From contig JAPKMP010000005.1 in the NCBI GenBank assembly GCA_026645935.1, positions 124,001 to 188,000 on the forward strand: DNA of 64,000 nucleotides. Direction: 5' to 3'. Source of the stretch: Candidatus Villigracilaceae bacterium (lineage in GTDB: Bacteria; Chloroflexota; Anaerolineae; Anaerolineales; Villigracilaceae). Positions within the stretch are counted from its first letter, which is position 1. Each line of letters opens with the position of its first letter. Below are positions 1 to 64,000 of this stretch, piece after piece. The position numbers were made by a program, and so were the translations under genes. The notes under the pieces are model-generated. The model was given only the letters and a program-made list of their open reading frames with translations. It was not told the DNA's origin and made no database searches.

Positions 1-95
1 CAGAAACTCCGACGCAGGTCATCATTCCGCCCACCGACACGCCAATACTGACGCCATTCCCGACCGATACACCAACTGAAACGCCGACGCCATAG
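1..95 (+). CDS. C-terminal fragment of a Thr/Pro-rich protein (…ETPTQVIIPPTDTPILTPFPTDTPTETPTP*)
   Basis: Open frame from position 3 to TAG at 93-95; runs off the window start. The tail does not look like an RpoB C-terminus. Confidence 0.6.
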   Translation, partial: ETPTQVIIPPTDTPILTPFPTDTPTETPTP

Positions 96-181
96 CATGA
101 GAATCGGATGAAGAAAATGTTTGGGAGGCAGGACCAGATCCAGGTCCGGGACGAGGCGTGGATTCTTCATTGATTAAGACC

Positions 182-210
182 TTGACTCAAACTCCCTGAA
201 TCCATATAAT
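182..210 (+). promoter_or_regulatory. Sigma70-type promoter upstream of rpoC
   Basis: TTGACT (182-187), 17-bp spacer, TATAAT (205-210). Confidence 0.7.
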
Positions 211-244
211 AGTCCTGTTGGATGTAAAAAACGAGATAACACCA

Positions 245-288
245 GCAAGCGCTTGAGAAAAATACTCAAAGCGCTTGCATTTGTTTGT
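245..288 (+). terminator. Leader hairpin followed by a T-rich stretch (possible attenuator) in the rpoC 5' region
   Basis: GCAAGCGCTTGAG (245-257) / CTCAAAGCGCTTGC (265-278), 13-bp stem with one bulge, then ATTTGTTTGT. Confidence 0.5.
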
Positions 289-353
289 CTCTGGAGCGTG
301 TCACCTACACGCTCTTTCGCGCGAACGAGTTTATCTTCTTAGGAGAGGATCCA

Positions 354-3300
354 GTGGAAACCAAGGGATTGACTGCACTCCGTATCAGCCTTGCCTCCCC
401 CCAAACGATCATGTCCTGGTCGTACGGTGAGGTGCTGAAACCTGAAACCATTAACTACCGCCGCCTGCGCCCCGAAAAAGACGGCCTGTTTTGTGAAGCG
501 ATTTTTGGACCCACCCGCGACTGGCAATGCTACTGCGGCAAATACAAGAACCCCCGCTACAAAGGAATCGTCTGCGATAAGTGCGGCGTCGAAGTGACCC
601 GCTCCTCCGTGCGCCGCGAGCGCATGGGTCACATAGCGCTTGCCTCCCCTGTGGCACACATCTGGTACACCCGCCGCATCCCGTCGCAGATGGGCATGCT
701 GTTGGATATTTCCCGCCGCAACCTGGACCGGGTGCTTTACTTCGCCCAATACATCGTCACCTACGTGGACGAAGAGGCCCGCAAGAAAGCCCTCCAGCGA
801 CTCGAAGATGAGATCACCGTTTCCGAACGCGAGCAGGCTTCGGAGATCAACAACAACATCGTAGAGGTCAAGACCAAACGCGACGCCAGCATCGCCGAGT
901 TGAAGCAGAAGCAGGCCACGCTCGAGCAAGGCTACGATGAAGGCATTGCCGAACAGCTCGACCCGATCATCAAAGAAGGTCAGAAACTGGAACGCATGCT
1001 CCAGGATCAGATGGGCGAGTTTGCCAAGAAAGCCATTGTCTTCGATAAGACCGGCGAAAAGATCGTGGATGCCGGCGATAAGATCGCCAGCAAGCACATC
1101 ACCCTGATCCAGAAGACCGTGCAGAAACAACTCGAGTCTCTCGAGAACGAGTTGAAGGACAAGCGCCAGGCTGAGATCGAAGAACTGAAGGCCAAAGCCG
1201 CCACGATCAAAGCGCAAGCCGACACCGAAATGGAAGCCCTGCGCAATCAATTGGATTCGCAGACCACGGTTTCCTCGAACCAGTCCTCACGCCTGCGCGA
1301 TGAATTGCTCGAACTGCGTCCCTTCACCTTCCTGAGCGAGATTCGCTACCGCGAGTTAAAACAGCGCTGGGGTCAGGTCTTCCGCGCCGACATGGGCGCC
1401 GAAGCCTTCTACGATGTGCTCGACCGCCTCGACCTTGACAAACTTTCTGAAGAGCTCTGGCACGAAGTGAAAACCACCAAGAGCAAGCAGAAGCGCAAGA
1501 AAGCCACCACCCGTTTGAAAGTGGTTGAAGCGTTCAAGCGTTCCGGCAACCGCCCCGAGTGGATGATCCTGACCGTGCTTCCTGTCATCCCGCCCGACCT
1601 GCGCCCGATGGTTCAGCTCGATGGCGGTCGCTTTGCCACGTCCGACCTAAACGACCTGTATCGCCGCGTGATCAATCGCAACAACCGCTTGAAGAGGTTG
1701 CTCGAACTCGGCGCGCCGGATGTCATCATCCGCAACGAGAAGCGCATGTTGCAGGAAGCGGTCGACTCCCTGATCGATAACAGCCAGCGCGGTAAGGCGC
1801 TCTCCCGCCGCGGACGCCGCGAACTCAAGTCTCTGAGCGATATGCTCAAAGGCAAGAAGGGACGCTTCCGCCGCAACCTGCTCGGCAAGCGTGTGGACTA
1901 CTCGGGCCGCTCTGTGATCGTGGTCGGTCCGCAACTCAAATTGAATCAATGCGGTCTTCCCAAGAGCATGGCGCTCGAACTTTATCGTCCGTTCGTGATC
2001 GCGCGACTCGTGCAGAATGGCTATGCCGCCAACGTGAAAGGCGCCCGGCGCCTGATCGAACGCAACCGCCCCGAAGTGTGGGAAGCGCTCGAAGGCGTGA
2101 TCGGCGACCGTCCCGTATTGTTGAACCGCGCTCCCACCCTTCACCGTCTCGGTATTCAGGCGTTCGAGCCTATCCTGATTGAAGGCTCAGCGATTCAATT
2201 GCATCCGCTCGTTACCACCGCCTTCAACGCAGACTTTGACGGCGACCAGATGGCGGTTCACGTTCCGCTTTCCCAGAAGGCGGTTCAGGAAGCACGCGAT
2301 TTGATGCTCGCTTCCAAGAACCTGCTCAAACCAGCAGACGGTGAGCCGATCATCTCGCCGTCCAAGGACATGGTGTTGGGTGTGTACTATCTCTCGATGG
2401 AACAGAAAGCCAAGCACCGCGGCGATGGGCGCGCCTTTGCCGATATGGACGAAGTGGAACTTGCCTACGCGCTCGACCAGGTCGAAGTGCATTCCGAGAT
2501 CAAACTGCGCGCCAATACCTGGTACGACGAAAAAGGCAAACGCCTGGCGGAGCCGCAGACCCGCGTCATCGACACAACCGTTGGTCGCGTATTATTGAAC
2601 CGCATCCTGCCCGAGGAAGTCCAGTTCGTCAACAAGAAACTGGACAAGGGCGGCGTGAAGGACTTGATCGCCGAAGTCTACGAACTGTGCGGGCAGGAAG
2701 TCACCACCAATGTGGCTGACCAGGTCAAGAGCATCGGTTTCGAGTTTGCCATGAAATCAGGCACCACACTGGCAGTCGCCGATATTTCCATCCCGCCGGA
2801 ACGCAAGCCGATCATTGACGAAGCGCTTAAACAGGTCGAAGTGGTCCAGCGCGACTTCCGCCGCGGTCTGTTGACCGAACAGGAAAAGAACGAACGCGAG
2901 ATCCAGATCTGGCAGGAAACGACAGACAAGGTCGGCGACGCCGTAAAAAAGCACATGGATCCCGACGGGAATCTATCCACCATGGCGACCTCCGGCGCGA
3001 CAAAGGGTGGTTTCTCCACCATTTCGCAGTTGGCGGGTATGCGCGGTTTGATGGCTGACCCCTCCGGTCGTATCATCCCCATGCCGATCCGCTCGAACTT
3101 CCGTGAAGGGCTTACCGCACAGGAATACTTCATCTCAACTCACGGCGCGCGCAAGGGTCTTGCCGACACCGCGCTCCGCACCGCGGACGCCGGTTACCTC
3201 ACGCGACGTCTCGTGGACATTGCTCAGGACATTATCATCAATGAGCACGATTGCGGCACACGCGATGGCGTATGGATCCGCAAGGCGGACGATGTTGCGG

Positions 3301-4607
3301 GCCAATCGATGCAGGTGCGTATGTACAGCCGCCTCGCCGCCGACCGCATCCTCGACCCGAAGACCGGCGAAGTACTGGCCGAACCGGACGATGTGATCAC
3401 CCATGAAATGGCCCGCGTCATTACATTTGCCGGCGTGACGGAAGTCAAGGTCCGCTCGCCGCTGACCTGCGAACTGGATCACGGCATTTGCGCCAAATGT
3501 TATGGCATCGACCTCGGTCGCGGTGTGATGGTTGAACTCGGCTCGGCAGTCGGCATTGTCGCCGCCCAGTCCATTGGTGAGCCGGGCACACAACTTACGC
3601 TCCGTACCTTCCACACAGGCGGTGTGGCATCCACAGGCGCCGCGGACATCACGACCGGTCTCCCGCGCGTCGAGGAAATCTTCGAAGCGCGCAAGCAGCC
3701 GAAGGGCGAAGCGGCGGTTGCCGAGATCAACGGCGTGGTCCGCGTGCAGCAATCCGAGAAATATGCGGACATGCGCGAAGTCCACATCGAACATGCCGAA
3801 ATGGTGCACGATGAATATGCCATCCCCGAAGACTGGAAGATCATGGCAAAGGACGAATCGGAGGTTCAGGCTGGCGACATCCTCGCAACGAAGGATAAAG
3901 CCACCATTGTTTCCCAACACGGCGGTCGTGTTGCCGTGGAGAAAAAAGACCGCAAGGTGATCGTCTCCTATGAACAGCGCGAAGAAGTCGTCATGGACAT
4001 CCCCAACACGTCGCGCATCCTCGTACGCGACGGCGCGCATGTGGAAGCCGGGCAGCCGCTGACCGAAGGCTCGCTCAATCCGCACCGCATCCTCAAGATC
4101 CAGGGACGCGACGCCTGCCAGATGTATCTCATGACCGAAGTGCAGAAAGTGTATCGCTCGCAGGGTCAAAACATCCACGACAAACATTTCGAGGTCATCA
4201 TCCGCAAGATGTTGAGCAAGGTGCAGGTCACCCGCCCCGGCGACACCAAATACCTGCCCGGCGATGTGGTCGACCGCCTCGAGATCCGCAAACAGAATGA
4301 AGCGTTGATCGCGGAAGGAAAACAGGCGGCTCGCTTCAGCGAAGTCCTGCTCGGCGTGACCAAGGCTTCCCTCTCCACCGACTCCTTCCTCTCGGCTTCT
4401 TCCTTCCAGCACACCATCAAAGTGCTGGCTGGCGCCGCCATTGGTTCCACCACCGACCCGCTCTTCGGCTTGAAGGAGAACGTCATCATCGGCAAACTCA
4501 TCCCGGCAGGGACGGGCTTCATCCACGGGCGTTTCACCCAGCCCGGCGAGGAACAACCCGCTTCAGACTCGGCCGAAGAAATTCCGCCAACCACAGCGGC
4601 AGACTAA
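354..4607 (+). CDS. rpoC: DNA-directed RNA polymerase subunit beta'
   Basis: [12 protein letters not shown] catalytic motif, [23 protein letters not shown] zinc-binding region, C-terminal beta' motifs. The ORF track starts at TTG 285, but GTG 354 follows AGGAGAGG (341-348) with 5-nt spacing and gives [16 protein letters not shown]. Confidence 0.97.
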
Positions 4608-4610
4608 TTC

Positions 4611-4647
4611 AAAAAACGCCTCGGAATTTCATCCGGGGCGTTTTTTG
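4611..4647 (+). terminator. Rho-independent terminator of rpoC
   Basis: AAAAAACGCC-TCGG…CCGG-GGCGTTTTTT just after the stop codon. Confidence 0.85.
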
Positions 4648-4678
4648 TCACCGGCGTCGTAGAACAATTTGAATTTAT

Positions 4679-5572
4679 ATGAAACGAGTCAGTAAAAAAC
4701 CGGAAGGACAGTCCACTCGCGGAAAGACCGCCGATAACCGGCTTCGGCGAGTCGACAACTTTCTCCTTCTTTATGAACCCTCGCTTCTCTCACGGACCGA
4801 TGGCCTGTTTGCCGAGTCCCTGTTCGTGGATCTCGGTTATGGCTTTGATCCGCGAACCACGCTCGAAAGTGCATGGCGTTTCAGAAGATCGAATCCAAAT
4901 CTAAGAATCCTGGGCGTGGAAATAGACAAGAAACGGGTGGAAGCGGCGCATCCCTTTGCAGATGAAAAAACATTCTTTCGACTTGGCGGCTTCAATCTGC
5001 CTTTGCTATCCGGCGAGACGGTGCGGCTCATCCGCGCCTTCAACGTTTTGAGACAATATGAAGAAAAAGATTTCGCTCCCGCCTATGAGCGGCTCGCGGA
5101 ACACGTCCTCCCCGGCGGCTTGATGATCGAAGGGACATCCACGCCGTTTGGAAATGTTTGGTCCGCCAACCTGGCTCGCCGTAGGGATGTCATTCTGAGT
5201 GGCGCCTTGGGCCACGATGAATCTCCGTCCCAGTTGAAAGAGACCCTTCAGCCATTTGCTGGCTCCCTCAAGGTGACAAATGAATGGACGTTCGAGGCGT
5301 TGATCTTCTCCACGAATTTCCACTCCGGATTCGACGTCGAAGAGTTCCAAACCATCCTGCCGAAGAATTACATCCATTGCGTGGTAAGGGGCGAGCCGAT
5401 TTATGATTTCTTCGAAGCATGGAAACGCTCCGCATTGGAGGCGGCATCCGCAAGGACGTTTGGATTGAAACAATGGTTCACAGCCTCGGCCGAATCGCTC
5501 TCAAAAAAAGGATTCGAACTTGACCTTCATAAAAAATGGCTGGGCAAGGGGTATTTGATCTGGCATCGATAG
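4679..5572 (+). CDS. SAM-dependent methyltransferase-like protein
   Basis: 297-aa ORF with class I MTase-like VDLGYGFDPRTTLE and GVEIDKKRV segments. Confidence 0.6.
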   Translation: MKRVSKKPEGQSTRGKTADNRLRRVDNFLLLYEPSLLSRTDGLFAESLFVDLGYGFDPRTTLESAWRFRRSNPNLRILGVEIDKKRVEAAHPFADEKTFFRLGGFNLPLLSGETVRLIRAFNVLRQYEEKDFAPAYERLAEHVLPGGLMIEGTSTPFGNVWSANLARRRDVILSGALGHDESPSQLKETLQPFAGSLKVTNEWTFEALIFSTNFHSGFDVEEFQTILPKNYIHCVVRGEPIYDFFEAWKRSALEAASARTFGLKQWFTASAESLSKKGFELDLHKKWLGKGYLIWHR

Positions 5573-5621
5573 GGAACATTCGTTTGAAAGAGGGCGTCTT
5601 TGGCAAAGAGAAAGGAATTGT

Positions 5622-6536
5622 ATGCGCCAACTTTCTGATCGCCGCTTTGTGTTTTTACTCTTTTTGTTAGGGGGTTTTGCCTGTGTCATCCCAGACGTGA
5701 TGATGCCGGGGACCGACCCGATTCGTACCGCCGCCGCGCAAACTGTGATCGCGGACCTTACTCAAGCCATTTCTGAACCGGGGGCTTCCGCCCAACCCGC
5801 CTCAACCTCGACTGTTGTGGTTGTCTCTCCCACGTGGACGCCCTCTCTCACTCCTACCATCACACTGACCGCCACCCCGGTTTTCACTCCTACAGCGCTC
5901 ATTCCCCAGATCACCGTTTCTGTTGATACAAATTGCCGGATAGGACCCGGGCGGGTGTATCCACGAGTGGGAGCCTTGTTGGTGGGTGAGATCGCTGAAG
6001 TGTACGGGCGCGACCCGACAGGCAGGTATTGGTATATTCGCAATCCCGACAAGGCCGACGGATATTGCTGGGTCTGGGGTGAATATGCCATATTGACCGG
6101 GGCTTATCTTTACTTACCGGTTTTCACACCTCCGCCCACGCCAACCCCCACCTTCACGCCCACTGTCACTATTACACCCACACTTCAACCGAATTTCACC
6201 CTCGCCTATCAGGGCAGCGATTTCTGTTCAGGTTGGTGGATGGAGGTACGTGTAAGGAATTCAAGTTCGGTAACATTTCGCTCTATGGAGTTCGATATCC
6301 GTGATTTGGTCGCAGGTCAAAAGTTAATCGCCCTCAGCGACGGTTTCGCCAATGTCGACGGCTGTTCGGCAATAACCACAAAGGATATCCTCGCTCCCGG
6401 CGATGAGTTTGTCATCAGTTCTCCGATATTCCCCTATGATCCGACTGGAAATGAAATGGCCGTTCATTTGACTTTATGCAGTCAGCCAAGCCAGAAGGGA
6501 GATTGCGTGAAGCGAAATATAAAATTTACCCCATAG
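5622..6536 (+). CDS. Secreted/lipoprotein-like SH3b-type protein with Thr/Pro linkers
   Basis: Hydrophobic N-terminus, TPT-rich linkers, CRIGPGRVYPRVGALLVGEIAEVYGRDPTGRYWYIRNP (bacterial SH3-like). Confidence 0.6.
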   Translation: MRQLSDRRFVFLLFLLGGFACVIPDVMMPGTDPIRTAAAQTVIADLTQAISEPGASAQPASTSTVVVVSPTWTPSLTPTITLTATPVFTPTALIPQITVSVDTNCRIGPGRVYPRVGALLVGEIAEVYGRDPTGRYWYIRNPDKADGYCWVWGEYAILTGAYLYLPVFTPPPTPTPTFTPTVTITPTLQPNFTLAYQGSDFCSGWWMEVRVRNSSSVTFRSMEFDIRDLVAGQKLIALSDGFANVDGCSAITTKDILAPGDEFVISSPIFPYDPTGNEMAVHLTLCSQPSQKGDCVKRNIKFTP

Positions 6537-6564
6537 CCTATATAATAAGCGCAAGGAAACCATT

Positions 6565-7503
6565 ATGCCCCGATCCTGGAAGCTGTTTTCTCCCGTCATC
6601 GTGCTTGCAATGTTCGCATGTGCATTGCCCGGCATTGAACTGTCAAATTCTGATGCGGTCAGCACCTCGGCGGCGGAAACCGTCATTGCGGGGCTGACCC
6701 AGAATGTGACCGACACCCTTACGCCCACGTCCGCTCCAACCCTCACCCGCACATTCACGCCGACACTGATATACCCGACCGCTCGTTTTCCTAGCGAAAC
6801 CCCCACCATTACCTTCACGCCACAAACGGGAACGCCATCCTTTCAGCCCACAAATGAGTTCACGAACACGTTGACGCCTGGCATTGTCATGATCAGTGTG
6901 ACGCGCCCCACGCATTGCCGCACCGGGCCGGGAAAATCGTTCGAGATCGTCGGCTCGCTGCTGGTCGGCATGAAAGCCGCCGTGATTGCGCGCGACCCGA
7001 CAAGCCAGTATTTCTACATCGACAATCCCTACGTTTTCACGGATTATTGCTGGGTATGGGGAGAGTATGCGGAGTTCGAGGGTGATCCAATCCTGCTTCC
7101 CGCTTTTACGCCGCCGCCCACGCCGACCTCCACAGCGACCCTTCCCCCAACGCTGAACTTCAAATTGAAGGGAAGCGGATTCCAATCGTGCAGCGGCGCA
7201 TTCTGGATGAACCTCGAGATCACCAGTGAGAGCCAGTACGTGTTCGAATCTTTGCTTGTCAGCCTGCTGGATACGGATAGGAATATCACCCGTACACTCG
7301 CCACGGACAATTTTGTCGCCGCCATCGGCTGTGACGGGTTGAGCGTCAACGATAAGATCCCGAATGACACTGCCGTTCTCATCAGCAGCGCGAAGTTCAA
7401 TTACAACTTCAAGGGAAATTTGATGCGCGCCAGTGTCACGGTCTGCACCAAAGACGGTCAGCAGGGAGCCTGCACAACGAAGGAAATCCCGCTGACGCCG
7501 TAA
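6565..7503 (+). CDS. Paralogue of the upstream SH3b-like protein
   Basis: Same architecture: CRTGPGKSFEIVGSLLVGMKAAVIARDPTSQYFYIDNP, YCWVWGEYA, PAFTPPPTPT. Confidence 0.6.
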   Translation: MPRSWKLFSPVIVLAMFACALPGIELSNSDAVSTSAAETVIAGLTQNVTDTLTPTSAPTLTRTFTPTLIYPTARFPSETPTITFTPQTGTPSFQPTNEFTNTLTPGIVMISVTRPTHCRTGPGKSFEIVGSLLVGMKAAVIARDPTSQYFYIDNPYVFTDYCWVWGEYAEFEGDPILLPAFTPPPTPTSTATLPPTLNFKLKGSGFQSCSGAFWMNLEITSESQYVFESLLVSLLDTDRNITRTLATDNFVAAIGCDGLSVNDKIPNDTAVLISSAKFNYNFKGNLMRASVTVCTKDGQQGACTTKEIPLTP

Positions 7504-7508
7504 GCAGG

Positions 7509-7925
7509 CTATTCTCTTTTTCGTCGAATCAAGAAGAAGGGCAGGAGCAGAAGCGGAATGGAAATCAGCAAGCCGATCAAACCGCCGATGCCGAACACGC
7601 CGCCAATGGATGCGATGGCATACTCGGCATTATCGATCGTGTCCGTACTTCCATCCGAAAAATAACAAGTGATCTCAACAGTGTGGCCGCGTGTGCCGGA
7701 TGGACTCGATGTGGTGGGTGTGGACGCGCCCTCTTGCAGTGACGTGCTTTCCGCGCTGGGGCAGTACATGGCGACGGCTATCTTCTCGGTAAGATTGGGG
7801 ACGGCAAACAACGCGGGACCGATCATAAACGTTGTTACGAATAAGATCCCGCTGGAAACGAGACAAAGCAAAATCCACGCAATGACTCGTGCGATCCAGA
7901 CTTCTTTAGATGTGTTCAATTTCAT
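7509..7925 (-). CDS. Small membrane protein (two hydrophobic segments)
   Basis: 138-aa ORF, hydrophobic segments near both ends, convergent with the upstream gene. Confidence 0.5.
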   Translation of the reverse strand: MKLNTSKEVWIARVIAWILLCLVSSGILFVTTFMIGPALFAVPNLTEKIAVAMYCPSAESTSLQEGASTPTTSSPSGTRGHTVEITCYFSDGSTDTIDNAEYAIASIGGVFGIGGLIGLLISIPLLLLPFFLIRRKRE

Positions 7926-8059
7926 GGGGCACCTTTGATGACCTTTATTTTACAACTTCTTTTGATTTTGGAATCATCCAAAAGTGCGGGGCTTGACGCA
8001 TCTCCTCTTTCCCCGTAAGATAAACCCCGTAATAGAACATTAATTCACCACAAAAATTT

Positions 8060-8131
8060 TACCGCAAAGCATGCCAAGCGCGCGAAGAAGTATATTTTTT
8101 TCTTTGCGACCTTAGCGTTCTTTGCGGTTCA
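8060..8131. repeat. Imperfect inverted-repeat intergenic element
   Basis: ACCGCAAAG…GCGCGAAGAA and TTCTTTGCGACCTTAGCGTTCTTTGCGGT are near reverse complements. Confidence 0.5.
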
Positions 8132-8145
8132 AAAAGGATTTTTTC

Positions 8146-10767
8146 ATGGAACTCGGTATCGTACGAAAAATAGACATCGACAGCGAAATGCAGCAGGCGT
8201 ACCTCGATTACGCCATGTCTGTCATCGTCTCTCGCGCGCTGCCGGATGCCCGCGACGGGATGAAGCCGGTACAACGTCGTATCTTGTACGCAATGTACGA
8301 TATGGGCATCCGCAATGACTCGCCATATAAAAAATCCGCGAGAATCGTGGGGGAAGTACTCGGTAAATATCACCCACACGGCGATTCGTCTGTGTATGAG
8401 GCGATGGCGCGTCTCGCGCAGGATTTTTCCATGCGCACCATGCTCGTGGATGGACAGGGGAACTTCGGTTCGGTCGATGGCGATCCCCCCGCCGCGATGC
8501 GTTATACCGAGGCGCGTCTCACCGCCGCCGCGCTCGATATTTTGAACGACCTCAACAAAAATACCGTTGACTTCGTCTCCAACTTTGACGATACGCTTGA
8601 AGAACCGAGCGTGCTGCCTTCCGCGATTCCGAATCTGCTTGTGAACGGCGCGACGGGTATCGCCGTGGGCATGGCGACTTCGATCCCGCCTCATAACTTG
8701 AGTGAAGTTGTGGATGCCCTCGTGTTCATGCTCGAACGCTGGGAGAAGCTCGACGACATCGACGTCGAGCAGTTGATGAAGTTCGTGAAGGGACCGGACT
8801 TCCCCACCGGCGGTCTCATCATCGAAGAAAAAGGTGATGAGGGGATCGAATCCGCGTACGGCTCGGGGCGTGGACGCATCACTGTGCAGGCAAAGGCGCA
8901 CATCGAAGAGATGGAACGCGGCAAGAGCCGTATCATCGTCTCGGAACTGCCGTACATGGTCAACAAGTCGAGTCTGATCGAGCGCATCGCCGAACTGGCG
9001 CGCGACGGTCATCTCGAAGGGCTTTCGGATTTGCGCGATGAATCGGACCGTCAGGGCATGCGCATCGTCCTCGAACTGACCAAGAACGCTGATCCGAATT
9101 TCGTTTTGCGCGATCTCTACAAACGCACTCCGATGCAGACCACCTTCAGCATCAACCTGCTGGCATTGGTGGACGGCGAACCACGCACCTTAACTCTCAA
9201 ACAGGCGCTGCGCGTCTATTTGGAACACAGGCTGACGGTCATAAAGAGGCGGGCGCAATTCGAATTGGAAAAGGCAAAAGCGCGGGCGCATATCCTCGAA
9301 GGGTATCTCGTCGCGCTCAAGAATTTGGATGAGATCATCAACCTCATCCGCTCGGCCGCGGATGTCGATACGGCTCGCGCCAAGCTGATGAAGCGCTACA
9401 AGCTGACGGAGTTGCAGGCGAATGCGATTCTCGATATGCAGTTGCGCCGTCTTGCCGCGCTCGAACGCAAAAAGATCGAAACCGAATACAAGGAAGTAAC
9501 CGCGCTCATCAAGGAGTTGACCAAACTTTTGAAGACACCAAAGTTGATGCGCGATGTGGTTGCCGAAGAACTCTTAAAGGTAAAAACGGCTTACGGTGAC
9601 CGGCGGCGCACGCAGGTCGTCAGCGTGAAGGAAGGCGCGAAGGCGGGTTCTGCGATCACTGCCAGTCAACTGCCGCATGCCTCGGTGTGGATCGGCGTGA
9701 CCGACGATGGTTTGGTCTCACGCACCGCGGACGACAAACAACCGCGTCACTCGGGCAACGATGCGCCGCGATTCCTGGTCAAAGCCTCAACCACCGATAC
9801 CATTTACTTTGTGAGTAAACTCGGTAAAGCCGCCGCGGTCGCCGCGCATTTGATCCCCGAAGCGGGAAAATTGAGTCAGGGTGTGCCATGGCATCGCGTC
9901 TCGCCGTTGAGTGACACAGATACCTTGGCAGCAGTCTTTGCCTTGCCAGCGAATAAATCTGCGTTAGGTGAAGAGATCTGTGTCCTCACCGCCACGCGCT
10001 TCGGCATGATCAAGAAGAGTCTCGTCATCGAGTTGCCCGGTCCATCGTCGCAGACTTTTGCGCTGGTCAAAGTCAACGAAGGCGACAAACTCAACACGGT
10101 TGCCATCACCGACGGGAAAAAGGAAATATTGCTTGTGACTGCCAGCGGAATGGCGATCCGCTTCAAGGAAGACGACGTGCGCCCGATGGGTCTCGTCGCC
10201 GCGGGCGTGAACGGCATGAAACTCGAAGACAAGGACGAAGTCGTCGGCGCGGAAATTCTGCCTGCCGAAGGCGATATCTTCCTGCTGACCAATGACGGCA
10301 AAGCCAAGCGCGTGGACCAGAAAGACTTCCCCGTGCAGGGACGTTACGGCAAGGGCGTGGTTGCATGGGACTTGCCGGGTAAATCGGCTCTCGCCGCTGT
10401 TGCCTCTGGCAAGCCGAATCACGTCGCGACGATTCACATGACCAAGGGCGCGCCGAAATCAACGAGATTGGATGCCGCCGGTCTGCGCAAACGCGCATCC
10501 GCGAAAGGCGATGTTGTCGTCGAAGTCAAACCCGGAGAAACGGTCACTGCGCTGGCGGTGGGTTGGATGCTGGAGAGTTATGTGAAAGTGAAGGAAGAAC
10601 CGAAGAGGAAAGAAGGAAAGCGTCGCCCTGAGCGTGCCGAAGGGAGGAAAGAAAAGGCTAAGATGAAAAAAGTTGCCAAGCCTGCTGCAAAAAAGAAAGC
10701 GGTGAAAACGGCGACTAAGCCAGTGAAATCGAAAAAGAAGCCCGCACTAAAGAAGAAAAGGAAGTAG
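8146..10767 (+). CDS. gyrA: DNA gyrase/topoisomerase IV subunit A with Lys-rich C-terminal tail
   Basis: [45 protein letters not shown], GyrA-box-like QGRYGKG in the C-terminal domain. ATG at 8146 chosen over the track start at 8122. Confidence 0.88.
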
Positions 10768-10910
10768 GTAGCTCATCAATCGTTGACGATGTAAGTCCTC
10801 CTGGGTTCAGGCATGGGGAAATCCTCCTGTCACACCATATTTTAACCTCAAAACTGCTGTATACTGCTTCGAACCGGCAATATTTCCCGAGCAAACTTAC
10901 AGGTAACGAT

Positions 10911-12278
10911 ATGAAACCCAACCGCCTCCCTTACATCCTCCTGATCTCCTCCATGCTGGCGTGCAATTTTATCGCCAACTTTATTACTCCCCCAACTGCC
11001 ACGCCTGTTCCCACCTCCACGCCGACACCGCTCGCGCCTGCCTACATCCCACCGAACTGCCAGAATATTCCGCTGGCGACGGTTCCTCCCGCCACGGCGC
11101 TGGCTCAACCCACGCCGGAACTGCAAGTCAATCCCGAGATCTCAAAGGATACCCAGCGCGAAGTGTTCAACCAGATGGTCTCGACCATCGAGGATGTTTA
11201 TGTCTATCCCGATTTCAACGGGAAGGATTGGAACGCCATCGCTGCAAATTATCGCGCCCAAATCGAGGCGGGTCTTTCCACCGAGCAGTTTTACAGCGCG
11301 ATGCAAGCCATGATCGTGGAACTGGGTGACGAACATTCCGGGTTCGAGTCGCCAGCCGATGTGGCGCAGTCCGAGGCGGATCTTTCCGGGAATAACGATT
11401 ACGTCGGGATCGGCGTTTACATCCTGCCGCAATTGGAAAAGAATCAGGCGACGGTCATCTTTGTCTTCCCCGGCTCGCCCGCCGAACTCAGCGGATTGAA
11501 ACCGCACGACACCATCCTCGCCGTGGATGGCCTGCCGATCGCTGCCAATGGAGAAAGCTATCTTTTCCTTGCGCGCGGACCGGAATGTTCCGCCCTCGTA
11601 TTGACGGTGCGCTCGCCGGGCGGGGAACCGCGCGATGTGATGATTGTCCGCCAGCGGATTCAAAGCCCGCTGTTGATCGACGCGCGCCTCGTCCCGACTT
11701 CGGACGAATCGCGCATCGGATACATTTTCCTCCCAACGTTTTTCGACCAGACCATTTCCGGTCAGGTGGAGGATGCGCTGCGGAGTTTCGGTCCACTCGA
11801 CGGATTGATCATCGACAACCGATTGAACGGCGGCGGGAGCAGTGACGTGGTGGAACCCATCCTCTCGTTTTTCGCATCCGGCACGATGGGTGAATTCGTA
11901 AGCCGCGACGGAAAACGACCGCTGACGATCACGGCGAATCCCATCGAAAATTCACAGGACGTTCCGCTCGTAATTCTGGTCAGCGAGGAAACCGTCAGTT
12001 TCGGCGAGATCTTCTCCGGCGTATTGAGGGATTCAGGGCGCGCGCAGATCGTCGGTCAGACCAGTTTGGGGAACGTGGAGATTCTCCACGGCTATGATTT
12101 CCCGGACGGCTCCCGCCTTTGGATCGCGGCGGAGACCTTCGACTCGGCGTTTTCGGATACGGATTGGGAAAAGACCGGCATCATTCCGGACCTCGCAGTG
12201 ACCGCCGATTGGGATGAGTTTATCTTTGAAACCGATCCGGCAATCCCTGCGGCTTTATCGCTGCTGGGTCGCCAGTAA
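10911..12278 (+). CDS. S41 family C-terminal processing peptidase (PDZ-containing lipoprotein)
   Basis: PDZ-like GSPAELSGLKPHDTILAVDGLPI, IGYIFLPTFFD, VILVSEETVSFGEIFSGVLRDSGRAQIVGQTSLG. Confidence 0.8.
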   Translation: MKPNRLPYILLISSMLACNFIANFITPPTATPVPTSTPTPLAPAYIPPNCQNIPLATVPPATALAQPTPELQVNPEISKDTQREVFNQMVSTIEDVYVYPDFNGKDWNAIAANYRAQIEAGLSTEQFYSAMQAMIVELGDEHSGFESPADVAQSEADLSGNNDYVGIGVYILPQLEKNQATVIFVFPGSPAELSGLKPHDTILAVDGLPIAANGESYLFLARGPECSALVLTVRSPGGEPRDVMIVRQRIQSPLLIDARLVPTSDESRIGYIFLPTFFDQTISGQVEDALRSFGPLDGLIIDNRLNGGGSSDVVEPILSFFASGTMGEFVSRDGKRPLTITANPIENSQDVPLVILVSEETVSFGEIFSGVLRDSGRAQIVGQTSLGNVEILHGYDFPDGSRLWIAAETFDSAFSDTDWEKTGIIPDLAVTADWDEFIFETDPAIPAALSLLGRQ

Positions 12279-12296
12279 AAAGCCAATTTTACAGCC

Positions 12297-12683
12297 ATGA
12301 ACTATGTCATCCAGCCCGACTCTAAGGACCGGATCATAAAGGTAAGAGCAAAAGGCAAATGGGACCTGGAATTCGGTCGCGCCATGAGCCGCGAGATCGC
12401 CGGGACGGTGGATGCGACCCATTTACGGCTTGTCCTGGTGGATATGCGTCAGGTGGTGATCCGCGCGTCCATCCTTCAGATTTACGAACGGGTAAAGGAA
12501 TTATGGGATGAACATCAAAGCGCCAAACAGACCGTTTGGAAGGTGGCGGCGGTCTTAACGCTGGACGACCAGGAGTTCAGGAAGGAGATGCAGTTTTTCG
12601 AGAACACCGCTCAAAATCGCGGGCTTCCCTATCGCATATTCAGCGAAATGGATGAGGCGTTTGGTTGGTTGGCCAGCCCATAA
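12297..12683 (+). CDS. STAS/SpoIIAA-like small protein
   Basis: 128-aa ORF, alpha/beta pattern with LRLVLVDMRQV. Confidence 0.4.
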   Translation: MNYVIQPDSKDRIIKVRAKGKWDLEFGRAMSREIAGTVDATHLRLVLVDMRQVVIRASILQIYERVKELWDEHQSAKQTVWKVAAVLTLDDQEFRKEMQFFENTAQNRGLPYRIFSEMDEAFGWLASP

Positions 12684-12802
12684 TCCTTCTCTTTCGGCAC
12701 AAGGTTCGCGTCGTGAATGGGCTTTTGCATCCCTGCCTGCGAACTGCCGCTCATCGCGAAGGCGAATGATGGCAGTGAAGCAATCTCGAAATCCTGGGGA
12801 AA

Positions 12803-14293
12803 TCATTCCTTCTTCAAGGATTGCAATCGTTCCGCCAATTCCGTTTGTATCTCGCTGTAGGCTGACTTCCCAGCCACATTCAGCATCTCATGCGGGTCGT
12901 TGACCAGATCATACAATTCCGTTTCCCCTGTGGAGTATTCGGTATATTTCCATTCAGGCGTGCGAATGGTATAGAACTCGGGAATCATCGAGCCGACTCC
13001 CTCTTCGGTGGGCCAGTGTTCGAGTAAAAGGGCGTCTCGCCACGGCGCAGTTGGGTCTTCAAGCAATGGACTCATGTTCAAGCCATCCACAGTATCGGGA
13101 ACGTGGAACCCCGCCCATTCTGCAATTGTGGCATAGAGGTCGATGTTGGCGACGAGACTGGAATCGATTCGCGGTTCGAAGTAGCCCGGTCCATACACGA
13201 TGAACGGGACTTTGACGCAGGCTTCGTAGGGACAGTTCTTCGTCGCGCCGAAGCGGTGATCGCCGATGGTCAGGCCGTTGTCTGAAGTAAAGATGATGAT
13301 GGTGTTCTCATCCAGCCCGGCTTTCTTCAAAGCGGCGGCAATGGAAGCGACGCCGTCATCCACGGAGAGGAGCGAGCGTAGGATCTGCAAATGGATGGTA
13401 TCCAGCTCGGACTCTGAAAGAGGCGAGAGGTCCCCGATGTAATCCGGCTTGTCGCGGATGTTCTCCTCGTTGAAACTGGGCGGGCGGTATTGCACCCAAT
13501 CCCAGCCGGTGCTGGCGCGGAAGGAATCCTTGTGGCGCGGCGCGCGGATGTAGGGGGAATGCGGGTTGTAGTAATTGACCGTCATGAAGAACGGCGTGTC
13601 TTTCGAATCGCGAATGAAAGCCAATGCCAGACTCGTAATAACGTCGGCGCTGAAGTTGAAATCGTTGCGTTTGTATTCGACGATCTCGCCGTTCTGTGAA
13701 AGGCTGAAGTTGTAATAATACTGAAGGTTGCCCGCCTCTTCCCTTTCCACGATGTTCCTGCCGAGAAAAACATTCCACACATCCCAGCCTGGTTGTACGA
13801 CGCCGAGAGGCGCCAGGTCATCGTAACCGTTCATGTATTTGCCGAGATAAGCCGTATGGTAACCGCACTCCTTCAATTGGATCGAGAAGCTGGTTTCCGC
13901 ATCGAACTTTGGCGCGCCGCCCATGGGCAGGTTGTTCGTCAACACCTGATGGTTGTGCGCATACTGGCCGGATAAAATGCTCGCGCGGCTCGGGCAGCAC
14001 AATGGCGTGGTGGCAAAGCTGTTCTCGAAGACGACGCCGTTCTTCATCAATTCGGTTTTGACGAAAGGCATGTAATCGACGGTGTGATAGGGCTGGTCGT
14101 CGGTGACGATGAGGATGATGTTCGGGCGCGGGTCGTTAAATCTCTCCGGCGTGGCGGGAGATGGGATGTCGATATCGAAGATCGTCGGCACATGATCGAT
14201 GACGGGCGTGGGAGGGTTGTATGGCGGGGGCAGTTCTTCTGTGACGCAGGCGGAAAGCAGGAATGCACATGCAACGAGCAGGATCCGTTTCAT
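12803..14293 (-). CDS. Sulfatase (type I, formylglycine-dependent) lipoprotein
   Basis: LCCPSRASILSGQYAHNH (C-x-P-S-R), IILIVTDDQP, IIIFTSDNGLTIGDHRFGATKN. Start at MKRILLVACAFLLSAC, a lipobox. Confidence 0.88.
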   Translation of the reverse strand: MKRILLVACAFLLSACVTEELPPPYNPPTPVIDHVPTIFDIDIPSPATPERFNDPRPNIILIVTDDQPYHTVDYMPFVKTELMKNGVVFENSFATTPLCCPSRASILSGQYAHNHQVLTNNLPMGGAPKFDAETSFSIQLKECGYHTAYLGKYMNGYDDLAPLGVVQPGWDVWNVFLGRNIVEREEAGNLQYYYNFSLSQNGEIVEYKRNDFNFSADVITSLALAFIRDSKDTPFFMTVNYYNPHSPYIRAPRHKDSFRASTGWDWVQYRPPSFNEENIRDKPDYIGDLSPLSESELDTIHLQILRSLLSVDDGVASIAAALKKAGLDENTIIIFTSDNGLTIGDHRFGATKNCPYEACVKVPFIVYGPGYFEPRIDSSLVANIDLYATIAEWAGFHVPDTVDGLNMSPLLEDPTAPWRDALLLEHWPTEEGVGSMIPEFYTIRTPEWKYTEYSTGETELYDLVNDPHEMLNVAGKSAYSEIQTELAERLQSLKKE

Positions 14294-14856
14294 CCCAAAT
14301 TCCCAACCAGGTCCAACTCCGGCGCGATCCTTCGCATGGCTTGAATTACATTGCCGACGTGTTCCCACAAGTCCACGCCGAATTCCTTTGCGGCGCGTTC
14401 CATCTCCCCGCGGTCCGTCCCGGCGGCGAAGGCTTTATCCTTCCACTTCTTTTTGACCGAACTCGCTTCGAGATCGTACAACGAGCGCGATGGGCGGACG
14501 AGCGCAACGGCGGTGATGAGTCCGGTCACTTCGTCGCAGGCGCAGATGGCTTTGCGTCGTATCGTGTCGCGAGGCAGGTTGAGATGGTCGGCGTGACTCA
14601 GGATGTCCTGAACAATATCTTCTGGCACGCCGCGTTCGCGCAGGATGGGTGCGCCGTCCTGCGGATGATGTTCCAGGGATGGGTGGATCTCCCAATCGAA
14701 ATCGTGCAGCAGACCGATCAAGCCCCAGGCTTCCACATCCTCGCCGAATTTCTCGGCGTAGAAACGCATCGCGGCTTCAACGGACAGCATATGCCGCACC
14801 AACCCCTCGTTCTTGACATATTCGCGGACAAGGGCAAGGGCTTCTTCATGAGTCAT
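14290..14856 (-). CDS. HD-domain phosphohydrolase-like protein
   Basis: GLVRHMLSVEAAMRFYA, GLLHDFDWEIHPSLEHHP, ILSHADH. Overlaps the sulfatase start by 4 bp. Confidence 0.7.
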   Translation of the reverse strand: MTHEEALALVREYVKNEGLVRHMLSVEAAMRFYAEKFGEDVEAWGLIGLLHDFDWEIHPSLEHHPQDGAPILRERGVPEDIVQDILSHADHLNLPRDTIRRKAICACDEVTGLITAVALVRPSRSLYDLEASSVKKKWKDKAFAAGTDRGEMERAAKEFGVDLWEHVGNVIQAMRRIAPELDLVGNLG

Positions 14857-14875
14857 ATCGATTCTCCAGTTTGAA

Positions 14876-14989
14876 TGTCATTGCGAGGACGATCGTCCGA
14901 AGCAATCCAACCATAGAATAATGAGACTGCTTCGCGCCAGGTCTTGATATGGCTTCGCCCTACCCGACCAGCGGCGCTCGCAGTGACAC
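14876..14989. repeat. Intergenic palindromic repeat (TGTCATTGCGAGGAC…GCTCGCAGTGACA family)
   Basis: GTCATTGCGAG / CTCGCAGTGAC arms (10/11) plus internal GAAGCAATC…GACTGCTTC. Confidence 0.65.
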
Positions 14990-15624
14990 TATTGTATCGG
15001 CTCCGGCTCGCCCAAAACGGGCAGCGGCTTCGCGACCAGCATATCCCATACGGCTTGGGAAGCGGCAAAGGTCTCGCGAAGGTTCCACCACAGGCGCGCG
15101 CGTTTGAGGAAATAACGGTTCGCCGCCTCGACTCCCGTCGAGTCGATGCCGAACCAGTTGCATAGCGCCAGCGCCCTCGGCATATGAAAATCCTGCGTGA
15201 TCAAGATCGCCTTGTCAACGCCGAAGATGTCCTTTGCGCGGTAACAGGTATCGTACGTGCGCCTGCCCGCGTAGTCGAGTACGATGTCTTTATCGGGCAC
15301 GCCGTGTCCGAGCGCGAACTGCCGCCCGGCTTCCGGCTCATTGTATTCGATAAAGCGGTTATCGCCGCTGATCAGGATTTTTTCGATCTTCCCGGCTTGA
15401 TATAAGTTGACAGCCGTCAACATGCGGTCGCTCAGCACCGGTCCAGCCGAGCCGTCGCGCAGCAAACCAGCGCCGAAAACGATCGCGATTCGTGTTTTGG
15501 GCACTTCGCCCGCTGTATACGTTCTTGGGATCGCGTACAGCCCCATGACAATTCTTGGCAACAACAAACAAACGGCGGCTGCGAGCAAAGCCCGCCAAAA
15601 AAATTTCAAGAACTTACCGAACAT
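14989..15624 (-). CDS. SanA/YdcF-like (DUF218) membrane protein
   Basis: AIVFGAGLLRDGSAGPVLSDRMLTAVNLYQAGKIEKILISGDN; AILITQDFHMPRAL. Confidence 0.8.
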   Translation of the reverse strand: MFGKFLKFFWRALLAAAVCLLLPRIVMGLYAIPRTYTAGEVPKTRIAIVFGAGLLRDGSAGPVLSDRMLTAVNLYQAGKIEKILISGDNRFIEYNEPEAGRQFALGHGVPDKDIVLDYAGRRTYDTCYRAKDIFGVDKAILITQDFHMPRALALCNWFGIDSTGVEAANRYFLKRARLWWNLRETFAASQAVWDMLVAKPLPVLGEPEPIQ

Positions 15625-15628
15625 CGCG

Positions 15629-16651
15629 CTATTCTATCAAATCCAGCAGGTCCAGCCCCGAGGCGGTCACATAGACAATGAACTCCGCGTATGCGGCATC
15701 GTCCACCGGCGACATCTCATCGAAGCCATAGATCGTCTGCATGGCAGCTTTGCCTTCGGGCGTCGTCATGAAATCGATGAGCCCGCGTTGGATGCCGCGC
15801 CGCATTTCAAAAGGCAGCGCTGCAGACATGGAAATATTTTCATAAGGGATGATGGCGGGGATGCGCCACGCCACAAGGATCCTGTCCATCACGTCGGGAT
15901 AATCCGCTTCGAGGACGGGGGATTCGCGGGCATCGACGAAAGTCGCGCCGAAATCGCAGATGTCATCAGCGTAGACTCCGCGCACCACATTGGGCTGGCC
16001 TTCGAGAAATGCCCCGGCTCTCGTCTGGACCTGGGACCGATTCAGCAATCCGAGCGGCACTACATACCCCGAAGGCGAGACCTCGTCGCTCCAGCAGGGC
16101 TTTTTATCGGCGAATTGTTTCAGGGCGGAGGCGGCGTCTGTGATGTTCTCTCCGCGTGCATCGTCGAAGTAGGCGGTGAATTCGCCATCGCGGTTGATGA
16201 CGATTTGCGCCCCATAGAACATCCCTCCGTTGCGGACTCGCGCCAGCAATGCCGTGACCGAATTATTCTCGCGCGCAAGCACGAATGCATACGGCGAAAG
16301 CGAAGCGATGTGGGCATTCCCGTTTGCAAGCGACTCGACCAATTTTTCTTCCGAGGCGGGAATCACTGTCACGATGCGGTACCCTGTCCGTTCTTCGAGA
16401 TAGGCGGCAAGCCTGTCGCCCGCAGAGATGACAGGATCGGTCGGGCGCGGGTTTGGAGCGAGGGCGAGGATCAAGGGATTGTTTTCAGTGCCGGGCTCGG
16501 GAGGAGTCTGAGGCGCTTGTGTGGGACCGGGAGTCGGCGTGCTGGTAGGAATCGCTGTGGGAGTCCCCAACGTCACCTGCAACGGAAATGAACATCCAAG
16601 CGTAAAGAATAGTGTTATCGTAAGCAGGACTTTTCTGGTATCGAGCATCAT
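15629..16651 (-). CDS. PhnD-like phosphate/phosphonate ABC transporter substrate-binding lipoprotein
   Basis: FFTLGCSFPLQ lipobox; ISAGDRLAAYLEERTGYRI, NAHIASLSPYAFVLA. Confidence 0.65.
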   Translation of the reverse strand: MMLDTRKVLLTITLFFTLGCSFPLQVTLGTPTAIPTSTPTPGPTQAPQTPPEPGTENNPLILALAPNPRPTDPVISAGDRLAAYLEERTGYRIVTVIPASEEKLVESLANGNAHIASLSPYAFVLARENNSVTALLARVRNGGMFYGAQIVINRDGEFTAYFDDARGENITDAASALKQFADKKPCWSDEVSPSGYVVPLGLLNRSQVQTRAGAFLEGQPNVVRGVYADDICDFGATFVDARESPVLEADYPDVMDRILVAWRIPAIIPYENISMSAALPFEMRRGIQRGLIDFMTTPEGKAAMQTIYGFDEMSPVDDAAYAEFIVYVTASGLDLLDLIE

Positions 16652-16689
16652 GACCTTGCTATAATAATGCAGGTTTCGAAAGGACGAAA

Positions 16690-17361
16690 ATGAAAAACAC
16701 GTTTAACACGATCATGTCCATCCTGATTTTGGTGGTGCTTGCCGCCGGGGTCTATTTTATCGTAGAGACCGTGCGTGAGACCGCCGCTGCGGCGTCGCAG
16801 CCGATCGAGCAGGTGAATCAAGCCAATTATGCCCTGCAGACTCAGATGGCGCAATTGATGAATCCCACACCCACGATCATCCCGGACCCGGTGACATACA
16901 TCAATGAGATTCGCGCGCTCGCCCGGTTGGAGACGATCCAGTACAGCGTTTCTCAGGTGATGACGGGCGAGGATCGGCAGGGGACTCTCGGCTTTGCCTT
17001 TGGTACAAAGATCCTTGTCGTTGTGCATGGCTCCGTGATCGCGGGAATCGATATGGAGAAGATCCAGCCAGGAGATATGCGTCTCGAAAATGGGATTTTA
17101 TACGTGAACCTTCCCCCGGCTGAAATTCTTGCTGTCACGCTGGATACGGAGAAGGTCGAAGTGTACACGCTTCAGGAAGGGCTGCTGGCAGATGTGGACC
17201 CGACTCTGGTTTTGCAGACCATTCAGGGCGGGCAGGACAAGATCCTGAGCGTTGCGCTGGATGATGGGATCCTCCTCCAGGCGGAGCAGAATGCCGAAGC
17301 ATACTTGTTGAGATTCTTCAGCGCGCTTGGGTATGACACGGTCATCTTCCCTCAGGATTAA
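16690..17361 (+). CDS. DUF4230 domain protein
   Basis: ALARLETIQYSVSQVMTGEDRQG…LVVVHGSVIAGIDMEKIQPGDMRLENGILYVNLPPAEIL. Confidence 0.65.
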   Translation: MKNTFNTIMSILILVVLAAGVYFIVETVRETAAAASQPIEQVNQANYALQTQMAQLMNPTPTIIPDPVTYINEIRALARLETIQYSVSQVMTGEDRQGTLGFAFGTKILVVVHGSVIAGIDMEKIQPGDMRLENGILYVNLPPAEILAVTLDTEKVEVYTLQEGLLADVDPTLVLQTIQGGQDKILSVALDDGILLQAEQNAEAYLLRFFSALGYDTVIFPQD

Positions 17362-17380
17362 GCGGCCCGACCATTCGAGA

Positions 17381-17419
17381 GACCTGACAGGTTTTAGAGA
17401 CCTGTCAGGTCTTTTTTTT
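17381..17419 (+). terminator. Rho-independent terminator
   Basis: GACCTGACAGGT-TTTAGAG-ACCTGTCAGGTC followed by a run of eight T. Confidence 0.85.
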
Positions 17420-18121
17420 CTATGGCGTGCAACTCACAGGGAAGGAAACCTGTTCCGTTATTTCATTCGGCGACAGAATCTTCAGCTTCACCCAGTATTC
17501 GTTCGGGGCGTTGATGCGGTAGAACTCGTTGATGACCTGCATGCCCGATTGTTCATAGATCAAAGTGCCCACATCCGAGACGACGCCCGTGCTCGCCTCC
17601 CACTGCCATGTGAGCAGGGTGGGACCATTCGTGGTGATCTCCGCTTCGAAGAAAACTGTCTGCGGGAATTGGTCGCAATTGACGACGATCCGGTTCGGCT
17701 CGACGCGCAGATCCACTTTCGTCACGCTGACGAAAGGGTCTGAAACAACAGGCAGGAGAGAAGCATCGCCGCGTTCATCCGTAACCTCGGACGAGACCCA
17801 GCAAAATCCGCCCGGGTTGATGGGATCTTCGACTTGCCACCAGGTTGAATCGTCGTTCCGTCCCACAGCCACAAGCGTTCGACCCTGGCGAATCTCGTTC
17901 AGGCTTAAATAAACCGTTCCGGGACCAAACCTGCAATTGGCAAGTTCCACGATCACCTGCACTCCGATTTCAACAGGCATAGGAGTAGGTGTGACGGGCG
18001 GCTGAGTGGGATCAGTTTGGGTTGCGGGAACAACCGTCGGCGTGGAGGGAGGCGGTGCGACCTGGTTCACGCATCCCGCCAGCACAATTACAAGTCCCGC
18101 AAGCAGGGCAAGGCGATTCAT
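17420..18121 (-). CDS. SH3b-like lipoprotein
   Basis: LVIVLAGCVNQ lipobox; CRFGPGTVYLSLNEIRQGRTLVAVGRNDDSTWWQVEDPINPGGFCWVSSE. Confidence 0.6.
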   Translation of the reverse strand: MNRLALLAGLVIVLAGCVNQVAPPPSTPTVVPATQTDPTQPPVTPTPMPVEIGVQVIVELANCRFGPGTVYLSLNEIRQGRTLVAVGRNDDSTWWQVEDPINPGGFCWVSSEVTDERGDASLLPVVSDPFVSVTKVDLRVEPNRIVVNCDQFPQTVFFEAEITTNGPTLLTWQWEASTGVVSDVGTLIYEQSGMQVINEFYRINAPNEYWVKLKILSPNEITEQVSFPVSCTP

Positions 18122-18231
18122 TTTTCCTCCTTTTTCAAAATATCCATATAACTACAGACGACACGTCCTCGGAAAATCGGTATTGCGGAAATAGAAAATA
18201 TGTTCTATACTATTGTATCTTAACTCCTGCC

Positions 18232-19059
18232 ATGCTCCGGTTTCATCAGCCTTCATCTCCTTTGGGAAGATTTGTCGAATCCCTGGTGTATTTCGAGGGG
18301 CTCGACCCTGCCCATTCGCTGGAACGCTTCCTGCCGGACGGCAACACGGAATTGATCTTCAGCCTTTCGGATGAGCCCCAGCACATCCATGATAATGTCA
18401 CTTTGAAAGTCGTTCAATCCTGCCATCGGTCATGGGTCAGCGGAGTGCGCACACAACCCATCACCATCCCTTCCGGCAGGAACAGCCGCATGCTGGTGGC
18501 GGCTTTCCGCAAAGGCGCGGCTTATCCCTTCTATCCCTTCCCCATGCATGAGATCATGGATACGGTTGTGAACGCCGATCTTGTCTTTGGCAGCAGCATC
18601 CTTTCCCTGCGGGAGCAATTGCTCGCCTCAAAATACGTCGAGGTCATGTTCCATCTGGTCGAAAAATTCCTGCTCGAACAAGCCGGGGATCGTATCCATC
18701 TCGAATCCCCTTCGCGTTGTGTGGAGTTCGCCGTAAAGTATCTCGTCTGCGAGCCGCACAAAACCCGCCTGCTGAGCCTTTCAGACCAGATCGGGTATTC
18801 GCAAAAACATTTCATCGATCTTTTCAAGAAACAGGTAGGCGCGACTCCCAAACGCTACCTGCGGATTCTCCGTTTTCAGCACGCGATTCATAAATTGGAA
18901 GCTCACGCCTCACCCCCCGATTGGACCGGGTTCGCCCTCCGAACCGGATTCTACGACCAGGCGCATTTCATCAACGATTTCAGGAGTTTTTCCGGCTTTA
19001 CACCCGCCGAGTATCTGCGTTCGAAAGTGGATACCTTGAACTACGTGCCGGTCCTGTAG
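18232..19059 (+). CDS. AraC-family transcriptional regulator
   Basis: C-terminal HTH: LSLSDQIGYSQKHFIDLFKKQVGATPKRYLRILRFQHAI…GFYDQAHFINDFRSFSGFTPAEY. ATG at 18232. Confidence 0.85.
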   Translation: MLRFHQPSSPLGRFVESLVYFEGLDPAHSLERFLPDGNTELIFSLSDEPQHIHDNVTLKVVQSCHRSWVSGVRTQPITIPSGRNSRMLVAAFRKGAAYPFYPFPMHEIMDTVVNADLVFGSSILSLREQLLASKYVEVMFHLVEKFLLEQAGDRIHLESPSRCVEFAVKYLVCEPHKTRLLSLSDQIGYSQKHFIDLFKKQVGATPKRYLRILRFQHAIHKLEAHASPPDWTGFALRTGFYDQAHFINDFRSFSGFTPAEYLRSKVDTLNYVPVL

Positions 19060-19139
19060 GTAAATATTTTCCAATACGCGCAGTGTCGTCTCCGATAGGA
19101 TTATATTCACGCCATTTCATATCCAAAGGAGATAAAACC

Positions 19140-19547
19140 ATGGAAAACCTTTTTATCAATCATCTGGCTGTATTCGTTTGCGCGATTGCCAACCTCGCCC
19201 TGGGCGCATTGTGGTATTCGCCCGCGCTTTTCGGCAAGGCATGGCAAAAAGAAGCCGGTCTGACCGACGAGCAACTTGCCAAACAGAATCCCGCCAAGAC
19301 CTACGGGCTGGCTTTCCTTTTCTCGTGGGTCATGTCCTACAATCTCGCATTCTTTTTGGGGGATTCCGCCACAACACCGGCATGGGGCGCGACGGCGGGC
19401 TTCCTGGCCGGGTTCGGCTGGGCAGCATTGACGATCGCCATCATTGCCCTCTTCGAACAACGCTCGTGGAGATATATCTTCATCAACGGCGGATTCATCA
19501 CTGTATACTTTACCCTGATCGGCTTCATCCTCGGCATCTGGCGTTAA
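19140..19547 (+). CDS. DUF1761 small membrane protein
   Basis: NLALGALWYSPALFGKAWQKEAGLTDEQ. Confidence 0.7.
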   Translation: MENLFINHLAVFVCAIANLALGALWYSPALFGKAWQKEAGLTDEQLAKQNPAKTYGLAFLFSWVMSYNLAFFLGDSATTPAWGATAGFLAGFGWAALTIAIIALFEQRSWRYIFINGGFITVYFTLIGFILGIWR

Positions 19548-19559
19548 AGGAGCAGCGAC

Positions 19560-20129
19560 ATGAGCAGTCTCGATAAAGCCATCCAAACCCAACTGGAAAA
19601 CATCCAGAAGAAGACCGGCAAATCGCTTGCAGAGTTGGCCGCGATCGCAAAAAAGAGCGGGTTGACCAAACACGGCGAATTGCGCGAAATGTTCAAGGAA
19701 AAATTCGGGCTGGGTCACGGCGATGCAAACACCCTCGTCCATCATGTGCTCAAGTCTGACGGCACAAGCGCCGCGGCAGGCAAGGCAATGGATGTGGTGT
19801 TGGAAGAAATCTATTCCGGAGCCAGAGCCGCCCAGCGTCCCATCCATGAGGCGTTGATGAAGCAAATCAACAAGTTCGGCGAATTCGAGATCGCGCCAAA
19901 AAAGGGATACGTCAGCCTGAGGCGCAAGAGGCAATTTGCCATGATCGGACCAAAAACGAATGCTCGTTTCGAGGTGGGCATCAACTCAAAGGGGCTGAAT
20001 AAAAATCCGCGACTTATGGCGCAGCCCAAAGGGAGCATGTGCAATTACATCGTGGCGCTGACAGACGCAGGGGAAGTCGATGCGGACCTGATCGCTTGGA
20101 TCAAATCCGCGTATGAGGAAGCCGGGTAG
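19560..20129 (+). CDS. DUF4287/DUF5655 domain protein
   Basis: N-terminal GKSLAELAAIAKKSGLTKHGELREMFKEKFGLGHGDANTLVHH; C-terminal EIAPKKGYVSLRRKRQFAMI. Confidence 0.65.
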   Translation: MSSLDKAIQTQLENIQKKTGKSLAELAAIAKKSGLTKHGELREMFKEKFGLGHGDANTLVHHVLKSDGTSAAAGKAMDVVLEEIYSGARAAQRPIHEALMKQINKFGEFEIAPKKGYVSLRRKRQFAMIGPKTNARFEVGINSKGLNKNPRLMAQPKGSMCNYIVALTDAGEVDADLIAWIKSAYEEAG

Positions 20130-20152
20130 ATTCTATTATCAAAGGAGATCAA

Positions 20153-20500
20153 ATGTCGCAACCGTTTGTTTGTCATGTGAAGTGGGGCACATCCGACCCT
20201 GCCGTGCTGGAAAGATTCCTTTCACAATTGTTCGGTTGGAAGTTCCAGGCCTTCGCCCCGGGTTATCTGATGTACCTGCCCGAAGGCGGGGGTGTGAGCG
20301 TGGGAATCAACGCATCCACGCAGATGAGCCCCGGCGGATCGCCGAATGTGTCGATCCGCATTGAGGATATCGATGCCATCCTGTCCAAGGCACAGGAACT
20401 CGGCGGGCGCGTGGCAGTGCCGAAAACCATGATAGGGAACGGCGCCTTTGCCTTCATCAATGCGCCTGACGGCAACATCATCGGCTTGCAACAATTATGA
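20153..20500 (+). CDS. VOC/glyoxalase-like protein
   Basis: FLSQLFGWKFQAFAPGYLMY…VSIRIEDIDAILSKAQELGGRVAVPKTMIGNGAFAFINAPDGNIIGL. Confidence 0.75.
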   Translation: MSQPFVCHVKWGTSDPAVLERFLSQLFGWKFQAFAPGYLMYLPEGGGVSVGINASTQMSPGGSPNVSIRIEDIDAILSKAQELGGRVAVPKTMIGNGAFAFINAPDGNIIGLQQL

Positions 20501-20524
20501 TCCATATCGTCTTCGGAGGTTTTC

Positions 20525-20989
20525 ATGACGGTTGAACAGGCTTTCAAGAACAACCTTATTCAATTAATGACCGAGACGTTCGAGACGCCGATGGGAATCT
20601 ATCTCGACCCCGGGACGTCGCTATTTCAAACGCTTGATGCGATTTCCGCCGAAGAAGCATCGGTCCCCGTCGGCAGGAAGTGTGCCTCGCTTGCCGCTCA
20701 GGTGGCGCATGTGACCTTCTTCATCGAATCCTTCGAGCGATTTGCCCTGCAGGGCGACGACAGCCCGCGCGATTGGGGCTTGATCTGGCGCACGGTGGAA
20801 AAGGTCACACCGCATGAATGGGAAGAGTACAGATCGAAACTGCGCGGCGCTTACGAACGCATGATGAAACTCTTCAACGAGAATACCGCCTGGAACGAAG
20901 ACAGCATCGGGGGAGCACTGTCCATTGTGGTGCATTCGGCGTACCATCTCGGCGAGATCCGTCAGGCGTTATGCATCTTGAAAAGTTGA
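20525..20989 (+). CDS. DinB-superfamily-like protein
   Basis: AAQVAHVTFFIESF…VVHSAYHLGEIRQAL. Confidence 0.65.
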   Translation: MTVEQAFKNNLIQLMTETFETPMGIYLDPGTSLFQTLDAISAEEASVPVGRKCASLAAQVAHVTFFIESFERFALQGDDSPRDWGLIWRTVEKVTPHEWEEYRSKLRGAYERMMKLFNENTAWNEDSIGGALSIVVHSAYHLGEIRQALCILKS

Positions 20990-21056
20990 GGCGATCTTAT
21001 GATCTCCTTTGACACCAGGGCAATCACAGAAGAATAACGAAAGTCAGGTCAATCAC

Positions 21057-21416
21057 ATGAAATGGATCGTAGCCATCCTTGTCTTTCTTACCGCCGGGTA
21101 CATGCTTTTCGACGGCGTGCGCGCATTGACGGTCGGTGATTACATCACACCAGGGAGCGGAGAGCATGCCGGTCAATTGGGAGCGTGGGCGGGGCTGGTT
21201 TCCTACATTGGCTTCGACCCGCGTTCCGCATTCATAAAATCCATCTTTGTCGTGTACGGTCTGGCCTCATTGATCGCACTCGGCGCATATCTAACAAATC
21301 AGCCCTGGGGGCGAGGCGCGCTAATGATCACCGCTTTATTTGGGTTATGGTATCTGCCCATCGGCACGGCAACCAATATCACAGTTCTAATCCTTCTATT
21401 CTTACAAAAGAGATAG
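21057..21416 (+). CDS. Small integral membrane protein
   Basis: 119 aa, four hydrophobic segments; ATG at 21057. Confidence 0.6.
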   Translation: MKWIVAILVFLTAGYMLFDGVRALTVGDYITPGSGEHAGQLGAWAGLVSYIGFDPRSAFIKSIFVVYGLASLIALGAYLTNQPWGRGALMITALFGLWYLPIGTATNITVLILLFLQKR

Positions 21417-21482
21417 GCAAATCTTTCCAGCCTGCTCCGAAAGTGAGGCAGGCTGTTTTGCTTTTTCGGTATAATTTTGGGG

Positions 21483-22361
21483 ATGGTTTTCAAACGGATC
21501 GTCCTGACACTGCTCCTCACGTTGGGGATAACCGCCTGCGCTTCCTTCGGGGTTCGAGGCACGCCCACCCCTTCCGAACCGACACAAACTCCCGCGCCGC
21601 CCACCCCCACCCCGCCGCCTTCCGCGGCATCTGTCAATGGAGAATACATTACAATCGCCGAGTTCGAAGCGGAGCTCGCGCGATTCAAAACCGCGCAAAC
21701 CGCGCTGGGACTTTCCTTCACAGATGAGGATGCCAATAAAATCGTTCTTGAAGACATGATCGCCCAGTTCTTGTTGAGTCAAGCCGCAAGGGAGGAAAAC
21801 TTCGAAGTCAGCGACTCAGACCTCCAGTCCAGGATCGATGCGCTGGCGAGTCAACTTGGGGGCGCCGATGCGTTGAGTCAATGGCAGTCTGCGCACGGGT
21901 ATGACGATGCATCCTTCCGAATCGCGTTGAAGCGTTCCATCGAAGCGGCCTGGATGCGTGACAATATCATTGCGGCTGTACCGGCATCTGCGGAGCAAAT
22001 CCACCTGCGCCAGATTCTGACCTATAATGAGGCGGACGCTCAATCGGCTTTGCAGGAGTTGAACGCGGGAGCCGATTTCGACGAGCTGGCAAGCCAATAC
22101 GACCCGGTGACGAACGGTGAACTCGGCTGGGTGCCGAAAGGCTACCTGCTGGATGCGACTGCGGACGAAGCCGTCTTTGCCTTGCAAGCCGGGGAAGTGA
22201 GCGGCATCATCGCCACTGAAGCCGGGTTTCATATTTTCAAAGCCATCGAACGCGGAGAACACCAACTCTCCCCCGATGCCCTGCTTGCTGTGCAGGAACT
22301 TGCGTTGAAGGAATGGATCTCAGTGCAGCGCGAAAAAAGCGAGATCGTGATTGCGCCGTAA
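21483..22361 (+). CDS. Parvulin-type peptidyl-prolyl isomerase lipoprotein
   Basis: ITACASF lipobox; IHLRQILTYNEADAQSALQELNAGADFDELASQYD…GELGWVPKGYL…GFHIFKAIE. Confidence 0.8.
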   Translation: MVFKRIVLTLLLTLGITACASFGVRGTPTPSEPTQTPAPPTPTPPPSAASVNGEYITIAEFEAELARFKTAQTALGLSFTDEDANKIVLEDMIAQFLLSQAAREENFEVSDSDLQSRIDALASQLGGADALSQWQSAHGYDDASFRIALKRSIEAAWMRDNIIAAVPASAEQIHLRQILTYNEADAQSALQELNAGADFDELASQYDPVTNGELGWVPKGYLLDATADEAVFALQAGEVSGIIATEAGFHIFKAIERGEHQLSPDALLAVQELALKEWISVQREKSEIVIAP

Positions 22362-22390
22362 TCTTCTTCGAGTGATGTTGGAGTGAATTC

Positions 22391-23131
22391 ATGAGCAAAA
22401 GCAAATTCGATTACGACGATGCCCCGCCGGAGCGCGAACCTGCGCGGATCGAACTCTGGGACATGCTGAGCATTCTCACCCTTCTGCTGACGTTGTGCAT
22501 TGGGGCGTACTTCGTTGCAGTCTTCGCAAACCCAAGTGCAGCGTTCAATTTATTGAAACCCGGTCGCAACGATCCACCCACGCCAACCATCACCCAGATC
22601 CAACCGCCCTCCACATGGACGCCGACACTCCCCGGTCCCTCGGAAACGCCAACACTCACCCTTCTCCCGACGATCACGCTTCCCGCCACGCCGACATTGG
22701 TCTCATTGATCACGCCCTCGGTTACCCCCACCCCGACCCGCACACCCAAAGCGCCGTTTACTCATACTATTTCACAAATTAGCAGTGAGGCATATCATCC
22801 TGAGCTAGGATGCAATTGGCAAGGTGTCGCAGGGAGAGTGGTAGGCCCAAATAACGAAGAACTTAATGGTTATATTATTCTTTTGAATGGTTTCTATAAT
22901 GGAAAATCATTCGAAGAGTATAAGGCGGCAGGGATAGCTCAAATTTACGGCAGATCAGGGTTTGAATTTCAATTAGAAACCGGGAGTTCTCCAATAGACT
23001 CTAAGGGCTTGCTTGCTATACAGGTTTTCGATTTTCAATCAGGACGACCTGTTACCGATAAAATACCAATCGATACATCTAGCGACTGTTCAAGAAATCT
23101 TGTAATAGTACTATTCAAAAAGAATCCTTGA
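22391..23131 (+). CDS. Membrane-anchored protein: TM, Thr/Pro linker, globular C-terminal domain
   Basis: Continuous 246-aa ORF; linker TPTITQIQPPSTWTPTLPGPSETPT. Confidence 0.6.
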   Translation: MSKSKFDYDDAPPEREPARIELWDMLSILTLLLTLCIGAYFVAVFANPSAAFNLLKPGRNDPPTPTITQIQPPSTWTPTLPGPSETPTLTLLPTITLPATPTLVSLITPSVTPTPTRTPKAPFTHTISQISSEAYHPELGCNWQGVAGRVVGPNNEELNGYIILLNGFYNGKSFEEYKAAGIAQIYGRSGFEFQLETGSSPIDSKGLLAIQVFDFQSGRPVTDKIPIDTSSDCSRNLVIVLFKKNP

Positions 23132-23136
23132 AATGA

Positions 23137-23167
23137 AAATCCGCCGAACAAATCGGCGGATTTTTAT
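23137..23167 (+). terminator. Rho-independent terminator (possibly bidirectional)
   Basis: AAATCCGCCGA-ACAAA-TCGGCGGATTTTT. Confidence 0.8.
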
Positions 23168-23178
23168 TACTCAATAAC

Positions 23179-25497
23179 CTACTCCCCTGCCTTGCTTTGC
23201 GGCGGCGGGACATCTCCATAATCCAACACCTGCCGCATTTGGGTCGCCCCTTCAGGCGGACCGACGATCTTCTTATCCTCCATTGTATCCATCAGCCGCG
23301 AAGCGCGGGTGTAACCGATTCGCAGGCGGCGTTGAAGCATCGAAACGGAACCTTTGCCTTCTTTGCGAACAATTGCAACAGCGTCATCGAAAAGCGGATC
23401 GCCGTTGATTTTTTTTGTCTCTTCCCATAAAGGCGCTTGTTTGAGCGGCACATTATCGGGGATGGTCTCGTGCGGCGCGCCCCCCGCAGCGACATACGGA
23501 TTGGTATTCCCCGCCTGGTCCCGCCAGTAATCCACCAGTTTATGGATCTCACCATCCGAGACGAACACACCCTGCAAGCGGACGGGCGCAGGCGCATCGG
23601 GCGCCTGATAGAGCATGTCGCCGCGCCCAAGCAATCTCTCCGCGCCGGGCTGGTCGAGGATGACGCGGCTGTCCGTGTTGGATGCAACAGCGAAGGCGAT
23701 GCGCGCCGGGAAATTGGCTTTGATCAAACCGGTCACCACATCCACAGACGGGCGCTGGGTCGCGAGGATCATATGAATCCCCGTCGCACGCGCGAGTTGC
23801 GCGAGGCGCGTGATCGTTCGTTCGGTTTCGTCCGGCGCGATCATCATCAAGTCCGCCAGTTCGTCGATCACAACCATCAGGAAGGGCAGTTTTTTCTGTC
23901 CCTGAAGTTTCATCTTGGCATTGTAGTCCACGATGTTGCGCGACCCGGCTTGCGCGAAGAGATGATAGCGCTTGTCCATCTCGCGCGTGATCCATTGCAG
24001 CGCGCCGATGACCCGTTCCATTTCGACGACGACGGGACCGAGCAGATGCGGAACGCCATTGTAGCCGGTCAACTCCACGCGCTTCGGGTCGACAAGCACC
24101 ACGCGCAGGTCGTCGGGCGTGTGATACAACAACATGCAGGTCAGAATGGAATTGACGCAAACCGATTTACCCGAGCCGGTTGTCCCTGCGATCAACAAAT
24201 GCGGCATGTTTTCGATGCTGGCGATCGAGGGCAGTCCCGCCACATCGCGCCCGAGCGCAAAGGCAAGCGGCTTTCTAAAATTCTTAAAAACCTCGCCCTC
24301 CAAAATATCCCGCAGGGCAACCCGCGCCATTTCGTCGTTCGGCACTTCGATGCCGACATAACTATGCCCCGGCACCGGAGCCTGAATGCGGATGCGCGGC
24401 GCAGCCAATGCGAGCGCGAGGTCGTCTGCGAGGGATGCGATCTTGCTGACTCTGACTCTCGTCCGCACCCCGCCTCGGGACTCAAGAAAAAGCGGCTCGA
24501 CCCCAAATTGCGTGATCGTCGGTCCGCGGCTGATCGCCACCACCTGCGCTGGCGCGCCAAAGGATGCAAGCGTATCTTCGATAAGTCTCGCGCGCTGCTG
24601 GATGAATTCATCGTTGACCGTCGCTTCGCCGCCCGGGTCGAGAATATCGGCAAGGTCGGGAAGTTTCCATTCGATGACTCGCTGTCCGCTGCGGGTTTGG
24701 ATGGGCTGTGCGGGCACAGGCACCGTTTCCACGACGGGCATGGCGGATGAATCGATCGGGGTGAGTCCGTTCGAAGGGGATGAATCAGGGTTGAGCGGGG
24801 TTGGAGGCGCAACGGGACGGTGAAGGATTTCCCTAATCTTTTGATTCAACGGTCTGAGCCAGAAGAAGAGTTCGGTGACGGGTTTGTCCAGCGTGACAGC
24901 GAAGCCGATGATCAGCCACGCGATCAAGGCGATGACCGAGCCGCCTCCGCCGAATCCTGCCCAAAGCATTCGTTGAAAGAGACCGCCCAACGCACCACCG
25001 CCCTGCCCCGTCAACGCGACTGCTTCCGCGTTTTCAACATCTGTGATGATGGAATGCAAAACGGTGAGAAGCCAGAGGAAAAGGATGGCGCTCCCGATGG
25101 CTCGCTCGAGAGTGAGCGGCGGGATGCGCTCGATCTTACGGAAGACCAGCCACAAGCCAAAGACCAACAGGCCGATGGGAAGGACGTACACGCCCCAGCC
25201 GAATAACTGCGCAAGAAAAAGGATCGCGCCGCCAATGATGATGGAACGATTCACCGAGATCAATCCCAATAGAATGATAAGACCGAGAAACGCGAGAATG
25301 ATGCCGACGACATCCAGTTTGCGTTCGGGGGAAAGTTTTTCCCACCATGATGGCTCACGCTGCGGCGGCGGAGGCGGCGCTTTGTGTTTCGCTCCCCCCC
25401 TGGTGTGCGGAATCGCGCCTCCCTTTTTTTGCGAGAGGGTTTTGCCAAAAGGTTTTCCGCTTTTCTTCTGCGGCGCGGTTGGTTTTAGCAGGGGCAT
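23179..25497 (-). CDS. ftsK: DNA translocase FtsK/SpoIIIE
   Basis: PHLLIAGTTGSGKSVCVNSI, VVIDELADLMM, GIHMILATQRPSVDVVTG, C-terminal winged-helix gamma domain. Start taken at MPLLKPT. Confidence 0.93.
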   Translation of the reverse strand: MPLLKPTAPQKKSGKPFGKTLSQKKGGAIPHTRGGAKHKAPPPPPQREPSWWEKLSPERKLDVVGIILAFLGLIILLGLISVNRSIIIGGAILFLAQLFGWGVYVLPIGLLVFGLWLVFRKIERIPPLTLERAIGSAILFLWLLTVLHSIITDVENAEAVALTGQGGGALGGLFQRMLWAGFGGGGSVIALIAWLIIGFAVTLDKPVTELFFWLRPLNQKIREILHRPVAPPTPLNPDSSPSNGLTPIDSSAMPVVETVPVPAQPIQTRSGQRVIEWKLPDLADILDPGGEATVNDEFIQQRARLIEDTLASFGAPAQVVAISRGPTITQFGVEPLFLESRGGVRTRVRVSKIASLADDLALALAAPRIRIQAPVPGHSYVGIEVPNDEMARVALRDILEGEVFKNFRKPLAFALGRDVAGLPSIASIENMPHLLIAGTTGSGKSVCVNSILTCMLLYHTPDDLRVVLVDPKRVELTGYNGVPHLLGPVVVEMERVIGALQWITREMDKRYHLFAQAGSRNIVDYNAKMKLQGQKKLPFLMVVIDELADLMMIAPDETERTITRLAQLARATGIHMILATQRPSVDVVTGLIKANFPARIAFAVASNTDSRVILDQPGAERLLGRGDMLYQAPDAPAPVRLQGVFVSDGEIHKLVDYWRDQAGNTNPYVAAGGAPHETIPDNVPLKQAPLWEETKKINGDPLFDDAVAIVRKEGKGSVSMLQRRLRIGYTRASRLMDTMEDKKIVGPPEGATQMRQVLDYGDVPPPQSKAGE

Positions 25498-25628
25498 TTC
25501 GATTGGAGATCGGAGATCCAGCGAGTTGGGTGAGATGTAAAGCGTATATGTAATTGGTAATAAAGTATCGTTTGAGTCATTATAGCACAAATGGTCTGTT
25601 TATCTTTTTTGTTCATCCTCTTCATTGT

Positions 25629-25663
25629 CACCTGTGCCTGCACCAGTGCCGCAGGCACAGGTG
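25629..25663. repeat. Perfect 13-bp inverted repeat (no T-tract)
   Basis: CACCTGTGCCTGC-ACCAGTGCC-GCAGGCACAGGTG. Confidence 0.75.
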
Positions 25664-25811
25664 AGCCAAGCGTAAAATCTCGAATGCCATCTCAGAGACC
25701 CTTCTCTATCGTTCAGGGTGACAGAGCATAAGTTAAGGTAAAATTGCAAGGCTTAACTTACGATTGAGTCGCGGGGCAGGCAATATCTCCGCAGTTGGAT
25801 AGGACTTCAAT

Positions 25812-26732
25812 TTGTTCGAAATATTATTTCTCGGCACATCGGCATCCGCGCCGTCGGCGAATCGCGGGCTTTCCTCTCATATCGTCTCTCATAACGAATA
25901 CCGTTTTTTGGTGGATTGCGGCGAAGGGACGCAGAGACAAATCCTGCAATCGGGCAAAGGATTCAAGCGGCTGACGCGCGCGCTCATCACGCATGGGCAT
26001 CTCGATCACATCCTCGGCTTGGGCGGGCTACTTTCCACCTTCATGCGCTGGGAAGCCATCGAAGAATTCGAGATCTATGCCAGCCGCGGCACATTGGAGC
26101 GCGTGCGGACTCTTCTATATGACGTCGTCCTGCGCGGAAAGAAAACGCCGATGCCGCTCCGTCTGGTGGAGATTCAGCCCGGGGTCATCTTCGAAGCGGA
26201 GGACTTCACGGTGACAGCTTTCCCGGTCACTCACCGCGGCGCAGACAGTCTTGGTTATGTTTTCGAAGAAAAAGCAAGGCGCCCCTTCCTTGCCGAAAAG
26301 GCGGATGCGCTGGGTGTGCCGTTCGGTCCGGAACGGAAGGCATTGGTCACGGGCGAAACGATCCAATTGCCTGACGGCAAACGCATCACGCCGGACGATG
26401 TGCTTGGGGATTTGGAAAAGGGAGCGAAACTCGTCATCGTAGGCGATACGGGCCGCATCGATAACCTGATCGAAATCTGCAAAGACGCAGACATGGTGGT
26501 GATCGAATCGACCTATCTTGATGAGGAGGAAGAGATGGCGGAGCAGTTCTCGCATCTCACCGCCAAAATGGGCGCGGAACTCGCCAAAAACGCAGGGGTT
26601 AAGAGGCTAATCCTTACGCATATTTCGCGGCGGTATCGCGGAAAAGACGTACTCGCCGAAGCGCAGACGATCTTCCAAAACACCGCGGTGGCGCGCGATT
26701 TCGATACTTATGTGATAAAGAAAGAAATTTAG
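25812..26732 (+). CDS. rnz: Ribonuclease Z
   Basis: LFLGTSASAPSANRGLSS, LITHGHLDHILGLGGLLSTF, VIVGDTGR, RLILTHISRRY. TTG start. Confidence 0.88.
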   Translation: MFEILFLGTSASAPSANRGLSSHIVSHNEYRFLVDCGEGTQRQILQSGKGFKRLTRALITHGHLDHILGLGGLLSTFMRWEAIEEFEIYASRGTLERVRTLLYDVVLRGKKTPMPLRLVEIQPGVIFEAEDFTVTAFPVTHRGADSLGYVFEEKARRPFLAEKADALGVPFGPERKALVTGETIQLPDGKRITPDDVLGDLEKGAKLVIVGDTGRIDNLIEICKDADMVVIESTYLDEEEEMAEQFSHLTAKMGAELAKNAGVKRLILTHISRRYRGKDVLAEAQTIFQNTAVARDFDTYVIKKEI

Positions 26733-26733
26733 A

Positions 26734-27708
26734 ATGTCTGATAAATTTACGATAGGGGTGCTCACTTCCGGAGGCGATGCCCCCGGGATGAACGCGACGA
26801 TCCGCGCTGTGGTGCGGACAGCGCAGGCGAATAATATGAACGTGCTCGGTGTGATGCACGGCTATGAAGGTCTGGTCAATGGTGAGTATCGTCCGCTGGG
26901 TGTGCGCGACGTCGGCGGGATTCTTCAGCGCGGCGGGACGGTATTGCTGACAAGCCGCAGCAAACGCTTTCAGGAACCCGCCGGTCAACGCGACGCGATC
27001 CGCAAGATGAACGAAGCGGGCATGGATGCGCTCATCGTCATCGGCGGCGAAGGGTCGATGAACGGAGCGAACGCTCTCTCGAAACAAGGCATACAGGTGA
27101 TCGGCATCCCCGCCAGCATCGACAACGATATTTGGGGAACGAACATCGCCATCGGCACGGATACCGCCATGAACACCATCATGGATGCGGTGGACAAACT
27201 GCGCGACACGGCTTCGTCGCATCAGCGCGCGTTCCTCATCGAGACGATGGGACGCAACAGCGGTTATCTCGCCGTGATGGCGGGTATCATCTGCGGCGCG
27301 GAGATCGTCCTGATTCCCGAAACGCCGGTCTTGCGGGATGAGGTCGCGGTGACCGTGGAGGAGGCCTACAAACGCGGAAAGACACACGCCATCATTATCA
27401 ACGCCGAGGGGTCGGGCATCCGCACCATGGACCTGGCGCAGATGATCGACGACATGGACCTTGGTTTCAAGACCCGCATGACCATTTTAGGTCACATCCA
27501 GCGCGGCGGCTCGCCGTCGGCATATGACCGGCTGCTCGCTTCGCGCATGGGAGTCAAAGCTGTGGAGGCGCTTGTGGAAGGCACGCACGGCGTAATGACC
27601 GGACTCAAAGGCAAAGGGATAGATTTCATCCCGTTGGAGGATGTGATCAGCAACAAGCGAAACGTGAATATGGAGTACTACCATATGGTGAAGGTACTGG
27701 CGCGGTAA
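26734..27708 (+). CDS. pfkA: 6-phosphofructokinase
   Basis: GVLTSGGDAPGMNATIRAVV, GGEGSMNGA, PASIDNDIWGT, ETMGRNSGYLA. Confidence 0.9.
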   Translation: MSDKFTIGVLTSGGDAPGMNATIRAVVRTAQANNMNVLGVMHGYEGLVNGEYRPLGVRDVGGILQRGGTVLLTSRSKRFQEPAGQRDAIRKMNEAGMDALIVIGGEGSMNGANALSKQGIQVIGIPASIDNDIWGTNIAIGTDTAMNTIMDAVDKLRDTASSHQRAFLIETMGRNSGYLAVMAGIICGAEIVLIPETPVLRDEVAVTVEEAYKRGKTHAIIINAEGSGIRTMDLAQMIDDMDLGFKTRMTILGHIQRGGSPSAYDRLLASRMGVKAVEALVEGTHGVMTGLKGKGIDFIPLEDVISNKRNVNMEYYHMVKVLAR

Positions 27709-27727
27709 AAGACGTCCGGTAAACAGA

Positions 27728-27765
27728 AACGGCGGCGATGTCATATCAGCCGCCGTTGAGTTTTA
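27728..27765 (+). terminator. Terminator downstream of pfkA
   Basis: AACGGCGGC…GCCGCCGTT followed by GAGTTTTAT. Confidence 0.65.
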
Positions 27766-27861
27766 TAAAAGCTTTTCCTTTCTCTTTTGTGACGAGCGGC
27801 GGGAACTGCATAACCACTTTTTACTCGAACTATTTTGCCGGCTCATCTGTTCTCCAGAAAT

Positions 27862-29364
27862 TCAGCCTCCCAAATAATCCAATGACGATGGATCGGGCGC
27901 AGGCAGGAGGATGGTCTGCCCAGGCAGGAGTTGATCGGTCATATTCAATTGATTCGCACCTGCGAGAGCTTCAGGAGGTATCTTCCAGTCGAACGCGATG
28001 GTTTCGACGGTTTCGCCCGTCCGCACCGTATATTCACGGGCTTGCCCTTCAAGATGATAGGTTTGCCATTTCCATCGGAAGACATCGAAGCCCATCACGC
28101 CGGTGCGCCCGTTTTCGTAACTATTCCATTCCTTGTTGATCACACCATTGATGAGATCGCCGGGAGTGTACAGGGTGATTTCGCTGATAAAACAATCGTA
28201 AGTGGGTAGATTCTGGATCATATTGCTTATGCTGATCCGGGCATTGTTCTCATCCACGCCTGCCACCAGGAAGATGTGGTCGAAGCGTTCGTCTCCGCTC
28301 TGGTAGAGCGTCGAATACGAATAAAGGATATCTCCCGTATACAGGTTCCCATTGCTGGCGAAATCGTAACCGGGCATGGGCGTATCGGTATGGAATACGT
28401 CGTAGGTTTCAGGGTCAAAGCCAAGCCAGGGGCGTCCGTTCCATTTCGGGTTGGCTGCGGTGAAGATGGAGGCGTTCGCATACCAGTCCCCGATGCGGTA
28501 GGGGAAGCTGTTCGAATCCTTCATGATCGTCCACGCGAGGGGTCCGCACATGGATGAGGCATCCCAGAATCCAATCTCTTCCTGAGAGATCCGGTTCGCT
28601 TCCTGGCAATTGGAGGCAAGATATTGCCGCCCGGCGGCGAGGTAATCGGGGAAACGCCAGTCAAAGTCGAACATCTCTTGAAGGGTTTCATTGCTGACAT
28701 ATCCCTGGTCGATGACCCAATGGCAGGGTAGTTTTTTGAGAATGGGAACGATCGTTTCATCCTGGGGGTTGCCGCCTTTTTGCCAGTAGGCGGTCACATA
28801 CTCAGCCCATGAAGACTCGAGCACTCCCGGCACCATGGGGACCGCAAGCAGGCGCAAACCGTTTACATTCTTTCTGAGCCAGACCGCAAAGCCGTTTGTC
28901 AGGAATGTGGTGACAAGCCGGTCCGCCCGGTAAGTGAGCGGATACTGGTACATTTCGATCCTGAATTCGTAAACGAACGGGTCGTCTGTTACGTTCAACA
29001 TTGTGCCAAGCGGACCGTTCCAGATATAGTTTTCACGAAGGTCTTTCAGGGTGATCTCATTGCCAAGGTCTGCCTGGACTTTTGCAAGCAATTCATCAGG
29101 AGTCAGGTTGGGCGCAGAAGGGGAACATCCCGCCGGGTTTCCGAAAGCATAGATGTGTAATTCGGTCTCGTCTTCGAGGAACGAGGCGGACGTGTTTTCT
29201 TCCACAGAATTCGTGAAGGGCGATTCCGTTCGAGTGTCGATCCTCTGATCGGCGACTAAAATGACTTCATCCACTAAGGTGGAATTTTTCGCCGAGTTCG
29301 TAAATAAATCGAACGAACCCAGGAGCAGGCTCAGTAAAATGACCGAGAGTGATAGGATTTTCAT
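27862..29364 (-). CDS. Secreted protein with C-terminal LysM domain; possible Cys-peptidase-like core
   Basis: Signal-like N-terminus MKILSLSVILLSLLLGSF; C-terminal YTVRTGETVETIAFDWKIPPEALAGANQLNMTDQLLPGQTILLP (LysM); SSMCGPLAWTIM. Confidence 0.6.
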   Translation of the reverse strand: MKILSLSVILLSLLLGSFDLFTNSAKNSTLVDEVILVADQRIDTRTESPFTNSVEENTSASFLEDETELHIYAFGNPAGCSPSAPNLTPDELLAKVQADLGNEITLKDLRENYIWNGPLGTMLNVTDDPFVYEFRIEMYQYPLTYRADRLVTTFLTNGFAVWLRKNVNGLRLLAVPMVPGVLESSWAEYVTAYWQKGGNPQDETIVPILKKLPCHWVIDQGYVSNETLQEMFDFDWRFPDYLAAGRQYLASNCQEANRISQEEIGFWDASSMCGPLAWTIMKDSNSFPYRIGDWYANASIFTAANPKWNGRPWLGFDPETYDVFHTDTPMPGYDFASNGNLYTGDILYSYSTLYQSGDERFDHIFLVAGVDENNARISISNMIQNLPTYDCFISEITLYTPGDLINGVINKEWNSYENGRTGVMGFDVFRWKWQTYHLEGQAREYTVRTGETVETIAFDWKIPPEALAGANQLNMTDQLLPGQTILLPAPDPSSLDYLGG

Positions 29365-29479
29365 GGCATTCCTCTTTCAACAAATAAAAGTTTCCAACAG
29401 CGGGTCCCCAGGTACTTTTGTCTGGAATGCCAGATGCGCGAAGAGAATCGTGGTTTGCGCAATCCGTTCATTTGACTTT

Positions 29480-29573
29480 CGGTAACCTGGCAATCATTGG
29501 CATGTTTCATGCCTTTAGACCCATGGCTTTGCGTCCCTGCCTTTCAGCAGGTTTGCCGTTATCGTGTGTCTCT
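29480..29573 (-). ncRNA. c-di-GMP-I (GEMM-I) riboswitch aptamer, gene-proximal copy
   Basis: Minus strand: GATAACGGCAAACCTGCTGAAAGGCAGGGACGCAAAGCCATGGGTCTAAAGGCATGAAACATGCCAATGATTGCCAGGTTACCG. GAAA tetraloop, GGGACGCAAAGCC core, CTAAAGG receptor-like segment, GGTTACCG end. Confidence 0.85.
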
Positions 29574-29593
29574 TCGTAAGGTGCGGTTAACAA

Positions 29594-29622
29594 TAAAAGG
29601 CTTGGACACTATGCCAAGCCTT
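29594..29622 (-). terminator. Intrinsic terminator-like hairpin between the two aptamers
   Basis: Minus strand: AAGGCTTGG-CATAGTGT-CCAAGCCTTTTATTG. Confidence 0.65.
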
Positions 29623-29682
29623 AAGTTCTCCGTTGAGAGACGGTTCGAATCATGCGACAGGATGCACCTGCCCAAGAGATTC

Positions 29683-29782
29683 GGTGACGTTCGGCGGCTT
29701 GGCGATCATAGGCATTTGCATGCCTTTAGACCCATAGCTTTGCGTCCCCGCCTTTCGGCGGGTTTGCCATTATCGGTGTCTT
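29683..29782 (-). ncRNA. c-di-GMP-I (GEMM-I) riboswitch aptamer, distal copy
   Basis: Minus strand: GATAATGGCAAACCCGCCGAAAGGCGGGGACGCAAAGCTATGGGTCTAAAGGCATGCAAATGCCTATGATCGCC. Same core with compensatory stem changes versus the proximal copy; the 3' end is less canonical. Confidence 0.8.
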
Positions 29783-30038
29783 GATAATGTTATTGAAATA
29801 GCCGTTCCCCAAATTTGCGTGCAAACCTATTCTACGCCAGTTTCGCGCCAGGCGACCTAACAGACTGCTTACAGTCTAGCCTCTCCTGTGCAGACTGTGA
29901 AATCGGATTCCTTTAAATATTTTTTCTTTTGACAATCGAATGCCGGGGAACAATCTGACCTGGGTCTTTCGGAGTAAAATACACGAACCTCCGAGTTCTT
30001 ATAGAACTTGAAGGTCCCATCAAATAGGAGCCTTGCCC

Positions 30039-31562
30039 ATGCCCATTACCCTCGACGGATCATCCCTCACCATTGAAAAACTTGTTGCAATTGCACGAGA
30101 TAATGAAAAGGTAGAACTTGCCCCCGAAGCATTGGAACGCATAAAAGTCTGCCGCGCCATGCTGGAGGAGAAACTCGCCAACAAAGAGATCATGTACGGC
30201 ACGAACACAGGCATCGGTGAGTTCTCAGAGACGATGCTCAACGATGAGCAGGTGAAGGAATTTCAGAAATATCTTATCTACAACCACGCCGCAGGCATCG
30301 GCGAACCCGCGCCAATAGAACATGTCCGTGCGGCGCTGGCAGGGCGCATCAACGTCCATGCACATGGCAATTCCGGTTGCAGGCCCGAGATTACACTGAC
30401 ACTGGTGGAGATGTTGAACAAAGGCGTCACACCGGTTGTTTGTCAAAAGGGATCAGTAGGCGCGAGCGGCGACCTCGCGCCGATGGCGCAAGCCGCGCTC
30501 CTGCTCATGGGCGAAGGAGAAGCCTTTTTCGAAGGCGAACGACTCGCAGGTCACGAAGCGATGCGGCGGGCTGGGATCGAAGCCCCAGGCTTGCAGGCGC
30601 GAGACGGTCTGGCCGCCATCAACGGCTCCAACCTGCTGACCGCCATGTCTGCGTTGCACATCTACGATATGGAACGTCTGCTCAAGCAGGCGGAGATCGC
30701 GGCGGCGATGTCCATCGAGGCGCTGCTCGGCAACCTCAAACCGTACAACACGAAGTTACATGAACTGCGCGGTTTCAACGGCGCAGTCACTTCTGCGAAA
30801 AATATCATGAAGGTCATCGAAGGCTCCGACCTGACCACGGGCAAAATGAAGACCAAAGTGCAGGATGCCTATTCGATGCGTTCCACTCCTCAGGTCATCG
30901 GCGCGGCGCGGGATGCGATTTCCTACGCAAGGTCACAAGTTGAAATTGAGTTGAACGGCGTGGGAGATAATCCCATCTTCGTGCCCGAGATGAAGCTGAC
31001 TCTCACGGGCGCAAACTTTCAAGGTTCCCCCGTTTCACTGCCGATGGATATGGCGGGCGCGGCGATCACGATGATGTGTGTGCTCTCGGAGCGGCGCATG
31101 AACCGGCTGACGAACCCGGCTCTTTCTCAGGGGCTGCCGGATTTCCTCGCCCATGAGCCTGGTTTCTACTCCGGGATGATGCTCAGCCAATACACCGCCG
31201 ATCACTTGATCGTCGAACAACGGATTTTATCCACACCCGCATCGATTCAATCCATCCCCGCCGCCGCGGACCAGGAGGACTTCGTCTCGATGGGCATGAA
31301 CACCGCCATTAAGAACGGACAGATACTCGATAACGCGTATGGCGTCATCGGCATCGAATTTATGGCGGCGGCGCAGGCGTTGGATTTCCGTGAATTTACA
31401 CCTGGTAAAGGTTCACTCAAAGCGCGCGAGGTGATTCGCAAGTATGTTGAGCATTTGCACGTGGATCGTCCGCTGTACAACGACCACAATGCGATGAAGG
31501 AGTTGGTGAAACGCGGGGAGATATTGGATGAAGTGGAAAAGACGGTGGGCAGGTTGGGATGA
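30039..31562 (+). CDS. hutH: Histidine ammonia-lyase family (MIO-dependent aromatic amino acid lyase)
   Basis: YGTNTGIGEF, GSVGASGDLAPMAQ (MIO-forming ASG), GNFQGSP-like ANFQGSPVSLPMD. ATG 30039 preceded by AAATAGGAG. Confidence 0.85.
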   Translation: MPITLDGSSLTIEKLVAIARDNEKVELAPEALERIKVCRAMLEEKLANKEIMYGTNTGIGEFSETMLNDEQVKEFQKYLIYNHAAGIGEPAPIEHVRAALAGRINVHAHGNSGCRPEITLTLVEMLNKGVTPVVCQKGSVGASGDLAPMAQAALLLMGEGEAFFEGERLAGHEAMRRAGIEAPGLQARDGLAAINGSNLLTAMSALHIYDMERLLKQAEIAAAMSIEALLGNLKPYNTKLHELRGFNGAVTSAKNIMKVIEGSDLTTGKMKTKVQDAYSMRSTPQVIGAARDAISYARSQVEIELNGVGDNPIFVPEMKLTLTGANFQGSPVSLPMDMAGAAITMMCVLSERRMNRLTNPALSQGLPDFLAHEPGFYSGMMLSQYTADHLIVEQRILSTPASIQSIPAAADQEDFVSMGMNTAIKNGQILDNAYGVIGIEFMAAAQALDFREFTPGKGSLKAREVIRKYVEHLHVDRPLYNDHNAMKELVKRGEILDEVEKTVGRLG

Positions 31563-31619
31563 ATAAATCGCGAACTGCCGGAGTTCATCCTTTCGCAGGC
31601 GGTTCTTCCTGAAGCCTCA

Positions 31620-34600
31620 TCATGGATTTAGTTCCGGCATTTCATCCAACATGCGCATGAATTCATCCACCACCCGCGGGTCGAAATATTTGCCCGATTG
31701 CTCGAGAATGTGTTCGCGGGTGCGTTCCACAGACCATTTTTCCCGGTAGGGACGATCCGAACGCAAGGCATCCCAGACGTCCACGACAGCGAAGAGGCGC
31801 GCAGCGAGGGGAATCTGTTCTGCCTTCAACTTGCGCGGATATCCGCTTCCATCCCACTTTTCATGATGAGCGAAGGGAATATCCAGCGCAGGATGCAAAT
31901 AGTTGATGGGCAGCAGCATTTCATAAGCATATCTTGGATGCTGGCGCATGACCTCCCATTCTTCGTCGGTCAACTTGGCGGGTTTGAGAAGGATGCTGTC
32001 GGGAACGCCCAGTTTGCCGATGTCGTGCAGTAAGGCGCCGCGCCGTATGTGGACCAGTTCGCGCGCATCGACGCCCATTCGTTCCGCCAATCGCGTGGTG
32101 AGTTCGGTCACCCGCTGCGTGTGTCCCTCCGTCTCCTTGTCGCGCAGGTCCATTGCGCGCGACCAACCGGCGATCGTGGCATCGTACGCCATGGCAAGTT
32201 CCTGGTTTGAACGCTGCATGCTTTCGAATAGCTCTGCGTTATCCACTGCAATGGCTGCCTGCCCGCCGAGTGTCTCCAGATAATTCATCCAGTCCGGGTC
32301 GGGGTGCAGAGGCGTGCGGTTGAAAATCTCCAGCACTCCTTTCAGCGCTCCTTTGGCAAGCAGGGGCACCCCGAAGTATTCCACAAACCCCTCTCCTTTA
32401 AGCAGGGGTGATCGTATAAATTCATCTTCCATCGCCCGCAAGTTGGGGATATGTAATATTTTCTGCTGCAAACCAACCTTCCCAGCCAGACCCTGCCCCA
32501 ACTTCAGGCGCGATCGCCGGATATTTGTTGTACGAAAACCTTTCCCTGCGACATATTCCAATGACATGCCAACCGGATTTATCAAGAGCACGTCGGCGGC
32601 GTCCACCTCCAATTGCGAGACGACTTCCTTCAACAATACCTCCAGCGAGAGACGCATGTCGAAGCTCGAACCGATGGTGCGGTCGATATCGTTCAAGGCC
32701 GTGATGCGTCTGAGTTGCACCTCCACCTTCGATTCGGCCTGTTTGCGCAGGAGGATGGCGGTCATCTGGCGGCTGATGGGAAGCATGCGCTGCAGGTCTT
32801 CCTCGGTAAACCGCTTGGCGCTCGAAAAATCCATCAGCCCGATGGTCTGGCCCGAGGTGACCAACGGAATGGTTATGGTCGAGCGAATGTTCAACAGGTG
32901 GAAGATGCGTGGAATGATGGCGCGGATGGGAGCGCGCAGCACATTCGGAAGGAAGGTTGTCTCGGTGAATTCGAGCATCCATCTTTGGATCTCCGATGGG
33001 TCGTCAGTAACAATACCTTCGGTATGGGAAAGCACATACTGGGTGTAGCTTCCCTCGCGGATCGGCAGGCGGATCTTTGGAATCGAAACACCGATGAAAT
33101 CCTCGATCTTCTGCCTGGTCTCGCTGGACAGCGTTTCGTTTTGCATATCAAGGTACTCCCCATCCGGCGTGATCAGGTAAATCGCGATATCCTCGCAATC
33201 GAACATGCTGAAGGCTTGCTGTGTAAAGAGGTTCGTAATGGTTTCGACCGATTCACCGCGGTTGGCGGCTTCGTTCAGGGTGGTGATAAGGGTCAGGTCC
33301 TGGGTGCGCCGGCGGATTTCCAGTTCCGCCTGTTTGCGCTCGGTGATGTCCTGAACCTGGCTGATGAAATACAGCGGTTCGCCATCCAAACCCCGCACGA
33401 GCGAAACGCTGAGCAATACCCAAACGGTATGTCCCATCTTATGGAAGTACCTTTTCTCCATCTGGTACGTCTGGGTCTCTCCTACCAGCGTCCGGCGCAC
33501 GTAATCGAGATCGGTTTCCAGGTCGTCGGGATGCGTGATGTCCTGGAAGGTTTTGACCAGCAATTCGTTCGCGGGGTAGCCGACAATATCGCACATGGCG
33601 CGGTTGACTCGCAGCCAGCGTCCCTCAGGCGAAACGAGCGCCATGCCGATAGATGCATACTCGAAGGCGCTGTAGAAACGTTGTTCGCTCTCTTGCAGCG
33701 CATCCTCCGCCTGTTTACGGTGGGTAATGTCGTTGATCACCGCAAGGAAGGCGCGCTCTTTCCCGGTTTCGACCAATTGCAAATGGACGTCCGCCGGATA
33801 TAAACTTCCGTCGGCGCGGCGGTGGGCGGTTTCAAAGTTGAGGATGGGCTTCTCACCCCGAAGCAGTGGTGCGATCGTTTCACGGAAAGACGCCTCGGTA
33901 AACTCCGGTTTAAGGTCGACCGGTGTTATCTTCTTCAAGTCCTCGAGAGAATATCCCAGGTTGAGAAGCGCGCCGCTGTTGGCATATTCGAACCTCAGGC
34001 TGTCCGGGTCGAAGATATATATTTCGTTCAGGCTGGCTTCCAGCACATTCGACAGCCGCCCGCGCGCCATCTCCGCCTGTTTGCGCTTGGTGACGTCCAT
34101 GGTGGTGAAGATGATCCGCGAATAGTCCTGTTCGTGGCCCGTGAAAACCGTCCAAGCCATGTTGACATCGATGAACCTGCCTGCCATCGTTTTATCGCGT
34201 CCCTCCCATGAGCTTGCAGTCTTGCCCTCCGAAATGGCCACCAGATAACCATAACTTGTGGATGATTCCTCCGAGCCCAGCGAGTGTACGATGAAGCGGA
34301 TCAAATCCTCCTTGTTTTCCGCATCGTACATCTCGAGGGCGGCTTTGTTCAGATCCAAAATCCGGGTCATCCGCCCGAAGCGAAGCACTTCCTGCGGGTG
34401 CGATTTGAAATAGTGTTGGAAATCGGTGATTCCCTCTTCTTTCAATTTGTCGATATTTACCTTTATTTGAGAGAAATCCTCCTCCCAGACAGCGATCGGG
34501 ACGTCCTCGAACAGGACGCGATAGCGCTGCTCCGATTCCAACAAAGCCTTCTCTGCGTGTTTACGTTCGGTGATGTCCAAGGTCGTCACGATCACCCGGG

Positions 34601-35858
34601 AATAGTCCTTTTCATGGCCGGGGAAAACCGACCAACTCAGATTGATCTGGATCGGCCTGCCGGTCAGGGTTTCATCGTAGCCCTCCCAACTTCGGCTTGT
34701 CCTGCCTTCCCCGATTGCGACCAGGTCTTCGGGAGCATTCTCCAATTCGCCTTTGCTGTTGGTCTGACGTGTAAGGTTGAGCAACTCCTCCCTGCTGTTC
34801 GCTTCGAACATTTTCACGGCCGTGTTGTTCACGTCTATGACGCGGATCATCTGCTCACAGCGAATCACTTCTTCAGGATGGGAGGCGAAATAGCCGCGCA
34901 GGTCAGTGACGCCCTGTTCCTTCAAAGAATCCAGATACTCCTTCACCTCCGAAAAATCCTCCTCCCAAATGGCGATCGGGACATCCTCGAACAGGGCACG
35001 GAAACGCGTCTCGCTCGTCCGCAGGGATTCATTCACTTCCAACCGCTCGGTGATATCGCGCAATATGGCGGTGTAGATTTTCCTGCCGCCAACCTCCGCC
35101 TGTGAGATGGATATTTCCGCAGGAAATTCCACGCCGTCGGATCGCATGCAGGTAAGCTGTCCAAGCTTCCCCATCGCGCGCCGGGTCTGATTGGTCTGCC
35201 CAAAGACATGGATATGCCTCCGATGCGCCTCGCGGAATCTTTCCGGAATGAACCGGTCCAGCGGCTGACCCATCGCCTCGACCGCCGGGCAGCCGAACAT
35301 CAATTCCGCAGCCGGGTTGAAGAGGATGATGCGCTGGTCTTCATCCAGCGAGAGGATGGCGTCCATTGCCGTCTCCACCAGGCTGGAAATTTGAGCCTGG
35401 CTCTCGCGCAGTTTTTCATCCGTCCGCTTGCGTTCAGTGACATCGCGGCTGATGCAGATGAACCCGATGGGGTTCCCCGCCTCGTTTCGGACCACCGAAA
35501 CCGAAGACCAGACCCAGATGCGCACCCCGTCTTTGCGGACCCTTGTCACTTCGCCCGACCATTTTCCCATCCGCCGCGCTATGGTCAACGGATTGCTTTT
35601 TCCATTTACGGTTGGCTTGGTCTTAAGGAGTCTATTGAAGTTCTTCCCAACCGCCTCTTCCGCCTTCCAGCCAAAGGTATGCTCAGCCGCCGCATTCCAA
35701 CCAATGATGGTAAAACGGTTATTCAAGGCGATCATCGCATCGGGGATGTGATGTGCCATATTAACAATAAAAGTGGAATGGTCTCCGTGAGATGCCAAAT
35801 CCTTTTTAAAGCTTCTCGCCGGTTTCACGCTGGTCTTGATCTTCGATCTCGCGTTCAT
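31620..35858 (-). CDS. Multi-PAS/GAF sensor with C-terminal HD-GYP domain
   Basis: Repeated PAS/PAC motifs ([14 protein letters not shown]), GAF region, HD-GYP motifs [12 protein letters not shown] and [11 protein letters not shown]. Confidence 0.9.
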
Positions 35859-36058
35859 TGATGCCTCGCAACATTTCAGTAATTTTCCCCCGGGGATATA
35901 AGGAAAGCATCATAAATATAACCCCCCCGCACGCTCACCGTCATTACAATTCCCTAACATCCAACCGATGTGAGCGCTTTATTTCACAATAGGCATTCGT
36001 AACATTTGTGGTCCGGTTCTGAATATGTTTTTGCGTTACAAAAATTCCCCAAATCCGA

Positions 36059-38539
36059 TCAAATCCCGGATTTGTTTACAAGAACGGATTCTTTTTCATC
36101 AGGCGGCGTCAATGCATACTGAATAGCCTCGTCCAATTTCATGGCTCTCCCAAAATCCCAGGACGCCATGAAGGATGTTTCTCCCAAACGCTCACGCGCC
36201 GTTGGCATTAAAGTGGTATACAGTTGCTCGCGCGCAGGGGTGGGCTGGAAACCCAGGTTTTGATGAAGTTTTTCCGCGGCACCCCAAATTCGGGCCGCGC
36301 GGTCAAAATATCCCTGAACTGCGTTCAATTGCGCTAATGCTTTGAGGTTGTAAGTAATACCCACTTTATCCATGACTTCAACCCTGAGATTCAGGCCCTC
36401 TGAGTAGTGTTCCCGGGCTTGACGAAATCTCCCCTCCAATCGTTCCAAATTTCCCAGCCCTTCCAGGCCTGCTGCGATGTGCCACTTATCTTTTGACGCT
36501 CTTGAAATGCCCAGCCCTTGAAGCACATAAGGCTTAGCGGCTTCCAGGTTCCCGATTGCAATATGAGTCTCAGCCAGATAATAGGAGAGCCTGCAAACCC
36601 ATAAGTCTTCCTTCAATTCCTTGAACAGCTGCAAGCTTTCGACTTGCAGGGGAATGCATTCAAGATAATGATGGTGATCGAGTTCGATTGCCGCCAGTTC
36701 CATCAACGCCCATGCAATTCGCTTTTTGTCGCCGAGATTCTGCGCCAGCCACAACGATTCTTGGATGAAAGCGATCTGCCCTGAATAATCGCCCTCGGCG
36801 CGGGCAAAATCAGCCCTCAGCAACAAGGCTCGTGCGCGTGCCAGGGTCGGCGAAGTGTGCGCCGCCAGAAGTTGTTTCATCCACTCGCGGCCCTCAGTGA
36901 GATAACCGCGATACAACCACAGGGGCCATACATAAGCCATCAGCTCCAATCCCTGCCCCGTCCGCTCCCCGGATGGGACACCGGTATCCCCGTTATCGAG
37001 CGACCACGTCAATGCCGCGCGCAGGTTGTCGATTTCAGCCTCAGCCCAATCCAACGAACTCTTCTCGGCAAATAACCTTGGCTCAGCCTCTTCTGCCGTT
37101 TTCAGGAAATGGGCAAAGTGACGATCACGCAGGGCTTCCATCTCACCCTGGGATTTGAGCCTTTCGCGCGCGAAATCAAGGATCGTTTGAAGCATTTTAT
37201 AACGCGGCTCGATCTTTGACTGCCATTCCACGATGACAAGTGACTTGTTCACCAATTGTGAAAGCAGATCAAGCAGTTGATCCGTCGGTACCAGGGATGG
37301 ATCGCTGGCCACCGATTCCGCCGCTTCCAATGTCCAACCGCCTGAGAATATCGAAAGCCTTTCAAGCAATTTCCCTTCCGCCTCCGAAAGCAGACTTCGG
37401 CTCCATTCTATTGTCGCCTGCAGAGTTTGATGGCGCGGCATGGTCGTGCTTCCCCCGCTCAATAATTGAAAACTGGTTTCAAGGCGCGTCGCGATTTGTT
37501 GGATGGATAACGCTGTCATCCTTGCTGCGGCAAGTTCAATGGCAAGTGGAATTCCGTCCAGACGGCGGCATATCTGTGCGACAAAAGTAGCATTTCCATC
37601 ATTGAGTTCAAAGGGTGGAAAGGCCGCCTGCGCGCGTTCGACGAACAATCTTACCGATTCGAACCGGGAAAAGATATCCGCACTCGAGGCATCATCCTTC
37701 GGCAGGGAAAGGGAGGGCACACGGAAATGCGTCTCGCCAGGGATGTTGAGAATCTCGCGGCTCGTTGCGAGGATTTGCACATGCGGGCAAACGCGCAGGA
37801 TGTCTTCTGCAAACTTCGCGGCGGCAGAAACAATTTGCTCACAGTTATCGAGTATCAGCAAAACATGTTTTGTCCGCAGGTATTTTGTAATCGCCTCTTT
37901 CAACGCGCTGTCTTGCGCCTCTGGGATATGCAGAGTCGTAGATACGGCCTGCAGCACTAGAGCGGGATCCAGGATCGAAGCCAGTTCGATCAACCAAATA
38001 CCATCTTCAAATTCTTTGGTCAGGTGTCTTGCCGTCTCGAGCGCCAACCTTGTCTTACCGCAGCCGCCGCTACCTGTCAGTGTGACCAGCCTGGCTTTCT
38101 CGTGAGTAGGATCAAGAAGTTGTTTGATCTCTGCTATCTCGCGCCCACGCCCGATGAAACTGGTGAGATGAAGGGGAAGGTTGGTTTGTACATTCTCCTC
38201 CATTTGCAGTGATTCCACCACTTCCTTTCGGGCGGAACTTGATAAAGTAAGGATGCCGCCCCGCGGCAACTCTTCGCCCCGCGCCTGAGCCGCAAGATCG
38301 ACAAGCCGCGCCACGATCTCCGGCTCATCCTCAAGATATAACGCTGGGATGAACAATGCGGTCAGGGCGGAAAGATCGGGTGCGCGTTGGTTTTGCTCCA
38401 GGCGGCTGATCTGCGCTTCGCTGTATCCCACTGCAATTGCAACTTCACGCTGGGTCAGTCGTACGCGCCGACGCAGATACCTCAACAGGTCGCCGAAAGT
38501 AATGAATGAATCAAGAGGGATGGAAGATTCACCGGGCAT
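36059..38539 (-). CDS. XRE-HTH, NB-ARC ATPase, TPR regulator (STAND family)
   Basis: LRRRVRLTQREVAIAVGYSEAQISRLEQNQRAPD; TGSGGCGKTRLALETA; LLILDNCEQ; LEDEPEIVARL; TPR-like C-terminus. Confidence 0.85.
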   Translation of the reverse strand: MPGESSIPLDSFITFGDLLRYLRRRVRLTQREVAIAVGYSEAQISRLEQNQRAPDLSALTALFIPALYLEDEPEIVARLVDLAAQARGEELPRGGILTLSSSARKEVVESLQMEENVQTNLPLHLTSFIGRGREIAEIKQLLDPTHEKARLVTLTGSGGCGKTRLALETARHLTKEFEDGIWLIELASILDPALVLQAVSTTLHIPEAQDSALKEAITKYLRTKHVLLILDNCEQIVSAAAKFAEDILRVCPHVQILATSREILNIPGETHFRVPSLSLPKDDASSADIFSRFESVRLFVERAQAAFPPFELNDGNATFVAQICRRLDGIPLAIELAAARMTALSIQQIATRLETSFQLLSGGSTTMPRHQTLQATIEWSRSLLSEAEGKLLERLSIFSGGWTLEAAESVASDPSLVPTDQLLDLLSQLVNKSLVIVEWQSKIEPRYKMLQTILDFARERLKSQGEMEALRDRHFAHFLKTAEEAEPRLFAEKSSLDWAEAEIDNLRAALTWSLDNGDTGVPSGERTGQGLELMAYVWPLWLYRGYLTEGREWMKQLLAAHTSPTLARARALLLRADFARAEGDYSGQIAFIQESLWLAQNLGDKKRIAWALMELAAIELDHHHYLECIPLQVESLQLFKELKEDLWVCRLSYYLAETHIAIGNLEAAKPYVLQGLGISRASKDKWHIAAGLEGLGNLERLEGRFRQAREHYSEGLNLRVEVMDKVGITYNLKALAQLNAVQGYFDRAARIWGAAEKLHQNLGFQPTPAREQLYTTLMPTARERLGETSFMASWDFGRAMKLDEAIQYALTPPDEKESVLVNKSGI

Positions 38540-38630
38540 CTTTCCATCAAGTTTACTCCCAAGTTGGTAAGAAATGTCATATATGGAAACCCTGGCTCCG
38601 CTACACTGCGGTTATTGAACAAGGAGCGAT

Positions 38631-38816
38631 ATGCGACGGATTATTGAACGAGTTGTGACGGTTGTGACGACCACCACCTGGACGATCACCTGGAGGGAGG
38701 ATCCGCCTCCCGCCCCGCCCGAAGCGGGTCCGGCGCTTCCCGCCGAATCTTCGCCCGAAACTGCTCCGCCCGAGCCGATTCCCAAGGAGGCTGACCCGCC
38801 AGAGAAGATGAATTGA
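38631..38816 (+). CDS. Small Thr/Pro-rich protein (61 aa)
   Basis: AAGGAG at 38621 upstream of ATG 38631: MRRIIERVVTVVTTTTWTITWREDPPPAPPE…. Confidence 0.5.
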   Translation: MRRIIERVVTVVTTTTWTITWREDPPPAPPEAGPALPAESSPETAPPEPIPKEADPPEKMN

Positions 38817-38865
38817 CTTTATCCGTATCGCCGTAAACCCAAATCATTTTTCGAAAGGAAAAAAC

Positions 38866-39606
38866 ATGAACACAAAAAATCCGTCCGTTTTATTTTTCAT
38901 TTTCGCTCTCCTTGCCCTCCTGCTCGGCGCATGCGCCCTTAGCGCTCAAGGCGATGACCCGACCCTTGTAGTCAAAGCCTTCTACGACGCGTTCAACGAA
39001 GGCGACATTGAAAAGGCAATGAGCTTGACCGCCGAAGACTATGTGATGAACGATCCCTTCGGCACCTACAATCGTGCAGATGCCGCCATCCAATGGCAGG
39101 CGGTCTACGACGCTGGGCTCACCTTCAACCAGACGAACTTCGTCCACTCCGGAAACGGACGCGTTACTTCCTGCTATGAAGTCTTCGAGAACGGCACTTC
39201 CATCGATAAAGGCTGCGGCAACGTCACCCACGTGGTGGACGGAAAGATCGTCTATGATGGGCTCGAAAACGCCGAACAGATCTGGGTCGTGCAGAAATAT
39301 TACGAAGCGCTCAACGCCGGGAATCTCGACGCCGCCATGTCTTATATTGCGACCGATGCGATGTTCATCAACCCGACAGGCACCTACGAAGGCGCGGATT
39401 CGATCCGCGAATCGCTCGAAGGCTTGGTGAAGGACGGCATCACCTTCAACCTGAGCAATTTCCGCAACACCGATGGGACTGTTGTTTACGACTACGAAGT
39501 CCTGCAAGGCGGGGATGTGCTCGACAAAGGCACGAACGGACTGACACAGGTCAAGGACGGTTGGATCGTCTTTGATGGCACGGAAGAAACCCTGCCTGCA
39601 CGATAG
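38866..39606 (+). CDS. Lipoprotein with two tandem SnoaL/NTF2-like domains
   Basis: LLLGACALS lipobox; repeated AMSLTAEDYVMNDPFGTY / AMSYIATDAMFINPTGTY and VVDGKIVYDG / VKDGWIVFDG. Confidence 0.75.
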   Translation: MNTKNPSVLFFIFALLALLLGACALSAQGDDPTLVVKAFYDAFNEGDIEKAMSLTAEDYVMNDPFGTYNRADAAIQWQAVYDAGLTFNQTNFVHSGNGRVTSCYEVFENGTSIDKGCGNVTHVVDGKIVYDGLENAEQIWVVQKYYEALNAGNLDAAMSYIATDAMFINPTGTYEGADSIRESLEGLVKDGITFNLSNFRNTDGTVVYDYEVLQGGDVLDKGTNGLTQVKDGWIVFDGTEETLPAR

Positions 39607-39616
39607 CCTATATGCC

Positions 39617-39656
39617 AAAAAAGGACGCAGCGTTTTGCTTCGCTGTGTCCTTTTTG
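39617..39656 (+). terminator. Rho-independent terminator
   Basis: AAAAAAGGACGCAGCG…CGCTGTGTCCTTTTT. Confidence 0.8.
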
Positions 39657-39687
39657 GTTATTCAAAGTAACAAAAATCACCTTGCAA

Positions 39688-39739
39688 ATTGTCACTCTTT
39701 GAGACAATCGTAGTCATGCTTTGCTTTGCTTAGCATGAC
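39688..39739. repeat. Two consecutive hairpins, intergenic
   Basis: ATTGTC…GACAAT (39688-39708) and GTCATGCT…AGCATGAC (39713-39739). Confidence 0.5.
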
Positions 39740-39944
39740 ACCTGAAAGCGTTAGGCAATTAAAGTTACCCTGAGTCGGTCTCAATAGATCCGACAATCTT
39801 CAATCGAGGCATCTTTAAGGTCCTGATTGACGTGACGATCCAGTATCCCTATTGCATGAGTGCTCTGCCGCAGTCCCCGGCGGCAGGGATGCCACCTTGA
39901 GCAAGGTAATCGCATGACTTTTGCAAGAAGGCTAGCAAATAAAG

Positions 39945-41003
39945 TTATCTCTCCACACTTACGATCCCACCCACAGCATTCAAACGGAGGGTCCACGTAC
40001 TGCCGGGTTGAAATTGTTGAAACTCTGTAACCGAACCGGGGGAATAGCCGATCTGTCCGTCGCTCGAGCTGAATGTGACCTGGAAGGATTCAGTGCTGTC
40101 ACCGATGCGTTGTCCGCTGAAAACGGACGGCTCCGCATACACCGGGTAAAGGTCGTCCCCATCCAACTCATAAGTCTGGATGGTCGTCCATTCATCCACG
40201 GTATAACTGCAATACTGTTCGGTTTCGGTGCGGCATTCGGTGACAACCTCGGCGTATCCGTTGCCCCTGTCGATCGTTTTATCCTCGCAGATCTCCTGGC
40301 TCTCCGTTCGGCAGGAGACGTTGTACGCGTCTGAAGGCGGACTGCCGCGCTCGTTGTTATGGTCAACCGCACGGACTTCCTGAACGGGGACCGATGTCTT
40401 CCAATACACGCTGGTTACCGTCCCTTCCACGGTACGGCTCGGTAAAACGAATAGAAACAGAATTGCGCCGCAGCATAACAACAGAAAGGCGCCGATTCCC
40501 GCCGCGATCATCCAGTTGAATTTTTTCGGCTTTTCCTGTGGAACCGGCATTGCACCAGCCTGGGGCTGCGCAGGTTTTGCCGGAGCAGGCTGGGTAACCT
40601 TTATCGGCGCACCGCAGTTGACACATTTCTTCGCCATTCCCGTGTTCTCGCTCCCGCAATTCGAGCAGATGAGTACCTTCGGCGCGGACGGAGCCGCCTG
40701 CATCACCTGCCCCGCTTGACGCGACTTGCCTTCCTTTAGATCCGCTCCGCACTGCGAGCAGGTCAATGCCGTTGCCGGGTTGCGCGTGCCGCAGAATCCA
40801 CAGTGGATATCCGCCCCGGCTTTCGCGGCTTGGACCACTTTGTCATCTGTGATGAGCTTCTCCTCCACAGCACGCTGGAATTGAACGTTCTCAGGCTGCG
40901 GCGCGCCGCAATTCTCACAGGTCTTCACCGGACCCGGGTTGCGCCCATCGCAGTTCGGGCAGACCCATTCAAGTTGCACAACACCTTTTGTTCTTCTTTG
41001 CAT
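39945..41003 (-). CDS. Membrane protein with three N-terminal zinc ribbons
   Basis: CPNCDGRNPGPVKTCENCG, CGFCGTRNPATALTCSQCG, CSNCGSENTGMAKKCVNCG, then TM IAAGIGAFLLLCCGAILFLFVL. Confidence 0.75.
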   Translation of the reverse strand: MQRRTKGVVQLEWVCPNCDGRNPGPVKTCENCGAPQPENVQFQRAVEEKLITDDKVVQAAKAGADIHCGFCGTRNPATALTCSQCGADLKEGKSRQAGQVMQAAPSAPKVLICSNCGSENTGMAKKCVNCGAPIKVTQPAPAKPAQPQAGAMPVPQEKPKKFNWMIAAGIGAFLLLCCGAILFLFVLPSRTVEGTVTSVYWKTSVPVQEVRAVDHNNERGSPPSDAYNVSCRTESQEICEDKTIDRGNGYAEVVTECRTETEQYCSYTVDEWTTIQTYELDGDDLYPVYAEPSVFSGQRIGDSTESFQVTFSSSDGQIGYSPGSVTEFQQFQPGSTWTLRLNAVGGIVSVER

Positions 41004-41060
41004 CGAGAACTCCTGTTGATCTGGCGCAGAGTCTATTATGATGATGACTCCGCAAAAATT

Positions 41061-42071
41061 TCAAATTCCGTGTCGTTTCCTGATCTCATTCAAACGCGGC
41101 TCGAAGTCCGGTTCCTTGTACGGAGACCTGTCATCCGCTTCATCCCTTAAGGGACGGTGCATCAGCGCGTCGAAGACTGCCGCCGCCCCGTTGGCGACGT
41201 TATGCGGGTCGTATCCGCCCTCCAGCACAAAGATGATCTTTCCGCCGCAGATTTCATCCGCCATTTGAACAAGCTTCCTCGAGACCTCATAAAACCCGCG
41301 CATCGATAACCCCAACGAAGTAATGGGATCGTTCCAATGCGAATCAAACCCTGCAGACACGAGCAACATTTCAGGTTTGAACGACTCAACCATCGGCTTA
41401 AAGATAAAGTCTGCGATTTGGGAAAAGGTTTCATCCCCCGCGTGAGGCGGGAGCGGTACGTTGACGAGTCGATTCCTGGCATCAGGCGCATCGTCCAGCC
41501 AGCCGGTGCCGGGGTAGATTCCCCACTGATGCGTGGAGATAAATCCCGCGCGGTCTTCGTTCAATAAACAGGCCTGAGTCCCGTTGCCGTGATGCGCGTC
41601 ATAGTCTATGACCATCACGCGTTTCATCCCTTTCGCCAGCAGGTCTTTTGCGGCAATGGCGATATTGCTGAAAATGCAAAAACCCATCGCACGATCCGGT
41701 TCGGCATGATGCCCTGGCGGGCGGACGACGGCAAATGCGTTGTTCGCATCGCCGTTCATCACAGCGCGGGAGCAGGTTAACACTCCGCCCGCGGCGAGCT
41801 TGGCGTCTTCATAAGAAGTTCGAGTCACGAAGGTTGGTGCATAATCGATGATGCCCGGTCCCTCCTTACAGACTTCATTTATCGCTTCGATCATCCGCGG
41901 TGGATGAACCAGAGTCAAGTCTTCTTCATTTGCCGAAACGGCTTCGATCTTTTGCGCGCCAAAAGTTGGGAGTAAAGACTCCAAGATCTCCAGCCTCGCC
42001 GGCTGTTCGGGATGATCCGGGAATTCATGCTCCCGCGAAGGGACGAATGTATACATCGTGGCCATGGACAA
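41061..42071 (-). CDS. Histone deacetylase-family (AcuC/acetylpolyamine amidohydrolase-like) protein
   Basis: VVRPPGHHAEPDRAMGFCIFSNIAIAA, VIDYDAHHGNGTQ, VSAGFDSHWNDP, FVLEGGYD. Confidence 0.9.
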   Translation of the reverse strand: MSMATMYTFVPSREHEFPDHPEQPARLEILESLLPTFGAQKIEAVSANEEDLTLVHPPRMIEAINEVCKEGPGIIDYAPTFVTRTSYEDAKLAAGGVLTCSRAVMNGDANNAFAVVRPPGHHAEPDRAMGFCIFSNIAIAAKDLLAKGMKRVMVIDYDAHHGNGTQACLLNEDRAGFISTHQWGIYPGTGWLDDAPDARNRLVNVPLPPHAGDETFSQIADFIFKPMVESFKPEMLLVSAGFDSHWNDPITSLGLSMRGFYEVSRKLVQMADEICGGKIIFVLEGGYDPHNVANGAAAVFDALMHRPLRDEADDRSPYKEPDFEPRLNEIRKRHGI

Positions 42072-42130
42072 ATTATAGCCCCCATATTGCTATTGCATAA
42101 ATCCCCAATACGAATCGATCTTTGATTCTT

Positions 42131-42188
42131 CAAAAGATACCGCCGCCTGCCAGCATGGGGGGGACATGCTGGGCAGAGCGGCGGATGA
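42131..42188 (-). terminator. Terminator-like GC-rich hairpin downstream of the NYN/OsmC genes
   Basis: Minus strand: CCGCCGCTCTGCCCAGCATG-TCCCCCC-CATGCTGGCAGGCGGCGG, then TATCTTTTG. Confidence 0.55.
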
Positions 42189-42295
42189 CACCAGAATACC
42201 AGTAAAAGGGAGGGCAGGTGTCGATGAAGATAATATACACCTTTTTTATCCGTATTGCAATAGAAAAACATGAGAAAAAGGTACTATCGGGTACG

Positions 42296-42760
42296 CTATC
42301 TCCCCTGCTTGAAGATTCTCAGCCACTCCTCCACTTCCTGTTTGGATAATTGCGCTTCCTCCTGGCTTGATTTTTGTCCGGTTGAGAGGGCGGCTCTTAA
42401 TTGATCGACAAACTCTTCAGATCGGATCGTCACTGCTTTGTTCGCCTTTACCATCGCCTGCACTTCGCGGTCGGAGGAGACCACAGACCAGTTCCCTGCC
42501 GCCTTGCCCATCGACTCCAACCGCCTGCAGATGGCGGAATCGGCCGTCAATCCCTGCCTTACGAAATGCGCCTTGATAATGCCGATTTTTCGCATCCCCG
42601 CCTGGCCGGCAGGCGCGCCGTCGAAATAAACCTCCACCGGATGGCGCGTGATCCGCACAAAGTCCTGCAAGAGGCGCACAAGTTCCAATTCATCGTCCGG
42701 TTCATCGAGGCGCAATCCAAGCTTGGGAATCAGGTTATGTCCGTCGATCAAGTAGGGCAT
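42296..42760 (-). CDS. NYN-domain (YacP-like) RNA-binding/nuclease-like protein
   Basis: YLIDGHNLIPKLGL…VVSSDREVQAMVKANKA. Confidence 0.7.
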   Translation of the reverse strand: MPYLIDGHNLIPKLGLRLDEPDDELELVRLLQDFVRITRHPVEVYFDGAPAGQAGMRKIGIIKAHFVRQGLTADSAICRRLESMGKAAGNWSVVSSDREVQAMVKANKAVTIRSEEFVDQLRAALSTGQKSSQEEAQLSKQEVEEWLRIFKQGR

Positions 42761-42817
42761 CCACGCATTGTACTTTAAAAAGCGGTTTTCACTTGCGAGG
42801 TGGCCGCCGTTCGCGGA

Positions 42818-43237
42818 CTATGTTGCTTCCACCACCTTGGTCATCACATCGAAGGTCGGCGGGTGCTCGAGCGTTTTCTTGACCTTACACAACTCCGCCG
42901 AACGGATCAGCGCCGCATGATACTGTTCGGGGAATGTGGGCGGGACCTGGATCTCCAATTCGATGTGATCCATCAGACCGGTCGCCGGGTTCGGGTGATG
43001 ATGCTGAATGATACGGATGCCCTCGGTGGGCAGGTTTCGCTGGCGACAAAACCCCAGCACATAAATGCCCGCGCAAGTGCCGATGGATGCCAGGAACAAC
43101 TCGAAGGGCATCGGCGCGGTGTCGTCGTTCGGCTGGTCGGTTTTTACCGTATGCCCGCGGAAGTGCGCGTCCACTTTTTGCCCGCCGGGGAAGTCAATGA
43201 TCATGTCCATATGGAACTCTCCAAATTTGATTTGCAT
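42818..43237 (-). CDS. OsmC-family protein
   Basis: PFELFLASIGTCAGIYVLGFCRQRNL; Cys pair typical of OsmC/Ohr. Confidence 0.8.
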   Translation of the reverse strand: MQIKFGEFHMDMIIDFPGGQKVDAHFRGHTVKTDQPNDDTAPMPFELFLASIGTCAGIYVLGFCRQRNLPTEGIRIIQHHHPNPATGLMDHIELEIQVPPTFPEQYHAALIRSAELCKVKKTLEHPPTFDVMTKVVEAT

Positions 43238-43410
43238 ATTTTGGACGCGTAATCCTTTCCCATGTTACGAACGTTCATCGTGGATTTGGAGTGACGTTTG
43301 TCATCATCCGGCAATTGCATCGGATTCAGTCCAGTTTCGTAGATTAACGCGTATAAACCTTGCCGATTCCAAAATCCGAATATAATGAAGTTGCCAAAAA
43401 GGAGAACATA

Positions 43411-43770
43411 ATGACCGAGAAAAAAGCCTCTGATATCATCGTCCCCCAGCAGGGCGGTGTGGTGCGTAATATTCTCAACCAGCTTAAACTCATCTTCAGG
43501 CTGATGGGAGATCGCCGGGTCAGTTTTCTTGCAAAACTGATTCCCGTCGGCACATTGATCTATCTCGTATCCCCCATTGACGCCGTATCCCTGCCAATTA
43601 TCGGTGTGGTGGACGACGCCGCTCTGCTCTGGCTAGGCTCCTATATCTTCACGGAACTCTGCCCGCCCGAAGTTGTGCTGGAACATATGAAGGCGCTGGC
43701 TGGAAACATGAAACCGAACGATGTCAACGACGACGTTGTGGACGGCGAGACGACTGAAGCAAAAGAATAA
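43411..43770 (+). CDS. DUF1232 membrane protein
   Basis: FLAKLIPVGTLIYLVSPIDAVSLPIIGVVDDAALL; AAAGGAGAAC upstream of ATG 43411. Confidence 0.75.
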   Translation: MTEKKASDIIVPQQGGVVRNILNQLKLIFRLMGDRRVSFLAKLIPVGTLIYLVSPIDAVSLPIIGVVDDAALLWLGSYIFTELCPPEVVLEHMKALAGNMKPNDVNDDVVDGETTEAKE

Positions 43771-43776
43771 AGACGA

Positions 43777-45003
43777 ATGAAAAGAATAATAATTCTATTA
43801 ATCCTCCCGTTGCTCGCCTGCAGATGGAATGCACTCTTTGTTGCGCAAACCAGTACTCCCTTCCCTGTTAGTACCGGCGATTCGATTCCACAAACCGAAA
43901 CCCTGCCTCAGCCGGTTACCAACACACCCCAAGCCAGCGAAACGCCGATCACGCAGGCAAACAGCTTCCCCGACTCGAGCGGATTTACCTGGATCCCCAT
44001 CCTCAGCGGGTTGGACCGCCCCGTGGATGTGCAATCTGCGTTCGACGGCTCAGGACGATTGTTCGTCATCGAGAAATACGGCGCCATCCGCATCTATAAA
44101 GACGGTCAACTCAAGCCCCAGCCCTTCTTGAACATCGACGATCGCGTCAATGACGAAGGAAACGAGATGGGTCTGCTTGGGTTGGCGTTTCATCCACAGT
44201 ACGAAAGCAACGGGCATTTCTACGTCAACTACACCGGCGCGGGTGGGCACACGCGCATTTCGCGCTTTCAAGCCAGCGGCGATACCGCCGACCCGGCCAG
44301 TGAACTGGTAATGATGGTAGTGGAACAGCCCTACCGGAATCATAACGGGGGTGCGCTCGCCTTCGGACCCGACGGCTTCCTCTACATAGGACTTGGCGAC
44401 GGCGGATCGGGCGGCGACCCGATGAAAAACGGGCAGAACAAGGGTTCTCTTTTGGGAAAAATCCTTCGCATCGATGTGAATAACGGCGACACGTATTCCA
44501 TCCCGGCTGATAACCCTTTCGGCAATGAGGTCTGGGCATACGGGCTTCGCAACCCCTGGCGCCTATCTTTCGACCGAGTCACGGGCGACCTGTGGATCGG
44601 CGATGTGGGACAGAACCAATATGAAGAGATAGATTATCTGCCGGCTGGTTCGCCTGGAGGCGCAAATTTCGGCTGGAGTCTGATGGAAGGCAACCATGGC
44701 TACGACACGATCGTCCCTCAACCCGGCTTGCTTCTCCCCGCCGCGGAATACAGCCACGACTTTGGTTGTTCCGTCACAGGCGGATATGTCTATCGCGGCT
44801 CGATGCCTGAGTGGTACGGTGTCTATGTCTACGGCGATTATTGCTCGGGAACGATCTGGGGGCTGATTCCAGTCGATGGGCAGTGGCAGTCACAAGTCTT
44901 GTTCGAGGCGGTGGCGACGATCACCTCCTTCGGTGAGGATGAATCCAGCGAGTTGTATTTCTCCAGCGATAACGGAAGTGTTTACATCCTTGCAAGGAAA
45001 TAA
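43777..45003 (+). CDS. PQQ-dependent sugar dehydrogenase-like lipoprotein
   Basis: GLLGLAFHPQYESNGHFYVNYT, GLGDGGSGGDPMKNGQN, AYGLRNPWRLSFDR, DLWIGDVGQNQYEEI. Confidence 0.88.
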   Translation: MKRIIILLILPLLACRWNALFVAQTSTPFPVSTGDSIPQTETLPQPVTNTPQASETPITQANSFPDSSGFTWIPILSGLDRPVDVQSAFDGSGRLFVIEKYGAIRIYKDGQLKPQPFLNIDDRVNDEGNEMGLLGLAFHPQYESNGHFYVNYTGAGGHTRISRFQASGDTADPASELVMMVVEQPYRNHNGGALAFGPDGFLYIGLGDGGSGGDPMKNGQNKGSLLGKILRIDVNNGDTYSIPADNPFGNEVWAYGLRNPWRLSFDRVTGDLWIGDVGQNQYEEIDYLPAGSPGGANFGWSLMEGNHGYDTIVPQPGLLLPAAEYSHDFGCSVTGGYVYRGSMPEWYGVYVYGDYCSGTIWGLIPVDGQWQSQVLFEAVATITSFGEDESSELYFSSDNGSVYILARK

Positions 45004-45048
45004 AGACATATCATATCCATAATAAGCGGTTTGTCATTCGAGTCTGTG

Positions 45049-45077
45049 ACGCCTGTCACTGGTAAGGCAGGCGTTTT
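45049..45077 (+). terminator. Possible terminator
   Basis: ACGCCTG…CAGGCGTTTT. Confidence 0.5.
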
Positions 45078-45112
45078 CCATTTAAACTGGGAGTGCAGAG
45101 TCAGGAGGCAGT

Positions 45113-45334
45113 ATGGCAAAGAAGGTTTGGCAGGTTGAAAAAACCAAATACTGCGAGCACGTGCAGGAAGTCATTGCCATCGAAGTCGAGGTTGTCTACC
45201 CGGCTGAGCATCTGCCTGAGCAAGCCCCGCGCATCCGTGCAAGGCGTTGTTCGAAAGCATTGGAGTGCAACTGCGTCGAACATCCCGCCTGTTCATTGAG
45301 CGGAACGAACCCTGACATTGATCCTGTTGAATAG
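45113..45334 (+). CDS. Small Cys-containing protein (73 aa)
   Basis: AGGAGG at about 45104 upstream of ATG 45113; MAKKVWQVEKTKYCEHVQEVIAIEVEVVYPAEHLPEQAPRIRARRCSKALECNCVEHPAC. Confidence 0.5.
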   Translation: MAKKVWQVEKTKYCEHVQEVIAIEVEVVYPAEHLPEQAPRIRARRCSKALECNCVEHPACSLSGTNPDIDPVE

Positions 45335-45423
45335 AACAGCAGTAAAACGCTGTTCATCCAAACTCTCTCTCCTCCCTCTGAGTTGGTCTAAAGGCTGCGC
45401 CGCGCACTGCGCGGCGTATGCCG

Positions 45424-46161
45424 TTAAAGCCCGCGCACAAAGTCCCGCACGCTTGCATCAGCGGGACCGTTTTTTACCTCTTTCGGCTTCCCAACCTGCT
45501 TCAATTCATGGTTGATGATGACAGCAACCCGATCGCCGAATTGAGACGCTTCTTTCAGGTTGTGGGTTACAAAAATGGTCGTGCGGTGATCATCGCCCAG
45601 GACGCGCGAAAGATCTTCGAGCAGTTTTTCGCGCGTCTGCGGGTCGACCGCGGAGAATGGCTCATCCATCAAAAGTAATTCGGGATCGAGGACGAACGCC
45701 CGCGCCAGGCTGACGCGCTGCGCCTCACCCCCGGAGAGTTGACCGGCTCTGCGGTCTAAAAGTTTTTCCACGCCCATGGCTTTTGCCCACCTATGGACTC
45801 GCTCGTGCCTTTCCTTTTTATCCACGCTGCGGAATTTCAGCCCCAGCGCAATATTCTCACGGACCGACAGATCCATCAGCAGCGGGTCTTGAAAAACGAA
45901 AGCGATTCGCCTGCGGTAGTCGAGGTCGCTCCATTCCCTTTGTGGTTTACCATGCAGGGAAATATCGCCCCTGGATGATTTGAGCAAGCGGGCCAACACC
46001 AGCAAAAATGTGCTTTTCCCCGCCCCGTTCGGACCCACCACAGCAAGCGTCTCGCCTTTGCGGATGTCGAGCGATTCGATCTTGAGCGCATCGCGCCCAT
46101 TGCGTTGGACGAGCAGATTTTTTATCGCAATCATTTGCGCGCCCCTTTTTGCTGGATCCAC
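45424..46161 (-). CDS. Molybdate/tungstate ABC transporter ATP-binding protein
   Basis: VVGPNGAGKSTFLLVLA, LSGGEAQRVSLARAFVLDPELLLMDEPFSAVD. Confidence 0.88.
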   Translation of the reverse strand: MDPAKRGAQMIAIKNLLVQRNGRDALKIESLDIRKGETLAVVGPNGAGKSTFLLVLARLLKSSRGDISLHGKPQREWSDLDYRRRIAFVFQDPLLMDLSVRENIALGLKFRSVDKKERHERVHRWAKAMGVEKLLDRRAGQLSGGEAQRVSLARAFVLDPELLLMDEPFSAVDPQTREKLLEDLSRVLGDDHRTTIFVTHNLKEASQFGDRVAVIINHELKQVGKPKEVKNGPADASVRDFVRGL

Positions 46162-46790
46162 GTCAATGCGAGATTGATGAGATAAGTGATGATCAGCAAC
46201 AACGCGCTGAGCGCGAGCGCTTGATCGAACTCACCCTTGGAGGTTTCGAGCACAATGGCAGTGGTCAGCACGCGCGTCTGCCCGCGGATGTTTCCGCCCA
46301 CCATCATGGACGCGCCCACTTCAGAGATGACCGAGCCGAAGCCTGCCATGAGCGCCGCCAATAACGGAAGCCGCGCTTCCCGCCATAAGTGTAAGATCAT
46401 TTGCGGACGCGAGGCGCCGAGTCCCAATAGTTGTTGCTGCAGACGCGGGTCGAGAGCTTCGAGCGCGGCGGCTGTGAGCCCCATCACCACAGGCGCGGAG
46501 ATGACCGTTTGCGCGATGACGATCGCCCAGGGTGTGTATATGAGGCGCAAATCCCCGAGCGGACCACTGCGCCAGAGAGTCATTGCCACGACCAAGCCAA
46601 CCACGACAGGCGGAAGCGCCATGCCTGTGTTTACGATGGTTAGCAACACTGAACGGCCTGGGAATCTTCCCAGGGCGAGCCAGGTTCCAAACGGGAGGCC
46701 TATGATAAGACTGATCGTTGTGGCAAGCAGTGAAACCTGTAAAGACAGGGTTGTGATTTCAAAGATTTCAGGATTGAAGGACATGATCAA
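46131..46790 (-). CDS. tupB: Tungstate-type ABC transporter permease (TupB-like)
   Basis: GLPFGTWLALGRFPGRSVLLTIVNTGMALPPVVVGLVVAM; EVGASMMVGGNIRGQTRVLTTAIVLETSKGEFDQALALS. Confidence 0.82.
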   Translation of the reverse strand: MIMSFNPEIFEITTLSLQVSLLATTISLIIGLPFGTWLALGRFPGRSVLLTIVNTGMALPPVVVGLVVAMTLWRSGPLGDLRLIYTPWAIVIAQTVISAPVVMGLTAAALEALDPRLQQQLLGLGASRPQMILHLWREARLPLLAALMAGFGSVISEVGASMMVGGNIRGQTRVLTTAIVLETSKGEFDQALALSALLLIITYLINLALTWIQQKGARK

Positions 46791-47617
46791 TAGTCACGCG
46801 TTTCTTCCTTATGGCTTTCCAATCTGCGTGTGAGGAGCAGAAGCAGGATCGAGACAATGACCAGAAGAGACGAGAGCGCAATGGCAATTCCCAAACTGCG
46901 TTCCAGGCCGAGGTAGATGGCGAGAGGCATGGTTTGAGTGACGCCTTCCAGATTTCCTGCAAAGAGGATCGTCGCTCCGAATTCGCCGATGGCGCGCGTC
47001 CATGTAAGGATGGATCCACTTAAGATCGCACGCCCGGAGAGCGGGATCATGATATGGCGAAAGACCTGCCAGTTGTTACTTCCCTCCACATATGCGGCTT
47101 CGAGGATCTGCGGGTCCACCTCAGCAAACCCGATTCGCGCAGAGCGGACGAATAATGGCGCAGAAACGAATGTTTGCGCAAGAATGACCGCCGTGGTCGT
47201 AAATGGAATGGTGATCCCAAGCATCCCGAACCATTCTCCGAACAATCCCTGCCTGCCAAAAGCGATCAACAGTGCAATGCCCGCCACCGAAGGCGGAAGG
47301 ACGACGGGCAAGTCGATCGCGAGTTCCAGGAGGGTTTTGTTTTTGAATTTTCCGCGCGCCAGAACGAAAGCCAGCGGAGTTCCAGTAATGACAGCGGTCA
47401 AGGTGCTGATCGAGCTGGTCAACAAACTCAACCGTAGTGCAGAGAGCGCCCTGGGTTCGGTCACAAAATGGAACATGCCGTCCATGCCGGCGCGCCAGAG
47501 AAGGGAAAAAACCGGCAATGCGAGCAGCACGATCAAAAGAAGACTTGGCGCCAGGAACAGCCATTCAGCGTACTTGAAAAAGGGGGTCGTTTTCCGCGGA
47601 GATGCCATGACACTCAC
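46787..47617 (-). CDS. modB: Molybdate-type ABC transporter permease (ModB-like)
   Basis: DLPVVLPPSVAGIALLIAFGRQGLFG; ILSGSILTWTRAIGEFGATILFAGNLEGVTQTMPLAIY. Confidence 0.85.
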   Translation of the reverse strand: MSVMASPRKTTPFFKYAEWLFLAPSLLLIVLLALPVFSLLWRAGMDGMFHFVTEPRALSALRLSLLTSSISTLTAVITGTPLAFVLARGKFKNKTLLELAIDLPVVLPPSVAGIALLIAFGRQGLFGEWFGMLGITIPFTTTAVILAQTFVSAPLFVRSARIGFAEVDPQILEAAYVEGSNNWQVFRHIMIPLSGRAILSGSILTWTRAIGEFGATILFAGNLEGVTQTMPLAIYLGLERSLGIAIALSSLLVIVSILLLLLTRRLESHKEETRDY

Positions 47618-47637
47618 ATGAAGTGAGTGGTTTTATA

Positions 47638-48450
47638 TCATGGATTCACCGGTGTAAAACCCCATCTTTCAAGAATGGTCTGCCCCTCGGGAGATAGCAC
47701 AAAGTCAATGAAAGCCTGCGCGGTTTCTGCATTGGTCGAGTTTGCCAGAGACGCGATGGGATATTCCGCGGTTACGTTGAAACCGGCAGGGATTTCGATG
47801 GCCTTTAATTCAGGCGCGGTCATGGCATCCGAGACATAGACGATGCTCGCATCCGCTTCGCCCAACTGAACCTTGGCCAATGCCTGCCTGATATTGTCTT
47901 CATTTGAAACGAGGTTCGCCAGGACCCGTCCGCTGAAATCGGCTCCGAACTGCTCGTTGAGATTCTCCAAAACTTGACGCGCATACTTCCCGGCAGGGAC
48001 TTCTTCTGCAGCAAGAACCAGTTTTATGCCAGGTTTGCCAAGGTCTTCAAGCGACACGATGTTTCCCGGGTTGTTCTGCGGCAGGGTGACCGCCAGTTGA
48101 TTGGTGAGAAAGATTTGCGAAACACCATCAGCGATCAACGACTGCGCGATCAGTGCATCCATCTCTTTAAGATTGGCAGAAGCGAAAATATCCGCCGGTG
48201 CGCCTTGTTCGATTTGAGTCCGCAGGTTTTGCGAGCCGCCGAAATTAAATGCGACAGTAACATTCGGATCGGCGGCTTCAAAGGCTGCTCCGATTTCCGT
48301 GAAGGCATCGGTCAGAGAGGCGGCAGCGTAGACGGTCAGTGTTCGGGGCTGAGACGCGGACTGGCATGCGCCAAACAACAAGGCAAGGAAGATAAACGGC
48401 AGAGATATCTTTTTCACAGGTTTGATTATACAGAAACGGGGACGATTCAC
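47638..48450 (-). CDS. modA: Molybdate ABC transporter substrate-binding protein (ModA)
   Basis: LTVYAAASLTDAFTEIGAAFEAADPNVTVAFNFGGSQNLRTQIEQGAPADIFASAN. GTG 48417 is an alternative start. Confidence 0.9.
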   Translation of the reverse strand: MNRPRFCIIKPVKKISLPFIFLALLFGACQSASQPRTLTVYAAASLTDAFTEIGAAFEAADPNVTVAFNFGGSQNLRTQIEQGAPADIFASANLKEMDALIAQSLIADGVSQIFLTNQLAVTLPQNNPGNIVSLEDLGKPGIKLVLAAEEVPAGKYARQVLENLNEQFGADFSGRVLANLVSNEDNIRQALAKVQLGEADASIVYVSDAMTAPELKAIEIPAGFNVTAEYPIASLANSTNAETAQAFIDFVLSPEGQTILERWGFTPVNP

Positions 48451-48470
48451 ATGAACCGTCCCTGCGAATC

Positions 48471-49403
48471 CTAACTATCGAGACCGAGTTCGGCGGGGTC
48501 GCGCCCGGCATCGGGAAAGAAGAGCGGCGCGCCATATTTGTCCACGCCGAATTGACCGATCACTTCCTGCGTGGCGGCGTCCACCATGAAGTTGGCGAAA
48601 GCAAGGCCACCCTCGTAGTTGATCTGGTCAGACTTATCCGGGTTGACGGTAATGACGTGATAGACGTTCAACAAACCGGTTTCGCCTTCCACCAGGATCT
48701 CAAGCTGATAATTATCTTTATTGGCAAGGTAGGTGGCGCGGTCGGTGAGGATGTAGGCTTCCTTTTCAGAGGCGACGATCATCGAAGCGCCCATGCCCTG
48801 ACCGGTTTCTGTGTACCATGCCTGTCCTGCAGGTTCGAGACCGGCGGCTTTCCAGAGCGCAAGTTCCTTCTTGTGCGTGCCGGAGTCATCGCCGCGGGTG
48901 ATGAACGGAGCACCTGCATTGAAGATCGCGGTGAAGGCTTCAGCAGCCGTTGCCATACCTTTGATGCCAGCCGGGTCTGAAGCAGGACCCACGATCACAA
49001 AGTCATTGTGCATGACGAGGAAACGATCTGTTCCGTGACCGGCTTCCATGAACGCGACCTCGGAAGCAGGCGCGTGGACGAGCAATACATCGGCATTGCC
49101 TTCTTCGCCCATTTTCATCGCTTCACCAGAGCCGACGGCAATGGTTTGCACGGTATAGCCGCTCTGTTCTTCGAACATCGGCACAAGAATATCGAGCAAG
49201 CCAGAATCCTGTGTGGAGGTGGTAGTGGCGAGGATGATGTTTGGGTTGGCGGGGGCGGCGGCTTCTGTCGGAACTTCGGCGGCTGGTGCTTCGGTAGCAG
49301 GAGCTTCTGTCGGCGCTTCGGTGGCAGGCGCGCCGCATGCAGCCAGCAAAACAGCGAGAGCGAGCAATAGAGACAAAAGAGCCTTGCGTGTTGGGTGTTT
49401 CAT
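48471..49403 (-). CDS. tupA: Tungstate-type substrate-binding protein (TupA)
   Basis: IILATTTSTQDSGLLDILVPMFEEQSGYTVQTIAVGSGEAMKMGEEGNADVLLVHAP; FITRGDDSGTHKKELALW. Start at MKHPTRKALL with AAGGAAA upstream. Confidence 0.9.
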   Translation of the reverse strand: MKHPTRKALLSLLLALAVLLAACGAPATEAPTEAPATEAPAAEVPTEAAAPANPNIILATTTSTQDSGLLDILVPMFEEQSGYTVQTIAVGSGEAMKMGEEGNADVLLVHAPASEVAFMEAGHGTDRFLVMHNDFVIVGPASDPAGIKGMATAAEAFTAIFNAGAPFITRGDDSGTHKKELALWKAAGLEPAGQAWYTETGQGMGASMIVASEKEAYILTDRATYLANKDNYQLEILVEGETGLLNVYHVITVNPDKSDQINYEGGLAFANFMVDAATQEVIGQFGVDKYGAPLFFPDAGRDPAELGLDS

Positions 49404-49437
49404 TTGTTTTTCCTTTCGAGGATAAGATTTCATAAAA

Positions 49438-49459
49438 CAATTAAGGAAATCCTTAATTG
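49438..49459. promoter_or_regulatory. Palindromic candidate operator upstream of tupA
   Basis: CAATTAAGGA-AA-TCCTTAATTG, 10-bp perfect arms. Confidence 0.6.
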
Positions 49460-49477
49460 AAAATGTAAAATAAAAAA

Positions 49478-50452
49478 TTAGACCGGCACCACTTCCCCGC
49501 TGTGGCGGGAGTCATAGCCTGTCAATGACGACAGCAATGCGCGAAAGTCAGCGGTCTGGATGTAATCGAATAGCGGATTGAGATTCCTTTCCTGTTCACG
49601 CGGCAGGACGAGATCGTAACGTTCCTCAAAGAGCGGGATAAAGTCCAATTCTTTCTGATGAGCCGCCGCCTGCAAACCGAGAGATACATCCGCCTTGTTT
49701 TGGGAAATCAAATTTGCCGCCTCACTATGTGTTTTGACCTGGTTCTCGTACCCGGATATTTTCTCCACTGGGATTCTTAGCCTGCGCAATTCAGCATCCA
49801 GCCACAGGCGGGTCCCCGATCCGCGATTGCGATTCACAAAACGGACATTCGGTTTGGCGATATCCGTTACCCTTTTGATGCCTTTGGGATTTCCGCCTGC
49901 CAGCATCAACCCTTGCACGCGGTACGCAAGCGTGATGACTTCCACGTCGCGGTCTGGAAAGAGATGTTTTACAAAAGGCGTGTTGTATTCGCCGCTTTCA
50001 TCCAGCAAATGCGAGCCGCTGATCTGGCATAGCCCCTGCCGTAAATTAACCAACCCATCCAGCGAGCCGACGGGCAGGCTCAGCAGGTTGAAATGTTTGG
50101 TGAGATGGTCGGTCACATTCTCAAGCGCAATATCATGGCTGCCGGAAAAGATGAGCGAGAGTTTTCGGCTCTTGGGCAGAACGATCTCCTGTAGTAGCAA
50201 TGCATCTGCCTTTGCCCGGTAGAACTTCTCCGTTACCTTGCCTGTCTTGCGGATCTCGCTAATCTCGATCAGCCCGGCAGACTCAAGCGCAAGGATGTGA
50301 TGACGCACCCAGGCGGGCGACTGTTTCAAGGTCCGCGCAAGAAGCGTGAGCGTGGCAGGAGCCGCCATTAACAGCCGCAGGATATCCATGCGGCGCGAAT
50401 CCGCAAGCAGCTTTATCTTGTCGAACGAGTTGATGGGGCTGACGGTTTTCAT
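49478..50452 (-). CDS. HTH regulator with periplasmic-binding-protein-like C-terminal domain (Mo/W locus regulator candidate)
   Basis: N-terminal HTH KIKLLADSRRMDILRLLMAAPATLTLLARTLKQSPAWVRHHILALESAGLIEI; C-terminal VRFVNRNRGSGTRLWLDAELRRL, SEAANLISQNKADVSLGLQAAA. Confidence 0.8.
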   Translation of the reverse strand: MKTVSPINSFDKIKLLADSRRMDILRLLMAAPATLTLLARTLKQSPAWVRHHILALESAGLIEISEIRKTGKVTEKFYRAKADALLLQEIVLPKSRKLSLIFSGSHDIALENVTDHLTKHFNLLSLPVGSLDGLVNLRQGLCQISGSHLLDESGEYNTPFVKHLFPDRDVEVITLAYRVQGLMLAGGNPKGIKRVTDIAKPNVRFVNRNRGSGTRLWLDAELRRLRIPVEKISGYENQVKTHSEAANLISQNKADVSLGLQAAAHQKELDFIPLFEERYDLVLPREQERNLNPLFDYIQTADFRALLSSLTGYDSRHSGEVVPV

Positions 50453-50461
50453 CTATACAGG

Positions 50462-50475
50462 TAAGGGAAATCTTA
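50462..50475. promoter_or_regulatory. Second candidate operator upstream of the regulator gene
   Basis: TAAGGGAAATCTTA, sharing TAAG-N6-CTTA with the tupA palindrome. Confidence 0.45.
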
Positions 50476-50523
50476 GCCGTGAGTCTACCGGTTAAAGGAA
50501 TGTGAGTCAAGCATGATTTTTAT

Positions 50524-50553
50524 TTGACATTTATCTTCCCTCCGTGTTATAAA
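50524..50553 (+). promoter_or_regulatory. Sigma70-type promoter for the SAM-I riboswitch transcript
   Basis: TTGACA (50524-50529), 18-bp spacer, TATAAA (50548-50553). Confidence 0.7.
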
Positions 50554-50573
50554 ACGCAGACAAGAAACGGATA

Positions 50574-50669
50574 GACTCATCCAGAGAGGCTGAGGGACCG
50601 ACCCGATGAAGCCTCGGCAACCGTTCAAGCGGTGCCAATTTCGGCAGACAACTGTCTGGGAGATGAGAG
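50574..50669 (+). ncRNA. SAM-I (S-box) riboswitch aptamer
   Basis: CTCATCCAGAGAGGCTGAGGGACCGACCCGATGAAGCCTCGGCAACCGTTCAAGCGGTGCCAATTTCGGCAGACAACTGTCTGGGAGATGAG; P1 CTCATC/GATGAG closes. Confidence 0.95.
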
Positions 50670-50689
50670 AGGAAACATGCCTTACAAAA

Positions 50690-50718
50690 GCGCCTCTCTT
50701 CAGGAGAGGTTTTTTTGT
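50690..50718 (+). terminator. Terminator of the SAM-I riboswitch expression platform
   Basis: CCTCTC-TTCAG-GAGAGG followed by TTTTTTT; AGAGAGG after P1 can pair with CCTCTCT as an antiterminator. Confidence 0.88.
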
Positions 50719-50733
50719 TGTATAAGGAGATGT

Positions 50734-51165
50734 ATGTCGGTTAATAACAGAGTGTTAATTCAAGAATTGATCGCCAAATTCGCGAATAGCTTCGACCTGA
50801 AAGATTGGTCTGGATTGCAATCCTGCTTCACCGAATCCATTTATACGGATTATTCCGACCTGCGCGGAACGCCGCCCCAAACTGTTTCCGCTGCGGATTA
50901 TGTCAAATCGCGTCGCGAGTCGCTCGATCATTTGAAACTGCATCACTTGGTCAGCAATTATGAAGTGGACTTCGCCGACTCAAACTCCGCCTCCTGCCGC
51001 GCTTCGATGATCGTCTGGCGCAAATCTGAGACAGAAGAGTTTACTTCGCACTGTATTTACATCTTTCAACTGACGAAACAGGATTCGGATTGGAAGATCA
51101 GCGGCATTGCGCAGAAAGTCTTATGGAACGAAGGGATTTCGTCTATTCATAAAGGCGCGAAATAA
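50734..51165 (+). CDS. SnoaL/NTF2-like protein
   Basis: 143 aa, MSVNNRVLIQELIAKFANSFDLKDWSGLQSCFTESIYTDYSDLRG…; AAGGAGA upstream. Confidence 0.7.
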   Translation: MSVNNRVLIQELIAKFANSFDLKDWSGLQSCFTESIYTDYSDLRGTPPQTVSAADYVKSRRESLDHLKLHHLVSNYEVDFADSNSASCRASMIVWRKSETEEFTSHCIYIFQLTKQDSDWKISGIAQKVLWNEGISSIHKGAK

Positions 51166-51224
51166 AAAGAAAAATCTGCTCAATCCGCGCAAACTACGGA
51201 TGAGACTCTAGGAGAACTTACTTA

Positions 51225-54200
51225 ATGACCCAACGCAAATACACCAACCGCCGTTACCTCGACGCCCTCGAAAAGAAAGTACTTGTCTTCGATGGCGCAA
51301 TGGGAACGAGCCTGCAAGTGCAAAACCTGACTGCCGAACATTTCGGCGGCGAGCAATACAACGGCTGCAACGACTACCTCGTCATCTCGTATCCGCAAGC
51401 CGTGGAAAAAGTCCATCGCTCGTTCCTCGAAGTCGGCGTGGATGTGCTCGAGACGGACACCTTCCGCTCCAACCGCATCACGATGGCTGAATATAAATTG
51501 CAGGATCGCGTGATTGAACTTAATGAAACCGCGGCAAGTCTTGCGCGTCGGCTTGCTGATGAATATGCCGGGAAGACAGGTCAGCCTCGTTTTGTTGCAG
51601 GTTCGATTGGACCTTCGGGCAAACTTCCCTCCACCAACGACCCCGAACTGTCCAACGTCAGTTTTGATGAATTGGTTGATACCTTCCGCGAGCAGGCAGT
51701 CGGTCTGATTCGCGGCGGCGTGGATGTGCTGCTCATCGAAACCTCGCAGGACATTCTCGAAGTCAAAGCCGCCATCATCGGTCTGCACAAAGCCATGGAT
51801 GAGACTCAGGTCTGGTTGCCGATCCAGGCTCAGGTCACGCTTGATACGACCGGTCGCATGTTGCTCGGCACCGATATTAATGCATCCCTCGCCATCCTTG
51901 AAGGCATGGGCATCGACATCATCGGTCTCAACTGCTCCACCGGACCCGAGCACATGCGCGAGCCCATCCGCATCCTCGGCGAAAATTCCACGCTGCCCGT
52001 TTCGTGCATCCCCAACGCCGGTCTGCCGCTCAACGTGGATGGTCAAGCCGTGTATCCGCTCGAGCCCGAGCCGTTCGCCAACGACCTCTACGAGTTTGTG
52101 ACCAAGCACAACATTTCGATTGTGGGCGGATGTTGTGGCACGACGCCTGAACATCTTAAACAGCTGATTCAAAAACTGGATGCGCATCCTCATCCCAAGC
52201 GACCGGGTCAATCTACGCCTCAGCTTGCCTCTGCCATGTCAGCGATCGCCATGCGACAGGATCCGCCCCCCACCCTGCTCGGCGAGCGCCTCAACGCGCA
52301 AGGCTCGCGCAAGTTCAAACGGCTCCTGCTCGAAGAAGATTACGATGGAATTTTGGAGATCGCCCGCGAGCAAGTGGACTTCGGCGCGCACGCCCTCGAC
52401 ATCTCCTGCGCCGTCACCGAACGCCCCGACGAAGCCGAACTCATGCGCAAGGTCGTCAAGAAACTCGAGATGGGCGTGGATGTGCCATTGGTCATTGACT
52501 CCACTGAACTCGACGTTCTCGAAATCGCATTGAAGACCGCACCCGGACGTTGTCTCATCAACTCGACCCATCTCGAATCGGGTCGCGACAAAGCCGACAA
52601 GATTTTCAAACTCGCCAAAGACCATAATGCCGCAGTCATCGTATTGACCATTGACGAAAACGGCATGGCAAAGACCCGCGAAAAAAAACTCGAGGTCGCC
52701 AAACGCATCTACGACATCGCCGTCAACGACCACGGACTCAAGCCCGAAGATCTGGTCTATGATGCCTTGACCTTCACCCTCGCCACTGGCGACCAGGAAT
52801 TTATCGAATCCGCCATCGAAACCATCGAAGGAATTCGCCTCATCAAGCAGAATTTACCCGGCGTGATGGCATCTCTCGGCGTGAGCAACCTGTCGTTCGG
52901 TTTTGCGCCGCACGCCCGCCCGGTCTTGAACTCGGTCATGCTCTATCACTGCGTGCAGGCTGGCTTAGACATGGCAATCGTGAATCCTGCCCACGTCACG
53001 GCGTATCCTGACATTTCACAGGAAGAAAAAGACCTCGCTGAAGATTTGATCTTCAACCGGCGTGCAGACTCATTGCAGCGCTACATCGAACACTACGAAA
53101 AGGTCACCCCCACCACCGAAGCGACGCTCGCCGACCCCACCGAAGGCATGACCCCCGAACAACGCCTGCACTGGAAGATCGTCCACCGCAAGAAAGACGG
53201 CGTTGAGGCGGATATTGATGAGATCATCCATCGTGGCATATCCCCTCTCCCCTCGGGAGAGGGCAGGGTGAGGGAGAAGGTTTTCAGCTCAAATCCTCCT
53301 GTCCCAGATGCCTTACTGGAGCGTGTTCGTGAACTGAGCCGAGAAGCAACTGATGCTGAACAGTTAATATGGAAACTGCTTCGCAACCGCGGAGTTCATG
53401 ATGCGAAATTTCGACGACAGCATCCAATTGCCGGTTATATTCTCGACTTTTATTGTCACGAAGCTAAACTGGCAATTGAGCTGGATGGAAGTGGTCATCT
53501 GGAAGATGGCCAAGCAAAATATGACGATGAACGCACAAGGATTTTGAATGAACAAGGTATTCGAGTTTTAAGATTTTGGAACAGCGATGTTTTGAAAAAC
53601 ACAGAGTCTGTCTTGAACGAAATTTGGATGGCTCTGGAAGAGGCTTCTGCCACCTCCCTCATCCCCAACCCTTCCCCCGAGGGGGGAAGGGAGTCAGAGT
53701 TCCCCTCTCCTTCGGGAGAGGGGTTAGGGGTGAGGGCACGGCAGCACGAAACCGCCGTCCACACCCTGAACAACGTCCTGCTCCCCGCCATGAAAGAAGT
53801 CGGCGACAAGTTCGGCGCGGGTGAATTGATCCTGCCCTTCGTGCTCCAATCCGCCGAAGTGATGAAGAAGACGGTCGCCCATCTCGAGAATTATCTCGAA
53901 AAGATGGAAGGCGTGACCAAAGGCACAGTCGTGATTGCGACAGTCTATGGTGACGTGCATGATATTGGCAAGAACCTCGTCAAAACGATTCTCGCCAACA
54001 ACGGCTACACCGTCATTGATCTCGGCAAGCAGGTCCCTGCAGAGACGATCATCACCAAGGCTGTCGAAGCCAATGCGACAGCGATTGGACTCTCTGCGTT
54101 ACTTGTGTCAACGTCAAAGCAAATGCCGCTCATCGTCAACGAACTCCATCGCCGCGGACACAAGATCCCCGTACTCATCGGTGGTGCCGCGATCAACCGT

Positions 54201-55220
54201 CGCTTCGGCAGGCGCATCCTCCAAACCGAAGGCGGCGATTTCTACGATCCCGGCGTCTTCTACTGCAAAGATGCCTTTGAAGGTCTTGAAACGATGGACA
54301 TCCTAATCAACGACGAGAAGCGCCCCGAACTCCTTGCCAAAACGGTCAAGGAATCGGAAATGGAATTAGGTCGCGCAAACACAAAGGTTGTCGAACGTTT
54401 AAACGTTCAACGTTCCAACATTACTCCTGCTCCCTTAACCCTCCCACCCTCCAAATTCGGAATGCGCGTCGTCAAAAACATGCCGCTGGAGATCGTCTTC
54501 ACGCATCTCAACATCAATGAGCTGTATCGTCTTTCCTGGGGCGCCAAGAACACCCACGGCGAGGAATGGGAGAAGCTAAAAGCCGAATTCGACGCGCGCC
54601 TGCTCCGGATGAAGAAAGAAGCGCTGCGCGAGAAGTGGCTGAATCCACAGGGCGTGTACGGGCTCTTCCCCGCACAATCCGAAGGTGATGACCTGATCGT
54701 CTACAATCCCGAAAATCTCGACCAGGTGTTGACGCGGTTCTCCTTCCCGCGCCAGCCGTACGATGAACATCTCTGCCTCGCGGACTATTACGCTTCGGTT
54801 GAGTTCGGCCAGATGGATGTGGTTGCCTTCCAGGTGGTCACGGTTGGGCAGGCCGCCAGCGATCGTTTCGACAAACTGCAAGCCGCGCACGATTACACCG
54901 AAGCCTATTTCACCCACGGACTCGGCGTCCAAACCGCCGAAGCCACTGCCAACTATTTGCACGAACACCTGCGCCGCGAGATGGGCATCCCCGAGAATCA
55001 AGGCAAACGCTACTCGTGGGGCTACCCCGCCATCCCTGAGTTGGAGGATCATCAGAAGATCTTCGAATTGCTGCCAGCCGTCACTCAGGAATTGGGCATG
55101 AGCCTCAGCCCGTCATACCAGTTGATCCCCGAACAATCCACCGCGGCGATCATCGTCCATCACCCCAAAGCCAAGTATTACTCGGTTAGTGAAAGCCGCG
55201 TCGAGCAGTTGATGAAATGA
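51225..55220 (+). CDS. metH: Cobalamin-dependent methionine synthase with an in-frame inserted DUF559-like domain
   Basis: Homocysteine domain GGCCGTTPEH; pterin-binding GERLNAQGSRKF; B12-binding VYGDVHDIGKNLV; C-terminal activation-domain-like region. About 169-codon insert at 53235-53741. Confidence 0.93.
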   Translation: MTQRKYTNRRYLDALEKKVLVFDGAMGTSLQVQNLTAEHFGGEQYNGCNDYLVISYPQAVEKVHRSFLEVGVDVLETDTFRSNRITMAEYKLQDRVIELNETAASLARRLADEYAGKTGQPRFVAGSIGPSGKLPSTNDPELSNVSFDELVDTFREQAVGLIRGGVDVLLIETSQDILEVKAAIIGLHKAMDETQVWLPIQAQVTLDTTGRMLLGTDINASLAILEGMGIDIIGLNCSTGPEHMREPIRILGENSTLPVSCIPNAGLPLNVDGQAVYPLEPEPFANDLYEFVTKHNISIVGGCCGTTPEHLKQLIQKLDAHPHPKRPGQSTPQLASAMSAIAMRQDPPPTLLGERLNAQGSRKFKRLLLEEDYDGILEIAREQVDFGAHALDISCAVTERPDEAELMRKVVKKLEMGVDVPLVIDSTELDVLEIALKTAPGRCLINSTHLESGRDKADKIFKLAKDHNAAVIVLTIDENGMAKTREKKLEVAKRIYDIAVNDHGLKPEDLVYDALTFTLATGDQEFIESAIETIEGIRLIKQNLPGVMASLGVSNLSFGFAPHARPVLNSVMLYHCVQAGLDMAIVNPAHVTAYPDISQEEKDLAEDLIFNRRADSLQRYIEHYEKVTPTTEATLADPTEGMTPEQRLHWKIVHRKKDGVEADIDEIIHRGISPLPSGEGRVREKVFSSNPPVPDALLERVRELSREATDAEQLIWKLLRNRGVHDAKFRRQHPIAGYILDFYCHEAKLAIELDGSGHLEDGQAKYDDERTRILNEQGIRVLRFWNSDVLKNTESVLNEIWMALEEASATSLIPNPSPEGGRESEFPSPSGEGLGVRARQHETAVHTLNNVLLPAMKEVGDKFGAGELILPFVLQSAEVMKKTVAHLENYLEKMEGVTKGTVVIATVYGDVHDIGKNLVKTILANNGYTVIDLGKQVPAETIITKAVEANATAIGLSALLVSTSKQMPLIVNELHRRGHKIPVLIGGAAINRRFGRRILQTEGGDFYDPGVFYCKDAFEGLETMDILINDEKRPELLAKTVKESEMELGRANTKVVERLNVQRSNITPAPLTLPPSKFGMRVVKNMPLEIVFTHLNINELYRLSWGAKNTHGEEWEKLKAEFDARLLRMKKEALREKWLNPQGVYGLFPAQSEGDDLIVYNPENLDQVLTRFSFPRQPYDEHLCLADYYASVEFGQMDVVAFQVVTVGQAASDRFDKLQAAHDYTEAYFTHGLGVQTAEATANYLHEHLRREMGIPENQGKRYSWGYPAIPELEDHQKIFELLPAVTQELGMSLSPSYQLIPEQSTAAIIVHHPKAKYYSVSESRVEQLMK
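53243..53275. repeat. Left palindromic repeat of the metH insertion
   Basis: CCCTCTCCC-CTC-GGGAGAGGG-CAGGGTGAGGG. Confidence 0.8.
53653..53737. repeat. Right composite inverted repeat of the metH insertion
   Basis: CTCCCTCATCCCCAACCCTTCCCCCGAGGGGGGAAGGG…CCCCTCTCCTTCGGGAGAGGGGTTAGGGGTGAGGG; two hairpins with complementary outer arms. Confidence 0.8.
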
Positions 55221-55221
55221 T

Positions 55222-57738
55222 ATGAGCAATTCAAGCAAGACCGATCCACGCAGCGTTATGCGCTTCTTCCAACTTGCCAGTTTTGAACTGACACTTGCAG
55301 GGATCTGGACGCTTGCCATTGCGCTTTCTCAAAATCTGCGCACCACAACCCTGCTTGCACTTGCGACGATGATAGCTGGCATGGCTTGCCTAATTGCGCT
55401 AGCCATCTTGAAGAACAGAGCGCCCGTTATCATTTCAGTTTTGGAAAACAGACTCACTCATCTTGGCGCGCTTGCGATTCCCATTCTGCTTTCGGCTTTC
55501 CTTTTTCTCCGCATGCCAAATATCGATTCCCTGAAAATAATCGCCGCGATTCCCGTTTGCATCTGGCTGATCGGAATCGAAGTCCTTTACTTCTCTCCCA
55601 TCCCGGGCAAATCAAGCCGGGAAAACGTCGCATCAAATCGTTATTTGTTTTTTGCCCTGGCTTTGGGCTATGGAATCCTTGTCATTCCCTCGCGCGTTCC
55701 TTCGATTTTCGATGGCGTACCATGGCATACATCGTGGGAATTCATCACTGCGACAATGTTGTTGCCTTATGCCTTTTTCTTTGGGAAAAGATTCCTCTCC
55801 CAAAAAATAGTGACGCTTCTTCTCGCCCTGTTACTTGTGGCCAAGTTATCCCTGAGTTTTTTCCTCCCCCAATCCGGGTTGGGTATACGGGTATACCTTT
55901 CAGAGCAAGATCGCGCCTCCGGCTTTTTCGAGAGGACGTACGAATCATCTCTCGATCCCTCCTACAGCCAGGTGATGCAGAAACCATACCGGACGTTTTT
56001 CGAATTTCCTATTGAATCCATCAACCGTCACGGTTTCGACAAGGAAAGCTTCCGGATGACAGTGGAAATCAACGGTGTAATTTCCATGGATGAAGACGAA
56101 CGGTTGGTCATTCTTCTTCAAGGTGCGGTGGAACGCGGGATCGAACTCGTGGACCTCTCGACCGGTGAATATCTTCCCGTCGAGACCGCCAAATCCGCGC
56201 AAGACCTGGATGTAGATTTTTTCACCGATTTGCCTTATATCGGCAATGCAGTAATCAAAGGCTTTTTGGTCTTCCCGAACTACGGAAATGGGCGGTTCGA
56301 ACCTGTCATCCTAAGGTCGGATGGTTCGGTCGCCTCTGCATTAACAAAAATCTCACCTCATCCTTCCCATCCCAGCTTCCCAATGCGCGGTTTTCAGCTC
56401 GTCCAAAACCTGATTGCACTGGTGTTTTTTGGGGTTATCGTGCTCGCTTTATTGGACGGAATCCATTTTTCATACAGAACGGGAGATATCTCCCTTCCCG
56501 ACTTTTATCTTGCCCTCACCGGATTCGTCCTTTATTACGTAGTGGATGTTGCGGACAAGCCTGGCATCGACTTCTTTTTTCTTATCATCGTTCTTGCCTT
56601 TACCTTGGCAAAGGCACACGAATCCTTTTTGGGATTCCAAACCTATTCAGGAACGGGGTATATGTTCGCGATCGGATTTCCCGTGCTTCTTATGTTTCTG
56701 CCGCTGGACATGCACAACCTTGCCGCTGTGACCCCGATCCCCCAATATCAGGATGCGATGGAATACCAGATTCTGGCACGGAACATTTATGTCGGCGGGG
56801 ATACGTTCCTGATCCAATCACCGCCCTGGGCTTACAAAGTGTTGTTTCCCTACGTCGTTGGGTTTCTGCACATCCTCTTCGGGCAGTCCCTGTCGGCGCA
56901 ATTGTTCCTGAATGCATGGTGCGCGTTATTGAGTGCCGCTTTCATGAACAAGATGGGGCTGTTCTTTGGCCTGGCCAAACCTGCTTCCTTTATTGCTTCA
57001 AGTGTCTTCTTTATCCTGCTGCTCCTGCCGTTGAGTTTCACGTATTTCTTTCGTTTCGGGTTGATCGAACCGGTTGCCATCCTCACCTTTCTGTTGACCG
57101 TGTATTATGCCAAAGAACACAAATTTGGCGCGATGTTTGTTCTCGGCCTGATCACCGGGATGCTGCGCCTGAACTATGCAGGAGCCATCTTCACATCGAT
57201 CACCCTCCTTGCGCCTGCCTTCACTGGCGGGTTGGCCCAAGCCTGGGATTCTTTCGTCCGCTGGCTTCGGTTAAGATGGAGGCGTGTTTTCGTCTATCTT
57301 ATCGCGATCCCCTTTCCATCCCTGTTGATCGCCTACATTTATTCCCGACTCCATCCAGGCTATACTTTGACGCATGAAATGAACGACCAATCGTCCCTTG
57401 CCTCCATAGCGGAAAGCATTGCAAGTGTCATCGCTGGCAGCGACCGGGAGTATTTTGCCTTTCAGATCCGTACTCATCCGCTCGATCTGGTCCTGATCGC
57501 ATTCCCGATTTTGTTTGGATTGTCGACTGCGCTGGTTTCGCTGGTCTATCGCAAGGGAATTCTTGAAAAGTTGGACCTGCGCCTGAGTCTCTTTTTGTTG
57601 AGCTTGCTGCCGGTCTATGCGGTCTTGAAACCCATCGGATATTTCCCACGCTACAGTTGGTCTTTCCTGCCGCCCGCGTTGATCGTGCTCGCCTTGGTTT
57701 TGCAATTTGCGTTTCTGCGGGATAATACGAAGCAATGA
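55222..57738 (+). CDS. Large polytopic membrane protein, GT-C-like
   Basis: 838 aa, many TM segments, YQDAMEYQILARNIYVGG loop. Confidence 0.5.
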   Translation: MSNSSKTDPRSVMRFFQLASFELTLAGIWTLAIALSQNLRTTTLLALATMIAGMACLIALAILKNRAPVIISVLENRLTHLGALAIPILLSAFLFLRMPNIDSLKIIAAIPVCIWLIGIEVLYFSPIPGKSSRENVASNRYLFFALALGYGILVIPSRVPSIFDGVPWHTSWEFITATMLLPYAFFFGKRFLSQKIVTLLLALLLVAKLSLSFFLPQSGLGIRVYLSEQDRASGFFERTYESSLDPSYSQVMQKPYRTFFEFPIESINRHGFDKESFRMTVEINGVISMDEDERLVILLQGAVERGIELVDLSTGEYLPVETAKSAQDLDVDFFTDLPYIGNAVIKGFLVFPNYGNGRFEPVILRSDGSVASALTKISPHPSHPSFPMRGFQLVQNLIALVFFGVIVLALLDGIHFSYRTGDISLPDFYLALTGFVLYYVVDVADKPGIDFFFLIIVLAFTLAKAHESFLGFQTYSGTGYMFAIGFPVLLMFLPLDMHNLAAVTPIPQYQDAMEYQILARNIYVGGDTFLIQSPPWAYKVLFPYVVGFLHILFGQSLSAQLFLNAWCALLSAAFMNKMGLFFGLAKPASFIASSVFFILLLLPLSFTYFFRFGLIEPVAILTFLLTVYYAKEHKFGAMFVLGLITGMLRLNYAGAIFTSITLLAPAFTGGLAQAWDSFVRWLRLRWRRVFVYLIAIPFPSLLIAYIYSRLHPGYTLTHEMNDQSSLASIAESIASVIAGSDREYFAFQIRTHPLDLVLIAFPILFGLSTALVSLVYRKGILEKLDLRLSLFLLSLLPVYAVLKPIGYFPRYSWSFLPPALIVLALVLQFAFLRDNTKQ

Positions 57739-59267
57739 CCTTTTTCAAGCGCCCCATTTTTGTTCTTCTTACGATCAGTTTGCTCGCGGGGATTTTTGTC
57801 CTCCGCGGTTACGGCCAGAGCTGGGACGAGCCGGATATTTATCGCTACGGCGATTACGCACTCGAGGTCTATCGATATTTCTGGCATCCGAAAGACATGC
57901 CGAACTTCGACACGAATCTCGATTTTTATGGCCCAGCCTTTTTTATGATCGCAGCAATCTTATCGCGCGGGCTCACGGCACTGATCCCTTCGTGGTCGGA
58001 TGTTGACGCCTGGCATCTCGTTTACTTTGCGACCTTCCTCATCGGTGTTTACACCCTCTACCTTTTGGCAAAACGCTGGATGAGCGAATGGGCATCGTTC
58101 GGGGTCGCGATTTTGTTTTTGACCCAGCCATTACTATGGGGACACGCCTTCATCAACCCGAAGGATACGCCATTCATGGTTTTCTTCATGGCAAGCATAT
58201 ACCTCGGATTACGCATGACGGATGCCCCGCCTCGTTCTTCGGGTAAATTGATCTGGCTCATTCTTGCCGGGATTCTTCTGGGAATGACGATTTCATTTCG
58301 GGTGCTGGGTCCGCTTGCTGGAATTATCGCGCTGACAAACGCGGCGATCAAGGATTGGAAAAACGCGCTTACGATTTGCGTTCCCTATTTATTGATCGCA
58401 GGCACGACTGCGTATCTCACCTGGCCCTTTCTATGGGGAGCGCCCATCCCGAATTATCTCGAGAGTCTCAGCTTGATGTCGAAATTCCCTTTCGATGCGA
58501 TGGTTCTATTCAACGGGACGCTCCTACCCCCGGACCGCATCCCGCGATTTTATTTCCCTGTGATGTTCGCGCTTCAACTGACCGAATCCCTGCTTCTGCT
58601 CTTTGGGCTTGGTTTTACGCTGTTGGTTTTGTCTTTTCGGAAAAAGGAAGTCCTCGAACCGATAATGATCTTCGCCGGGTGGTTCCTTCTGCCTGCAGCC
58701 GCGATCGTATTATTGAGAAGTAATCTATACGACAACGCCCGACAGTTATATTTTCTCTTCCCTCCCATATTTCTCGCGGCTGGATTCGCAATCGATTGGG
58801 TATTCAACCGCGTTACCCGTCCCATACATCGAAGTATTTTCCTGTTGTTTACCGTCCTGCCGGGACTGATCGCCTTCGTTGGGCTCCATCCTTATGAATA
58901 CGTATATTACAACTCCCTGATCGGTGGCGTGGACGGCGCGTTCCGCCGCTTCGAGACGGATTATTGGGGAACATCGTTTAAAGAGGCGATGGGATACGTC
59001 AACTCGGTCGCCCCGGAGGGAGCCCGCATCCTCATCCTTGCCGGTCCCAATGACATTGCCAGCCGTTACGCCCGCCCGGATATGGAAGTTGTCACCGAAG
59101 AGACGGATTACTCGGAGGAGAAACTTTATGACTACGTCCTGATCCTGACGCGTAAAAACGTCAACGAAGGGCGCTGTAAAAAATCGGAAACCGTCCATAC
59201 GGTCGGTCGAGGCGAAGCGGTATTCACGTTCATTAAAAAACTGGGTCCGGAAGGGCGCTGTAAATAA
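57735..59267 (+). CDS. GT-C/GT39-like membrane glycosyltransferase (paralogue 1)
   Basis: YGQSWDEPDIY, WGHAFINPKDTPF, RFETDYWGTSFKEAM. ATGA overlap with the upstream stop. Confidence 0.65.
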   Translation: MTFFKRPIFVLLTISLLAGIFVLRGYGQSWDEPDIYRYGDYALEVYRYFWHPKDMPNFDTNLDFYGPAFFMIAAILSRGLTALIPSWSDVDAWHLVYFATFLIGVYTLYLLAKRWMSEWASFGVAILFLTQPLLWGHAFINPKDTPFMVFFMASIYLGLRMTDAPPRSSGKLIWLILAGILLGMTISFRVLGPLAGIIALTNAAIKDWKNALTICVPYLLIAGTTAYLTWPFLWGAPIPNYLESLSLMSKFPFDAMVLFNGTLLPPDRIPRFYFPVMFALQLTESLLLLFGLGFTLLVLSFRKKEVLEPIMIFAGWFLLPAAAIVLLRSNLYDNARQLYFLFPPIFLAAGFAIDWVFNRVTRPIHRSIFLLFTVLPGLIAFVGLHPYEYVYYNSLIGGVDGAFRRFETDYWGTSFKEAMGYVNSVAPEGARILILAGPNDIASRYARPDMEVVTEETDYSEEKLYDYVLILTRKNVNEGRCKKSETVHTVGRGEAVFTFIKKLGPEGRCK

Positions 59268-59288
59268 AACTGCTGGTAAGATAAACGC

Positions 59289-60656
59289 ATGAACAAATAT
59301 TTCAAAACCGCGATGAATGCCTGGTATGCTGTTACCTTCCTTGTTGCTGCCAGCCTCGCCGTCATCTACCTTCGCAATGGCAAGACGGGGCTGAATCTCT
59401 TCATTCAGGAATGGCCGCTTTCGAACCTCGCGGTGACATTGGCATCCACTGCCATCTCGTGGCTGCTGATCGGCGCATTGGTCTATCTGCTCGCAAATGA
59501 GAAGATTAACAAATCCAACCTCTGGCTGACCGCTGGATTCTTTCTTGTAATGTTCGTTTATCTGGGAATCCTGCGCGAACGCTTCCGCTACGGCGATTAC
59601 CATTACTACCTCGAAGCTGCCACCACCCTCGCGAACGGACAGCCCCTGCCCGACACATATCTTTACCTTCCCCTTTGGGCAACCCTGCTTCGATTTCTTG
59701 TCCCCCTCGGTGATCAGGGATTCATGATCATCCTCTGGGTCGTCAATATCATCGCACTTTCCGCTTTTTACTTTCTACTTATCAAAATCCTCCAACACTA
59801 CAACTTCTCCCAACACCTCTCCATCTTCATCACCGTCATCTTCATCCTCGTCAATACCCCGCTCATGCGGACGCTCGGCTTCATTCAAGTGAACCTGTTG
59901 ACGATGGATTTGATTTTTCTTAGCCTTCTTGCTTACCCCAAAAACACCCTCCTCTCCGCGCTTACGCTCGCGCTTGCAATTCATCTCAAGACCTCCCCTG
60001 CGGTCATTGTGCTGGCATTCCTGCTCGAATCCAACTGGCGCTGGCTGGCTTGGTTCATTCTCAGTTTTTTTGTCATCGGTCTGATCCCTGCAGCGATAAA
60101 CGGTTTTGACCCATACTTCCAATACGTCAATAATGCCGTCCTCCTCACTCAGATTCCGGACACGAACTTCCACGACACATCCTTCGATTCCTTCCTGCGT
60201 TTTCTCAATCCTTTCTTCGGGATTCAGATTGAAACCACCCGCATCATGGCGCTCGTGGCAAAAGTCATCCTGCTGATCGTCACGCTTTACTCCATGTCAC
60301 GGAACATCCGCGAACGCTCCTTCTCCCAAGAGAATCGTCTCCTCAATGCCGCGCCGGCCTTGTTCATCTTCATGACCCTTGGCTCGCCCATTGTCTGGGA
60401 TCATCACGGATTATTCGTCACGCTCCCCTTCCTGCTCCTGCTCAAACGCATCTATTCCCCCGCGCAATGGATTTGGTTCTTCGCCGCCTACTTCTTTGAA
60501 TTCATCCAGCCGTCCTTCGATTTCTTCCCATGGTCATACGGGCGCCTGCTCGCGCCGATGATCGTCCTCTGGCTGGTGTTTGCCACCCGCAAGGAAAACG
60601 AGCCGTCTCCCTTCATCACATCCGCAAACCAGTGGCTTGCAAAACTTGCGGGCTGA
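59289..60656 (+). CDS. GT87-like (DUF2029) polytopic membrane protein
   Basis: RFRYGDYHYYLEAATTLANGQPLPDTYLYLPLWATLL; FIQVNLLTMDLIFLSLL; SPIVWDHHG. Confidence 0.65.
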   Translation: MNKYFKTAMNAWYAVTFLVAASLAVIYLRNGKTGLNLFIQEWPLSNLAVTLASTAISWLLIGALVYLLANEKINKSNLWLTAGFFLVMFVYLGILRERFRYGDYHYYLEAATTLANGQPLPDTYLYLPLWATLLRFLVPLGDQGFMIILWVVNIIALSAFYFLLIKILQHYNFSQHLSIFITVIFILVNTPLMRTLGFIQVNLLTMDLIFLSLLAYPKNTLLSALTLALAIHLKTSPAVIVLAFLLESNWRWLAWFILSFFVIGLIPAAINGFDPYFQYVNNAVLLTQIPDTNFHDTSFDSFLRFLNPFFGIQIETTRIMALVAKVILLIVTLYSMSRNIRERSFSQENRLLNAAPALFIFMTLGSPIVWDHHGLFVTLPFLLLLKRIYSPAQWIWFFAAYFFEFIQPSFDFFPWSYGRLLAPMIVLWLVFATRKENEPSPFITSANQWLAKLAG

Positions 60657-60660
60657 TTTC

Positions 60661-62445
60661 ATGATGAAACACCTGTCAACAATCGTATTTGCCCTCATCC
60701 TGCTCGCAGGTCTTTTTACCTTCGATCAATATGGCGAAAGCTGGGACGACCGCTCCCTGCAAAAATATGCCGAGCTTTCGATGCAAGCCTACGCCACCTG
60801 GCCTCGGCAGGGCTTCGTGGAAGCTGACCCGCAGAACCTCGCGTTCTATGGTCCTTTCTTCATTTCTTTTACCGCCGTAACTTCCAACTTCCTAAGTGCA
60901 TTTCTCCCAATTCACATCGCGGACCTTCGACATCTCATTTACTTCCTCACGTGGTTTGCAGGCATCGCCGCATTTTATTCAATCGCCAAACGGTTTGCGA
61001 GTCGCATCCCGGCACTCGGCACAACTCTGCTTTTCGCAACCCAACCCCTGATCTGGGGTCACGCCTTCATCAATCCCAAAGACACGCCCTTCCTTTCTCT
61101 CTTTCTTCTTTCTTTGTCATTGGGGATGAATGCCTTCGACAAGCTAGAACCGAATCCACCCATCGACCTTTCCCCTCGCTCCAAACGAATCCTCGCGCTT
61201 CTGAACATGGTTTGGCTGGTCTCTGTCTTCTCGCTTTTCATCTTCACAGAAAACATTCATACCTACGTCCAGACCCTCGTCCTCTCCGCCCAATCTGGTA
61301 ACACGAATATTCTCTCCCTCATCGCAAAGAACATCACCGGCATCTCTGCAGAGACGTACACCCAGCGTTACTTCGTCCTCTTCCTCCAACTCCGAACTTT
61401 TTACTTTCTTCTTTCCACACTCGCCCTTCTGCTCGCCTGGCGCAAACTCAATTACCAATTACTAACTACTTTAATCACCATCCTCCCCTCGGCAACCGTT
61501 TTGGGACTCACCGCCTCCACCCGTATTCTCGGACCTTACGCCGGTTTGCTCGTTACGCTTTACGCTTTGCGTTTTCGCGGCAAATCCGCGCTGACTCCAC
61601 TCACCATGTACGCCATCGTCGCCATGATCGCGACCTACCTCACCTGGCCTTACCTGTGGATGAATCCCATCGGGCATTTTTTCGGTAGTTTCAGAGAGAT
61701 GGCATCCTATCCCTGGTATGGAGAAGTGTTATTCAACGGTGGGAATTACCTGGCAAATGACCTACCTTTCTCCTACCTGCCCATCCTCTTTAGTATTCAA
61801 TTGACCGAACCTGCCTGGATCCTTGCCGCCATTGGTTTCATTTTTCTCGTCAAAGAGTTTGCTCAAAAAAAAGATCTATTGATCCTCTTCCTCCTTTGGT
61901 TTTTACTTCCAACCCTATTGTTCATTTTCATGCATATCTCCCTTTACGACAACTTCCGCCAAATACTGTTCGTATTGCCTCCAATATTCCTCCTTGCCGG
62001 GTTGTCTTTCGAGCGGATCAAAGGGATTCAATGGCAGGTCGTTACAATCGGGCTTTCCCTGATTCCCGGTCTGACCGCTCTCATCAACCTTCATCCTTAT
62101 CAATACATCTATTACAACTACTTTGTGGGCGGAGTCGGCAGGGTTCAAGGGCGTTTCGAGACTGACTACTGGCTCACGTCCTACCGCGAGGCGGCGGAAT
62201 ATCTCAACGAGAACGCCCCGCCCGATTCCATAATCTGGGTCGAGGGACCGGGTCATTTGTATTCCATCTTTGCAAAAGAGGAAGAGAACGTCTATTCCTG
62301 GAGCCGCCTCGAACCGCCCGAATCGATTGATTACATCATCGTCACCACACGATATGACTTTGATAAAACCGTTTATCCCCAAGCCGAAACCATCTACACC
62401 ATCTCACGCGGCGGCGCGGACCTGGCCGTGATAAAGAAACCTTGA
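60661..62445 (+). CDS. GT-C/GT39-like membrane glycosyltransferase (paralogue 2)
   Basis: YGESWDDRSLQ, WGHAFINPKDTPF, STRILGPYAGLL, RFETDYWLTSYREAAEYL. Confidence 0.65.
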   Translation: MMKHLSTIVFALILLAGLFTFDQYGESWDDRSLQKYAELSMQAYATWPRQGFVEADPQNLAFYGPFFISFTAVTSNFLSAFLPIHIADLRHLIYFLTWFAGIAAFYSIAKRFASRIPALGTTLLFATQPLIWGHAFINPKDTPFLSLFLLSLSLGMNAFDKLEPNPPIDLSPRSKRILALLNMVWLVSVFSLFIFTENIHTYVQTLVLSAQSGNTNILSLIAKNITGISAETYTQRYFVLFLQLRTFYFLLSTLALLLAWRKLNYQLLTTLITILPSATVLGLTASTRILGPYAGLLVTLYALRFRGKSALTPLTMYAIVAMIATYLTWPYLWMNPIGHFFGSFREMASYPWYGEVLFNGGNYLANDLPFSYLPILFSIQLTEPAWILAAIGFIFLVKEFAQKKDLLILFLLWFLLPTLLFIFMHISLYDNFRQILFVLPPIFLLAGLSFERIKGIQWQVVTIGLSLIPGLTALINLHPYQYIYYNYFVGGVGRVQGRFETDYWLTSYREAAEYLNENAPPDSIIWVEGPGHLYSIFAKEEENVYSWSRLEPPESIDYIIVTTRYDFDKTVYPQAETIYTISRGGADLAVIKKP

Positions 62446-62447
62446 CA

Positions 62448-64000
62448 GTGGAATCTGTGATCACAAAACGTTCTACATTCTTTCAGCAAAACCTCCCGGT
62501 TTTGATAATCTTTGCCTTGATCCTCCTGTTTGGATTATTCACCTTCGAAAATTACGGCGAAAGCTGGGACGAGAACCTGCTCCAGATTTATGCGGAGCAA
62601 TCCATCAAATCCCATTCCACATGGATGGAAAAAGGCGAAGTGGAGTTTGAACACGAAAATCTCCGTCATTACGGTCCAGCCTATGTGATATTCGTGTATG
62701 TCTCAACCGGGTTTCTCGATCAATTACTAAATCTTCCCATCACGGACTTACGGCATCTTGTTTATTTCCTTACCTATTTTGCGGGTCTCATAGCCTTTCA
62801 TTCGCTCGCCCGCCGCTGGCTGGATCCGCTTTCCGCTGCCGGTACAACTTTGTTCTTTGCAACTCAGCCATTGTTCTGGGGTCATGCCTTCATTAATCCA
62901 AAGGACACTCCTTTCCTCTCCCTCTTTTTGTTGAGCGTCGCCGCCGGATTCAAAATGGTCGATGTGATTCAACGACTTTCGTTAGAAGAATTTCATCAAT
63001 CTATTGGAAGGAAAACGATTTTTATCTCACTTTTCTGGTTGTTATCCATCATTTTGCTTTTTGCTTCCACTGAAGTCATTCACAACATCATCATTGCTTT
63101 GGTTATGTCCGCGAAAGCGGGTGAAACAAATATCATCTCGTTCATCGCCACCAAACTAAACGAAGCCCCAGCGGGAGCTTATATCCGGCGGTACTTCACC
63201 TTATTTATGCAGGCGCGAGCCTTTTATTTTCTGGTTTCAACAGCCGTCCTCCTTTATTACTGGCGGCGTCATCAACCTGTATTATTGAAACTCCTTGTGA
63301 TTATTCTCATTCCAGCAATCCTTTTAGGACTCACCACTTCCACCCGCGTTCTCGGCCCCTTCGCCGGTTTAATCGTTGCATATTACCTATTACGCACTTC
63401 GGGAAAGTCCTCGATCTCCGCCATCATCATCTATGCTTTCATTGCCATCACCGCCGCCTACCTGACATGGCTCTATCTGTGGCTAGATCCCGTCGGTCAT
63501 TTTTGGGAAAGTTTCACCACCATGTCATCCTATCCCTGGCAGGGAGATGTGCTTTTCAACGGCGCGAAATATCCCTCGACGGGATTGCCTCTTTCCTATC
63601 TACTACTATTATTTTCCATCCAACTCACCGAGCCTGTTTGGATCCTGGCACTTGCAGGTTTGTACCTATCCTTGTTTGGTTCGGCAAAAAAAACGGGCTT
63701 GCCGATATTGTTTCTTTTATGGTTCCTATTTCCCGTGGCGATCCTCATGTTTCGTGGCGCTTCTTTATATGATAACTTCAGGCAGATTCTTTTCATCTTT
63801 CCTCCAGTCTTTCTCATGGTTGGAGTTCTTTTCGAGCGAATTACCAAACCTGCATGGCGGACCGTCGTAATCGCTGTCTGCCTTCTTCCGAGTCTTTTCG
63901 GCGTTGTCTCGCTGTATCCTTATGAGTATACGTATTACAACCAATTCATTGGAGGGATTCACGGCGCAAGCGGGCGCTTCGAGACGGACTACTGGCTGAC
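62448..64000 (+). CDS. GT-C/GT39-like membrane glycosyltransferase (paralogue 3, runs off window end)
   Basis: Absent from the ORF track because it has no stop in the window. Frame from GTG 62448: VESVITKRSTFFQQNLPVLIIFALILLFGLFTFENYGESWDENLLQIYAEQ…WGHAFINPKDTPFLSLFLLS…GRFETDYWLT. Confidence 0.7.
   Translation, partial: MESVITKRSTFFQQNLPVLIIFALILLFGLFTFENYGESWDENLLQIYAEQSIKSHSTWMEKGEVEFEHENLRHYGPAYVIFVYVSTGFLDQLLNLPITDLRHLVYFLTYFAGLIAFHSLARRWLDPLSAAGTTLFFATQPLFWGHAFINPKDTPFLSLFLLSVAAGFKMVDVIQRLSLEEFHQSIGRKTIFISLFWLLSIILLFASTEVIHNIIIALVMSAKAGETNIISFIATKLNEAPAGAYIRRYFTLFMQARAFYFLVSTAVLLYYWRRHQPVLLKLLVIILIPAILLGLTTSTRVLGPFAGLIVAYYLLRTSGKSSISAIIIYAFIAITAAYLTWLYLWLDPVGHFWESFTTMSSYPWQGDVLFNGAKYPSTGLPLSYLLLLFSIQLTEPVWILALAGLYLSLFGSAKKTGLPILFLLWFLFPVAILMFRGASLYDNFRQILFIFPPVFLMVGVLFERITKPAWRTVVIAVCLLPSLFGVVSLYPYEYTYYNQFIGGIHGASGRFETDYWL

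Follow-up and report, generated by a model that had tools for sequence, protein, structure and literature searches.

The leader of a secreted LysM protein gene in the window, the 64,000-nucleotide stretch of Candidatus Villigracilaceae DNA analysed here, probably contains a series of two complete c-di-GMP-I riboswitches, the first acting on transcription and the second on translation, with both turning expression off when c-di-GMP is bound. This two-level reading follows from a terminator in the linker between the aptamers, the lack of a comparable second terminator, and a stem at the ribosome-binding site. Each aptamer has its own downstream platform, a terminator/antiterminator for aptamer 1 and the ribosome-site stem, with a weakly supported link, for aptamer 2 (Table 1).

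Table 1. Features of the tandem riboswitch leader and of the genes on either side of it
Feature	Position in window	Strand	Score or remark
PAS/GAF sensor protein ending in HD-GYP domain, upstream of tandem	31620-35858	-	motif
Aptamer 1, c-di-GMP-I (RF01051)	29690..29778	-	86.6 bits, E 9.8e-16
Aptamer 1 3′ strand GCCAAGCC, proposed antiterminator strand	29696..29703	-	8 bp perfect complement of terminator 5′ arm
Intrinsic terminator between aptamers, AAGGCTTGG-CATAGTGT-CCAAGCCTT then TTATTGTT	29597..29622	-	100% identical in G032
Terminator 5′ arm GGCTTGGC, common to antiterminator	29620-29613	-	
Aptamer 2, c-di-GMP-I (RF01051)	29478..29567	-	88.0 bits, E 4.5e-16
Aptamer 2 3′ strand GCCAGGTTAC, proposed anti-sequester strand	29482..29491	-	pairing with GTACCTGG weak on window sequence alone
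Anti-ribosome-site strand GGCATTCC	29424..29431	-	8 bp with GGAATGCC
Weak hairpin AAAAGT...ACTTTT, then U-rich sequence	29419-29386	-	
GTACCTGG, partner of aptamer 2 3′ strand, 5′ side of weak hairpin	29408..29415	-	
GGAATGCC, overlaps ribosome-binding site (AAAGAGG), ends at ATG	29365..29372	-	
Controlled gene, secreted 500-aa protein, C-terminal LysM	27862..29364	-	PF01476 E 2.2e-8

A cmscan search against all Rfam families returned exactly two RF01051 matches on the minus strand, each covering the full length of the model (1-87/87) and scoring far above its curated cut-off of 35 bits. Together with the LysM match, this Infernal check, which the first-pass annotation had proposed, bears out its claim of tandem c-di-GMP-I aptamers upstream of a LysM gene. 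The boundaries given there (29683-29782 and 29480-29573) fell on the right sites with edges a few bases off those of cmscan, and the count of 46/50 core positions shared between the aptamers was exact on recount. Differences in the GAAA-capped stem had been called compensatory; when the two stems are compared (CCCGCC/GGCGGG vs CCUGCU/GGCAGG), this applies to the two-sided change of C:G to U:A and not to the one-sided change of C:G to U.G. The G reported directly before CAAACC is present in aptamers 1 and 2, so the cGAMP-type A at position 20 is absent from both, in the sequence and in the alignment, and the earlier argument for c-di-GMP rather than cGAMP is sound as far as sequence can indicate. 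The positions that we take to be the c-di-GMP contacts (G20, A47 and C92 in Vc2 numbering) correspond in the cmscan alignments of both aptamers to the G before CAAACC, the second A of GCAAAG and the first C of CCGAA, and we infer that c-di-GMP is the ligand of both.

The first-pass annotation had rightly drawn the two aptamers as pointing at the 29364-27862 gene, and it missed the terminator between them, the pairing of aptamer 1 with that terminator, and the ribosome-site stem. The 3′ strand of aptamer 1 can form a duplex with the 5′ arm of the terminator at −17.3 kcal/mol, a value equalled by 0.25% of dinucleotide-shuffled linkers. As the terminator 5′ arm and the aptamer 1 strand are shared in this way, the design is that of an OFF switch, and aptamer 1 with its linker apparently has the layout of a transcriptional one, with a polarity deduced from the shared strands. 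When c-di-GMP is absent, GCCAAGCC would pair with the emerging 5′ arm GGCTTGGC and transcription would read through; when c-di-GMP is bound, GCCAAGCC would be kept inside aptamer 1, the terminator would form, and transcription would stop.

Comparison with related records (Anaerolineales or Chloroflexi assemblies) supports this pairing. In a set of 20 doublets, made up of the window, the related genome G032, and 18 relatives, a terminator hairpin follows aptamer 1 in all 20 linkers (scores 18.0-36.1), and a matching antiterminator pairing is present in every linker except that of L065. Across 23 loci, native combinations of aptamer 1 strand and linker pair more strongly than swapped combinations (−18.4 vs −16.8 kcal/mol; permutation p 5e-5). 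In addition, the pairing between aptamer 1 strand and terminator arm covaries across 22 loci, with one antiterminator column being G-C in 11 loci and A-U in 8, and with GCCAAGCC:GGCUUGGC, GCCAGGCC:GGCCUGGC and GCCAGACC:GGUCUGGC among the covarying pair variants.

Switching was judged by transcript-length-dependent folding in place of equilibrium folding. In the window, the antiterminator helix reached a probability of 1.0 once the 5′ arm had emerged, and in 14/16 loci, including the window, the probability was 0.93-1.0 for unliganded RNA with the 5′ arm just transcribed, the outliers being L070 (0.57) and L104 (0.0). Equilibrium folding was rejected as proof of switching, as the terminator is favoured at full length whether or not the aptamer is present: it prevails in most loci, and its probability in the window went from 0.84 to 0.97 when the aptamer was sequestered. 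Since full-length folding gives no clean switch, the OFF logic would depend on co-transcriptional folding, i.e., on a kinetic switch.

The second platform appears to be a stem between GGCATTCC and GGAATGCC with an energy of −16.3 kcal/mol in the window, where 0.5% of shuffles equal it; in each of the four sequences compared, this figure is at most 0.5%. In G430 and L104 (Candidatus Desulfolinea nitratireducens), the stem reads GACATTCC:GGAATGTC, with both sides of one base pair changed. An alternative partner is available to the aptamer 2 3′ strand (window, GTACCTGG; G430, GUAGCUGGC; L104, GGCUUGGU), and this pairing encloses the anti-ribosome-site strand. It exceeds shuffled expectation in G032, G430, and L104; the window helix taken alone is not significant, with 16% of shuffles equalling it. 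When the transcript was folded as it stands before the ribosome site is made, the anti-sequester pairing formed in the window, G032, and L104. With c-di-GMP absent, the aptamer 2 3′ strand and GTACCTGG would enclose GGCATTCC and leave the ribosome site open, and with c-di-GMP bound at aptamer 2, GGCATTCC would be released for pairing with GGAATGCC, which overlaps the ribosome-binding site, and translation would be blocked. Upon aptamer sequestration, predicted accessibility in the window went from 0.25 to 0.23 at the ribosome site and from 0.90 to 0.45 at the AUG, and predicted ribosome-site accessibility in G430 was unchanged. As these shifts are modest or absent, the ligand-dependent link that we infer between aptamer 2 and the ribosome-site stem is put forward as a hypothesis.

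A distinctly less probable reading, with some weight of its own, is that both riboswitches are transcriptional, as in an ordinary pseudo-cooperative doublet, with the ribosome-site stem being constitutive and aptamer 2 acting on the weak hairpin at 29419-29386. This hairpin might be a degenerate or vestigial second terminator, which could put aptamer 2 in control of transcription as well; its 5′ side is the partner of the aptamer 2 3′ strand, repeating the design of the first platform, and the equivalent hairpin is stronger with a U-rich tail in L104 and long in G430. In the window, however, the hairpin is weak with its U-run partly within the stem, a scan that allowed loops of 3-12 nt detected no terminator downstream of aptamer 2, where no region of the 20 doublets scored above 15.4, and the ribosome-site stem covaries. 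For the preferred order of transcription then translation, anatomy and covariation speak in favour, and the possible weak second terminator and the small predicted ligand-dependent change in accessibility speak against.

The polarity of the leader could also be the reverse, with c-di-GMP raising expression, and an ON mode is often discussed in the literature for tandem c-di-GMP systems (PMC9481103, PMC12452182). We consider this improbable here, as the terminator lies ~70 nt past aptamer 1 and has no bases in common with it, so that a bound aptamer cannot block the terminator while an unbound 3′ strand can. With both switches reading as OFF, production of the secreted LysM cell-wall protein would be expected when c-di-GMP is low. 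A decayed, non-binding aptamer, leaving the pair to work as a single switch, is very unlikely: some orthologous genes do have one aptamer and two have none, but both window aptamers score >86 bits with ligand-contact positions kept, their G032 counterparts are 97% (aptamer 1) and 100% (aptamer 2) identical, and G430 and L104 keep both.

Orthologs of the LysM gene were found in 8/57 genomes of the genus. The doublet lies upstream of the ortholog in the window, G032, G430, and L104, the latter three having protein identities of 86%, 71%, and 47% (best segment), respectively; a single aptamer precedes the ortholog in G006, G023, G463, and L103, and none precedes it in G030 and G450. Between the window and G032, identity is 96-100% over the leader (29860 to 29435), 90% over the coding region, and 49% in the DNA upstream of 29860, and with leader identity above coding identity, the leader is more strongly constrained than its gene. 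A plasmid search with the leader gave just short aptamer-core matches in two plasmids.

The controlled gene had been annotated as encoding a secreted LysM protein, which agrees with the single LysM domain (PF01476) and the signal-peptide-like N terminus of its product. All of five orthologs compared keep Cys273 and His363, and a papain-like Cys-His identity is a guess from this motif, since the AlphaFold model built with five orthologs (mean pLDDT 40.8) was too poor for searching. A PDB sequence search gave a convincing match for the LysM part only, so that the case for an enzyme consists of the invariant residues. Upstream of the tandem, the sensor protein with the HD-GYP domain is, by its motif, likely a c-di-GMP phosphodiesterase; G032 and L103 likewise have HD-GYP-type genes upstream of the riboswitch, and 20 GGDEF matches were counted in the genome of the window.

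The same linker terminator occurs in doublets at 18 related loci (L064-L078, L081, L085, and L087) upstream of secreted proteins, one of which was identified as a sortase by Pfam (PF04203); 17/18 are alike by sequence and L069 differs. The second platform in these doublets is a start-codon hairpin, GGAUGC:GCAUCC, which becomes GGGUGC:GCACCC in L076, and its anatomy again suggests translational control. We hold it to be about an even call that bi-mechanism c-di-GMP-I doublets, in which an OFF switch with a terminator precedes one acting at the start site, are a standard device of this Anaerolineales lineage, placed before at least two unrelated kinds of secreted cell-surface gene (LysM, and sortase-like at ~17 loci).

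The same genome carries, outside the window, a run of three directly adjoining c-di-GMP-I aptamers with no linkers (G000:C13:23231-23497; L062:2232-2498, plus strand), scoring 52.7, 43.7, and 63.8 bits and with one terminator. A signature pattern search found arrays in 38/57 genomes of the genus, and some similar arrays have a diverged middle unit that the model misses. A promoter-like element that is conserved (TTGAAA followed by AATAAT) precedes the arrays, and a terminator closes them, for which no obvious pairing with aptamer 3 was seen by eye. On the upstream side, the arrays mostly adjoin members of a single conserved family that looks HlyD-like by eye, and the downstream genes vary (RuvB, MBOAT, response regulator, and others). 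The array is possibly a stand-alone RNA, the nearest precedent being the Bdellovibrio merRNA, which is massively expressed and was proposed as a c-di-GMP store (PMC3627812). A CrcZ sRNA match inside a related array was dismissed as chance (14.9 bits vs a cut-off of 95), and a protein C terminus was rejected as the explanation of the conserved TAGAACAnnTGAGTGATTG before the arrays, as most loci have no long upstream frame ending there. Another family of the order has two abutting c-di-GMP-I aptamers with a cobalamin riboswitch ~1 kb off (L063; G056:C13:147-324, minus strand). Elsewhere in the window, a SAM riboswitch (RF00162, 80.5 bits; 50574-50669, plus strand) lies ~550 nt upstream of a methionine-synthase-like open reading frame of 1331 aa (51225-55220, plus strand), in which an in-frame stretch resembling a DUF559-type nuclease by eye (RNRGVHDAKFRRQHPIAGYILDFYCHEAKLAIELDG...) sits between SPSGEG-type repeats, as though a mobile element had inserted in frame.

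Tandem c-di-GMP-I riboswitches are well documented, with 347 doublets and 12 triplets, called pseudo-cooperative, in a 2022 survey (PMC9481103), and a 2025 survey found c-di-GMP riboswitches enriched among tandem arrangements (PMC12452182). Where tandem c-di-GMP systems are discussed as ON, transcription is taken to need both ligands (PMC9481103, PMC12452182), and mixed transcription/translation pairs should give more efficient control (PMC12452182). Like the Bacillus thuringiensis Bc3-5 triple (PMC4759541), the window leader holds several complete c-di-GMP-I riboswitches, from which a steeper, more digital response is expected; the Bc3-5 triple is described as pseudo-cooperative with multiple expression platforms, whereas the window has a terminator, then an apparent ribosome-site stem, both predicted OFF. 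The SAM-II/SAM-V and mixed SAM-II doublets (PMC9481103) share with its predicted design a first switch that stops transcription and a second that blocks ribosome access in response to one ligand, and the window differs in using c-di-GMP-I aptamers for both. The single c-di-GMP-I switches of G023 and L103 likewise place an aptamer and then a terminator, again with this antiterminator pairing, before the orthologous gene, but with one aptamer and with the terminator near the ATG. The 2022 survey describes bi-mechanism tandems solely for SAM and points out that tandem arrangements had not been evaluated comprehensively in this respect (PMC9481103), and the literature searched gave neither a description of a two-level tandem for the c-di-GMP sensor class nor a dedicated c-di-GMP riboswitch study in the phylum Chloroflexota. 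Given this state of the surveys, the window leader belongs to a known type of tandem, and its combination of mechanisms is probably new.

If the lineage-wide pattern is true, it would be the first same-class c-di-GMP case of a two-level tandem such as those described for SAM. Because aptamer and terminator arm covary in 22 loci, the mechanism lends itself to direct tests in vitro. If the two-level reading holds, one second messenger would check the gene twice, first at the polymerase finishing the message and then on messages already made, giving tight, re-closable OFF control of a secreted cell-wall protein.
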